From Rhodamnia argentea (taxonomy: Eukaryota > Streptophyta > Magnoliopsida > Myrtales > Myrtaceae), in the NCBI RefSeq assembly GCF_020921035.1, contig NC_063160.1, forward strand, positions 14,411,095 to 14,475,094: a DNA stretch of 64,000 nucleotides, given 5' to 3'. The position numbers and the translations under genes are program-made. Shown piece after piece: positions 1 to 64,000 of this stretch. How positions within the stretch are numbered: position 1 is the first letter of the stretch; every line of letters starts with the position of its first letter. The notes under the pieces are model-generated. The model made no database searches. It was not told where the DNA came from and worked only from the letters and a program-made list of their open reading frames with translations.

Positions 1-1449
1 ATATTCACTTGCTAACCCCAATTTCGAGGAATGCTGAGAATAAAAATAAGAATTTTGGATTCAAAAGCATTTTATGGGCAATATTGTCTACTTTTGTTTA
101 AAATTTCTTGCTTTTCATGTTTTAAATAAATTCCTGAAAAATCTAAAAAAAGATGTCACTCTTTCTTAAGTTAAATCATGTTTTCGCATACCTTTTGCAT
201 GTGAAATAACCCTTAGTAAAGCTTAGGACTTTGAGATATCAACTCTTTGAATAAAATTGAGTGTTATTTGACTTTAGGATAGCATTTTATCCCAATTTTT
301 CATAAATCTGAATATTCACAAATATACCAAAAATGTTATTCGCATTGCATATTTTGACACGTCATATTATGCCATGTCATCCATATTTTGCCACGTCATA
401 ATTGCCATGTCATGCATATCTTGCCATGTCAATATACATGTCATTCATGCATTTTTCATACCATGATTGCATGTTAGTTTTCACATCTGGCATAGTTTTG
501 CCATGTCATGTCATATAGTTAGATTGCATTTTCATTATATTTAAGAAGATAAAATCTAAAAAAGAGAATTAATTCAAATCACCAAACTAATGATTTTTCG
601 TGAAAATTTGGTACCGAAAGGGTATTAATTGAAAAATTAATGTAATCAAGTCCCCGAATTCATTTAATGTCTCGTAAGCATGAAATAAAGTATTTTCTCC
701 CAAATAATTTATTTAGGTTTCTAATCTAACTATTACAAAAGATTAGTGGCGGCTCCAAAATTAAAAACATATTTGCATAATTAATCATAAACCTTAAGTC
801 ATGAATTGGTAGAGCTTGAAAGAGCTCGAACTAGGTTAGTTAATTCAGTTTGATTAATCCGGTAATCCATTAACCGAGAATCCTGAAGATTTTTAAGTCG
901 CGACATTATTTATTTTGAATAAAAAAGTAAACGGATGAAAAGTAAAAGAATTGAAAATGGGAGGATCAATATTAAAGATTGTAGTGACGAGCGTTCATCG
1001 GTCCATAATCTTTGAACTTCAACGCTTAGAAAAGTTTGCAATAGCTGGATGTCGCTGACCGTCGTCGACCAATGAAGTCCCCCATCAATAACTTCTATAG
1101 TGTTTGTTGTCTATGACTTTATTGCTGTTTTATCGATTCCTTTGAGTTGTAGACGGGTTTGTTCATTGATGACTTCTATTTTAATCAAACGATGATCTAA
1201 TCGACCGAGCTTACCCCTAATCGATAATAAACAAATGTTTAGTCAATTTTTTTTTTGTGTCAACAATAAGTTTTAGACATTAAGAAAAACTTAATATCAA
1301 TTATTTTCGCAGGTTGTTTGCTAATTGTTTATTGATACAATCGCAAGTTCTGTATAGATCGTATTAAGTCTACTAAAATTTCGTTAACATGAACTCGAGA
1401 TTTCTATTTACTTGACATAGGATAATAGCTTAGCATTTATGAAGGTGTA
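1..1449. other. Gene-free AT-rich repetitive flank
   Basis: No convincing coding region is seen. The stretch is AT-rich and holds a degenerate array of a CATGTCA-containing motif at about 340-520. A segment at about 540-960, including a phrase reading AGTGGCGGCTCCAAAATT, looks like old retroelement debris, but I cannot place it in a family. It ends at the left border of the solo LTR. Confidence 0.5.
340..520. repeat. Degenerate tandem array of a CATGTCA motif
   Basis: Short imperfect copies of TTGCCATGTCATGCATAT-like words follow one another, spaced roughly 20-30 bases apart, with variants CACGTCA and CATGTCA. The array is too degenerate to define one unit length by eye. No neighbouring gene suggests a regulatory role. 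Confidence 0.5.
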
Positions 1450-4400
1450 TGTGATGCCCTGGAAATTCATTAAGCGTAAAATGCCGGAATTCAATAGAAG
1501 GATTTAAATTGAATTTCAATCTGTACAAAATTTCGGATCGCAAGGACATAAGTGATAAAATTTTGGACGATTCTTGAAATGTCGCTCGACTTAGATTAGG
1601 TTCTAAAAATTCTTGTCGCCGCGTTTTCGAATTTAATTCCTTGTGCCTGAGCCTGATCTTGACCGAGCCTAGCCCATGAAAAGACCAAAAATATCCTCAA
1701 TCGGTTGAGCCAAAAATTTGATCGATCCCGATTTATTAATTGACCTCTTTGCCCTCAATAATACACTAGAGACAAAAAAATTAAAATCCTAGGTGGGGCC
1801 CCCTCTTACACATGTCACACCCCATCCACCAATCCCATCACTCATCCTGTCAAGTCAACTGACCAACTCCCCCACCTGCCCACTCTCTCTCTCTTCCCCC
1901 CCGCTTCCCCGCGTCCGCCTCTCCCCCCTTTACGGCTATTAGTACACGACCACCCCTACTCGAGCACGCCTCCCCCTTCCTCCGGCCATTTTTGTGAGAC
2001 CACCACCTCTGCCCTTCATTGCTCACCACTTCGCCTCCTCCGACACCCGTGCACATCGCTGTGAAGATCCGGGACAGCCCCGATGCCCCTCGCTCTGTTT
2101 TCGCCTCAAGGAGTCGCCGCGCTGCTCCAGCCGCTATGGGCCACTTCTGACCATCCCCAACCGTCGCGTCGTCGTCCAACACCTTCACCACAATCCTCTC
2201 CACTAGGTCCCGCCGCCAGCACCCCTTCAAGCGGCCAGAAACAGCCCCAAAACAGGCCCGACGCCGCCTGCCCTGTTTTGGGCCCCGAGTGAGTTTAGCT
2301 ACCCTCCGTCACTACCGAGCCCGCCCGTCGACCACCCCCAATCATCGTCCTTCACCCCTTGCCGTCCCTCGAATTCGCTGGAAGCCGATCGAAACTTGTA
2401 GAGCTTGAAAATAGCCCCAAATGGACCTCCTCTGTTCTACTTGATGCTGCCTTATTTTGTGCCCGAGCCGCTACTCCGCCGCCTTCGAGCGCCCGGCGCA
2501 GGCACCAACTCCGGCACCACCTGCAGCTACCCCGGAAAACCCCGGCCTTGGCTAACTCGTACCCCAGCCTTGGACAACCTGAGCCCCCTTGAAACGGCTC
2601 CAACAAAGCATGTTTCCCCTATTATAGCCACTGTTCTGGTCTATTTTCCCCATGTTCCGCCACTGGTCGCCACTGTTCCGACCACCGGTGACCACTAGCC
2701 GCCACCCTCGAGCCTGTGCCACTATCCTCGGATGTCGCCACGTCCCACAGACCATTCTTAATCGAGTTTGGAGCTCAAAGCTCAAGTTGACCTCGAGTCG
2801 CCGATCATCGTCGCCGCCCGAGTCAAGTCCTCCCGAATTAGTTTAATTTGTGAGTTAGCTCCTAACTCTCGGTTAGGACGCTAATTGCATTCGGAATTAG
2901 ATTAATTAGCTAATTATGGTGTTTAGGTAGTTTAATTATGATCGGATTAGATAGAAATGTGATTTAGGCTAAATGAACGTAATTAATTAAGTTAGTCGAT
3001 TAGTTAGGTCGTCTGTGGCTAATTGATTATTAGAATTGATTGAATTAATTGATTGTGTTAATTGATCGTGAGCGAGCGATAGGTTAGAGACGAGCTTACA
3101 ATTGACTGTCAATTGCCATTGAATTGGTGCTTAAAAATCGATCGGCTATGATTGATTAATTGATTCTTGAATTATTGGATGTGAATGCTAGAATTGACTA
3201 TTGATTGTCGTGGGGTTCCGATCGGAGGTTAATCGCCCCAAATTGCTTGATTTATCCATCGACGGAATTGTACATTCATGTGACTACGTATGAGATCAAG
3301 TTGCATGGTTTAGCATGAAAATGGCCTTGGGCCGAGTATTTGAGCATGCATGTATGAGCATTGGACTAAATTCAAAGAAATAAATTGGCTGGATGTCGAA
3401 GTGCTTGAGTGGTCACATAATTGGATAATCCCGACAATCATTGTTTTTTGGTTGGTCGGTCATGGCAATCATTGTCTTATGGTTGCTAGATGCGCGTCGA
3501 TCATTGCCTTCTGATTGTTCATTTTCCGGTCGCAGCTTGTGAATGGCCAAAACCTTTTAAGGATTCCTGTTAGCTCCGCACCGTGTTGACAATCATTGTC
3601 TTCCGGTTGGTCTAGCAGAGTCACACGAACTATCAGAAGTTGTCGCTGGAAATAAAGGACGATCCTAGTCCCGCTAGGAGAGCACCAATCGACTAGTGTG
3701 CTGGACCTATGGGTCATTTCTAATAATAAATGGACTACACGTGGTATCCCGTGCATGCAAATGATGTGATGTTTTGCCAATTGATTAGATTAGTTGGTTT
3801 GACTGTTGAGTCGTCTACATTGCATTATGTGTGGCTTTTGGAGGGTAAGCTGGTCTGTGGTTGAAATATCTACTCTTGATGATGTAATTGTTAATTAGGA
3901 CGTCTAAGCGAATCAACGCCCTAGCTAGGCTTAGGTGTTGACTCATTGAGATTTATTTCTCACCTCATCGTTTAACCTTTCGGGTCCCAAGTGATTGATG
4001 GAGCGTCCTGTCAAGTTTGGGGTTCCGTTTGATCGGTCGTTGGATATCACGTCATATTCGGTTCCGGGCACGGAGCATATCCGGGAGCATCACGTCACGA
4101 CACTCTGGGTCGAGGAGGGGATGCCACACTTGGTGGCACACCTCTTCAAGGCCTCGTATTTTCGTCACGAAGATGGTCTCTTTGGCCCACTCCGTACGTT
4201 TGAAGGGCCGTCTAACCCAACCGTTTATGCCCCCACTTGGGACCTAATGAATCTTGATACTCCCGACGGGGAGATAGTGGATCCTAAGTTTGATATGGAG
4301 TCAGAGTCCTAGGGCTTAGTCATGACGACCCTCTTTTTGGAGCCCTGTGGATGCTAGGGCATGGTGGGTAGAGTTGTATTTTGGGAATAGTTGAGGGTTT

Positions 4401-4708
4401 AACCTTACCCGATTGTGTATCCTTTTGAGGTCTTAGTGAGCCGCCCTGAAGAATGGGGTTGTATTTGCCTTCTGTAGCTTTATAGGGTTAAAACTCTTCT
4501 ACCTTGTTTTAATGAATGAAATTATCTTTTGTGATTGACGTTTGTGTTCTCCCTACTTTTCTATCCCCGCTGATCTTGTTAGTTTAGGAGGATTGCACGT
4601 TCCGCATGCGCCTAAGTCGGCAAGTGGATAGTGTACTTGGGACGCTATCTTTCGTGAGCTGTGCGAGTTTGGTAGGGATGTCGTGGGTCTGGGGATCGGG
4701 GCGTGACA
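1450..4708 (+). mobile_element. Solo LTR, Ty3/gypsy (chromovirus Tekay-like) fossil
   Basis: The segment opens with TGTGATGCCC and closes with GGGGCGTGACA, which are near-perfect inverted ends of the type seen in long plant gypsy LTRs. It holds a pyrimidine-rich and then GC-rich stretch (about 1790-2800) followed by TG-rich sequence, typical of 3-4 kb Tekay/Del LTRs. No gag or pol lies beside it, so it reads as a solo LTR left by LTR-LTR recombination. Flanking pentamers (GTGTA, TTATA) match only 3 of 5, so the insertion is old. A short sense frame near 3995-4312 lies close to its 3' end. The family call is inference; the ends are seen. Confidence 0.6.
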
Positions 4709-5395
4709 TTATAAAGATGACTAATGTAAGTTATACAATCACGAGCAGATATATTTATACAGTCTTGGGGATATTGGATGTATATTTGCGTTTGCGCGTA
4801 TGATCGACATATGCTCTCTCAATTTCTTTTGTCATTTATGTTTGATGCGATAGTCTGCTCATATGTTTAATTTAATTATTTGTTAATCAAGACATTGCAT
4901 TGTACTATGAGCCCTTCAGCAGTCGGGGACTTAGATGGAAATTAAGTTGAGATAATTCTGATTAATGTATCATATTTTCTTTTTCAATCCATGCGTGGTT
5001 TTGGTTACAATTGACTAACGAGAAATAATATTTACTTAAGTTGACCATTGGTTAGTCCATCTATGTGCTTCACTTGCTTCCCCTCCTAACAACGTAGGAC
5101 TCGCACAAACTCTTGGAGGTTTCTCATTGTCGCTTTCATGGGAATCGGCGAGATTAGCCGCTAAAAATTATCGAGAAAATCAACATTGAAGAGGGAAAGC
5201 AAATTTATTTGTCAATCCACAAGAACAAAGCTTTTGCAATCGCAGCCTCCACAGCTCAACCGATCCCGGGACTCAGCAAGGTTCGTTCCGAGAAATGGGC
5301 TGAATTATTATTGGCAGCCGAAATAACAATCTGCCGAAAACGTCAAATGTCTTGGAAGGAAGAGAGAAAAGCTGGGAGAATTGCATATGTCAGCC

Positions 5396-7430
5396 TCACG
5401 CACTGGCCCCAGCCAACCGGGTGAAGTTCATCGGCGCAACGAACTTCAGATCCCCGGTGAACAGAGTGATGGCGGCTTTCTCGGCCACGAACTGGGTCGG
5501 GTGGAACCAGTCCCAGAACAAGTATGCATCGCGGTTCGGGCACAGGTTGGGGTTTTGCGTGATGTTGCACGGGTTCTCGGCATTCAGTGTCCCACTTCCG
5601 CAGCATGCTGCTTCTATGTTCTCGATTCCTAATTGCGCGTACGATTAAGGACCAGATCGGAGGAAATTGGTGAATCAAAGATAAAGAAAGAGAGAGAAAG
5701 AACAAGAGGAATTGGTAAAAAAATGAAGAGTCATTGGATGCTCACCAACGACACCAGGATCGTCCATAAGGATAGAGATCATGGTATATGCATCTCCAAG
5801 CGAGTATGTCATGCCTTGGAACTGGGCGGTCAGATTTTGTAATAAATCCGAGACCATCGAGTGGAAGGCCTGAGCATTATCGTTCAGCTCCGTCAAGCAG
5901 CCTGACGAGTTATGGAGCCGTGCGTACGGGCAGCACCCGATTGGAGGGACACTCACGATCCCGAATTTCCGAGCTCCCAAGTTGTACAAAGCCTGGCGTT
6001 CCCATTCATGTCAATATGCAACGTTAACAAATGCAGTTGAACCAGATTGAACGAATAGCTATTGCTTAATAACTCACTAATTTATTCTCAACATTCGTTT
6101 GCCAGGCAACTTGGAGTTATGCTTTATGCGAATGTTCCCAAAATTTTTAAGTTTCAAGATTTGCTGGAGGTCGGTCTAGTGTTTTCTCAAACAAGGAGAG
6201 ACATTGTCCCCCAACAGTTGCAATATCGAGTTGGTATCTACCGTCAGTTGGGCTGTGTAGTTAGACCGAAGCACGGCCATCAGATCTGGCTCAGGCACGA
6301 TGGTCTCGTTGTCAAGGATGGGATCGAAGAAGTCGTTGCTTCCGATGCTGATGACGAAGAGCGAGCCGGCAAAGAACTCGGCACTTTTGTTTTGACCCAG
6401 TATCCCTGTGATATTGCCCTGAACCGTCGCAAATTGCTGCACTTGTTGCGCCAACGATATCACGTCACCCTGCACATTAGCAAGATCCAGAGTTTAATTC
6501 TCTAAACACTTTGAAATATAATTTATCTGAGTATGTGGTGGCGATAACTAAAGGTCCCTGTCCATGCTTGACTCGGGCTTCGCTCGCCAAGAGCTCCAGC
6601 AGCAACCCGAGCCCGACTTTAATTGACCGAAGCTAATATTTTGAATAGTGTAGCACACGATACCAGCAGTTTCGAGTTCGCAGACCGCTTTATTTAGTCA
6701 AGCTTCAGCTACAAAACGTTAAGTTTGATCAGAGTTTTTATGGGGAACTTATTCAGACAAGTCGAGCTCTCCGGTAGTGAACTATGTGACTTAACTCGGC
6801 TTGATTATGTTCCTTACCCTGGGGAAGAAATTAAGAGGGCATGGAAGAGCTCAAAAAATGGTGTTACAGAATTTAACGTGACTTCACATAGGTTTGAAAG
6901 CGCACCCATGTTTGATTTCCAGTTGCATCAAGAATTCCAGCGCCGCCTGAGGCAAAGTTAACACCTTGAAGTACATTGCTTTGGAAGGTTGAATTGTCTT
7001 GGAGAAGAGCCAGAAAAGGTGGTGGACTTTGCTTGTAACCCAACTGCTTCACTAGCAACATGAATTTCACAGGGTTAAATTCAAATGAAAACGATTTCTA
7101 GTTTACTTATTGGAATGACCAGATGAAACTAATTAAGACGGGATTAAGAAGACATAATTTACCTATTAAGTCGGCACTGTTGTATCCGTTACTGAATCTT
7201 CCCGTCGGCTGGGCATGAGAGAAGTCGATCCCGTTATAGTAGAAGTTGGCTTTTGCCCTGGTAGGTAAGTAATTGTTAGTCCCCACGTCAACCGTCGAGT
7301 CCCCAAATATGAAGACGACGGGGGGCCCACCATCCGCCAGGGCCGAGACGAGGATCGTGCCAATAGCGCAAAGAAGAAGCAAGTTACTATTTTTGCGAGA
7401 AGACAGCAATGGGGAAGACGCTCCAGCCAT
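5396..7430 (-). CDS. GDSL esterase/lipase, left tandem copy (5 exons)
   Basis: A predicted secreted GDSL-type serine esterase/lipase (SGNH hydrolase) acting on lipid or cutin-like esters outside the cell; the substrate is unknown. Exons by eye: 7430-7163, 7051-6906, 6469-6242, 5992-5746 and 5628-5396, all GT-AG, together 373 aa, the usual family length. A hydrophobic signal peptide spans residues 1-32. Block I reads FGDSTVD with catalytic Ser45; the glycine block is GVNFASGGAGI; block III reads SIGSND; the terminal Asp336-His339 pair lies in FWDWFHPT. The ATG at 7430 lies about 70 nt below a TATA box. It is a tandem duplicate of the gene at 8940-10857 on the same strand. All exons stay in frame, so this copy looks functional. 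Family membership is certain; the exact subfamily is not. Confidence 0.9.
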
Positions 7431-8939
7431 GCTTCTAGAGTTTCTCGACTCTGGAGAGATCGAGTGATGGTGGGTTTTGTCTCATGGTTCCCTGCAGTGT
7501 GTTATATAAGTAGGGCTGGGAAGTAAACAAGCAAACAAAGTTCCGAATACTACTAAAAAAGACAACCAAAGCAAAAACAAAAGGACAAGACCACTAGTAA
7601 TTCGGCGGACAGCCCTAGTTTCAAAACGAACAAAACACACTTAGGAACCCAAAACGATCTCTCCAATGATCTAGAATATGCCCTTTCCTTTGTGAAATGA
7701 ATCCACGTGCGGCATTGGAAGGTAGATGCACCAAGACCTAATCCCTCGACAGGATCGTACAAATTTTTCCTTTTCGTGGTCTCGTATCTTTCAATGATTA
7801 TGTTCTTTTGTCCGTGATTCCGACATTTTGGTTTTCCCCGAGAGGGATGACAACTGGCCACAAAATTATAATAAATACCTTATGAACAGGCAAAATGAAA
7901 ATGACATAGATTAAATGATTATAAGCCGGGGAGATTAGTCGCGTTTTAATTATGATCAGGCACACTTATTGTAGATTCCAGGCTCTAAATATGCTGTTTT
8001 CAACTTTCGTGGATGGAGTTTATGAGGGCAGAATGTCAGTACCTTCATCGGATTTAGATGTGCATATTTTCGTGAAAAATATCCAATAGCACAAAGACCC
8101 ATGCGTTTTCCTTTTCCTTGGAAGAGACTTTGGTGGCAAACCAACTAGGGTTTCCTACCATGGGTATTTTAATCCAGTTTTATCAATTTCCCATGCAAGG
8201 CTTCATACTTGTCCCAGGGTTGCTTGCAAACCCTAAATTTGCTCTTGCCATGGGTACAATCGAAGCGAAGTTGGTTAGTTCATGGACTCGAAATTACTGT
8301 AAGTCATGTTTGATGCGATAGTTTGACAGTGTGTTTAACTTAATCACGTGTAAATCAAGGCATTATATCGTGTAATTAGCCATTCAACCGTCAAGGAAAA
8401 GATGAAAATTAAGTTGACATAGTTTTCGTCTATTAAATTTTCATTTTCAGTCCATGCATAGTCTTTTTATCTCTCGTATAACGTACTTTAGTTGAGCAAT
8501 TTTTAGTTTATTATTTTCGGAGTTCTTTAAAACTCGCAAAAATACAACGACACAAAAAGATTAGCCACGGATTTTGATTTCATGGGACTCAAGTGGTTTC
8601 TTTTTGTCATTTTCACGTGAAGGCTTTCGGTTTACTTAGATAGGGCTTTACGAATGGGCAAGATTAGTCGCAAGAATATCAAGATCGTCTAGAAATCAAC
8701 TTTGAAGAGGGAACAGACTATGATGAACATGAGAGGAAATTTATTGGTGTGCCCACAAGGACAACCCTTTTGCAGCAGCAGTCATACATCATCCGATCCC
8801 GGGATCCGCCGAGGTTCGTTCCCAGAAACAGGCTAAAGAGGGCGTTCATTACTGGAAGCTGAAATGACGATGCACGGAAAACATGAAGTAAATTGTTTCA
8901 GAACAGAGAGAGGAGACGAGAGCATCGCAAATGTCGATC
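7431..8939. other. Intergenic region between the two GDSL copies
   Basis: It holds the promoter of the left gene (about 7431-7880, shared with the right copy), then single-copy-looking sequence, then the 3' flank of the right copy from about 8290. Short open frames here show no family similarity and no codon structure. No gene is supported. Confidence 0.6.
7502..7508 (-). promoter_or_regulatory. TATA box of left GDSL gene
   Basis: The minus strand reads CTTATATAAC about 72 nt upstream of the ATG at 7430. This is a normal plant TATA position for a short 5' leader. Confidence 0.65.
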
Positions 8940-10857
8940 TCATGCGCTGGCCTGGACCAACTGGCTGAAGTTCATCGGAGCTACCAAACTCGGGTCCCCA
9001 GTGAACAGAGTGATGGCAGCTAGGTGTGCCGCGTACTGAGTTGGGTGGTACAAGTCCCAGAACAAGTATTTACTACGATTCGGGCACAGGTTGGGGCGGT
9101 CCGCGATGTAGCATGGCTTCTCTGCATCCAATAGTCCGCTTCCGCAGCATGCTTCTTCTATGTTCTCGATGCCTGATTGCAGCATACGATCAAAGATGAA
9201 CTCAGAACAAATTGTTTAATAAAAACATAAACAAAAGAAAGAAAAAAAGGAGAATATTGTACAAAGATGGATATTAATCTTATGCTCACCAAAGGCCAAA
9301 GGTTCCTTCAAAACGATAGAGGTCATGGTATATGTATCTCCAAGCGAATATATCATGCCTCGGAGCTGCGAGCTCAGACTTTGTAACAAAGCCGATATCA
9401 TCGAATGGAAGGCCAGAGCATAGTCATTCAGCTCCGTCAAACAGCCCGACACTGTCACTAAGTTCTGGAGCCGCGCATGGGGGCAGCACCCGATCGGAGG
9501 GACGCTCATGATCCCGAATTTCCGAGCTCCCAAGGTGTACAAAGCCTGGGATTCCCCTTCCGTTAGTATGCAAAGCCCGTTAACACATGCAGTTGAACAA
9601 ATCAAATGACTAGCTCCTGCTTAATAGCTCGGGGTTATTCTTTATGTGAATGTTACGAAATTTCAAGTTTCACAATTCGCTGGAGGTCGGTCTGGGGTTT
9701 TCACAGACAAGGAGAAATAGTCCCCGACAGCAACGGTATGGAGTCGATACCTACCGTCAGTTGGGCTGCGTAGTTAGACTGAATGGCGGCCATTAGCTCT
9801 GGCTGGGACACGGTAAACTCATTTAAAGTGTAGTGATCGAAGATGTCGTTGCTTCCAATGCTGATGACAAAAAGCGTCTTGGCGATGAACTCGGCGCTTT
9901 TATTTTGACCCAGGAGCTGTGTGATGTTGCATTGAACCGTTGCAAACTGTTGCACTTGTTGCGACATCGGGATCACGTCACCCTGTACATTGGGAAGATC
10001 CATTGTTGATCCAGACAGACTACTTAAACTAGGATTTATCTGAGTACGAGGTAGCGTTAATTAAAGCTTCCTGTTAATGCTCGACTCGGGCTCGGCTCGC
10101 TTGAGTATGATGGTTAAATGACGTGAATATGCGGTCTAGCCACTCAAGCTCGGCTTCGATTCATCGAAACTAATAATTTGAATAGTGGAGCACACGATAC
10201 AGCAGCTGCGTGTACGCAGACCACTTTATTTAGTCAAGCTTCAGCTATAAAACCTCAAGTTTTATCGACTAGGCCAGATCATGCTCCTTCCTTTGTGAAG
10301 AAATTAAATGGCACGGAAGAGCTTAAAAAGATGGAGTTAAAAGAATTTATCATGACATTACAAAGGTTTGGAATCCAGTTGCATCAAGAATTCCGGCGCC
10401 GGCCGAGGCAAAGTTAACACCTTGAAGTAGATTTATCTGGAAGTTTGATGGGTCTCGGAGAAGAGCCAGAAAAGGTGGCGGACTTTGCTTGTTACCCAAC
10501 TGCATCGCTAGTAATAAGAATTCACATTTATCAATTGCTGACCATTGCATGGTAAACTTCAAACGAGGAACTGGGAAGTTTTCATTTTACCTATTTCATC
10601 GGCAGCGTTATATCCATTACTGAATCTTCCTGTTGCTTGGGAGTAGGCAAAATCGATCCCTTGTAAGGGAAGTTGGCTCTTGCCCCGGAAGGTATGTAGT
10701 TGTTTGTCCCGAAATCCACCGTCGAATCTCCAAATATGAAGATGGGAGGGTCCGCCACAGCAGAGACGAGGATTGCGCCAGCAGCCAAGAAGAGAAACAA
10801 GTTCCTGCTAATGTGGGAAGAGAGTGAAGGCAACAGGGAGGAAGACATTTCAGCCAT
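8940..10857 (-). pseudogene. GDSL esterase/lipase, right tandem copy, frameshifted in exon 1
   Basis: The same five-exon structure as the left copy: 10857-10591, 10507-10362, 9982-9755, 9545-9290 and 9172-8940. A signal peptide, FGDSTVDFG, GVNFASAGAGI, SIGSND and FWDLYHPT are all present. Exon 1 is one base shorter than its paralogue. Where the left copy reads AACGGGATCGAC, this copy reads AAGGGATCGATT (around 10655), so the frame is lost about 68 codons in; the remaining exons are open and conserved in the original frame. Exon 4 has three extra codons relative to the left copy. Upstream it also carries an 82-bp duplication with a second ATG and a SINE. The clean downstream frames suggest the lesion is recent, or an assembly or sequencing error. 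Confidence 0.85.
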
Positions 10858-10998
10858 GTCTTTAGGAGGTTTGACTCTAGGGTTTCTTCGACTCTTGGAG
10901 AGATGAAGTGATCATTAGGGAGGAAGACATTTCAGCCATGTCTTTAGGAGGTTTGACTCTAGGGTTTCTTCGACTCTTGGAGAGATGAAGTGATCATT
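10835..10998. repeat. 82-bp direct duplication over the GDSL start codon
   Basis: Two head-to-tail copies, 10835-10916 and 10917-10998, appear identical. The unit contains the ATG region and the 5' leader of the right GDSL gene, so the leader now has two copies of the start context (ATG at 10857 and 10939 on the minus strand). The perfect identity indicates a recent event. Confidence 0.9.
10877..10939 (-). other. uORF of 20 codons made by the 82-bp duplication
   Basis: The duplicated upstream ATG (10939) opens a frame with the same first eight residues as the real protein (MAEMSSSL). It then runs into the duplicated leader and stops at TAG 10877-10879, 20 nt before the genuine ATG. It would be met first by scanning ribosomes. 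Confidence 0.7.
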
Positions 10999-11002
10999 AT
11001 AT

Positions 11003-11198
11003 AACCACCCACCTGGGTGGCGCCGCTGGTTCGCGCACTCTTCCTCTCGCAAAAGGTTGAGTGTTCGAATCCCGGGAGCGTTGCGGGGTGACTTAATCGG
11101 TGGCACGTGTGTGGTAGCTAGCACGTGTTGCCCCCAGAGTTTACCCCCCGATTGCCGGCCGTGTTGGGGTTCCCTGGGTCACCAAAAAAAAAAAAAAA
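11003..11198 (+). mobile_element. tRNA-derived SINE with poly(A) tail and 12-bp TSD
   Basis: About 196 bp. The head has a tRNA-like pol III B box reading GTTCGAATCCC (about 11053-11065) and an upstream A-box-like stretch around CTGGGTGGCGCCGCTGG. The tail is a run of 15 A. The insert is flanked by perfect direct repeats TGATCATTATAT at 10991-11002 and 11199-11210. It interrupts the promoter/leader of the right GDSL gene. The perfect repeats and unbroken A tail argue for a young insertion. Confidence 0.9.
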
Positions 11199-11204
11199 TG
11201 ATCA

Positions 11205-11211
11205 TTATATA
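11205..11211 (-). promoter_or_regulatory. Original TATA box of right GDSL gene, beyond the SINE
   Basis: The minus strand reads CATATATAATGATCA here, equivalent to the TATA box of the left copy. The SINE target duplication recreated a second TATATAA at 10997-11003 on the gene-proximal side, so either could serve transcription. Confidence 0.55.
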
Positions 11212-11584
11212 TGACAGGTTAAGAAGTGGAGAAGCAGATATTTTGGCGGACAGCCCTAGATGTACACCCAATATGAACACACACTTAGGAACAAACAATG
11301 ATCGTTTCGATGGTTCTCTGGCATATGCCCCCTTCTTAATAAAGTCAACCAACCAATAAAAATTCATTGGCAGATGGAAACGCCCAGATCTAATTACCTC
11401 ATACGTGACCTTTGTGACCAAAAGATCTTTCCTTTTCATGGTCTCGATTATTTCTATGATTTTTGTTTTTTTTTCTTAGTTTGTGGTTTCTCCATCTTGG
11501 TTTCTACCGAGAGATATGATAACTGGCTACAAAATTTAAGAAATAAATACATCAAAGTGATATAACTTTCGTATAACCTCAAAA

Positions 11585-11865
11585 TGAAACGCCATAATTT
11601 TTTTCCGCCTATACTTGAGTGTCATAATTTAAAAAAAAAAACGATCACTTGAGTATCATAATTTTCAAACAATCGCTCGAGTGTCACAACAACGTTTGCT
11701 TAAGTGCAAAAATTGAATGTGGCATAACACTTATGGTGAATATTTTTAAAAAGTTATGGCACTCAAGTGATTGATTGAAAAGTTATATAACACTTTAGTA
11801 ATCATAACAAAAATTGTGGCACCCAAATGAGTATCAAACATAAGTTATGGCACTAAAATGATTAA
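11585..11865. mobile_element. MITE-like inverted-repeat element
   Basis: An arm with GCCATAATTT and CACTTGAGT-type words at the left is mirrored by CAAATGAGT and AGTTATGGC words at the right. The CACTTAAGTG/CACTCAAGTG vocabulary is shared with the MULE-type elements inside the acyltransferase introns. Borders and target duplication are not clear. Confidence 0.45.
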
Positions 11866-12001
11866 ACAAAAGGAAGGAAAATATTAGAAAAGTCTTGAAT
11901 CTATTGCATTTTTATCAATTATTTTAATTGTTTAAATTTTTTCCTTTCTTTTTTTTTTGGGTTTTTTTTTTCCAACTTTCCCATGGTTTCCGGTGAGGTT
12001 A

Positions 12002-13527
12002 TGTGACAACCCGACCATATTTATTCTCAATTTCAAGTATTTTTTTTATATAAATAACGCAAGCGGAAAAGGAAGCAGGTATTTAAACATAAGGTTTTCA
12101 TTAGTTAAAAACAACTAACAGGTGATAGGTTCACACTAGGCCATTACAACTAACACATTACAACAAACACTAGACACAACCACAAACAGACACACACAAA
12201 ATATGCTAGACTTCCATCACTTCTCCTAGATCACCCTCTGGCGCGACGTCACCATCTTTGCCATCGCCGCCTTCGTGACTAGCATCATCGAGGATTAAGG
12301 ACCTCAACACTTGGTTACCTTGCCCAACGTACCAAGCAAGGAACGAAAAAGCAACAACGGGTAAACGACCTGTGTAGACAAATGCAACAATAGTATGCCT
12401 CACGAATGCTGTTGGTGAGTCAGGGAATACAACGTCATTAGCCCATGACCTAATCTGATACCTTTCTCCATAGAAGTAGTTTGGAGGTACATCCATATCT
12501 AATGATCTGAAAATGTTAGCAACAAGAGTGAGCTATTGCCCAGCAAATAAAACATCAAAATATTACAAGACATGATTTAAATATTACCCGATGCCAATTC
12601 ATTGAAGGTTAGGTATTATAGTGGGTCATATCAAAAGAAAAGCAATTAGTGGTTAGCACAGTATTCTTTCAAATTGCCCAAAAAGTTTTTATTTATTAAC
12701 ATTACAACAACGACTTCCAGGGTTCGAACCCTGGCCTTCTCCGAAATTTTTCATTCCACATACCACCACGTCGAGGAGTTGGCGATGCTAAATAGCTTCC
12801 CTTTTTTCCCTATTTATTAACCCAACGCATATTATTATACTCATTTAAACGTCAAACAGCAAAACCACATCAATCAATTAAGCATTTGCAACAGGAATGA
12901 TATTCACACCGGATGAATACGCCATGCACTCACGGATATGCAATTATGCATTTATCTCATTTTTAAATCATATTTCTGCTCACAATTCGCAGAATTTCTT
13001 GCCAAGAACTCACGTACTCCTCTTCGACATCCTCATATGGCACTACCAAGCTTTCTACACTTGGGAATCTCGACTCTCGAGAGTTCCCTAATCACACAGC
13101 AGGAGCTATCCAATTGACATAGCAAGAGCTTCCCACACACCTAGAGTTCCATCAGAACTCTATCCGATGGATTTTACATCTTATTACTCAATGATCAATG
13201 TACACGTGTTTACATGGTATGCCATATACAATTCACTTAATTTACCACTATCGGGCATTCACAGAAATATTTTCTCATATAGCAACTTAATTTATCCCAA
13301 CACAAAAATCAGAGCAGATTAATCTCATAAAATTCCAAAACTTCATGGAATGATAGTTCCCTCAGTGATGGTAAATTTTCGTGATAAGCACTTGGGCATT
13401 AGACCCACAGATTAGGGTGCTTTGTCTAATTTTCATGACTAGATTGCTTAGAGACAGATTTACGTGCTAACTAAAGTTTGCACTTTTAGCCAAGTAGATA
13501 AACTCCAAAAATTACCGGGGTGTGACA
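12002..13527 (-). mobile_element. LTR retroelement fossil (solo LTR-like), reverse oriented
   Basis: Read on the minus strand the segment opens TGTCACACCCCGG at 13527 and closes CGGGTTGTCACA at 12002, matching plant gypsy LTR ends (TGTCACACCCC...). About 1.5 kb. No gag or pol is adjacent. A short frame in the element's sense direction lies at 12496-12206, near its 3' end, as in the solo LTR at 1450-4708. Clear target duplications are not seen. Confidence 0.5.
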
Positions 13528-15013
13528 CTAAATTTCAGACCTAGAAACAGAATACATTCAGTTAAAAGATTGGTCATAATCCAAACTTAAGGTGTTTAAA
13601 AAATTCTCTAATTAATATATGTTTTATTAGATGTTAGCTCCAACTTTCATGTTTTGTGCCAAGGCCATAGGTGCCCACAAAAGAAGATACAAAAATAGTT
13701 ATCTTTAAGGGTCAGATTAGACTCACAATAGCACATGTAAACCCGTGAGAATGTAAAATAAAAAGTCATGCCTCAATTACTCAAAAAATTCTCCATTTAA
13801 TGTATGTCATCGTTCAAGATGTTAGTGTTGTAGCTAGCGCTATTACCTAGAGGGGTGACTAGGTAATTTTTGTGATTTTTCGTGGTATTAACCCCACAAT
13901 AAATTAAATTTAAAACTTGGAAAGACTAAAAACTAAACCTTTAAAAGATAAAAGTCGATTCCAAGTCGCTCACTTTTAATTTTGGTTGTAGTTCTGGGAT
14001 TAGGTTTAAATTTTGTTTATCAAGTATCGACTCAACACGATGATTACTACGGTAAGGACTGCATCTAGATGTATCATGTATTCATTGAAGAAGCACAATC
14101 GTTATTATGTATATCCCACGTATATGGAAACTTATTATGATGTATTACGATGATTACTAAGGTAAGGAATGCATGTAGATGTATCATGTATTCATTGAAG
14201 AAGTACAATCGTTACCATGTATATTTCATGTATATGGGAACATATTATGATGAATCGATGATTAAGTATTTAAGGGAAAATTCCGAATGGCCCGAGGACC
14301 GAATGGCCCTCATCATTGGTCAACGAGGATCGTCGGAACATGGCCGGGGCCTAGCAAACCGCGCCGACCACTTTCCCACCATCGCTGGCCCTTCCCTCGC
14401 CACTATTCTGCTGCTGTCCTTTTTTGGGGTTAATTTACCTTATTTTTTAAACCAGATTTAATAGAAATTATGTTAAAAGTCAGATTTAAATCAAAATTAT
14501 GCCATTGCAGCCATGGTAGGAGATAGAAAATACACGTAGAAGAGAAAAATTATTTTAAAAAATCACATTAATAATTTTTATTTATTAAATTGAATGGAAT
14601 TAACAGAAAGGCTCAATTGCATTAATTTAATAAGTTATTTGATGGTATTTTTGTAAATTTTAGAATTTTTAGTGATTCAACAACAAACAAGAAAAAACAG
14701 AAAAAGAAATGGCGGAGAAAACCAGACACCAGTTGTCATCTGCCACCTCCAGGCTCCAGCTCCATCGTCGTTTCGGTTTCTCGCTCGAATCATTATTCAC
14801 TGTCACTCCTCTCCCTCCATCGATTCTTGTTGAGCAGCTGTTGTTTCTGCTCCGCGAACTCGCGATTCTCTCGACTCGATCGCACGCGAGATTTTCCCAG
14901 GAAAAGAGGAGCGGGCTTTGTTTCCTGGGGAAAAAAGGAAGACGAACAGATTCCACAAGAGCCGCGACCTACCCTGATCGACCCTCGAATGCGAATTCGC
15001 GCTGGCTTTTTGG
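13528..15013. other. Intergenic region and acyltransferase promoter/leader
   Basis: It contains a 110-bp tandem duplication (14038-14255) followed by a short GC-rich island (about 14280-14410) like the cores of the local MITEs. Then comes AT-rich sequence and the presumed promoter and 5' leader of the acyltransferase gene from about 14690. No coding gene is supported before the ATG at 15014. Confidence 0.5.
14038..14255. repeat. Two-copy tandem repeat, unit 110 bp
   Basis: Copies begin CGATGATTACTACGG at 14038 and CGATGATTACTAAGG at 14148 and stay alignable for the whole unit with scattered substitutions. No coding content. Confidence 0.8.
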
Positions 15014-18000
15014 ATGTCGACCGACGGAGCATGCGCGCCCATCAGGGAATTGTGCGGTCGAGCGTTGGACCGATGCTCCCGCTGCTTCCCCTGCCTCGCC
15101 GATCCCGGTGAGCTCTTCTTTTGTCCCTGTCGTCGTTTCTGTTGTTACTAGGAGTTCTTTTCTTCGCGAGTTCGTGGGGTTGCTTTCTCTGCAGGTTGAT
15201 TTGACGAGGTTAGAGGCTTTCCTAACGTTTGGCATTTCTGCCGGTTTGATTGACTGTCGTGTTCGACTTGTTATGGTGTAATTTTGCAGCTCAGAGATCT
15301 TCATTGGCGTTGAAGGTGTCTTTAGTGGCGCTGCATCTTGTATACGCGGGCTTTCTATTTTTGTTTGACGAAGACTTGATCGAGAAGACAAGAAGGGAAC
15401 CGTGGTACGTTAATTACCTCTCCTTTGTTGTTACCATCATGTTGGATAAAGATTATAATTGAGGTTTTGGAGTGGGATTTGTGGATGTCGCACTTCCGAG
15501 TTAACAGGCGATCTGTTGAGCGGAGAAAAAACTAGTGGGAAGAAGGATAGAACTTTAGAGCTCTAATTTTGGCACTGAAGTAATATTCGAGCATTGAATG
15601 GATTGTTTTTTTCTTCAGATGATACTCTTTGGACTGTCTTTAAATTCAATTTAGGCACTGTAGCATTCTGGTCGAATTCGTCTGGGTAAAGGTTGCTTTT
15701 ACCCGTTAGGGAGTCACTGAGGGGAAGTAAGATTCAGGTTTTTCGGGGATTGAGAGCTTGTCTGGCAACTCATTTTAATGTTTCAAAAAGTTTAATCACT
15801 TAATACACTAAGTTTGGTTGAGTTGTAAATATTTAAGTGTTAAAGGCTACGTGACACACGTCTGTCAAACAACCATAGTCAAATCATAACTCAAGTGAAA
15901 AGACCATAGTAAAAAGCCACAAACCTGCAACCACCCCAAACATTCCTCGATGCATTGGTATACTTTTTTAGTCCAAATTGGGAAATTATAATGAAGTAAT
16001 AAAATCTCATGGAGTTGGCTTAGTAGTTAAGGAACAGGTTATATGCATGGATTACGCGTACAGAACATTATGGTCCCCATACGACCAAAAGAGTGAACAA
16101 TTTCATGTTTAGGCCATCTACTAGGACTTTAGCTTGCACATATGGGCCATGAAATTATGTGGTTATCATGAACTTGACGTTTACCTACATAAGGTGGGTT
16201 TCTTGTCATAAAAAATGAATGCAGATTTCACGCGTACTTCAAATTGTATTAGATGAGAAAGTTCCCGATGAAGCTTGAAATTCATAACCATAGTTGCTGT
16301 GACCAATTCTGCTCAAGCAATAAGATAGTCTCTTTTTTTTTTTTTTCCACTTGCGATATCTGGAAGGTGTCTACCCATTCACTGTCCTAAAAGTGCATTG
16401 GTTATTGCTTGACAATGAGCACTGAGTCCATAGATGTCTATTTCATCTGTGAATAACTCGACTTAAAAACTCAGTTACTTCACTTTGCTACTTTTTGTTT
16501 CTTATATTGTCAGGTACATTGCCTTGTATTTGCTGCTTTTTGTTGCTGCATTAATCCAATACTTCGTCACAGCTGGGTCTTCTCCAGGGTAGACGTCAAA
16601 ACTGAGATACTATGTGTTAAATGTCTTGGAGTAAATGATCTACCTAGGTCTCTTTATAACTGATGTACTTTCTTGTTTTATGCTTTTAGATATGTCCTTG
16701 ATGCAATGAAAACTTTCAATGAAGCAAACTCACTGTTTAAGACGAATCCAACAGCTTCAAAGTAAGAACTTAATTCTTCTTCTGGATTTTGTTATTTAAC
16801 ACAAATTTCATGATTATGCATTTCATCTCATTTTGCTGCTTGGATATCTTTACAATGTTTAAGTGAAGACATCCTGCTTCGAGCAAAAATGGTAGCTTGA
16901 TTGGGACTGTGGATAATAGTCAGTCTGGAAGGAACTCTGTTGGAAGTAGTTCTTGGGCAAAGATGGTGATGGAATTTTATCCCCCCGGAACTTCCTTGAG
17001 GTAGGAAGTCATTTATGGCAAAGAAAAGAAATTTGTATGCTTACGGAAGCAATATGCTGGGTCTTTTCATGTCGAGCTCTTCCAGTGTAGTATTGTGATT
17101 TGTATACTATTGTTGAATTCCTCTTAGTTGTTCTAAAATTAGCTTTTATTAAGAGGATCTCTTTTCCCTTTAAACAAAACTTTTTTATTTCTAACTACTC
17201 TGTAATGATTATGCAGAACTTTGACATGCTCGTACTGTAATATTGAGCAGGTAACTGTCTCTCCAAACTATGATTTAGGCTACTGTACATCTGCATATAA
17301 TCCAGGCATGATTCCATTATTGCTCTTTGACATATGCAACAGAATAGGAGCTCCTGTGTTTGTCATAAAAGTTTATAGCATGAACTAACTTCCATTCCTT
17401 AAGATACTTTAAGTGGGCGATGTCTTACTAGCAAGAAAGGGGCAATGTTTGCTTCTTTGGTATGGGTATACAAAACCCTATCACTGCAAACTCATATTTC
17501 TCTGGACATCCTATACTTAGGTAAATTGGCTGAGTTGATTTATCAACTACTGACTTTTAGATGACTATTTGGTCAGTCAACCACTGCAGTGAGCGTCTCT
17601 GCTCCCTATGATTTTATGAGCAAACCGGAAACCAAAATTCAACACTTAAACATCATCACTACATGTTCAAATACTCTGCTCAGCATGTTCTAGATAAGAT
17701 TCTTGATGGACTCTGTCTGCATGCATTTGCAACAGCAACCTTTGGAGAAGCTCAGAGACTTTGTTGAGCTTTCCTGCTCCTATATCCAATTTTTACCTTG
17801 ATATGATTATTATCTTTTGTTCTTATGAGTCAAAACTGTGACAAGTTGATATCTTCTAATTACTAGATACAGATATCTCTTCTAATTTGGCACTAGATTT
17901 TGGTGTCCTTTAGATAAGTAATCCTCGGTTTAACTTCACTGAATCCAAATTGCAGCCTCCAAGAGCAAAGCATTGTCATGATTGTGATAAATGTGTTCTT

Positions 18001-21000
18001 CAATTTGATCACCACTGTGTATGGCTTGGAACATGCGTTGGCCAGGGTAATCACTGTCGATTTTGGTGAGTTTATATCTCTTACTAGCAATGATACAGAG
18101 GTAGTGCCCCCTCTGCAGAATTCATCTCCATCCACATGGTGGACCATTGAATTTGGAGTCCTCCCCTTTTTTTTTTAAGTTCTTGACACTGACCTTTCAA
18201 TTGTTTATGTTCTTTAAAGACTTTCTGAAGCACGCTAAGTAACAGACTTTTCTTATTGCAAAATTAACACATAAAGCACTAGCAGGATGAGATACAAGCA
18301 ACACTCTAACTGAACCATCACCTCAAGTAACAAATGATGAATAATAAACTTTTTAGGATATATTACCTTCTTAATAACAAATCTTTTCTCCTGAGCGGTT
18401 GTGCTTTTATCTTCCCAGGTGGTATATATTTGAAGAGACTGCACTGTGCTTGTGGACTGGCATCTTGTACATTACATACCTGAAGACTAGCATATCTGGG
18501 GCTTGGTATGTGTTTTTCTCTTAAAGATATTTTACTTCAGATAAAATGCTAGAAAAAATACTTAATTGAATTGGTACCAAGGGAGCACCGCCCTACACAG
18601 AATCATTTGTAAGAGGGAGAATCTGAGCTCCAATATGGAGATATTGTCAAGGCTAGATATTTTCCCTTAAGCAAAAACCGTATGAACAGTAACCACCTAT
18701 TCCTTACAACTAAGATTCCTGGTTTCCAAAAGATGTAAATATTCAAAAGCTCAAAGTGCTCGGTATCCTTTCTTTGCTTACCCTGCATTAGTGTGGGTTT
18801 GGTTCAACTTTAGAAATGGGCTTTGGGGAAATGCAAATACTTTTAGCTTAAGGGGCTTTGGGAAATGCAAATGGCATTTGGTGAAAAACTCCTTTGAAAA
18901 ACAGCTTTGGGCTAACTAGTGTTTGGCAAAACAAATTTGCAAAGGGGCTTTCTACCATATTTATTTAAATAAAAAAAGAAAATCCAAACCCTAAGGTTCT
19001 TTGCTGCCGGCGAGCTAGATCCGGCTCGCCGGCGGCTGTGGGCCGACGCCACCAGGGGTCAAGCGAACCTCGGCGAGGGCCACCAGGGGTCACGCGACCA
19101 CCAGTGGCCATCACCTAGGTCACCGAGCCCGGGTGAGGGTCACGCGACCCCGGCTTGGGCCGCCCTGGGGTCGGGAGACGCCTGGCGGCCGTCGCCTGGG
19201 TCGCGTGACCCCCAGCAACCCTCGCCTGGGCTTGCACGGCCTATGCGACGGTGGCCGGGGGGCGACCGACCCCAAGCGACGGTGGCTAGGGGTCGCCCCA
19301 CCCTTGGCGGCCTCGGCCGACAGCCGCTGGCCGCAGATCTGGTTGGCCAGCGGCCGTAACTAGGGTTTGGATTGTTTTATTTAAAAATAATATAAAAAAA
19401 TGAGGGGCAAAACTGAAATTTGAAAAAATAAGTAAGGGTAAGTTTGGAAGAAAAAATCATCACTCAGCATTCTCAAGGCTAACTTTCATCCCAAAGGCCC
19501 TTGAGAATGGTTGCCAAATGCCTTGCACTTTCTCCAAAGGGCTTTGGGGCTCCAATGGGCTTTGGAAATGCTAAGCCAAACCCACCCTTAGTCATTAGGC
19601 ATGTTAAATAGCTGATATCAGTACCTCTATAATGGGAGCACTTTTTTATTGCTTATTACTGTACAGTCCCTCAGAAGGAGAGGGAATTGGTTTGTGACAA
19701 TGGTTATTTGATCCTGTGTAAGTTGTGCTTTCTATAATTATATGTTATCTGTTAGTGTCTGAGGTCCTTGTTGATAAACGTTGACAGGTGGAAGGATCTG
19801 ATAATGATACTACTATTGATATCTCTGGTGATTTTATTCATCTTTCTTCTCCTACTACTGCTTTTTCATAGGTATGTGCAGATTTTCCCATCATTAATCT
19901 TTTCGAAAGAATTTGCTTATCCAAGTTTCGATTTCTCCCTTTATTATAGGCAAAAGAACACCAGAATTGCCAAAATTTATGTACGGGGCTCACTTTAATG
20001 CTAAATTTTTTCGACGGCTCACTTAAGTGCGAAATCGGAGAAAAAACAATCACTTAAGTGCCAAATCAGAACAATTTTGTCCTATGTGACATTTATTATT
20101 AAATTTTTAATATTACGTGGCAAAATTTAAAAAAAAAAAATCAGTCCGTGTGGAGTCCATGTGCCAAATTTTTTTAAAGAATTTAGTCCACATGACTTCT
20201 AAACTTAAAATAAGAAAATTAAATTAAATTTAGAAAAGAAGCTAAAAATTTTAGAAAAATTTTAAAAAGAAATAATTACGGCTTGCAGCAACGAGGTTGG
20301 GGGATGGCCTGCTGGGGTGGCCGAGCCCTAGCCGGTGGTTGGCGGGGGGCTTTGGCAGCGAGCGCTCGCCGTTGCCAAGCCCTTTCCTTTCCTTTCCTTT
20401 CCTTTTTTTTTTTTTTTACTTTTTGTTTTAATTTTTTAGTTTATTTTTCAATTTTTATTTTTTAATATATATATTTTTAACTTTTAGCTTCTATTATTGC
20501 TTAGTGGATCCTCCGGCGAGCAAATGGGTGAAGAGTTCCAACCAAGCAAACCAGAGTTGATACTTCAATGATTGTTTTTCAAAAAAAGTCGGCACTTAAG
20601 TGAGCTAGACAAAAACTTAGGAACTAAAATGAGCGCCATACACAAATTTTGGCACTTCTAGTGTTCTTTTTCTCTTTATTGTCATTATTATGTCTCGGCT
20701 TATTTCCTATGAATGGTCACTTTTCCAGATTTTGATTGTCGGCTGCCTTGTTATTTGAGTTGATGACTTGGATGCATAGATATTATCCGTCATTGGAGTG
20801 TTTACGATAGAATCCTTCTAACCCTCTTATTGTATGGTCTTATCATAGCAAATTCTTTCTCCTGGCTGCATGCTTCAGGAAACTGACTTGTTTGATGAGC
20901 TGGATAAACTTCACCCATGTTTCAATCCGTCGTATTCTGTTGTTATTTTGTGTCTGACTGGTTCTGGAAGTTTGTGAATTCACATTCCATGCAAGCAACT

Positions 21001-21602
21001 GGATGACCTGAATGTTTTGTGAGAGATGTTCTTCATATATTATGAGGATTCATGCCTGTTAATCCTTGGATCACCTTCTCTACAGCTACCTCGTGCTGAC
21101 GAATCAGACCACATATGAACTTGTCAGACGTAGACGCATCCCATACCTCAGGTAAGTTATTCACTGCTGCAGTGTTTTGGCATGTTTACTAAATCTCCAT
21201 CCAATGGTTTAGAGTTATTGGCTAAGAGAGGCTTGTTTACAATTTAGTTCACTAGGCAATACCTATCTTTTACACTTGATCAATATGTTGTTTTTCCTTT
21301 TAATCTTCTCTCCTTCAGTTACATTCTAAATGAAGATGCTTGACATAAGGATTCTCTGGTAAAGATAATGGTATAAGGACAGTAAGTGCCAAAAGTTTCT
21401 TATGGCGCTTACTTTAGTGCCAAAAGTTTTTTTCCGGCTCACTTAAGTGTCAAATCGGAGAACAAACAGTCATTTAAGTGCTTTTAGAGACAAATTCCAG
21501 CTAAAATTATTATGTGGCTTTTTTATGAAAAAGGCAAAAAAGAAAGTCCATGTGGACTATGAGGTGGCCTTTAATCTCAAACGATGCCGCACTAAAGCAG
21601 TT

Positions 21603-21642
<40 letters not shown>

Positions 21643-22920
21643 TATTCAAGCCCTCATGGCAATCGAACCGTCAGGCGCTATGACCACTGAATCTTGCAAA
21701 TCTCACAGTTCGAGACGTTGGTTTCAAAGCGAAATTCATCCTCCAAGTCGGACGATGCGACTGCAGTGAGGTGGAGTAGGGTTCGACTGGGCCAGAGGGA
21801 TAGAGACTCCTAGGCCTTGTACATTCGTCCCAGCTTGCTGGAGATGAAGAGCGAGAGGATGGAAAATCGTGCTAGGGTTCACGAGTTCCTTCGCGGGATT
21901 GTGATTGTCCCCGACAAGCTCGATGGGCTGGAGCTCGACTGGCTGGAGCTTCTGGTCACGATCGAGGTCATGAAGGAGCAAATTGATTTTCTTCCAAAAT
22001 TGGGACTCACGATTGAGGACATCAATGACTATCCTCTGGTCCTGAGTTGCAGCATGAAAAAGAACATGATTCTGGAGTTGGATCGCCTCGGCAAGTTAGG
22101 CGTTCCACAATTTCAAAGCAAAGAATTAGGGTTTATATTTGGAATTAAGAGTTTGACAAATCTCCTTGGAGATTTGAAATCCACTTTTGCATGCAATTCT
22201 TTTGAGAATTAGGGAAATTTGGGAAAATGTTAGATAGTCTGATTTAGGGTTTTGAATTGGGGCAAAACATGTAGACATTGTTTAGGGGTATATATGCTAA
22301 CTAGGCATGCCGATGAGCCACATCAGCCGGAGAAATTAATAAAATATGGCCCAAATTGAAATTAGCACTTCGGTGATCATTTTTTTTTTTTTTTTCAAAT
22401 GGCACTTAAGTGATCCAAAAAAAAATTTTGGCACCAAAGTGAGCATTGTACGAAACTTTTGACACTTCTAGTGTTTTTATTCCGAAGATAATGTATAATC
22501 TAAGATTCATGTGAAGAAAATTTTCAAGGGCATGTATGTTAGCCAATCTATGTTCTTCATGTAAGTGTTGAACAAAACATGAAATGACAGCATTTGCTTG
22601 CCTCCCTGTAAGTTGCTGAAAATTCTCTTTGACAAACCCATCATAGAGATTATGCTTAGAGTAGCTAATCATAATTGCCCAAATTTGTAAGGTGCACTAA
22701 TCATGAATTTAGAGCTCTCACCTAGTTCGTCTTGTGAATTTGCAGAGGAATTCCTGAAGGACTGTTTCCTTTTAGTAAAGGTGTATGCAGAAACTTGTAC
22801 AGATTCTGTTGTGCTCAAAGCAGCATTTACAATATGGAAACACTGCCCACGGCTCTCGAACTTGAAGAGAAGTTGAGACCATACAGTTGCTTGGATGTTC
22901 TAATGTGCCGTTGCTGCTAA
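15014..22920 (+). CDS. PAT10: DHHC protein S-acyltransferase 10-like (11 exons)
   Basis: A palmitoyltransferase that S-acylates cysteines of membrane proteins; Arabidopsis PAT10 acts at Golgi and tonoplast. Exons: 15014-15107, 15290-15404, 16514-16588, 16690-16761, 16869-17000, 17217-17250, 17956-18065, 18419-18505, 19788-19871, 21086-21151 and 22746-22920, all GT-AG with consistent phase, giving 347 aa. Two N-terminal membrane segments (about 36-56, 72-92) precede the Cys-rich domain starting at TCSYC (166-170). The DHHC motif is 192-195 with catalytic Cys195. Two more membrane segments follow at about 217-233 and 244-267. The tail [18 protein letters not shown] and the terminal RCC are hallmarks of the PAT10 branch. 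Introns 8, 9 and 10 each hold a DNA transposon, but splice sites and frame are intact, so the gene is probably functional. The ATG was chosen because it gives a Cys-rich N-terminus in frame with exon 2. Confidence 0.9.
18791..19587. mobile_element. Non-autonomous PIF/Harbinger-like element in PAT10 intron 8
   Basis: Ends GTGTGGGTTTGG (left) and, inverted, GGGTGGGTTTGG (right) are flanked by TTA at 18788-18790 and 19588-19590, the PIF/Harbinger target. Subterminal regions repeat GGGCTTTGG in direct and inverted orientation. The core (about 19000-19365) is very GC-rich with repeats of GGTCACGCGACC-like words and encodes no transposase. It lies between exons 8 and 9 of PAT10. Confidence 0.75.
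19949..20674. mobile_element. Non-autonomous MULE-like element in PAT10 intron 9
   Basis: Long inverted arms: the left begins GGCAAAAGAACACCAGAATT and the right, inverted, reads AAAAAGAACACTAGAAGT. Both continue with CCAAAATTT and CACTTAAGTG words. Flanking nonamers TTTATTATA and TTTATTGTC agree at 7 of 9, consistent with a decayed 9-bp MULE duplication. The centre carries a GC-rich block (20280-20390) and a CCTTT/T-rich run. No transposase. Confidence 0.7.
21606..21639. repeat. (TC)n microsatellite
   Basis: An uninterrupted TC dinucleotide run of 17 units inside the Pack-MULE, just before the captured gene segment. Confidence 0.95.
21817..22112 (+). pseudogene. Captured fragment of an MTERF4-like gene
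   Basis: The frame reads [20 protein letters not shown], then [19 protein letters not shown], then a [18 protein letters not shown] stretch. From memory of the family this matches the N-terminal part of plant MTERF4 (a chloroplast mitochondrial-transcription-termination-factor family protein). A short internal duplication, LELDWLELL, is present. Similarity stops near 22112 and the frame runs out at 22212, so only a fraction of the gene was captured. It sits inside the Pack-MULE in sense orientation relative to PAT10. It could yield a chimeric transcript but is not a complete gene. Confidence 0.75.
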
Positions 22921-23328
22921 GGTTTCGACGTATTTACAATACAGCTCAGCCATTTTTCTCTGTGCATATTGTACAGTTCAGATGCTGGCATGCACATTGT
23001 CAAATTGCTTATAAGAGCTTGTTTGTTGATCTTTTGATGGTACATAGAAAATGCTTTGCAGGGGGGTGTTTGGTTTTTCTTTCATTTGGCCCTGTAAAAT
23101 TTTCGTAATAGTGTCTCACCAAAGGTCGCCAAGAGAATTGGGGATTGGGGAAGATAGTTCATTACAACTTCCTTATCTTGAAATCAATCCATTCACATAT
23201 CAGTCCTAAAGAAACATAATACAACCACTGTTGTGGTTTTCCCTCCAAACGTGGCTTCTTCAACAAAAGGCAGCGAACCTCTACCTGCACACTTCAAAGT
23301 AGCTATATCGCAGCACTCTCGAGGCTTT

Positions 23329-25915
23329 CTAGTGAGGCTTGAAGAAGCTCACTTTAATGCCCGTGTCTATCACGACGTAGAGCCCGGCAGCAATCAGCAA
23401 GATGCTCAGCAGCATCCCCAGGGTCCCCAAGACCCAGTTGAGCCACCACATTGAACTGTATTTCTTTGGTTTCTTCATCTTCAGCCACATAAAGCACGGA
23501 TATGCCAGAGTAACAGGCAGCGCGACCCCTCCAATCAACCCAGCCATGCTCCCCAGGAATGGGATTGCCACCGCCACGAAGAAGCAACCGAACCCGAACA
23601 TGGCCCGGAAGATTGACCGAAGCCACCACGGGCATGGCTGCTTCTTCCTGCTGGTGTACTTTGACTCCATGTCGTCGAACATGGGCATGCCGTAGATTTG
23701 GAAAGAGCTCAAAGCGTTGATTATCACGAACAAGCTCGTCATTCCCAACACAAACCGAGAGATGTTGTGGTAATGGAACTGGTAAAGGGCCGTGAGCATC
23801 CCACCGTTTACAGGTATCTGTTGAAAGAGCACACTTTTTTAACTCATATTTAACGGGGAATCGATTCAGTACAATCGAACTGAAGTCATTCTGCAGCTGA
23901 AAAACCCTAAAGTTTGAGCCTCACCAAGTGGCCATAAGCCCAGTAACCACCAATTGCTAGTGGGAACAAGCACATTGCGATGAGCGTATATGAAACCCTC
24001 ACTCCTTTCCACATCGGCACATGTGCAGGAAGCTTCTCAGTTGACGGCATAGTCGACTGCACAACAGAGAGATTTCACGCTTTAAGGTGAGAATTAGAAC
24101 ACCATCCGCTTTCTTTGATCGAAAGAAATGGAAGGGACAAATCAGTCTTCAAAGGCCTAACAGCTAGTTTGAGAATCAATCAATGGATCTTTAAGTCAAG
24201 CAAAGCTTTCCAGGAAGTCTAGTACATGGATTACAGTGAAATAGCCGCTGACCTGAATCTCAAGTACGAGGTTGTGGCCTCGGAAGGCAAAGGAAATAAT
24301 CCCAAGTGCATTAAGCACACTGTTCACTTGCTGAAAACGAGTCCCGGTTTTGACTGGTTTGTAAGACACTCCCGGAAGCCTGCCCTCTGCTACGGACACC
24401 GCCCATATGGTCGTACAGTACCCGATGGCTGTTATCGCTCCAATCAGGGAGACTCCAGCAATCGAGTTCAAGTTGGGCAGCTGCGAAAGCACAACCGCCC
24501 CACAACTGAAGACCAGGTACCACTCCACCGTCGTCAGAGGGGTCTTCGCGGCACATGCGGCGGTCCCGCAGACGATCTGGTAGAAGAGCTTGGATGTGGA
24601 TCCGCCGATGATGATCAGCGCCACACAAGTGCCGCCTACAGTTAGGCCACAACATATGCACGATAGTTCTGGTCAGTACATGCCTAGTTGATGTCCAAGA
24701 CCACGTCCCTGAGGTCGCGATCGATCAACACGCATTGTGACATATCGGAACGGCGAGATAACGCAATATGAAGTTTCTATTATATCCAACCAGTCACTAA
24801 ACGGTTACCTGATAAGTACATGATTGGAAATAAGCCAAGCAATTTCCCAAGCCTCTCACCTGCGATGGCGAAAACACAAACTTAGAACAAGATCCTTAAG
24901 TAAAACAAAGCGAGTTATTCGGATCGAGGCGATTAAGAAGAGTCTGAAATGAATAGTATGGAAGCACGAACCGAAAGCAGCAGTGCAGAGCTGGATGTAT
25001 CGGTTGTACCGCATCCCAGTTTCCGGGAATTCATGAAGCTGGACTAACAACCACAGTGTGTAGAGCTGCCATACAAATGCCAAAGTCAACCCTATTATTC
25101 CCCATGTCCTGAAAAAACGCAGTTCATTCATCAGGTCCACACGAACGGAAAAGCTTATGTGTAGATGAAAATCAACTGACCCTCATGAGGTTATGCTTGT
25201 AAGATCATATAAGAATTCAAGACTCGATTGGTGCTAACTTCATAGCAAGAAAGACTGGATCAAGGTAATGATACGCGCTGATACCGCCACGACTATGCCT
25301 GAACGTATGAGGGGTAGTTTTTACAGTGTGGGCTTGTGAGCTGGATGGCTCGAGCATGACGGTGTGAGCGAGCTCGACTTGGACACGACACATGTGGTCA
25401 ATAACCATGGAGCCACTCACGACAGTAAACAAAACTAGCAGCTTGAGTTCATACTCGACATTGATCTCACTTCAAGATGTCCTAGTTTTGGTGGGCGTGT
25501 ATAATTTTTACCAGCCAAGTATAGTGAAGGCCACAGGAAGAACCAGAGCTTGGATGCCAATCCCAGAGCAGAGTGTGTGAAAAGCAGCATAGTATTTGTT
25601 GCCATTCCTTGACTCTGTTATGGGCAGCCAAGCGTCTTGTGGGTCGAGCTTCGTGAGGCGAAGCGCCTTCCTCATGGGGCTTCCCAGAGGAGTCAGGAAC
25701 CTCGGCGTGAGAGACAGTCTCGGCGTTCTTGGCGTTTTCGGTGTTTTGGGGGTCTTGCTAGAGGTTACTGCCTCTGCATTAGGATTGGGGTGGACAGTGG
25801 TTGGGTTGAACTGGGAGGGTGGGCAAGAGATCGGCGGTGGAGGGGCCGGTCTCGTTGACGGTGCCCGTGGCACGGTGGCCGGAGGAGCTGGATTGATTTC
25901 ACTGGCATCGGCCAT
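23329..25915 (-). CDS. Amino-acid transporter, LHT8/AATL-like (6 exons)
   Basis: An amino acid/auxin permease family (AAAP, Aa_trans) proton-coupled transporter of the lysine-histidine-transporter-like 8 group, expected in the plasma membrane. Exons: 25915-25512, 25108-24972, 24859-24809, 24635-24253, 24056-23925 and 23817-23329; 531 aa. The cytosolic N-terminus is proline-rich with a TP repeat (KTPKTPKTPRTPR). The conserved block RFLTPLGSPMRKA and then LDPQDAWLPITESRNG introduce the membrane domain, which has about ten hydrophobic segments, including GIQALVLPVAF and VALIIIGGSTSKLFY. The C-terminus ends in a hydrophobic helix and SFFKPH. Splice phases are consistent and no lesion is seen. A TATA box lies 75 nt above the ATG. 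The convergent neighbour PAT10 ends only about 400 bp away. Substrate range is not predictable. Confidence 0.9.
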
Positions 25916-25989
25916 CCTGTAATGTGGGCCTTTTGGGTGACAATGAGACACTTTCTTGCTCGAGCAATGTGGTCATGGGACTTCAATTG

Positions 25990-25997
25990 CTTTTATA
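25990..25997 (-). promoter_or_regulatory. TATA box of the LHT8-like gene
   Basis: The minus strand reads GTATAAAAGC, 75 nt upstream of the ATG at 25915. Confidence 0.65.
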
Positions 25998-26219
25998 CTT
26001 GATCTTTGTCGCATGCAGGAACTAGGCCTTGGCCGTGAAAGTGGGTGTTTCCAAGAAAATGCAAGTTGAGGGTGATAATGGGGAGAGTAAAGCCAACCAC
26101 ACCAATTAAAGTGAGAATTCATAATATCAATGTGGAAAAATTCCAAATGAAGGTTGAAGTGCCATAGTGAACACTATTTTAAATAAACATTTGAAATATC
26201 CTCATTTTCTTTAACACAG

Positions 26220-26690
26220 GCGCAAAATATAACTTACTTCAATTAAGTGCCTCAAGTGGCCGGGACAGTCTCAAATGAGGATTAGGCCTTTACTTTTTTA
26301 ATTTTTTTTCCTTTTTATATTTTTTTTCTTTTTTACCATCGGCAATGCCCAGAGAGGGTTGGCCGAGTGCCACCCTCGCCGGATTTAGTGAAGGTTGCCC
26401 TTGCCGGTCATAGGTGAGGTCGCCCTCGAAGCCCTCGCCAGATCTGGGCAAGAGCCGCCTCACCCACGCGCGGCCGGCGAGGGCCTGTGCGAGGGTTACC
26501 GAGCTCTCGTTAGCTGGCCGCAACAAAGAAAAAAAGGAACATGAGAAATAAGAAAAGGGAAAAAAACTATTGTCGTTGGACCAAAATGATGTTGAATGGC
26601 CGGAATATTTAGCTAGGCGGCAAATCGGATCCTTATTTGAAAATGACATGGCCACTTCAAGTCTTTATTTGAAAATTTTCCTATTAATGT
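26220..26690. mobile_element. MITE-like element with GC-rich core
   Basis: The left arm (CTCAAGTGGCCGGGACAGTCTC, about 26258-26279, then AAATGAGGATT) is mirrored by the right arm, which inverted reads GAAGTGGCCATGTCATTTTC and AAATAAGGATC. The core at 26335-26520 is GC-rich with CTCGCCGG words. No transposase. Exact borders are not resolved. Confidence 0.5.
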
Positions 26691-26769
26691 GGGTAGTATT
26701 TTATAATCATATGAATTTGTCATATCATTTAATAAATTAGTTTTATAAACTAATCATAGAATATTTAGG

Positions 26770-27340
26770 ATGCATTTGTTTTAGTGAAAGTGTTTTCCGG
26801 AAATTGATTTTCTAGACTTTCGCTCATTTGGTTTCTTGAAAATGACTTAGTTAATGGAAAATTTATGCATGGGAAAGTGAATTCCTAAATCTAAAGAGAT
26901 GAAAACAATTTTCGGAACAGCTCATCTTGAATTATTTAATTATTTAATTTTTATTTTTTTACATTATTTTTTAAAAATTTTATAACTTTTAAATTTCTAT
27001 TTTTTAAGTTTTATTTTTATTTTTGCTTCTTCCTTGTTTGGTGGCCGGCCACCGGCCATAGGCAAGGCCGAGCCTCGCGGCCATTGCGAGCTCGTCCTTG
27101 CCTATGGCCGATCGCTAGCCCGAGAAAGAAGGGAAAAAATAGAAAAGAAAAGAAAAATTAAAATTAAAATTTATTTAAAATTTTTTTTTATCTTAGATAA
27201 AATCATGATATTGAAATCATTTTTTGAATGAGATTCAAATACCGAAAGACATATTTGGTTACATATTACCAAATGTAGGACAATTAATCATTTTCCTTTA
27301 TTATGGAGTTTCCCCCAACGAAGCGCACTCCTAGTATTTC
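26770..27340. mobile_element. hAT-type MITE-like element with GC-rich core
   Basis: The left end GGATGCATTTGTTTTAGTG is echoed, inverted, by the right end GGAGTGCGCTTCGTTG. Subterminal GAAAATGA/TCATTTTCC words follow on both sides. A short GC-rich core (27040-27120) contains GGCCGGCCACCGGCC. Related ends recur near 33885 and 35340. The target duplication is unclear. Confidence 0.5.
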
Positions 27341-29033
27341 TTTGAGTGAGAAAGTCTTTTATGAACAAATTGCACCACTTATTCGAAGAAGCAAGCCAAT
27401 CATTGATTTTGTTTATTGCATTTCATACCATCCGTCGACGATGACACGTGCCATAGGCATGTAGGATATTTTTAGGCACGCCAGATATTTTTCTTTAGAA
27501 AAGGAAAAAAAAAAAGAAAGAGAAAATGCCAGTGTGAGAAATAATGAGAGAGTTGGACATGGCAGGCTGTCGGAATTTATTGAGGCGGACTCTCAACTTT
27601 GGCTGCTAATTTCTGTCACGTTCATCTCATTTAATATGCGACCACATGCAAAGAATTGACATATGACAAGTCGGTCGTGCCCTTTCTAAAAAAGGATAGG
27701 AGCCACCAAAAATCATAAATCATGTTGGCTGTGACATATTTATTTTAATTTTTTTTATAACACCAAAAATACTCAAATTTATATTCGTGTGACATATTTA
27801 TTCTAAATTTATACTCGTGTGATATATTTATCCTAAATTTATGTCGTGTTATACGAAAATTGGTATAAATGACCATAATTTATAGCTTTCGGTGGCTTTT
27901 TTTCTTACAGCAAAATGGTCTGAACATTACAGAAACGAGTTTTACAGGATGAAACGACGAAGCGTTTTTTCATGCAATGATTGAGAGCTAGCTACGTAAG
28001 GACGACGTGGGTGCGAAGCAGGGTTCCGTTAATCCAAGCTGTTCACGTGCCGAAGACTTTTGCATCGGAAGCTTTTCTACGCGAAAGCGACGTAGATCAT
28101 ATCTGCCATGTCGTGGACGCTAAGAAAAATCTAAACTTTCCACTCCAGGTTGACATATTTTCTCGGGTTTGGTATAGTGGGTGCTTTTGGATAAAGAGTT
28201 GACGCCAAATTAGCCTTTTTTGTCGATATTGTTTTCGGATTTAGCGAAAGGGCTGGTCTCTTGATCTCGATGAGCTCTCTTTTTATCTGGATTTAATAGT
28301 TAGGTGGTGTCCGGGTCAGCTTTCGCGCGCCTCGGCCGGTCCTGTACTCTCGGTAAGGGTTGAACCAACGCCAAAAAGATTAATTCCCTCGGTATCCGAG
28401 CCAGCATCTTGTTGGTTCATCAAATATCCTAACGGGTCCATCCTACAATAATTCTGTATCTCTGGCTTCCTTCTTCTTCACAAAAATCAAGAGCAGCCGA
28501 CGATACGCAGCCAAGTATGCAAGAGGGGCAATCAAGAATTGACCAAAGTCAGCTAATGGGGTCGCTCTTGCCACTGTCCCGACCACTGCAAAATTTAATA
28601 CAAGCAGTTATGCGTAGCTTTCGTTCTTATCATCCAGTTCTCACACGGAATGTCAATTCGTCGTGTCTGTCTGATTCCAGTTCATTCGATTGGATTGAAA
28701 TCTAAGGTGGGATTGGATCCCCAATTATGAGGCTGAAGCTAATTTTGTCAATCACGTTCTTACGATTCATGTCGATCAAATCAGGACAGCCATCGATAAT
28801 CTTTTCTTTGTTGTTGTTTTTGTTGTTGGTTATCTTGCTGTTTAGGATCATCAATAAATCCAACACAAACCAGTGAACAAACGAACGTATAGTATGGATT
28901 ACGAACAAACCTGTGTCGATTTACGTATGTTTAGTGTTCTCGTAATAGATTTGTTGCATAGACAAGATAGGAAATTGTAATCGACAAAAGTGGCATGCAA
29001 ACTGAGCAATCGACTGTATTCAGATTCATCACT
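27341..29033. other. Intergenic region upstream of the 3' end of the IST1-like gene
   Basis: No gene is supported. It holds a short tandem repeat (27725-27860), a segment at about 28300-28400 whose phrase GGTGTCCGGGTCAGCTTTCG resembles a widespread plant interspersed repeat, and the likely 3' UTR of the IST1-like gene near 28930-29033. Confidence 0.45.
27725..27860. repeat. Short tandem repeat, about 33-bp unit
   Basis: Three to four degenerate units built on CGTGTGACATATTTATTCTA followed by AATTTATA-type sequence. Each unit keeps the core GTGTGA(C/T)ATATTTAT. Confidence 0.7.
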
Positions 29034-31928
29034 TCACTTCCAATACTTGAGCGCTTCGAAGCGAGCTGCAAGGTCGTCATAATCTGGCAATTTTGGATGA
29101 ACGTGAGGGACCGAGTCTTGTGTAACAGACGATGGTGCCAGTGGTGGAGTCGGAGCCCGCGGTGGGCGGGCTTTGCCGGAGGAATCTTCCGCCTCTTCAT
29201 CTTCCTCATAGTCTGATTCGTCGAACTTTTTGTCTGGACGACGGGAGGGAGCATTGTAGCTGTGCCTACGATGCATCTTTCCAGCGCCAACATGGGTAGA
29301 GAGCAAGTCATCGTCTCCTGAAAAACGGAACTTTTCGACACTTACTTCGTCATCAAACTTTGATTCTGGATGAACGAAACCGACACTGTTGTAACTGTGC
29401 CTTCTATAAGCTCCTCCGGTCTCCGTATGTGGGGAATACCTTCTCTCCTCATTGTTCGCATGATTTTCATAATTCAGATGTCCGGATGATGCCTCCTGAT
29501 TGTGAGAAAAGCTAGAAAAAACATTTTGCGCGAATGAAGCAGGGGATCGGTGAACGTGAGTCGCCTCATTTGGTTCTTTGTTTGCCAGATAGGCAGCAGC
29601 TTGTGCAGCGGCAACTGCTTGCCAGGCAGAATCTGCAGCGGCTTTGGCAGCGGATGCGGAATCCTCATATGGCGAAGTTTCCTTGTTGCCGCCTTTTGAT
29701 CTAAGGGGATAGTAAAAGAGCAATTATAAGAACGATTCGCCTAATGAAAATGATCGAGGGGAAACAAAAATGGGATCCATTTACCTTGCACTATGTTCAT
29801 TTGGATTGACAGACTTTGCATCCATGGGCTTCACCGGGAAGCTGGTTGCACTAACAAACTTCTGTGGTCCTTCCTAATCAACAAAAAACAGAAGGAAACA
29901 GGGAACATAAACAGGTTTTCGACTGAACAGTAAAGAATGAATTTGAGAGAGAGAGCCCACTATTTTCTCTTCTGGAGGCCTCAGAAGCTCCTGTTCAGAC
30001 TCTGTAGTATCCCATTTAATCTGGTACTCCTTTGCTATTTCCTTCAACACTTTCAATTTTGTTTCACCAGATGGGGTCCTAACGGAGAGCTTGTCAATTA
30101 GCTAAAAGGAAATTATATAAGTTAGTATTTTAGGACATGTATCGTTGCTGCAATCAACGGGATATCAACGCATTTACAGGAAACAATAGCTTCTTTAACT
30201 CAAAAAGACAACATGCAAGTAAAGATCCAGTCTATTCGAAGTTTTACCATCCTGTTAACACCACAGTTTGGTCGCAACTCAATCGCTGCAGACACAAAAT
30301 CTTTGCCATACTTCTTCTCGAAAAGTTTTCTAATTGCAGCCAATTCTGGAATCTCTGAGGACCTCGGCGAGGCAAATATTAGACTTGAAATGCCTTCCTT
30401 CAGATCTGCCGGGCATTCCCTGTGTATAAGATGCCCGTCAGGACTCAGTAATCACGGAGCAACAGTACACACGCAAACTTGCTTAGTTTTTCGCAGATCA
30501 GGCATTTCTTTTACCTCTGCTTTGAAATGATTTGAAGTCTAGCAACAATTAACTCGCAGAAGAGCTCGATGAACTCATTTGCAGCCAAAATATTTTGTTC
30601 TCTTAGCACATGCTCAACCTGCGAAGCGAACACATGCAAACGGATTACACTTACTTACAGTGGAAAATGATGCAGCCTACAACTAGATGATTGTCCCTTC
30701 ACCAATGTTCATCATTTAGTGACTTAATCGTGTACAATAATGTGAGACACGTCCACATAGTCAAGAAAGGCCTTCAACAACTATGACTGGGAAATGGTCC
30801 TTCAGTCCACCAATTTCCGAGAAAACTAAGCAGTTAGGTACTTTATGTGATTTACTTAAGTCGGTCCAAGTTATGGTATTTCAAAAGGTTATCCCAGAAC
30901 TCCCACATCCTGTCTTTCTCGGTAATACTAACGCAACTAGTAGTTGTCAGTAGCCTCTTTTCGAGAAAGCACGGGGTTGGAAAATCTCATAAGCTCCATC
31001 TGTAGTGCTTCCAGTGATCATCATTGCAGTTTCATGCAGAAAAAGATAGTTAATATCATCTTCCTCAATGTCCTCTATACTCTCTTCAATTGATTGTTGC
31101 ACAAAAGAAGGGATACTAAGGACAGTTCCACTATAACACATGCTCATATCCACTATGAGACACAGAACGATTACGTTAACAACATTGACCCAACATGAAA
31201 AATAACTGAAACTCTTCAAACCTAAGACTCATGCCCAAAACTGAATAAAAAACTCTAAACCTCGCTGAACTAGGCCTAAAATACTCTTCTGCTTCACCTT
31301 TGCTCATTTCACTTCCGACAGATTTGACTTCAGCTCAGACAGCTCACTACGGACCAGTTGAGAGCCAATGTGCATACTTTAGCCAGGGAATAATGATATT
31401 TCCAAACTCCATCACTGATTGACAAGCCATGAAGCTATGATCCTAACTGTATTTGCTAATGCCTAAACACTTTAAATATCTTCCGACGGAAGAAAGACTG
31501 AAAAATTGCAGAGGTAGCTAGCCAGACCAAAAAAGTGCAGTTGGGAACATTCATCACAAGATACTGACTATAGCTTCAAAAGCTAATGATACACAAAAAC
31601 CAATATGACTATTTCAAGTTCATCAATTTCAAAGCATTCTAATTACAAATTAGACAGTGAAAAAAACCACCAGAAAATTGAGAGTGACCCTTTCCTAAGA
31701 CCAATTTCCCAACACAGACACGACTCCCGTCCAACACAAGCAAAACAATGCATTAACCAAAGCACAGCACGAAAACACTAGATGTACCCGGACACGAGCA
31801 GTGGCATCCTGACCAGACTGGAGAAGCAACGCAATATCCCGCCTCATCTGCTTCACCACAGCCTGTCTCTTGTTCCTCAGCAGCTTTATCCTCGCCACCG
31901 TCATCTTCGCCGCCGTTTTGCTGTTCAT
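29034..31928 (-). CDS. IST1-like ESCRT regulator (6 exons)
   Basis: A member of the IST1-like (ISTL) family, ESCRT-III-related proteins that modulate VPS4/LIP5 in multivesicular-body sorting. Exons: 31928-31788, 30618-30515, 30419-30248, 30101-29961, 29873-29785 and 29700-29034; 437 aa. The IST1 domain fills about residues 1-180, starting KTAAKMTVARIKLLRNKR and containing FIELFCELIVARL and NCGVNRM. A low-complexity Ala-rich helix (SAAKAAADSAWQAVAAAQAA) follows. An acidic, Ser/Pro-rich tail comes next, with two RRHSYN motifs. It ends in LPDYDDLAARFEALK, a MIM1-like motif expected to bind MIT domains. The ATG at 31928 was preferred; a few more in-frame codons upstream lack an ATG. Intron 1 is over 1 kb. 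No lesion is visible. Confidence 0.9.
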
Positions 31929-32934
31929 TCCCCCCAAAATAAGTAACGAAAACTCTCCATAAATGTCATCAGAAACCCCTCCCTCACCTCTAATTTGCTA
32001 TTACCGCAACAAGAAAAAAGAAAGCCACTAGAAAACCACTTTCGGTATCGGAATCGCTTGCCATTTCCTCACACGCTCATGACGGCCAAACATGACATTT
32101 TCGGGGATTAAATAGAAGTCGGCATTTTTCGAAGCTGAAATCACAATCGATCTCTCTCGCCGCGTTCGTTTTCTACATGAAGTGGATGGAGTGGGTTTCC
32201 GAGGAGTTACCATTTCGAAGAGTTGAAGCGTCGTCCGAAGAGCGAGATGGTGAGCCTCATGAGCTTCTTCGCCTGCAAAGCGGCCACACTCGCTACTGCC
32301 ATTGCTCCTCGCTCTCGCTCCTAAGTCTTAACAGAGAGAGGGAAGAGGAAAAGGCGTGCGAGCTGTGAAGCACTCTCTGCTTGATCGGCCCGTGGTCGTC
32401 GATCGGACGGTGGAGGTGGGCCCACGCTGATCAGATCCAGTTGAGAATTGACGGTGGTGATTGGAAGAAGGGGGGGCGGGGGGGGTGCTCATTTGGCCGA
32501 ATGCGGTAGCGCTGTATGTTTTTGGGATTCGGGAAAAGTAGCCGTTGCGGGGAGCCCGAGAGCGTGCCTCGTTACGGCATCCAACGACAGAGGGGACACG
32601 TGTCGCATAGATGCGGGGTGGAATTCTTGCTGGGACCCGGGCCTACATGGATCCGATCGATCGGTCGACATGACTCTCGCATAATCAACGGCTGTGATCG
32701 TATTTACTCTTTGGGATTGTCTCCGGACAAAAATTCCTCGCTCGTCTCCTTCTCCACGCTTTCTGTCCGAACTTGGCGTGCTTTGTAGATCGATGATCAA
32801 TTTTAAGCTTGTTGTGCCTAAATTGCTGTAGGATCTTGTACCCGACGAGCAGTAGCTAATCGGTTGCTGCCCGCCAAATATCGCTCGTTTATTGGCGGTT
32901 CCCATCGATCACCAGCACACTCAATCATACACCA
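31929..32934. other. IST1-like gene promoter and upstream region
   Basis: It starts with the probable 5' leader and promoter of the IST1-like gene. GC content is raised at 32380-32680. Several short frames on both strands overlap, but none shows a family signature, so no second gene is claimed. Confidence 0.45.
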
Positions 32935-33535
32935 TAATTTGAAAAAATTATCAAAAAGATCTTGCACTTATTATAATTATGTCGATCTATTCACAAATCT
33001 CTTTTTTTATCTATTGAATCCTAAAACTTTTACATTTGTACGAATTTAGTCCGTGTCAATTTTGATCGGAAATCACCGATTTAGATAACTTTTTATTCTT
33101 TCCTTTTTTTTCTCTCTTTTTTTTTCTTCATCCGCCGCCCGATCGTTAAGTCCGGCGATCATCCAGAGACAAGGGTTGACAAGGTCAACCTCGCCGGCCT
33201 CTGGCAAAGCTCGACCCCACTAGCTAGGGGCAAGCGAGGCTCTCCCTCCAAATGGCCAACGAGGTCGACCTCGCAGGCCCTCGACTTTTGCCGGCAACCG
33301 ATCGAAGTAAGAACAAAAAATGAAACAAGGAGAGAAAAGGAAAAAATCTAAAAAATAAAAAATAAAATCCAGAAAATATAAACATTTTATTAAAATTATT
33401 CAAGTCAATGATTTTCGATCAAAATTGGCGGGATAGACTATATTGCCACAAAATGCGAAAGGCTTAGCACTTAATCGGCAAAAAATTAAAAATCTAGTAA
33501 TAAATCGGCACCATTACATCATGTTTAGAACATTT
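32935..33535. mobile_element. MITE-like element with GC-rich core
   Basis: The left arm around ATTTTGATCGGAAATCACC (33058-33076) is mirrored on the right by TTGATTTTCGATCAAAATTGG-type sequence (about 33405-33425). The core 33150-33300 is GC-rich with CTCGCCGG-like words. It has the same architecture as the elements near 26.3 and 26.9 kb. No transposase; borders are approximate. Confidence 0.45.
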
Positions 33536-33884
33536 TTAATAATTCTCCCTCGTGACTTGGACCACTTTTATTGGCAATTGGATTTGCATCTCGTAACATC
33601 TCAAAATAAAATGAAAGAAAAATTACCATTTGTTCTTTCCCTATCCTCGTATCCCCTCAGCTCATTGCCTGTCGAAGTACAACAAGGCTCAAACCTGAAC
33701 CCCACCAATAATAGCACGTCGTGTGTTATCGAGTCGTGCCAGAAATTTCCATCCTGAATCCCGGTGCCTAGAATCGAACAATACTCAATAGTTTTTCTCA
33801 CGGGGTCACAATGCTTATCAACTTCTCTACTATCTACTGGTGCCCATTATTGAAATCACATAGCCGTCATACAATATATCATTG

Positions 33885-34115
33885 CTTTTGTTCGCGAAAA
33901 ATGAATAATTTAAAAAATATTTTCCTAAAAATAATCGTTCGCACTGTTTATAAAGAATGAATATAAGAAAAATATTTTCATCGCCCACCAAAAAATTTTG
34001 ACGTTAGATTATTGTCAATAACAAAAATATTTTCTGTTGATCAAATATCTCAAGCAATACAAGTAATTATTTTAGAAAATTATTTTTCAAGTCATTCATA
34101 ATTTGTGAAATAAAT
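33885..34115. mobile_element. Short hAT-type MITE-like element
   Basis: The left end TTGTTCGCGAAAAATGAATAA is matched, inverted, by the right end around TTTCACAAATTATGAATGAC. Subterminal AAATATTTT words occur on both sides. A related half-element lies at about 35215-35358, ending in CGTGAAACAAACGCACTC. Confidence 0.45.
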
Positions 34116-34359
34116 GGAAGTCAGGTCCCTTGAAAAAGTAGGGGATGGTTTTTTTTTTTTTTCAGTAGGGAATGGTTTTTTTTTTTTCTTGGCTTTAAAT
34201 GCTAAAGAGAGACCACTACAATTTGGTATATTATGGAAGGCATCCATCATCTTTGACACGACACCATCATTTGATGTCAGTATTTTCCTATGCTTCTTTT
34301 GCCTCCATTGTGGGAATGATGTCGTTGCGATTTGAGGAAACATCATAAGATTTGTCTTT

Positions 34360-34890
34360 GAGTTAATATCACCAAAAAAAAATCTCAAATTAGTACATTT
34401 GTGATAAATTTATTTCAAACTATTTTTTTAACCATAAAAAAATTCTAAGCTGGTACACTTATAATAATTTTACCTCAAACTGGTACATTTGTGATAAATT
34501 TACACTTCGTTAGTTTTCGTTAAATATAACAGTTAAAGTGCTAAGTTACATGACACATGGTAATTGATGGGTGTATCGACTTTAGATTTTTATCCTTTGT
34601 TTGTTACATGTGTACCAATTTGAAATTTTTCGTGGTATTAACATAATTTAACGGATGGTAAATTTATCATAGGTATACAAGTTTGGGATTTGTCGTGGTC
34701 AAAAAATTTAATTTTGGGTAAATCTATCACAAGTGTACTAGTTTAGAATTTTTTGTGGTTGAAAAAATAGTTTGGCTTAAATTTGTCACAATTATGCCAG
34801 GTTGAGGTTTTTCGTGATTAAAAAAATAGTTTGGAATAAATCCATCACATGTGTACTAATTTAGAATTTTTATGATATTCACCCTTTTTC
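34360..34890. mobile_element. Fold-back MITE built of repeated TIR-proximal units
   Basis: The left arm carries about two copies and the right arm three to four copies of a roughly 65-bp unit containing GGTACA(T/C)TTGTGATAAATTTA or its inverse, TGTACTAGTTTAGAATTTTT. The arms are inverted to each other, giving a long imperfect hairpin. No coding content. Confidence 0.6.
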
Positions 34891-35451
34891 TTTTAACTCA
34901 CTCTTAACCGTGCCTAAAGTGGTTTTGATTGTTCGACCAAAAAAAAAAGTGGTTTTGATTGATTAACATAATAAAGTGAACCGACAGGAATCAATTACTC
35001 AAATTTCTCGAAGCAATAAAATAACATAGTGGAGGTTTTTTTATTTATTTTTTACCTTGTCCTTTCGAAGGTTCTTTGTCCAAAAAAAAAAAAAAAAAAT
35101 CAAGGAAGATAACCATGACAGATCTCTAGAAGAAGCAAGCAAAATCATGAAGCTTCTTCGCGAACTGATGTGTCTTTCAGAGTCTTCAGACAAGACCATG
35201 CTTTCAAAAATAACCCAACGAAAAAATATTTAGACAAAAATTATTGTCGATAATCAAATCATGTCTCATTGGGTTGTTATTTCAAGCAATATAAGCACTC
35301 GTTTTTAAGAAAATATTTTTCAAATCATTAATTTTTCGTGAAACAAACGCACTCTTGTATTGAATATTTTGTTCTTGAAAGAGGAAATATCACTCATGCA
35401 TGTTCATATGCATAAATCAATCATTCATCTCTACATATTAACTTTCTTGCT

Positions 35452-35661
35452 TTACATGACCGGACTATACATGAACAAGAACCTTAGGAATACAAATTGG
35501 TAAGACTCGGAGCAATTCCTCCAACTTATCGGGTCATGACAGTCGAGCTCTTCCTCAATTTTTCGGGCGCTCGGTTGCGACCGAGCAGGCAAGCTTATGG
35601 AACGGTTCTTGTACCGGCACTTGGCTGCAGACGAGAAAGCGGCCACTCCTGATTCTTCCAT
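35452..35661 (-). pseudogene. DUF241 gene stub (N-terminal fragment)
   Basis: A 69-codon frame begins MEESGVAAFSSAAKCRYKNR. It then has the DUF241 N-terminal signature RSISLPARSQPSARKIEEEL, shared with the intact genes at 37.5 and 40.7 kb. After about 42 residues the similarity ends and the rest is unrelated. A TATA box lies 64 nt above the ATG, so the promoter has been kept. Read as a truncated tandem duplicate; it could be transcribed as a short peptide. Confidence 0.7.
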
Positions 35662-35724
35662 GATGCACTAGAAATTGTCAGCTCAAGTTGGATTAATCAA
35701 ATGCCACCATCCACCAAAATGATG

Positions 35725-35732
35725 TATTTATA
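35725..35732 (-). promoter_or_regulatory. TATA box of the DUF241 stub
   Basis: The minus strand reads GATATAAATAC, about 64 nt upstream of the ATG at 35661, the same spacing as in the intact DUF241 copies. Confidence 0.55.
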
Positions 35733-37499
35733 TCCAACAGGGGATTTTTGAATTATGTTCAATCTGAATCCTTAATCGACAAAAGATGAGCATGCGAAGA
35801 CAGCGTGGGTTTTCTTGTGGTATGAGCTTTGTTGTCATTTCTTCCACCAACAAGGCATTGAATCTATGTAATGTAGCTAGAGCATGTCTTCAATTTTCTT
35901 TCCGGGTACATTGTATCTTGATTCGTGTACTTTGTACAAAATCACTCGATTCATATACCGAATTCGGCAATTTCTCGCCTTTTCCTCTTCGCCCCACGGG
36001 CGGCCCCATCACCGACTGTATGGGCTTATCTGTGGGAGTTGGCAGGCGCATTATATTAGTGTGTGCATTCATCATCTCAAGACAAAAGAAGAGTCTTGAG
36101 AGACTAGAAACTGGAGATCTTCAGAGATCAAGAGCCATTGTTATTTGTTAAATGCGGTACTAATTATTGCAGAAGGAGGCGGTGGATGACGATGAGACAA
36201 ACAAATGAAGCAGATAATGTTAGTATAGTCGACGCACGAGTGGCATAATTAATTGGTGTCTCCTTTCAGGACAGCAACCTGCCAATCCAGGATCCTTCAG
36301 TTAGGTACGCAGATCACATACATGTATAGTCCTCGGATATCTCATGTCTGCGAGAAATCTTTAAGAATCCACCAATCCCTTTTGCGAACCGACTAGTTCT
36401 GGCTCTCGGTTGATCGGCTATGACCAAGTTCATGGTTCTTTAGATATCTGATGCATGGAAAGTAGAAATCCTAGCAGGTTTCAATTGCTCTTTACTATCG
36501 CTTTCTAGTGTTTTTTTCCGAATTGTCCCCGTGACGAGGCTAACTATTTCTTTTACCTGATGTACTCACCTCGACGAGTTGAACTGTTCTCTACCTTATG
36601 AGAAGCAACTCATCTGTTGTCGCGAGTAATGCGGATAATCTTCCATACTGAAATGTTGCTAGAAAAAGTAGAGCTCTAGTCCCTTGCCCAGAGATCTATA
36701 GATGGCAGATTCCGCGATTGATATCAAAGACAACTTCTATCGATCGAAGGAGCACGGACAGAGAAGCAAATCTTGGCTCTGATTAATGTCTTCCAATCAG
36801 ATCTGATTTTTCGGAAGTTCAGGTGAATTAAACAAGCAGAAACTTCACTCTAACTATAACAAAACAAGTGCCATTAACTAAAACCTGGATGCTGGTCTCA
36901 TGGTTATTCATCCATGTATAACTTTTTCTGAATAAGAGGTTAAATGAGCATCATCTCCCAAGCAATCTTTTTCAAATGAATGACTGCAACTGTGTATATA
37001 CATAGTAAGTTAAGACCTCGAAAATCGACAGCCTTCTTAAGATGCCAAGGCAAATAGCAAGAATATTGCCAAAAAAATTTCGCCATCTCCAGTTAGATTC
37101 TTATCCATACTAAAATATATCGACTTTAACTTTTGCTGATTTGAAACATTAACAAAGTGTCGAAAGCACAAATTGAAAAGCAGGTTCTCCTTCTGCCGTT
37201 GTCCTCCTTTCGAGTAAGAGGTCGCTAGAACATAAATTCTAACAGTGAAGCGTATGTGTGCGGCATGCGCGTTTGCGCAGGGGCAACTTTTTTTAGCATT
37301 CTGCAAAGAGGAAAAAAAAGAAGGGATGTGCAGTAAGACACCAAGGTTTTTGTGAATTCTTATGTTTCATTAATGTACAATTATGGATTTTGATACATAT
37401 CCAATACAAGAACTGCAAATCCCTTTACAGATCCACTAAAATTTTGGATTCTTTTCAGGATTCAAGGACAAAAAACCAAGGGCCGACCGGGGTCTCCCG
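35733..37499. other. Intergenic region between DUF241 copies
   Basis: Overlapping short frames on both strands (around 35786-36151) have no recognisable family. The last ~200 bases are the probable 3' UTR of the DUF241 gene at 37500. I see no gene or clear transposon. Confidence 0.4.
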
Positions 37500-38399
37500 C
37501 TATTGGGAGATTATGTTCAAAAGTGAGGTCCTTGATCTAATCAGTTGCCTGAAAATGCTTTCGAGTCCTTCGTCGAGGCTTCCAAGGCTCTTCTCCAGAT
37601 CCTTCAATTGCTTCTGCACAATCCGTACATTTTCGGCCCCAGGTTCATCCCAGGAAATGTTCTTTAATAGAATGCTTAAGGCATCATCGACGTATTGTAA
37701 CTCGTTCTCACTTTCTTGCCTCTCTTTGCATGTCATCACCCCCTTGTGGATCAATCTTGAGATCAGCAACCATCTCGACTCTTTAGGACTTGAGACGGGT
37801 CCTGAGAATGGACCAAGGATGGACTGGAATATGGAAATGCTGAACTCCCCGGTTTCTCTCAGAACTTTCATCACAGCCAAGAAATGGTCATCTTGATTGA
37901 CGAGAGGAGCGAACCGGCTTTCCATTTGTTTCAGAGCCCCACTCAATCTTTTGGCGTCCTTCTTTGCCTTTTTCCTGAAGTTTGCATAGTCCAAGAGACG
38001 CGTTTCAATGCTCAAATCCCCCTTCCTTCTTCGGAGCACGGATTGGAGTGTTTGAACGTGTTCCTTGACTTGCAAGACCAGGTCCCTGGCAACGCCACAG
38101 ACATCTAATTGCTGAACCGAGGAATCCAACAGTTCATTGATGAACTTCTCTTGCTTGTTCTGAGAGAGGACTTGTTGGGTGGATGACATATTGAGAAGCT
38201 CATCCAAGTACCCATATGCCTCCTCGAGGCCCGAGAGACCCGTGCCAATCGTCTTGAATGACAGAGTCGATGTGGCCTCCCACAACTTGAGCTTGTTGAG
38301 CTCGTCTTCAATTTTAAGGGTGGTCGGGTGGGATCTGGAAGGCAAGCTAATCGATCGAACAGGGTACTTGCGGTTGAACATGTACAAAGGACTAGCCAT
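37500..38399 (-). CDS. DUF241 family protein (single exon, 299 aa)
   Basis: A plant-specific single-exon gene of the DUF241 family (PF03087); its biochemical role is unknown. The signature RSISLPSRSHPTTLKIEDEL begins at residue 16, followed by a mostly helical body. A conserved central LRRRKGD motif leads into DYANFRKKAKKDAKRLSGAL. The C-terminus, LIRSRTSLLNIISQ, is the family's usual end. The length of 299 aa is typical, and no membrane segment or signal peptide is seen. A TATA box lies 71 nt above the ATG. It is one of two intact members in a five-copy, same-strand cluster. Confidence 0.85.
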   Translation of the reverse strand: MASPLYMFNRKYPVRSISLPSRSHPTTLKIEDELNKLKLWEATSTLSFKTIGTGLSGLEEAYGYLDELLNMSSTQQVLSQNKQEKFINELLDSSVQQLDVCGVARDLVLQVKEHVQTLQSVLRRRKGDLSIETRLLDYANFRKKAKKDAKRLSGALKQMESRFAPLVNQDDHFLAVMKVLRETGEFSISIFQSILGPFSGPVSSPKESRWLLISRLIHKGVMTCKERQESENELQYVDDALSILLKNISWDEPGAENVRIVQKQLKDLEKSLGSLDEGLESIFRQLIRSRTSLLNIISQ

Positions 38400-38469
38400 C
38401 TCTAATGGTTTCTCTTCTTTTCGTGTTTGAAGCTTGGAGTTTTAGATGGTGGATCCAATTCCATCACAC

Positions 38470-38477
38470 TATATATA
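38470..38477 (-). promoter_or_regulatory. TATA box of DUF241 gene 1
   Basis: The minus strand reads CTCTATATATAGTG, about 71 nt upstream of the ATG at 38399. Confidence 0.65.
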
Positions 38478-40667
38478 GAGAGGCAATCCAAGACAGCACC
38501 TGTTCATTCCAATGTGTCACCATGTGGTGCAAAATGGCCTCTCCTACGAATTCGTCGGAGCTGTCACATCTATTACCAACATGGTTCTTAATAATTCAGC
38601 TGTTAATTAATACAGAAATGAGTTGTCACTGCGAATCTGTCGTTCGTTCGTGCGTGCGTTTGTTGCAGAAATACGTAAAGAGTCTTTCCATTCCTTGCCT
38701 CCTGTGCTGCCACATTACCCTATCATTGAAGTTACGATACTTGGAGCATGGCAAAGTAAAAATATTGGGGTTTTGCAGGACTGTCTTGAACTTCAACAAC
38801 ATTGGGTACAGCCAAACTTTCAAATAAATCAAGATCTAGATCTGATTAGGAGTTGAAGATATAGAGTATCTGATAAACTAAGGGTTGGTTAGCTTTCCTA
38901 GACGACACTTAAGACATGATTCCCACAGGTTGCTAAATAGATTAGTGCGTGCACGAGTGGCTTGTTCCCCGATTGCTTCCGCTCCCATTGATTTCTCCTC
39001 AAGCTATGTTATTGCTTTCTTTCCCTTGTTCAGCTCATTGATTAATCATTTCTGGGTCTGGGAGTAGAGAAACTGCACACGTATTCAATAGGAAGAAATC
39101 AAAGTCATTATTGCAAAATTGTCTTTCATCATGCATTCAGACTGAACCATTCATTGATTAATCGTAGAACAAGTCTCGCATATCAAGCAGTTACTGATGA
39201 ACCAAATTGCAGAAACTCATTGGAAAAACAATGCCTTGGCCACCGCAGAAGAGTATGTCAAATATAGGGACCAACTAATCTTCATGGGACCAGGGTTCAG
39301 CTTGTGAGATCGCTAGGCAAAGCGGAAAAGCGGCGCTATGGCTTCATTTAGATATGCCGCGTACAAGACCTTTTTATTACCGATGCTGTAATCAAGCATT
39401 TCCAGTTGCATATTGTTAGCTCATACTTGAGATTTGTAACCATAGAATCAGATACTTTGAGTAATGGTTTGTCTACTTCTAGTTCCATTCTCACCTGATT
39501 GCGTCTCTCTTTGCTTTAACCTGTATTCTTTCATCTTGAATTCTTCCCTCGCATCCATTCCCTTCCATTTGGGGCTCACTCATATTGCGATTAGATATGG
39601 ATCAGACATGGCAAAGAAATGCCTCGTACTTGCCATCCACGCTAAGTGATTCATTGGAAAGGCAAATGTGGTTTTGGGGGGAAATGTTGTACAGAGACAA
39701 TGTATCGCATTTATCAAGAGAATCTCAGTACGGACTAAATCGTTTTCCTCATTAAGGTGTGTGGCTTATCTTCAAGACTAAGTCTCGCAGAAACTTGAAA
39801 TCCGCAGGGATTCTCTGCTTGAAGATTCCTTCCCGAAGACGAATTGGAAGTCGCTGCATCGACTTAACATGGACACAAGAAATCATTTGCCATACTGATA
39901 TAGGACTTCCTAACCTGACCGATGGATGGATAAGCCATTGTTATGAATGGGAATTTCATCATTCTGACTATGAAGCTCCACGAAATTCAGGAGCTAATGA
40001 ATAAACGGGAAGAAACTGAAGGTATGTCGTGACCAAGAACATAGGAGCCCATACCATTCACAGAAACAAAGTAACCACGAGCCAGTACTACTTAGGCATC
40101 ACCATAACGTGAAGAGGGTATCAATGTTTTGACGCAACTATCTGCTAGAACTTTACAGAATGAGAGCCACAAGACCAACCGGAACAATAGGTGAAAAGCT
40201 TTGCAGGGTTCTAACCATTTCTTAATCTTTTTGTGTAGTCCGATAATACTGTGAGCTGGCTTAAGAAACCAGCATATGTAGGATATTTCATGCAGATTGC
40301 AGCTCCAAGGCGAGGAGAAAAATGATGGTTCGGTGTTCCAGGATTTTCTGGTGGAGTTAAGAAAATTCCTGATGGTATGAGGAACTCGAAAGTACCTCGG
40401 CATTTGTCTGAAGATTGTAAGTAGGTTTCAGGTGTATTCTTGTCGTACACGGACAGCATTGATAATTCGAAGAAATCAAACTAGATTAAAAATGAAACAG
40501 AAATAGAGAGAGATTGTCCAGAACTTTTTCACATATCATTTCAAGTGTTTTGTACATGGATGTGATACTTCTTCTGTACATCGGCACTCAATTGCCCTTA
40601 GCCGCTCCGCAGAAAAAACTGGATGACTCAAGGACCAAAACTGGATAGCAAGAGAAACAATCTGTTC
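38478..40667. other. Intergenic region between the two intact DUF241 genes
   Basis: The first few hundred bases are the upstream region of DUF241 gene 1. A stretch near 38690-38760 resembles the sequence upstream of gene 2 and of the stub at 43.9 kb. The rest (about 38.9-40.5 kb) holds only short frames of no recognisable family and no clear transposon ends. Confidence 0.4.
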
Positions 40668-41579
40668 CTAAGAGATGATGTTCAAAAGAGAGGCCCTAGT
40701 CTTAATCAAGTGCCTAAACAAGCACTCCAAGTCATCCTCAAGGCTTCCAGTGCAGACCTCTAGAATCTCCAGCTGCTTGTTTGTGATCTGCAATCGCTCA
40801 GTACCAGCTCCTCCACGGGAGAGACATTTACAGAGGTCGTTCAACGCAACATCGACGCATTCAAACTCGTTCCCTTCTTCTTGGTTTCCATCACAGGTGA
40901 TCGTGCCCTTGTGCATCAGTTTCGTGATCAGCGGCCAAAGAATCTGCTTTGGCTTTGAGGTTGGTGGGGCTAGCAACGACATGAGAGATTGAAATGTCGA
41001 AATGCTCGATGAATTTACTTCCCTGAGGACCCTTGCAACAGCCAACCAATGCTGATCATCGGGATTCTGGACCAAGAGTGATGAGGCTCCGAAGTTTGCT
41101 TCCATTTTCTTCAGCGAAGAAGCCAATCTTTTCACATCCTTCTTCATTTTCTTTCTCAAGTTATTGTAACCGACGATCTCGGCTTTGATGCTTGAGTCGC
41201 CCTTTCTCCGCCGGATCGCGGATCGGAGCACTCTAACATCTTCCTTAATGTACACCAGAATCTCCCTGGCAGAGCCACAAATATCAATTAGCTGCACAGA
41301 TTGCTCCAGCAGTTCGTCAGTAAACCTCTCGTCCTGATTGCAAGAGAGGACTTGCGAGGTTGAGGCCATGTTGAGAAGCTCATCCACGGAAATGTACAAC
41401 TCCTCCAAGACCGAGATGCCAGCCCGGATCGACCTGGAAGATGAAGCCGAGCTAGCTTCCCACGACTTGAGCTTGTCGAGCTCGCCATCCACTTTGGCAG
41501 TGGTGGGGTGGGATCTGGAAGGCAAGCTAGTGGATCTAACAGAGTACTTGGCATTGCTCTTAGCTGAAAAGGTAGCCAT
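40668..41579 (-). CDS. DUF241 family protein (single exon, 303 aa)
   Basis: The second intact DUF241 member of the cluster, with function unknown. It has the same layout as the gene at 37.5 kb: RSTSLPSRSHPTTAKVDGEL near the N-terminus, then a helical body with LLNMASTSQVLSCNQDERF. The conserved AIRRRKGDSS and NNLRKKMKKDVKRLASSL stretches follow, and it ends LIKTRASLLNIIS. The ATG at 41579 is chosen, although an upstream in-frame ATG at 41645 would add 22 residues. The choice rests on MATFSAKSNAKYSVRS matching the N-terminus of the stub at 43.9 kb, and on the TATA box at 41653-41660 lying just above 41645. No disruption is seen. Confidence 0.85.
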   Translation of the reverse strand: MATFSAKSNAKYSVRSTSLPSRSHPTTAKVDGELDKLKSWEASSASSSRSIRAGISVLEELYISVDELLNMASTSQVLSCNQDERFTDELLEQSVQLIDICGSAREILVYIKEDVRVLRSAIRRRKGDSSIKAEIVGYNNLRKKMKKDVKRLASSLKKMEANFGASSLLVQNPDDQHWLAVARVLREVNSSSISTFQSLMSLLAPPTSKPKQILWPLITKLMHKGTITCDGNQEEGNEFECVDVALNDLCKCLSRGGAGTERLQITNKQLEILEVCTGSLEDDLECLFRHLIKTRASLLNIIS

Positions 41580-41652
41580 TTCTTTTCTTGTTTTTAGTTC
41601 GTGCCTCAGAATGCTCGAAGGTTTGAGATGCCACAACCAATTCAAGAACCCA

Positions 41653-41660
41653 ATATATAT
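41653..41660 (-). promoter_or_regulatory. TATA box of DUF241 gene 2
   Basis: The minus strand reads GAATATATATTGG about 75 nt above the preferred ATG at 41579 and only about 10 nt above the alternative ATG at 41645, which argues for the downstream start. Confidence 0.6.
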
Positions 41661-43498
41661 TCATACGAGAAGATGTAAGAGAGGCAAGACTGTCCATGGC
41701 AAGGGTGCGACCACGTGTAGCCCCGAATCGGCTCTCTTTTTTCATATTTTAGCCATGAACATTAAAGAAATCGATCTGAGTTGTCTCTGCCTAATCTGTC
41801 CGTAGCGTGCTCGTTGCAGAGATGAGGGAAGAGTAAGCTCCATTCTTGCCCCCCAAGGCTCGCCACGTTACCCACCATCGAAATATAATAAAGGGAAGGT
41901 AGCAGATGGGGCTCGGCCATGGCTTGTCTCAAAGTTTTGCAGAACCTCGAGGCATCAATAATGGCGCAGACCCATTAAAGAATAGCTCGAAAGAAACCAA
42001 AGTTTCAGATCTGCCGGAGAGATTTGTTCGGCGTGAGATTCTTTTATTTAGAGGGTGATTTAACGTTTAAACAGATCATGGTAGAGTCGAGTCTACATTT
42101 GTGAGACAACATTGCCTGTCCTGTGCACGAGCGGGTCGCTCCTCTAGTATTTCCAGACTAGTCCACTTGTTGCGAGACAATTATCAGTCGCAGAGTAATT
42201 CTGCCGCCTGCATTTCACTTGATAATTGGAGAATTCTCAGACTCAACTCGATGCCTTAACATGCTGACAATTTATGAATTACTGAAACCAAGAATGCGGG
42301 GAATCCACCAGCTGATTGTAGGTACTGTCCCATTCCTAAAAACCGTATCTTCGCGCCGTGCCTGTAAGACTTCCAATAGAGTTGGTAAGTGTCAAAAAAG
42401 CGCGAAGAAGCCTTCTTTGGCGTGTGGCTAGTCTTGTTCATTGTGCTAAACTGAAGTCACGAGCTTTTTTAGCTTTCGATACATATTTTTCTAATTTTAA
42501 GCTATTGTCCGGGAGATGAAAGAAGAGTTTTCGCAGAGCATGTGATTCGATTCGCCGTTTCCCACCAAGTTGTCACCGGCACCATACCCTGCCGCCAGGA
42601 ACACCACCCCAACACAGCACAAACCTCATCAATTCTCACATTCTCGCTGGTCTTCTGTCTCCGGAAGAAACCAAAGTGACACCGGATCAAAGAATCTGGA
42701 CATGATTGGTTTGCCTAAGAGCAAAGCCCCAACGTGGAAAGAGAACTCCAGGCCATGAATCTAGTCTTTTATGGAGGGAATTCTTCTGATTTCTTGCCGA
42801 TTCTACCATCTCTCGTGTATCCGAAATCGGCTACGACGAGTGATGTGGCTGTGGTGACAGTACTGTTGGTGTCCTTGGTAGACAAGGAGACAATGGATTT
42901 GACAAGTGAGAATTTGTGACTACTAAATTGTGAGGAGCTTTACAGTTAGGACAAGAAAATTTCCATCAGCAGAGAAGAGAAATGGCCTAAGATTCATAGT
43001 TCCATGTGGGAATTATTCCACTTGCTACCCTGTTCACCAGCGTCCTTTCTAAATTTAAATGGGGAAGAGCTAACATCGATTGATATATAAAATTAGACAT
43101 TTGTTTCCTGCATTAAAACAAAAAAAAAAAGCCGATGGATGTATCAGTACCAGACTTCATAACTGAACATAGAGACCTCAGTCATTCTAACCTCGGCGGC
43201 AGGCGAGCGGGGCTGATCTTCGGCTTTATCGGTCGGGATATGTGCAAAAGAAATATTCGTAATAAGGGTAAACTCATGCAAACAGGCCGCACCTCCCCGT
43301 GGTCAACAGACATAAGATCAGCAACATGAGAAGCTTTCACAGTTTCACATGCTCGTTTTAGTAATAGCAATATGGCTCATTGCAATTAAGCGTCAGGTCC
43401 ACATAAAGAGATTAATGGTCTAGATCCCCGTATATTTGTATCATCGATACGAAAATGTCGTGATTCATGACTTCTCCATCGTTCTGTTCCCGAATCCC
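41661..43498. other. DUF241 gene 2 upstream region and intergenic sequence
   Basis: The segment 41820-42000, including TTTTGCAGAACCTCGAGGCA, is repeated upstream of the stub at 43.9 kb (about 44400-44560). That marks a duplication which included the promoter. No gene is recognised in 42000-43498. Confidence 0.5.
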
Positions 43499-43920
43499 CA
43501 CATTCCATGCACAGGGGTCATGAATCACGGCATTTGTGTAACGGCCTTGGGCCCCACGCGCTTCCATTGCGCCACTCTGCAAGATATTGTCCGCTCCACA
43601 TTCCATGCACAGGGGTCATGAATCACGGCATTTGTGTAACGGCCTTGGGCCCCACGCGCTTCCATTGCGCCGCTCCGCAAGATATTGTCCGCTTTGGACA
43701 CACAGTTCTCACGGTTTTGTTCCTCCGCGGCCTTGGGCCCCACGCGCTTCCGCTGCGCCACTCTGCAAAATATTGTCCGCTTTGGACACACAGTCCTCAC
43801 GGTTTTGTTCCTCCGAGCGTCGCCCATACAACGCCCGGAAAACGCGTCTTGCAAGTCTAAGGGCACCCAAGTCTTATAAACAAGGCCAAGGCTCTCCTCC
43901 TAGGCGATGTGGGACGGGGA
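43499..43920. mobile_element. TRIM/LTR-like fragment with internal tandem repeats
   Basis: Three units share GGCCTTGGGCCCCACGCGCT then TGCAA(G/A)ATATTGTCCGCT. The first two are 98 bp apart and the third follows after 88 bp. Later come CTCACGGTTTTGTTCCTCC (twice), CTTATAAACAAGGC and, at the end, GCGATGTGGGAC and GGGGATGTCACAA. This word order is that of a widespread small plant LTR/TRIM-like repeat. It abuts the broken end of the DUF241 stub. The family call is from memory. Confidence 0.55.
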
Positions 43921-43922
43921 TG

Positions 43923-44048
43923 TCACAATTTGAGCTTGTTGAGCTCGATATCGATTCTGCGCGTGGTTGGATGAGATCTTGAAGGCAAGCTAGTCGATCT
44001 AGCAGTGTACTTGCGGTTGCTCTTGGCTGAGAAGCTAGACGTTGGCAT
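43923..44048 (-). pseudogene. DUF241 gene stub, 41 codons
   Basis: The frame reads MPTSSFSAKSNRKYTARSTS, then LPSRSHPTTRRIDIELNKLK, then L and stop. It is nearly the same N-terminus as the gene at 40.7 kb. The stop comes exactly where the adjoining TRIM-like repeat begins (its GATGTCACA end), so the rest of the gene was lost or displaced at that junction. About 500 bases upstream are also shared with DUF241 gene 2. Confidence 0.8.
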
Positions 44049-45444
44049 TTTTTGCTGCTTCTTCTTCTTTCAACTGTTGCTTTCAATTGTTCTTGCTTTC
44101 GATTGAGACTGTCACAAGCCCACGACCAATCCCACGACCCTATAACTAAAGACTTTGTCTCCGAAGAACCTTGAGACTCAAGATTGTTACCTGGTAATAA
44201 TTTGGCAATGTCGAGACCCACGTGGATCAAGAATGGGGCTATCATCAATATCTTTTAAAATGCTTCTCTCAAGCCAAATTGAATATTTAATGGAAAAGGG
44301 TGTTGAGTGTCCCATGCTAAAATTGTCGTTTTGCAAGTTTGTGCAGTGAGAAGAAATTTAAAAAAAAAAAAAAAAAGGAATAAAAAGTGAAGAGCCACCT
44401 TCATATCTTGCCTCTTAACTTGCCACATTACCCACCATGGAGAGATTTAATAATGGAGGTCCCGAAGGTGTCCGGACATGGCTGTCGTTGAATCTGCAGA
44501 ACCTCGTGGCATCAATCATGGCAAAATCCCATTTAAAAAAAAAAAAAACTTGCAAGAAATCGAAAAATTAATGATAAAATGGTGATTAAGAGGTTGAGGA
44601 GGCCATGATTAAGCATCCATTAGTACTAAATCCATCTTTCTAATGTGCACGACTGGGTTGTCGTTAATCTACCGTCTCCGAGCTAATCACGCAGGTCTTG
44701 GCCGGAAACATCATGTCCCTCCATCCAATACACCCTCAATAATTTCGAAAGACGTAAGGGAAGACAGGACAGCGGACGCTAGATACCCTCGACACGTGTA
44801 CGAATGGCCATGCTCTTCGTGTCGTGCGGACACGTGGCAATCGAGAATGGGGTTGACACTTGACGTGGCAAGGTGCGTGATAAACGAGCCGGAAAAAGCT
44901 AGAGGAGGTAGATCGAAGTTGGTGAACGCACATGCCATTTGCCCATTATAATAAATCGTGGACAGAATCTAAATCATTTGCCGCTGTTAGGACTTAGGAA
45001 TCATAGACACTCCTCAAAGATTTTTGTATTGTGTCTGACATTCTCTTAATACTTTTTGAGTGTGATCCATACGTGGTTAGTACTGTAGGCATACGAGTAC
45101 CGCATCTCGACATGCCATAGGATCAATTTTAAGTATTTTTAATAAATTGAAGGTCAAAATGTACATTTATAAAAAAATATATGTACTTAAGTCATATATC
45201 CAATTATCTAAAAATTAGCATATCCAGTCAATCCAAAAAAAAATTAATTGTGAATCTCTAACAAAATAAGAAGAAGAAAAAGCTCGTCGATATTTTTATA
45301 TAATCATGCGTGCATAAAGATACGCATTTAATAAATAACGTGTTCCAACGTGTTGAAATTCTCTTTTTTTTAGAAATGACATATCCGAATATCGTGTCAT
45401 ATCGCGTGTCATGAGTCAAGATCGGTACTACTTAGGTTAGAACA
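44049..45444. other. Upstream region of the DUF241 stub and intergenic DNA
   Basis: The part near 44400-44560 is a diverged copy of the sequence upstream of DUF241 gene 2. At 44790-44880 three ACGTG-type words occur (GACACGTGTACG, GGACACGTGGCA, TTGACGTGGCAA). No protein family is recognised. It ends at the hAT target duplication. Confidence 0.5.
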
Positions 45445-45648
45445 CCCTTCTTTACACATGGCTACGAGACATGAACCGGCGGTTCCGATTCGTGGCCATG
45501 CTTGAATCGGAATCGGCCCTTGAAGGAGCGAACCCGATTCCAGGCCGGTTGAAGGGCCGGTTCCGGTTCCGAATTTTAAATTTAATTTAAAACAATAAAT
45601 TATGAAATAATAAATTATCAATTATAAATTATAATCAAATTGTACATT

Positions 45649-47625
45649 TATGACGGCTCGAATTTTCTATCGGATTATTTATTAAGTAAATTAATATTTA
45701 TTGGGAGTCGAAAAGTTAAAAGGGCGAATTTTAGGGAATTAATGTAATTGGACACGATGGATTATTAGTTGAAAGCTATATCTTAAGCGCGACAATTTTA
45801 AGGGACCATTGGTAAAATATTTAGCATTGCTATACAAAATCGATCCCGATGTGGTTCCGGCTCGCGCTTTGAGCGCGAGGCCTATTGGAATTAACCTCCC
45901 TTGCCACGATTACTCCTCTTAAGCCCACGTGTCCTACATTTTTTTTTTCCCAACGTCCACTAACTTTTCCTCTCTCCTCCCTTCCCTTTTATTTTCCTTT
46001 TTCCCCACTTTCTTCCTTTCTCTCCTTCCCCACACGAACAGAAACCCCCTCCACCTCGTGCATTCCGCTATTTTTACTTCCTCTCTCGGTTCCCCTTCTT
46101 CTCGCTCAAGCCGAGCTCACCCCCACTTGAGCTACTTGCGGCGATGCCACGGACCAAGACCGATGAGCCGCCTTCCAGCTTAGTTTCCCCTTCGTTGCCG
46201 TCGTCTTGTCACAACCCATCGCCCGCCCTATGCACGCCCACAATGCTCTCAACCCAAAGCACCCGAAGAGGAGAGATTGAATCTCAAGTGGTTGACGTCG
46301 GCTCGTAGTGGATTGCGTAGGGAATTAAGGTAAGTCCTTTCTCTAACCCGCTTACTAGTTAGTGTAATGAGGGTTGGAGCCGGTGAGATGGTGAGCAATA
46401 GTTGGCCGGAATTCACCCGTGTTGCATATTGTCGATTTTGATACTGCGAGTGTCTACGGGACGGTGGAGGACCGGGTCTGTCTTGGATTATCGCCGTAGG
46501 GAGTCGGGGTGCGGGTTTGGCATTTGGTATCGGGAGGAAAATGAGAAAAGCTGAGATTTTGTATTGGTTCGAAGGTGGTGGTCCTAGTGGATGGAGGTCT
46601 CACGATTTCAGGTGTGCGTGTTTGTGGCACAAATTTCGGCAAGATGGCGATGGGGGAGGAGGAGGAAGTGGTGCTGCGTCTTGGTGCCCGAATGGAAACC
46701 CACCGGTTGTAGTTGTTGTCATATAGCTCTTTTGTGTTTTTGTCCTCGCATGCTGAATTGGTTGAGAAGAGGCATTGGTGGAGAAGGGGCATTGAGTGAA
46801 AGAAAAAGCACTCTCGAATTAGGCGCCCAATTGGAACTCTAGTAGATAAAATCCCGAGTCGGGCGATGAGCTTTAGCATTGATTGTTCATTGTGTCGCAC
46901 ATGGTTGACTATATTTTAAATTGTGACTTGCCTTGCCGGGAAATGTTAACGGTGTAAATATGGCTAAATCGAATAGTCTAAAGGTCAAATGTACATGTGC
47001 AACGAGTTGTGAGTCCAAGAAGAAAATTGAACACGGCAGAAATTGGTGTGGCATAACAACGTTTAAAGCACGCATTAAACATGTGCATGGGCATGGTTTC
47101 GCATATCTCAAATCCGAACCAACATGGTTCGTGGCAATGAGCTTCGTGCTGGAATAAATTTACCTCATGGAGTGTATGGGAAGACCTTATTGTGTGACCG
47201 AGCGGCCCCGCTGTGTGACCGGGCCGGTCTCGGAGGCGGTACGAGACGACATTGCATTTCTTGACTTAAATGGTCGGGTCACTACGATGACAAGCAATCC
47301 ATTCATATGCATACGATCATACTCATATTACGTGACGTAGCACGTCCTCTTATGTATTGTATGTAGTGAAATTCTCGAGGCATGCTAAGGCTTTGACCAT
47401 TTAGAACTACGATGTTACCGTTTTACCGTGGTTCGTTCCTCTCGTTAAACCGATTAGTCGGTGATTTAGAGAATTGACTTACTGAGTTTATCTCACCCCA
47501 TTATTGTTGACATTTTTAGGTAAGTGATGGCGACTCTGGGTTGGTTGGTGTCGGAGCGGAAGGATTGGGTTACGGTCGTTACATAAGTGGTATCGGAGCG
47601 GGAGGATTGGGGTATGGTCGTTACA
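45649..47625 (+). mobile_element. LTR retroelement fossil nested in the hAT
   Basis: The insert starts TATGACGGCTCGAATTTTC and ends GGTCGTTACA. It is flanked by the 5-bp direct repeat ACATT at 45644-45648 and 47626-47630. The ends and the pyrimidine-rich middle (45930-46080) are those of a long Ty3/gypsy chromovirus-type LTR. A motif TGGTATCGGAGC near the right end resembles a primer-binding site for initiator tRNA-Met. It is followed by a short second copy of the LTR terminus; gag and pol are absent, so it is close to a solo LTR. Its own duplication is perfect, and it must be younger than the hAT it interrupts. Confidence 0.75.
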
Positions 47626-47749
47626 ACATTGTAATCAAATTTGAGGGGAAAAAAAAAGAAAGGGAGCGGGCTTGAACTTAATGAATTATCATTAAGCGCC
47701 TACATATATTCTTGGGGATAGAAGAATCAAAGTCCATGTAGTTCTTTTA

Positions 47750-49270
47750 TCTTGATAACCTCAACTTACCCCATCGTCAATCGTCGCTACCCGTTGTGGT
47801 ATCCGTGGCGGTGGTATCTCCACTATCATCATTGAAGAATTCGTTGTCTCGATCTAGCTCTTGTTGTCGAAATTTAGCCTTTGTCCAATCATTGACACAA
47901 GCCCGAGCCTCCACAACATTTGGATTTAATCTTGAACGACGGTAAATCAAAATTAATCATCCGGCACTAAATGCTTGTTCAATCGCAACTATTGAAGAAA
48001 GGGCTGCTAACATATATCTTGCGATGAGAGCGAGGACCGAGAATTGGGTTGAATGAGTCTTCCACCACTCCAGAATTTTGAAATCTGTACTATGTTCGGA
48101 ATCATGAAACTCAAAAGCAATGGTTAAATAGTTTTCTAATTCGGAAATATTACATATTGCTCCATTTTGTCTTTTTTGCCTACTAATGAGCAGATTGTAC
48201 TATCTACTAAGTCTACTACTCTCCTCCCTTTGTGAGGAACAAGGTTGAGAAGATCCACTATCACTTAAACTCTATATCTACTACAAAATTCATTATATAA
48301 TGCTACTATAACGTATTTAACTTCTACTTGTATAGTTTTAATATCTACTGTTTCATTCAAATATAAACAATCATAATAATAATCTTTCATTTAATCATAC
48401 AAACCATCTAATTTAGTATGTGAATCGAAAATAATAGCAACCAAATAAACATTAGGAATGCAGACATAATAAGGTAGTCATTTTGCTTTCATTGCTATAA
48501 TAGTCGGAACTAAATAAGCATCTTTTTCATATTCACAAAAAACACCAGCAATGTTAACACACTCCATTAAAAATAAATGCGTAGTAGGATAATAAACACC
48601 AGATAAAGTATAAGTTGCATCATTAAAAACTTTCAAAAAATCTAAAAAATTTTTGGAAACAACCCAATCTTGCGGAAGTAAACCAATTTCGAAAACATTA
48701 TTCGAAATAAATGCACATAATAAATCTTTATAAGCAAAAGATTGATGAAACAACTCGTAGGTAGAATTCCAACGAATCGGAATATCTTTTGGAAATTTTT
48801 TTAATTTTTGTCCATGTGATTTACAAAATCTGCTCCATTCTTTCATAACTTGGGGACGACTCCATAAAAATTTAATTGCTTCGGATGCCGACGGTATGTT
48901 CCATAGCCATCTCCTTTATTAAAATTGTATGATTTTGTACAATATTTACTGTTGATCTTGTACTTGTCTCCGCCTACATGTACCTTGTCGAAGTGTTGTC
49001 ATAAGTTGGATGTACTCTCCCGGGCTTGTCGTTCCAGCTTCTTTGCTGTCGACGTTTCTTCGATGCCGGTAGGAGAATGAAGACTTTCTTGTATTGGGAC
49101 GTACTCGACATTAAGAATATAGTTGATATTATCATCAACATCTACCCAACATGTAAATTCACAAGGATAATATTGATCATGAGATTGAGGATAATCGGAT
49201 TCCCCCATCCCTATTGGCATCGGGCTCTTTCCCCTATCACCAACTCCGCTTCCACTTGCCATTTTTATCA
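47750..49270 (-). pseudogene. hAT transposase remains (RICESLEEPER-like)
   Basis: The minus strand carries degraded hAT transposase sequence. An open stretch (48846-48478) includes IPIRWNSTYELF, FLKVFNDATYTLSGVYYPTT and YLVPTIIAMKAK, which are hallmarks of plant hAT transposases. Below it, VYLVAIIFDSHTKLDG and, further down, remnants of the C-terminal dimerisation region are recognisable between stop codons. An N-terminal start is at 49271-49260 (MIKMASGSGVGDRGKSPMP). No zinc-finger BED domain is seen. The frame is interrupted many times, so it is not functional. Confidence 0.8.
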
Positions 49271-49671
49271 TAAAATTAAGCGGAAAGCCGATTCAGAAAA
49301 TTGACAAAATTGAGCCGAGATTGAGAGAAATTGAAAGAATTGAGAGAAATTATGAAAAGTTGCGAGAAAAAATGAAAGGGGAGAAATGGTATTTATAGAA
49401 AATTTAAGAAGAAAAAGAAATGGGGAAGGGGTGTAATGGCCATTGTATCGCAACGGCCTAGGGCTCTTTCCCCTTTTTTTTTGGCGGTTCGGAATCGGCC
49501 CAAAACCTCCGGTTTCGAGTCGGTTCTAAAAATTTTTAAACCGTAACCGCCCCGTGAGGGGCCAGGCCAATTTCGGTTCGAAACCAGCAGTCCTAGTCAA
49601 CGGACTGGTTCCTGTTATTCCACAGGCCGATTCCAGGCCCAAACCGGCCCATGGCCATGTCTACCCTTCTT

Positions 49672-50739
49672 CTTTTCCATCTTGAACCAACGTGATGGCC
49701 CCAAGAAAGTGGTATGTGTTCTCTATTTGAGCACGACCCGATGATGGGACCAAACCACAGGAAATTGTGGAGATATTCTTTGTTTGGTGAAGAATGGTAA
49801 GAATAAAATCAACGTGACGTTCTTGAGATGGATCGACGATTCGGTTGCTTCTTGCTTGCTGCGAATTGCAACTCGTATTGTCCAATGTTTTCACCGCGTC
49901 AAAGTAAAACTTGGAGTTCCCATAGAATTGACCTAATGAGGTGCACGGGGAAGTGAATAGTGGAAACCTGTATGATGGGTTTTTATGGAAGCTTGTCCAT
50001 TAATCTTCAAACATGAACAACCGGCACACAAGCTAAATACATGAGAAACAAGCGTCTCGACAGCATCAAGATACAAGAAAGCCATTTCCAAGACATGTGA
50101 GGATCCTCACAAGTATTGATTAGTAGAGAAACATTAAACAAGCCACCAAGACCAACGAAGGATAATGGCATGTGTCCTAAAGTAGCAAAGTATATAAAGG
50201 ATGGAAAAAGCAAGCTTCATTTATTGGTTCCAATGAAAGGAATCCCGTCGAAGATCCAAATACTTTCAAAGGAGTGTTAGAAAAGATGAATATTTATTCT
50301 TGAATTACTTGACAGGAGAGCACTTATCGACAAGCAAACAGCTTCTTGGAAATGCGAATTGAGAGTCCTTAAAGCACACAAGACGTGAGTACATGGACAG
50401 AAAAAGAAGGAGCTGAGTCAAAACAAGAAATCTAGAGGCTACCGACAGTTCCTAAGAAATCAATTTGAAAGATATGAAGGTGTAGAACATGGGCACGACT
50501 TATCCGAGAAAAGGGCAAAACCGATGCAAAGGTTTAAAGTTATCAATAGTGCTAGGCCTACAGCCAATAAGCGCTTGAGGAACTAGTCAAGAGAGTTCAT
50601 GGGGAAATAATAAACATGAAAGCTATTGACGCGCGAAAAGCTATAACCTTCGAAGGATAGTTATTTGTCCTACCATTATAGATACCACCAAGCATCTGCA
50701 TAAGAAGACCCCCAAATAAATAAATAAAAAGTATCTTAT
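49672..50739. other. Probable retroelement debris
   Basis: No gene is supported. The stretch leads into the relic LTR-like segment at 50740-51080 and may be its upstream part. I see no inverted ends or protein signature. Confidence 0.35.
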
Positions 50740-51080
50740 ATTTACTTATTGCATTGCACTTTACTTTTCTTAGCTGTAGTTATCATATTCTCGTTGTCGA
50801 ATCAAACTTCGACGTTTATCTCTATCTTAGATCCTGCACAATCGAGTCAAACTCTGGTATAGTGTCAAGGCGTATTCAAGCTCTATCCTTCGAGATAATT
50901 TTGGGTGGATTTGGTTCGTTATCTTTTGGAAGGAATTGTGCTCACCAAGCCATCTCGTCAAGTCAAACTCCGATATGGTCTATATTTATGTAGTTTCATT
51001 TAAGTCTAATTGTATCAATTTTCTTTGAATTGTACTTATCATATCTCTCCATCAAGTTAAACTCCGGTTGAGATCCCACT
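50740..51080 (+). mobile_element. Relic LTR piece related to the Tat element's LTR
   Basis: Words of the form GTCGAATCAAACTTCGACG, CGAGTCAAACTCTGG, GTCAAGTCAAACTCCG and ATCAAGTTAAACTCCGG are spaced along this stretch after TTAGCTGTAGTTATC. The same order, TAGCTGTAGTTTTC then repeated GTCGATTCAATTCCGG, is found in the 5' LTR at 54665-54930. It is an old fragment of a related family. Confidence 0.5.
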
Positions 51081-51379
51081 TGTGTAATTCAATTGGAATC
51101 TCTACAAATCTTACGTGTTGATTTTCTGATTATTTAGATCTCTCATGTCCAAGATCTCCATAGGACCTTTGATCATATTTAAAAATCAAAGAACGAATTT
51201 CAGTGAAAAATATTTTGTCACAAAAAAATTCCGGTGAAACACGGGTATATATGGTAGGTTTTAGGTTCCAAAAATTGAGAAACCGGTTTTGACAAATATG
51301 TTCCAAGAACCTGGAACCTATCTTTTTGTTTTTCTTATTCATCTTCGGTAAATCCTAAGGTATTCTACGGCATCCTATA

Positions 51380-52600
51380 ATGAGTATGTAATCTAGAACT
51401 ACCAATCTAAGCTTTCATTTCCGTCGATATTCATGGCAAATACTTTTACTTTGTTAATGTCTCATATTCTTCTTATTTGTAATTATAAGATGTAGTCCAT
51501 GGATTGTAGTATCAAATGATGGTCATTATAGTTGATAATTCACTGCAATTATTCAAGTAAGAATACAGATGAAACCCGAGTAAACTTTGGAACAAACACC
51601 GAAACTTGCGACAAGATAGGTTCTAATTATGCATGGTAAATTCTAAGTTCCAAAAATTGGAAAAAAGAAAAAACCATTTCCGATGGATTGGTTTAAGGTT
51701 CCATGAATCTAGAACCACTCACCTCTAAACTTTCACAAGTTAAAACTATAGCTTTGAAGTCTTGCAGTTTGATCTAAACCTAAGTTTCTTAGAGGCAAAA
51801 AAATCCCTCAAGATCATACAACGACATAGTAATTGTCCAATGTCTATGGGTATGAGCTGTCTACTGAAATATTCATGCCATAGATTCAATCCCCTTCCTC
51901 TGTCTTTTCTTTTGTTTGTTGATGAAGCAATGTCATGGACTTGGTAGTAGTCAATTATTAGAGATAATGACATAAATGATCCATAAATGTAAGTGTGTAA
52001 TCAACTAATCTAGAACCATTAATCTGAGCTTTCATTTCGGGTGATATCCATGACTTGGATTTTTACTTTTACTTTGTCAACGTCTCATATTCTTCTTGTT
52101 TCTAATTATGAGTTGTAGTCAGTGGATTGTAGTAACAAATGGTGGTCATTATAGTGGATGATTCACTACAATCATTCAAGTAAGAATACAGGAGAAACTT
52201 GGGTAAACCTTGGAACCAACCCCGAAACCCGCAACAAGATTGGTTCTAAGTATGCATGGTAAGTTCCAGGCTCTAAAAATTGAAAACTAGTTCCGACGGA
52301 TTGATTTAAGGTTCCATGAATCTAGAACTACTCACCTCTAAACAAACCCTCACAAGTTAAAGTTACAGCTTCGAAGTCTTGCAATTTAATCCAAACCTAA
52401 GTTCCTTATAGGCAAAAAATCCCTCAAGATCACACATTGACATAGTAATTGTCCAATGTCCGTGGGTATGAGCTGTCTACGAAAATATTCATGCCATAGA
52501 TTCAATCCCCTTCCTCTGTCTTTTCTTTTGTTTATCGATGAAGTAATGTCATGGACTTGGTAGTAGTTAATTATTAGGGATAATGACATAAATGGTCTAT
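51380..52600. repeat. Two-copy tandem duplication, unit about 620 bp
   Basis: Copy 1 (about 51380-51985) and copy 2 (about 51995-52600) align throughout. Shared landmarks include CTCATATTCTTCTT at 51461 and 52084, and GATAATGACATAAATG at 51963 and 52579, with an offset of 616-623. Divergence is roughly one base in ten, with small indels. The minus strand keeps a similar open frame in both copies (starting MSLSLII(D/N)YYQVHDI), which I do not recognise. Confidence 0.8.
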
Positions 52601-53008
52601 GAACTTTAATCCAATGTGCAATGTGGTTCCTGAACTTTTAGTTTGATCAATATGGTCCCCGAACTTTAGCTTAATATGCAATGTGATCTCTGAATTTTTA
52701 ATTTAATTAATATCGTCCATAAACTTTTGGAACATGTTCAACTTAGTCTCTGAATTATAGTAAAATATTCAATGTAGTCCTTCCATTAATTTAAGTTTAG
52801 GGACGACTTTGAATATTTTCTTATAGTTCATAGACTAAATTAAATATGTTCCAAAAATTCGGTGATCACATTAAACAAATTGAAAATTCAGGAACCATAT
52901 TATATATTGGGCTAAAATTCATAAACCATATTGATCAAATTAAACGTTTATGGATCACACTGGATGTTGGACCAAAGTTCATGAATCATTTGTGTCATTC
53001 TTTCTAAT
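52578..53008. mobile_element. Long-hairpin fold-back MITE
   Basis: The left half, from AATGACATAAATGGTCTATG, is the approximate inverted complement of the right half, which ends in ATGAATCATTTGTGTCATT. Each half repeats a GAACTTT..AATGTG..ATGTGGT(T/C)CC-type unit. The whole 430-bp segment would form a near full-length hairpin. No coding content. It borders the DUF241 relic at 53.1 kb. Confidence 0.7.
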
Positions 53009-53144
53009 TTGTATCGATATCGAAATGTCATTTCGGAAGCATGAGGTGTCTATGAAAGTCTCACTTTCTATTGTTTTCACCGTATGATGTACATCTCAAT
53101 ACATATGAAGGAACAAAATTGGGCAACCGAAAGAGTTTCCCCTC

Positions 53145-53818
53145 TTGTGACATGACGTTCAAAAGAGAGGCCATGGTTCTAATCAAGCACCTGCACAATC
53201 CCTCTAGGGCATCCTCAATCCTTCCAATCGCAATCTCCAAATCCTCCAATTTTCTTTGGGTGACTTGCAACTTCTCCCCATCAACCCCTTCCCTTGAAAT
53301 GTGCTTCCACATTGTGGTGAGTGCACAATCCACACACATTCTAACTCATTCACATCCTCTTGCTTATCTTCTTGATCACATGATATTGCTCCCTTTGGAT
53401 TCAACAATTTCGAGACTACGGACCACCCGCTAATTTTCCTGTTGGACCTTGACATTGGCATTGCCAAGAATGTCAACAGAGATCGGAAAATTGAAGTGCT
53501 TAGCAAATTAGCATCTCTCACCACTCCCATCACTGACGAGAGGTGGTGATCTTCATTCTTCAGTTCACAATCTTCAAATTTGGTTACCATCTTCCTCAAT
53601 GCAGCCATCAATCTTTTGGCATCCTTCATCATTCCCTTCAAGAATTTGGCGTATTCCGCCACACCCGTCTCGATGCCTGGTTCACCCTTTCTCCGCCGGA
53701 GAGCGGATCGCAACACCCATACATTTTCCTTAAGTCGCAACAAGGTTTGCCTAGCGTAGTCACAAAAATCTAGTAGCTGGATGGATCCATCCAATAGCTC
53801 ATCCAATATCTTATTCAA
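53145..53818 (-). pseudogene. DUF241 relic: 5'-truncated, with a 2-nt insertion
   Basis: The conserved DUF241 body is present: LDELLDGSIQLLDFCDYARQ, LRSALRRRKGEPG, then YAKFLKGMMKDAKRLMAAL. The N-terminal block with the SLPSRSHP signature is missing. At about 53335 the sequence GAATGTGTGTGGAT has one extra GT compared with the family pattern E-C-V-D, which shifts the frame. The C-terminal part (CVDCALTTMWKH to RTMASLLNVMSQ) continues in another frame. Otherwise codons are well kept, so decay is fairly recent. The most distant member of the cluster, separated by the hAT and repeats. Confidence 0.8.
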
Positions 53819-54566
53819 GTTAGTGACAACCTAAAACGAAATGAAATTGTAGCTGATGATCCTTTTCTCGCCTAATGACATTCAACGGTCTTATTAAAAG
53901 TTGGCTAGTGGGGCTAAGGTAGGAAGTGACGTGACGGATTACCCAAATAACTTTGAATTTGATCACGAATTAACTTCTCAATTGAAAAGGATGTTGGATT
54001 CCAGTGCAAAGGATAATAGAGATAAGTCGAAACACGAGCTTCTTTCCATTTCTTGAAAAAAAAAACAAGTCTTTAAAGGTGCATGAGTGATTGCACGAGC
54101 GGGCGAAAGAGTTTGGACCTCGTATTCAAATACGAGAAATACCGATGAGCAATACATATTAACATTTATGATTTCATTTTCTTTGTGACATCTCGAGCTT
54201 TATAGTGGTTAAGAGATACCCTTTCGAATAATTCATAAATTAATACTGTTGACACTTAAAATAATCCAAGAGAGACTCGTGACAAGCACGTGAGGAAGCG
54301 ATAATCAGCTACGGGAATGAACACCGAAGCAAGGAACGTTTCAATCGGAAAGGTGCCACGTGTCGGGATAAATTCCGGCGCCACTTCCTTCTAGACCAAG
54401 AAAAGCGCGCGGAGGGAGGCCACGATCGAAGCGGTTGGCGGTAATCCCCACGAGGTAAAAAGAAAAGGCGCGAAGACTAGGAAACCGTCATCCACGTGGC
54501 TTATGGAAAAGAGCAAAGCGTGGGGCCAAAGGAAGAAACCGCTCGGCGGTTACCAAAGAGCTTGCC

Positions 54567-54573
54567 TATAAAT
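54567..54573 (+). promoter_or_regulatory. TATA box of the Tat 5' LTR
   Basis: CTATAAATACC lies in the middle of the LTR, about 630 bp before its 3' end, where LTR promoters normally sit. Confidence 0.7.
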
Positions 54574-54689
54574 ACCTCGCAATAGCAAGACACACACACA
54601 CAACAAATCCAAAATACTTGCATTTTCAAACTAGCTCTTAGCTCTTAACCTTTAGCCCTTAGCCTAGCCTAGCTGTAGTTTTCGGATCC

Positions 54690-54940
54690 CCGTCGTCGAT
54701 TCAATTCCGGCGAGTATCATATCCAGAGTTAGGTGTCGTCGATTAGATTCCGGCGTCTACTCATTAGGTTCGATACCGTCGATTAAATTACGGTGTTGCA
54801 CCCTTCACCCATCTTGTCCAAGATCTAGTCGATTCAATTCCGGTATTGTGTCCTATAGTTCCCGTCCGGTCTTTGTCGATTGAATTCCAGCATTGTGTCC
54901 TATATTATCTCCCGATCCTGTCGATTCAATTCCAGGTCAC
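54690..54940 (+). repeat. GTCGATTCAATTCCGG repeat array in the LTR
   Basis: At least six variants of GTCGATT(C/A/G)(A/G)ATTCCGG occur at irregular 20-50-bp spacing downstream of the TATA box, in the R/U5 part of the LTR. The same design, more degenerate, recurs at 50740-51080. Confidence 0.75.
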
Positions 54941-55254
54941 GTCGAAGTCCGTCACATACTGTTACTATTGCACATTGGGCCGTCGAAGTTGTCGAAAGCC
55001 CGTTTGTAACGCGTCCTTTTGTGTAAATCTATTGCATTTGACATTCTCTGTCCAAAATCGACCCAGAACCCCTTTTCGGAAAACGAACGGATTAAGTTCG
55101 ATAAAAGATTCTCGCGTAAGCAACCTTCATTGGGCCATAGTCAATCTGGGCTTAGAACCCATTACCAAGAAAGCCTTGTCGAGGGATTTTAACGCGCAAC
55201 AATCTTTTTTGGCACGCCCGTTGGGACACTCGGTGTCGGTTCGAGAGAAGTGCT

Positions 55255-57240
55255 ATGCCACGCACACGAGGACGTAACAACATAGACGGTGGTGGAGACG
55301 AACCCCGGGAAGAAATACAACGAATGGAGTCATCTACGGCCCATCAAGAGGACGTCGAGGTCTCTCGACGTAACATTGAGGAGCCAAGGAGAAATCCAGA
55401 AATGACGCCTGTCATGCTAACGTCGATAAGGCGGACCATCGAAGAAGTCCAGAACGAGTTTGCTGATCACATGGTCCAGCGGATGACCGAGGTTGTCGTG
55501 CCATTAATCATCAACACGTATCACGAATGTGCTTGCAGACAACATGGGATTACAATTAACCCACCTCATGCTCAAGAAAGGAATGGTTTCGTACCAGCAG
55601 CAAGTGGCGGTTTACCAAGAACAACATTGCCAAATATAGGCCTTGCGAGACGGAATACTCGGCCTTTGGCACCTCCGCGGATTCTGCAACGAGGAGAGGC
55701 GTTACCGGCCAACGAACCTAGACCCCCGGTAAATGCAGACACGGGTATGTTCCCTAGACATCCTATTCGACAAGACGTACCTACGGATACCGTTGTGTTT
55801 CCGGGACACCTTGTTCGACAAGACGAGAATATTGCTCGTCGGGAGGTAGCTGCCCAACATAACCCTGTCCCTATCAATGAACAACCAGCACCCATGATTA
55901 TCGAAAATCAGGGGGCGGTACCCTTTAGGGGGCAATGGCAGGCTAGGGGGCAAGATCAATTACTCCAAGCCGGGGGGCAAGGACAGTATGAACACCGGGC
56001 CATACGACCTGGATATCGCCAGATGAATCAAGCACTAGGTCCCGAGCCAATGTTTCAGCCCGTTGTGCAACCCATATATCATCCACCACAACCTGGATAT
56101 CAAATGCCATATCAACCGCAGTACCATCAGCCGGTGTTCGACCAGGCACCCGTATACATTGACCCGATGGTAGGATACCGGGCTAATGTTTACCGAAAAC
56201 CATACCCGGATTGGATGGATACGATCCCGTATCCAAGAGGGTTTAAAATACCCGAGTTCACACTTTTTCTTGGCGAGGATGATCGACCCACGTATGAACA
56301 TATCAACCGTTTTCTAGCACTATGTGGAGATGCTACACATGCGGATCACTGGAAGTTAAGGCTCTTTCCATTATCCTTGTCGAAAACAGCCTTTACATGG
56401 TATACCGCACTACCACCCAATTCGGTGCCGACATGGGAGCAGATGGAACGTTTGTTTCATGGCCAATTTCAAAGAGCGGTGTCGAACTTGTCAAGAGCGG
56501 ATTTGTCGACAATGAAGCAAATGACAAACAAGACGGTCGACCGGTTTATTGCAAGGTTTAAACGGGCTAGGAACAAATGTTTAGTTCCTTTACTAGAAAA
56601 GACGTTTGCTGAGTTTGCTTTCAACGGATTGAAGTTCGAAATACGAGATAGGATGGTGGGTCATCCATGTGCGGATCTATTTGAACTATCCACGATGGCA
56701 ACAAAGCACGAAAGTCTGCTCAAGGAAAAGGACAAAAGGCATACCCGAAGAGGAGATATAAGCTTCGTCGAGCCACCCGATTTCGACGAAAAGTCAACTG
56801 GGCCTGTCGAAGTAGCCGTCGCCCAATTAACCATCGACAAGCCATACACTTGCCAAGCCTTGAAGCCAGCAAGGATGAAAGAAAAGTCAACTATAATGGC
56901 TAAAGCAAAAGAGGCGGTGTACTATTCATTCGACGCGAATCGGGCAGAGGAAATTTTCGACATACTACTGGCCGACGGACAAATCAAGGCGACTGAAGGG
57001 CGGAAGATACTGTCCAAAGAAGAATTAGCGGGGAAGAAGTACTGCAAATGGCACCACTCATGGAGCCATAACACATCGGATTGTTTAGTCCTCAAAAAGA
57101 ACATTCAAGAAGCAATTCGACAAGGAAAGATCAAATTCGCCGAGGACAAAGGGAAACCCCCGATGGATGTGGACACTGATCCTTTTCCAAGAATGACCGG
57201 AGTTCAGAAAGGGAAACCCCCGATCAGCATCGCAAATGTT
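55255..57240 (+). mobile_element. Tat element: gag region
   Basis: A long frame begins MPRTRGRNNIDGGGDEP and carries a Gln/Pro-rich middle. It then holds the retrotransposon gag domain, with WYTALPPNSVPTWEQMERLF followed by F.RARNKCL-type sequence. A C-terminal CKWHHSW...C segment is knuckle-like. The protein would form the particle core. Confidence 0.85.
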
Positions 57241-57299
57241 TAGTTCTTGCATGGTACGAGTTAAATTACCACACGAGTTTCGACTTGAGTCGACCTCAG

Positions 57300-60200
57300 G
57301 TGACGGCGGCGACAAGGAAACGACACAAGAAAAGGAAGGGGCTCGGTTTTGCTTCGGCGATGAAGAAACCATGGAATTCGGAAAACCCATGGAGGATCTC
57401 TCAAATCATTTGAGGTCGCTCAATATAAATGCCAAGATCAACGGGCGGCCGATAATGAAAGTACTGGTGGATGGGGGTTCAACGTTAAATCTCATTCCAT
57501 ACCGTTTCTTCAAGAAAATAGGAAGGAATGATGACGAAATAATCCCATCGAATATACAGTTATCCGATTTCACCGGCAAAATTACTCAAGTAAAGGGAGT
57601 ATATGTCGCCGACCCGACCGTCGGATCTAAAACATCGAGGACGTCCTTCTGCGTTGTCGACGCCGACGGATCTTATAACTTGCTGTTGGGACGAGATTGG
57701 ATACATGGAAACCAATGTGTCCCATCGACACTTCACCGGATGCTAGCATTTTGGAATGGGGACAAAGTGGAATATGTAAAAGCAAATCCCCGGACTTGTG
57801 TTACCTGGACCCGTATATCCGGCCGGGACAAAGTGATGCCGGATGATTGCCTTCGCATATCTAAGCCGCCCGAAGTGGACCCAAGAGATATTGCATTCTG
57901 CCGTTTCGACAAAGGGAATACCGAGTGGATCCCAAGAAAGGAACCGGTGGAACTGATCGACCGGTTTCCCGATGGAAAGTCGATCAATTGCGCAAAACCT
58001 CGCCGAGAGGTATGCGGCCTACGAGGCCGAGCAAAGTGACCAAGCCCGACAGCTTGCAGACGGCATTTTAGATTTTGAAGACTCTCCAATTAAGGAGGAC
58101 GACAAGATAATTCAAGCTCAAGACCCATTGGAAGAGGTCAATCTCGGAGATGAGGCCTGTCATCAACCTACTTATGTAAGCCAACTACTCGATCGGAGAT
58201 ACAAGGTTCAAATGGTAAACCTATTGAAAAAATATAAGGATTGCTTTGCCTGGAATTACCATGAGATGCCTGGTCTCTCGAGGAACATAGTTGAGCATCG
58301 ATTACCAATTAAAAGAGGATTTCGACCACACCAACGGGCCGCTAGAAGATTCGCTCCCGAAGTGATCCTTAAAGTTAAGGAGGAAATCGAGCGTCTCCTT
58401 TCAGCCGGATTCATAAGATCAGCAAGGTATGTCGAATGGTTGTCAAATATCGTGCCTGTCAAGAAGAAGAACGGCAAACTACGAGTGTGCGTTGATTTCC
58501 GAGACATTAATGCGGCCACCCCGAAAGACGAGTACCAGATGCCCATCGCCGATATGTTGATCGATTCGGCATCCAATAATGAAATGATGTCCCTCATGGA
58601 CGGGCATTCCGGGTACAATCGGATATTCATAGCGGCGGAGGATGTTCACAAGACAGCATTTAGATGCCCCGGGGCCATTGGTACGTTCGAATGGGTCGTC
58701 ATGCCTTTCGGTTTGAAGAATGCTGGTGCTACGTATCAAAGGGCAATGAATTATATCTTCCACGATATGATTGGGGAGTTTATGGAGGTCTACATCGATG
58801 ACGTCATCGTCAAGACAGACCGGGTAAGTTATCCGGACCACTTAGAGCAAGCTTTTGAGAGAATGCACAAATTTAAGTAAAAGATGAATCCTTTGAAATG
58901 CGCTTTCGGGATAAAAGTTGGCAACTTTCTTGGCTTTTTGGTTCATCAGAGAGGTATAGAAGTAGACATGAACAAAGCTAAGGCTATTTCAGAATTGCCA
59001 TCTCCTGATAATAAAAAACAGCTGCAAATGTTAATCGGGAAATTAAATTTCTTGCGGCGTTTTATAGCTAACCTCTCGGGAAAAATCGAAGTTTTCTCCC
59101 CGTTGCTCAAATTGAAGAATGAGCGAGAGTTTGTGTGGGAAGAGAAACATCAGGTGGCTTTCGACAGGTTAAAAGAGTATCTCATTAAGCCACCAGTGTT
59201 GACGCCACCAAAGGCGGGACGGCCATTGAAGTTGTATTTATCGGCCGCTGATACAACCATCGGGAGTATGCTGGCCCAAGAAAACGACGAAGGGAAAGAG
59301 CAGGCCGTATACTACCTAAGTAGGATGCTCAACGATGCCGAGACGAGATACACGTCCATCGAAAAACTAGGTTTATCATCGTACTACGCCTGTACAAAAT
59401 TACGACATTATATGTTGCCGACTACGGTACATGTAATTTGTAAAAGAGACGTGATTAAGTACATGTTGTCCAGGCCAATCATTAGGGGCCGGATTGCAAA
59501 ATGGGCGTTTACTCTAATAGAAATCGATCCGATTTATGTGCCGCTCAAAGCGGTAAAAGGGCAGGCAATATGCGATTTCATTACTGAATACCCTTCGGGT
59601 TTAAAAGTCAAGGATGATGAAAATTATCTTGGTATTGCGCCTTGGATATTATATTTCGATGGGTCGGTGGCATCCGGTTCAGCGGGCGCAGGAATCATGG
59701 TTATATCACCTTTTCGACAGAAAACAAAACTCATATTCGGGCTTGACTTTGAATGCTCAAACAACCAAGCCGAATATGAAGCCACGATCGTGGGTTTGAA
59801 TGTTTTAATTGACATGGGGATCGGATCAATTAAAGTGAAAGGCGATTCTCAGTTGGTGATCAAATAGCTAAATGGTGAGTATCAATGTTTGAATGAAAAC
59901 ATTATTAGACATCACCACCTGGCAAAAGAATTGTTGTCGAAGTTTGTCAAATACGAGCTAATCCATGTCAAGAGGAGTGAAAATTCGGAAGCTAATGAAT
60001 TGGCTCGGATGGCGTCGGGATATCGTATATCGAAGGAACTAGCGGACCACATCATTACTCAAGTAAGGACCTTACCATCGATAGATGCTCGGGTAATGAT
60101 GATTGAGCAATCTGAAAGCTCGAAAAAAACCAGCAGCCAACAAGATTGGAGAACCCCTTTGGTAAACTACTTGAAGAACCCGGGTTCTGGCGGTAGGGAC

Positions 60201-61420
60201 TTCAAAAGGAAAGCCTTAAAATATTTGTTGATCGACAACGAGTTGTATCGAAAGACAATCGACGGACTGCTTCTCAAATGCTTAGGGCGGGAGGAAGCAA
60301 TGCTAGTCATGACGGAAGTCCATGAAGGGATCTGTGGTGCACATCAGGTTGGATTGAAAACAAAGTGGTTGTTAAGGCGACATGGGTATTTTTGGCCAAC
60401 AATCACCCAAGATCGCATCGATTACGCGAAGGGGTGTCAATCGTGCCAAAGGCATGGACCAATCCAGCAAGTACCTGCCGCACTAATGAACCCAATTATC
60501 AAGCCGTGGCCTTTTCGAGGTTGGGTAATGGACATAATAGGGAAAATTTATCCTCCCTCGTCGAAGAAGCACGGTTTCATTTTAGTAGCCACAGATTACT
60601 TCACAAAATGGGTTGAAGCGGGGTCATATAAAAGCGTGACACAAAAAACGGTTAGGGAGTTCATCGAAGAGCGAATTATTCATCGATTCGGAATTCCAGA
60701 GACTATCACTGCTGACCAAGGGACAGTCTTTACAGGCCAAGAAATACAAAACTTTACTAAGTCGAGGGGTATCAAGATGATTCATTCGACGCCCTATTAC
60801 GCTCAAGCTAATGGACAAGCAGAAGCCTCCAACAAAATAATCATCGGATTGATTAAAAAGCATTTGGAGGACAACCCAAGGGAATGGGACTCATTGTTGT
60901 CGACGGTGTTATGGGCTTATCGAACTTCCAAAAGATCAAGCACTTGAGTCACTCCTTACATGCTAACGTATGGACAAGAGGCCGTGTTACCCCTGGAGAT
61001 TACGGTGCAATCATTAAGAGTAAAACTCCAGGATGGTATGGCTAAAGAGCAAGACGATGAAATGATGTACACCAATATTGATGAATTGGGAGAAAACCGA
61101 GCCACAGCTTTGGAAAAATTGATGGCTCGGAAGCGAATGGTTACCAAGGCTTACAACAAACACGTGAAAGCCAAGCGTTTCGACGTGGGAGACTTGGTAT
61201 GGAAGACTATTTTGCCTATGAACCTCGACAGCGAAAAGTTTGGCAAATGGTCGTCGAAGTGGGAAGGACCATACTTGGTAATAGACACCCTCCCGGGGAA
61301 TGCATATCGAGTAATGGAGATCGATGGAAGAGAACTACAACGTTCGATCAACGGGAAGTATTTGAAAAAATTCTATCCATCGATGTGGGAAATGCAAGGA
61401 GAATTAGAAAGCGAAAAGTA
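57300..61420 (+). mobile_element. Tat element: pol region (PR, RT, RNase H, aRNase H, INT)
   Basis: Domains in order, with rounded positions. Aspartic protease (about 57.4-57.7 kb) has VLVDGGSTLNLIP. Reverse transcriptase (about 58.3-58.9 kb) has RVCVDFRDIN, MPFGLKNAGATYQ and the YIDD catalytic box. RNase H is at about 59.0-59.6 kb. A second, archaeal-type RNase H (about 59.6-60.0 kb) has LYFDGSVASGSAGAG and NNQAEYEA. Integrase (about 60.3-61.0 kb) has an HHCC zinc-binding segment and the D-D-E core (WVMDIIG, TADQGTVF, GQAEAS). The C-terminal part of integrase runs to about 61.4 kb. The region as a whole is broken in a few places. Confidence 0.9.
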
Positions 61421-61551
61421 AGATAGATCAATTCCATTCATTCAGTAAAAACTTTTTACAATCTTCCTCTCTTTCCCTCTCTTTCTTTCTTTCTCTTTCC
61501 TTCTTTCCCTTTCTCTCTCCCTTCCTCTTGCTCGCTCGCCCGAGCAGGCCC

Positions 61552-64000
61552 TTACTGGAAGTGCTCCCCGAAACGAACCACGAAGCCTCGCAGCCGGCAC
61601 TCCAACTTGGCGTTCTCTTCCCGCGCGCGGTGATGAGCTTCAGCCAACTCTTCCAGTGTCGCCTCCAGGCTGTCCTTTTCGCCCTCCAGCCGCTGAAGGT
61701 GCTCTTTCTGACCCTGCAGAAGACCATTGGTAGAGTCCAACATGGCCTTGGGACCCTCCAAAGGGGCCCCAATGGAAGCCAAGGAACGGGTCTCGCAGGC
61801 TTCGGCCAGTTCGTGTTCTCGTTGCTCGGTTTCCTTCAGAGGCCTTCGCAGGTGTCGCTAGCTGGTAGTCGGGCGGTCGAAAACAATGTTCCGAAGTTGA
61901 AGGACGCTAGCATGAGAGGCATGGAGGGCTTCTTGGACGTTGCAGAGTTCCTTGTGCACCACTTCTCCGTTCTCAATCTCTTCGATCTTACACCAAACTT
62001 CATGTTCGGTGAGATCATCTTGAGACATGGTCGCCAGATTCCGGCGAAACTTATCCGGCTCGTAGTCAAAGAGCGTGACAAACTCTTCGTAGTCCGACCG
62101 GAACGGGTGGTCGGAGGGAAGATTTTGAGGCGCAAAACGGTTGAGCAGGTTGTGAAGTTTATCAAGGGCTCGCCGTTTCACCACTAGCATGGTGTAGGTG
62201 TAACTCGGAAGGGAGATAATCTCCCTCCGGATAGCCGAGAACTCACGGCTGAAGTATGTAGGGGGAGACGAAGCCGTAGAAGAAAAAGCACGCTCCATTA
62301 AGGCTGTGAGGAAGTTTTCTCTAAGAATCAAAGGCAGAAAGGTTTGGATGAAGACGCACTCCCGGCAAGTGACCCTATTTATAGATAAAGGCCAAGGAAC
62401 GGTTCGTCCCACGATGCTGAGTATCCGCCCACGACCTTCCGACGATCGAGGCGATAAAGGATAGTGGACGGTTATCGAGGCGAGAAGGTATATCGCGATT
62501 GGTGAAACACATAAGCAACCATAATGGCGTGAGTGGCGGGTTTTCCGCTGGCTATTAACCACGACGAACCGTCATGGCGATTTGAATTCAGAAGAAGAAA
62601 TCGGAAACGACGCCTTTCATTAAATGCCGCATGGAAAAAGGGTGATCCTGGGAAAGATCGCGTCATGATGAACTTTGGAGAATTGACACTAAGACCGCCA
62701 GTTCAATGATAGAATAAGATGATAAGGACGGGTGGCATTAATATGGAACTAGCAACAACGGACTACAATACGTGCTGTTCAAGACTCAAGACGAAACTAT
62801 GAAGTTGCATTTCACCATTGCGGTTGGCGTCAACAATTGCCTCCTTTCGATGGCTGGCTTGCATCATGTTAAGGTGCGTTGATTCGCAAGTTGCCTCTTG
62901 CTGTTTGATTGTCTTCAATTGTGCAGATAGTACTTGCAGGGTGGTACAACCGTCACTTTCCAGGGTATCAAGAATACTACGTCGATAAGCCGGCTCATTG
63001 TCAGCAAGAAGGGAATCTGTTTCCAACTTGTCGATAATCACTAGTTCACGTTGCCTTATCCTGAAGGACCTTAAAGTCGAGCTAAATGTGAGGAAGAGCT
63101 CATTAATGGCAAATCTAAGGGCACGACATTGGATCGGATAGGGCAAATGAGCCGGAAAAGCAAGGAGAGCTTTGATCTCGTCCTCGACGCACGCTTGGTT
63201 ACATATGTAGGCATATCCTCCTCCTAGTAAGTCATGCGGGCGTGACCACTTGCTGCGAAGGTATGAATAGTCGCAGCGGAGAGTATTCGATGGGCCAGCC
63301 GAGGCACTCGCCATGTTCATATGAACAACCCACGATTTGTTGGATAAGTCGTCCGTGCGGCCATCAGAAGCTAGTGAATCATCCGGGAAGAAAGTCGGAT
63401 CAATAATTACATCAAGCAAGAATGCAGGGAAGTACCCACTTTCATTATCAGATTGATTATATCAACAAAGGATTTACCTTCATCGATCGGTTGCTCAAGT
63501 ATAATGCTCGGAAGAACGAAAGAAGCAGGTCTTCTTAAAGGATGCGATAAGCCCAATGAGTGTCGACGGACTTTCGAGAGAACGTCCATTGCACTGGTTG
63601 GGAACAAAGAGGAGCGATAGGAGAGCCACCACTTGTCGAAAAATGAGGTGCTACAAGGATGGTCGGAGAAGCCGACAAATACAAAGCGCCCGAGAACGGC
63701 ATGAACAACTTCGATATGGCCCATCATGTCGGGTACCTCTTTCTTGCGACCAGAGAAATGGAAATTCATGGAATACACCACCGGCATTGGAATCCCCCGA
63801 GTAAGCCCGAATTGGCGAGCACAATAATGAGGATTGTAAATCTCAAATCCTGACAAGAATTTGCCGCCACCGAACAAATTCATGGCTAAGTCAGTTTGGG
63901 CTAACACGCTCATCCAGAAAAGGCGAGAATCGGGATCTGCTTTGGAGGAGCTATAGATGTCATTGTCGATGGGCAGCCTGGAAAAGTCAAAACCGGTGAG
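61552..64000 (-). mobile_element. Tat element: antisense coding region
   Basis: Two stretches code on the strand opposite to pol, between integrase and the unseen 3' LTR. The distal one, from the window edge to about 62763, contains YNPHYCARQFGLTRGIPMP, which resembles the ARQFG block of plant-mobile-domain (PMD) proteins, then a helical part. The proximal one (about 62298 to 61552) begins MERAFSSTASSPPTYFSREF and includes a coiled-coil-like EGEKDSLEATLEELAEAHHR. A TATA box on this strand lies about 80 nt before it. Antisense coding regions are known in some Tat-clade elements; the protein roles are unknown. Confidence 0.65.
62374..62384 (-). promoter_or_regulatory. Antisense TATA box inside the Tat element
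   Basis: The minus strand reads ATCTATAAATAGGG, about 80 nt upstream of the antisense ATG at 62298. The same distance is seen at host gene promoters in this window, so independent antisense transcription is plausible. Confidence 0.55.

Follow-up and report, generated by a model that had tools for sequence, protein, structure and literature searches.

Three genes antisense to gag-pol, two of them carrying a PMD, in a Tat-clade retrotransposon of Rhodamnia argentea

Antisense genes and PMDs in related elements

Antisense ORFs occur in several families according to the accessible text of the review PMC7264820, which describes gene23 of the Grande element of maize and teosinte (Gomez-Orte 2013) as an antisense gene that is transcribed from its own upstream promoter and encodes a nuclear protein. 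The genes presented here resemble gene23 in lying antisense between pol and the 3' LTR of a Tat-group Gypsy element. The upstream promoter of gene23 has its counterpart in a conserved TATA box, a predicted promoter, at two of our genes (B and C). Grande is described there with one such gene, whereas three are found here, two with a PMD and two with a TATA box, and the likeness to gene23 is one of description only.

For the Retand lineage, the accessible part of PMC11963269 reports antisense ORFs in all representative elements, TRP28 (PF04195) in 97% of clusters, Smc-like antisense ORFs, and a region between pol and the 3' LTR of 2,933-6,566 bp. The present element likewise carries antisense ORFs between pol and the 3' LTR, but over 6.87 kb, and genes A and B carry a PMD instead of TRP28. 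No PF04195 match at E<=1 was obtained in the scanned frames of A, B and C or among the families matched by 18 gene C sequences; a genome-wide TRP28 search returned 0 matches, but likewise detected 0 of 14 controls. The words PMD and mobile domain are absent from the main text of PMC11963269 in its accessible form.

PMDs are reported in the extra ORFs of 57% of Ogre elements, compared with TRP28 in 23% of Retand elements (PMC6317226, accessible part), and in extra ORFs of plant Gypsy elements (PMC9289625, accessible part). The former source also gives a spliced region, on average 274 bp, separating the gag-protease and RT ORFs of Ogre, and leaves open the function of extra ORFs in plant LTR retrotransposons. 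Ogre and the present element share PF10536 within a Tat-clade element and the position of the second RNase H, which lies between RNase H and integrase; the available passages of both papers describe the PMD ORFs without orientation, tandem PMD paralogs or a PMD-less third gene. The host proteins MAIN and MAIL1, which act in transcription and transposon silencing (PMC5418596, PMC7156037, as far as accessible), carry a PMD as A and B do. They are host genes of clade PMD-C, however, whereas Gypsy PMDs belong to clades A1 and A2 (PMC5418596, same part), and A and B were assigned by PF10536 only.

Each component is thus known already: antisense genes in this place, PMDs of Gypsy elements, and a promoter belonging to an antisense gene itself. 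For a three-gene set with two gene-specific TATA boxes, no published description was found in a search that left most subscription literature outside its range. The initial annotation had regarded LTR-independent expression of an antisense gene as worth attention; this is less surprising than it suggested, because Grande gene23 had already been described with its own promoter (PMC7264820, accessible text).

The element and its antisense block

The window, that is, the whole stretch of 64,000 nucleotides that was analysed, corresponds to positions 14,411,095-14,475,094 of the forward strand of Rhodamnia argentea NC_063160.1 (C11); the genome searched comprised 346.7 Mb. A full-length LTR retrotransposon of 15.0 kb, belonging to the Tat clade of Ty3/Gypsy, begins in the window, which stops inside it; the rest was read beyond the window end. 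Its features, in window coordinates, are as follows.

54247..55202, plus strand: 5' LTR, starting TGTTGACA... and with a TATAAATA of its own in U3
55257..57243, plus strand: gag (PF03732, E 6.3e-13)
57197..61421, plus strand: protease, RT, RNase H, second RNase H (RVT_3) and integrase, from ORFs and Pfam matches in this order
61421..64000 in the window and on to 68288 outside it, minus strand: antisense block, 6.87 kb from pol to the 3' LTR
61552..62298, minus strand: gene C, from ORFs, relatives, codon-position and dN/dS tests and alignment A1
62374..62384, minus strand: putative TATA box of gene C, CTATAAATAGG
62766..64000 in the window, start at about 65031 outside it, minus strand: gene B (PF10536, E 8.8e-25 for the whole frame)
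65081-65088, outside the window, minus strand: putative TATA box of gene B
65205-66383 (tail) and 66488-68023 (PMD frame), outside the window, minus strand: gene A (PF10536, E 2e-30)
68289-69244, outside the window: 3' LTR, from blastn against the 5' LTR

The two LTRs are 96.8% identical (blastn; 25 mismatches and 4 gaps in 959 columns), and the target site duplication AATAC flanks the element on both sides. At a substitution rate of 1.3e-8 per site and year, the divergence of the LTRs corresponds to an insertion age of about one million years. Among the 41 matches listed in a genome search with the LTR, eleven other LTR pairs, each about 15.7 kb across, were recognized. The window copy is shorter because approximately 0.7 kb present in copies L118 and L119 is missing from it at about 57201-57242, the gag/protease boundary (blastn).

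The pol region of the window copy is split over several frames. Protease and RT frames overlap at 57957-58039 in this copy, which is damaged nearby. The ORF at 58881-59867 matches both RT_RNaseH and RVT_3, and the RVT_3 match extends, below the cut-off, into the ORF at 59868-60947, before the Integrase_H2C2 and rve matches. The location of this additional RNase H, between RNase H and integrase, places the element in the Ogre/Retand part of the Tat clade by the criterion given in the accessible part of PMC6317226, in agreement with the Tat-type element proposed from the window alone.

A BPS1-like gene (PF03087, E 1.3e-39) was noted at 53204-53830, just upstream of the element, and a similar one, recognized by reading alone, about 5 kb past it (L010, approximately 4990-5870). 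With such genes on both sides, the element may have inserted between BPS1-like genes arranged in tandem.

Beyond the end of pol at 61421, the frames with homology or conservation lie on the minus strand, so that the strand flip described downstream of integrase holds. The two minus-strand stretches first reported are indeed conserved and minus-stranded; their number was revised, since the block comprises three genes and continues to 68288. From the 3' LTR inwards their order is A, B, C, and all three are interrupted in the window copy.

Genome searches returned at least 84 matches for A, 79 for B and 151 for C, some of which are pieces. Distances were tabulated for all A and B matches and for the first 121 C matches (E up to 3.7e-35), 30 weaker C matches being excluded. 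As one B match consisted of two pieces, A-B-C sets were counted by distinct copies. At least 54 distinct sets are present in this genome, both gaps being below 2.5 kb in 52 of them. Over the tabulated matches, the median gap was 1493 bases from A to B and 1116 bases from B to C. Gene C lay within 2.5 kb downstream for 71 of the 79 B matches, and B or C lay downstream for 82 of the 84 A matches. Among the 121 C matches, 92 had A or B upstream, and 29 were without a listed A or B there. Order, orientation and spacing of the genes stay the same across copies, and the block of three antisense genes in this Tat-clade element is both real and maintained.

An inverted repeat, GATGTAAATC...GATTTACCTC with flanking TTTTAAAA, adjoins the start of the 3' LTR (positions 8235-8290 of L009, which covers window coordinates 60001-68906). 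Both of its arms match in 19 of 21 copies.

The ARQFG block that had been called PMD-like lies in the minus-strand frame 63407-64000, which within the window matches PF10536 at E 3.1e-4, below the cut-off. Once the frame was followed past the window end, the match rose above the cut-off (E 8.8e-25). Scores were 106.6 bits for gene A and 88.0 bits for gene B, against a curated cut-off of 34.9; the initial annotation had allowed for a lack of PMD similarity, and PF10536 matches were found in both genes. The A and B proteins are 33% identical over 509 alignment columns. The predicted structure of the gene A PMD had a mean pLDDT of 31.5 and gave no usable fold.

The tail of gene A contains an NLS-like stretch of the form KRRK...KKSK and a coiled-coil-like end; a stop at 65904-65906 interrupts it in the window copy, whereas several other copies are open there. 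Gene B consists of a tail frame (62766-63461) and a PMD frame from about 63407-63410 onward. In the window copy a frame change adjoins the start codon of the family. The PMD and tail frames of gene B differ in most copies, with the same frame relation in 21 of 30, and open frames of the tail in relatives are 46-53% identical. A 107-base intron ending in CACTAG, which would fit the phase, was rejected, its AG being present in only 7 of 30 copies, as against a donor GT in 30 of 30. Other conserved AGs also fit the phase, e.g., for candidate introns of 254-260 bases in 29-30 of 30 copies.

Elsewhere in the genome, a cluster of five PMD matches (G000:C2:29032414-29054872) showed the best PMD scores of all, three of the five being without stops. 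These are possibly host PMD genes.

Coding evidence and upstream TATA boxes

Codon-position bias was determined in 30 copies carrying gene B, and changes found in one copy were separated from those shared by at least three copies. Shared changes fell on codon positions 1/2/3 in the proportions 67/54/115 in the PMD part of B (p 2e-6), 7/13/36 in the 5' half of C (p 3.5e-6) and 32/27/57 in the tail of A (p 1.3e-3). Single-copy changes did not depart significantly from an even distribution in these three regions (p 0.12, 0.14 and 0.25, respectively), as expected after insertion. The contrast between shared and single-copy changes gave p 0.013 for the PMD part of B, 0.009 for the 5' half of C and 0.029 for the tail of A; the counts underlying these p-values are not independent, because the copies are related. 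Codon-position bias was absent from the spacers, and third-position bias was not significant for shared changes in the tail of B (20/19/26, p 0.52) or in the middle part of gene A (24/31/40, p 0.13). A single family thereby provides an internal test, in which single-copy changes look neutral and inherited ones are filtered in the frame of the antisense proteins.

For gene C, the median dN/dS inside the close group of 11 copies was 0.27 (55 pairs, with a range of 0.15-0.88). Comparison of this group with two mid copies gave 0.19 (22 pairs), and with eight divergent copies, whose proteins are about 46-59% identical, 0.15 (63 computable pairs out of 88, the others being saturated); the divergent copies compared with one another gave 0.23 (25 of 28 pairs). 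Towards the divergent group dS was saturated, with a median of 2.2. The RT control, based on the elements of 12 of the gene C copies and the window, gave 0.23 for close (10 pairs), 0.12 for mid (10 pairs) and 0.09 for divergent comparisons (25 of 30 pairs). Median dS to the mid group was alike for C (0.66) and RT (0.63), as expected if the two travel together.

The two other minus-strand frames over gene C yielded medians of 0.83-1.44, with 0.86 and 1.44 against the divergent copies. The plus-strand frames gave 0.88, 1.55 and 0.28, the last of which is taken as the mirror of the minus-strand gene C frame; the longest plus-strand ORF over gene C (61408-62187) falls in the frame with 0.88. Comparison among the copies shows that gene C, the A tail and the PMD part of B evolved as protein-coding sequence, as judged from their patterns of substitution. 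Neutral evolution across copies, also allowed for at the outset, is at odds with the shared changes and with the dN/dS of gene C.

The gene C family encodes approximately 248 aa with a coiled-coil-like C-terminal end and no PMD, and the proximal gene was accordingly recognized correctly from the outset as protein-coding with such an end. The window copy is closed by an in-frame stop at 61858-61860. Gene C is open from the ATG to the end of the family in 6 of 21 copies, one of which runs on further, and relatives were detected down to about 46% identity in the genome search. Pfam searches with 18 gene C sequences from 13 copies gave nothing better than E 0.0019 (Cep57_CLD_2); this match and others, including those to Spc7, Peptidase_M44 and Baculo_p24, which were below the cut-off, were taken as coiled-coil or chance. 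The predicted structure was mostly helical (mean pLDDT 57), with only the C-terminal helix 182-247 fairly confident, and provided no fold that could be used, and sequence searches of the PDB gave nothing convincing.

In profile comparison, residues 36-89 of C aligned weakly with the stretch preceding the coiled coil of gene A (E 0.0097, probability 4%), a score reached neither by any of 150 column shuffles nor by the reversed profile. When A was aligned less deeply, this region was found again, but at E 0.47 only. Homology between C and the B tail was unsupported, as 45 of 150 column shuffles reached its score. The tails of B and A matched in another stretch with a score reached by 1 of 150 shuffles, which is suggestive only. 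Among the shallower alignments of the pairs formed by C, the A tail and the B tail, none stood out (E 0.47, 0.091 and 0.067). Gene C may be the tail of a PMD protein without its PMD, which we regard as a lead.

As regards promoter-like motifs, a TATA box about 80 nt upstream of the proximal gene had been reported. In the window copy, TATAAATA begins 85 bases before the ATG of gene C at 62298. Its recurrence exceeds chance: it is present upstream in 27 of 30 copies, and in the 26 of them with both box and ATG legible the distance is 80-86 bases. A second set comprised 21 aligned copies, ten of them divergent or mid; here TATAAATAG scored 0.974 against a mean of 0.766 and ranked first of 292 nine-base windows upstream of C. 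The exact TATAAATA was found in 17 of these 21 copies, and in 7 of 11 when only the window and the ten distant copies were counted. The eight most divergent copies comprised four with the exact box, three in which it read TATAAG or TATAAAC, and one with CGTAAATA. From the exact box to the ATG, the distance was 83-85 in six distant copies and 84-85 in the four divergent ones.

While this box proved conserved, it is not the only one, since gene B possesses a TATA box as well. For gene B, 28 of 30 copies have TATAAATA upstream, 44-58 bases from ATGAGT in 27 of them; at roughly the corresponding alignment position, four distant copies have TATATAA and four nearer ones TATAAA. Genes B and C are thus each shown to have a conserved predicted TATA box at a near-fixed distance from the ATG. 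No conserved TATA box was found upstream of gene A in 21 aligned copies. Just before its ATG, 20 of the 21 carry AACCCTAAA (68024-68080, outside the window), which we take to be telo-box-like.

In copy L048 (oriented positions 1-215), the sequence upstream of gene C is unlike that of the other close copies up to the TATA box, as if this copy had been rearranged exactly there.

Possible expression and function of the block

It appears probable to us that the three are accessory genes read against gag-pol, that B and C are transcribed from their own TATA boxes, and that the PMD proteins act on the host. RNA polymerase II would start at the B and C boxes in the integrated copy, so that both mRNAs would be made independently of the 5' LTR; gene A would be made from a TATA-less promoter adjoining the 3' LTR. 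To judge from their families, the PMD proteins would have a nuclear role, acting on host machinery for silencing or transcription that employs the PMD proteins MAIN and MAIL1, to the benefit of the element, and gene C could serve as their partner or regulator via its coiled coil. Both the step from TATA box to independent expression and that from PMD to counter-silencing are ones that we infer. If the TATA boxes are active, the antisense genes could be expressed while the LTR is silent, as one would expect of a module with a regulatory or counter-silencing role, and the PMD, as a transposon domain, would serve both sides in silencing. A more far-reaching version, in which the block is a self-contained counter-silencing module running on its own promoters while the LTR is shut, the two PMD proteins compete with or redirect MAIN/MAIL1, the tail-derived gene C tunes them, and the C promoter and the LTR share a host factor via AACCGY sites, seems rather unlikely.

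The minus-strand promoters might instead serve to make antisense RNA that pairs with genomic RNA and dampens or times retrotransposition via small RNAs, the proteins being secondary. Gene C and pol stand tail to tail about 130 bases apart, so that a transcript overrunning its end would overlap the other, and a dsRNA role for antisense ORFs has been raised in the accessible text of the review PMC7264820. Since a pure RNA role leaves purifying selection in one frame unexplained, we consider this unlikely. The TATA boxes could also be leftovers of once separate host or transposon genes, with expression now depending entirely on antisense initiation in the 3' LTR. That gene A, the closest to this LTR, is without a conserved TATA box would agree with such an origin, as would the PMD genes elsewhere in the genome, the PMDs of MULE elements (PMC5418596, accessible part) and the alteration of the box in 4 of 8 divergent gene C copies. 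A leftover should, however, decay like neighbouring sequence, whereas the TATA block of C has persisted longer than the sequence around it in copies with proteins only about 46-59% identical, and the four divergent copies with the exact box keep it at 84-85 bases from the ATG; we regard this origin as distinctly unlikely.

Chance open frames in the non-coding 3' sequence of a decaying element might be suspected from the interruption of each gene in the window copy. They do not account for the conserved order, the PMD homology and the frame-specific selection, nor for the ratio of 0.88 in the longest plus-strand frame over C; chance has already been contradicted in the case of gene C, the A tail and the PMD part of B, and as an explanation of the block it is extremely improbable. 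The reading of three accessory genes with promoters of their own at B and C is the one we retain.

A minor observation concerns the motif AACCGT/AACCGC, which was first picked by eye. Counted on either strand, it occurs four times in the U3 of the LTR (54247-54565) and three times upstream of C (62384-62600), i.e., at 12.5 and 13.8 per kb, respectively, compared with 0.6-1.2 per kb in gag-pol, the antisense genes and the host flank, and zero upstream of A and B. Each of 30 copies contained one to three occurrences, and 6 of 20 further copies, mostly divergent, contained none. By 5-mer count, CCACG ranked first and AACCG second of 74 shared words.
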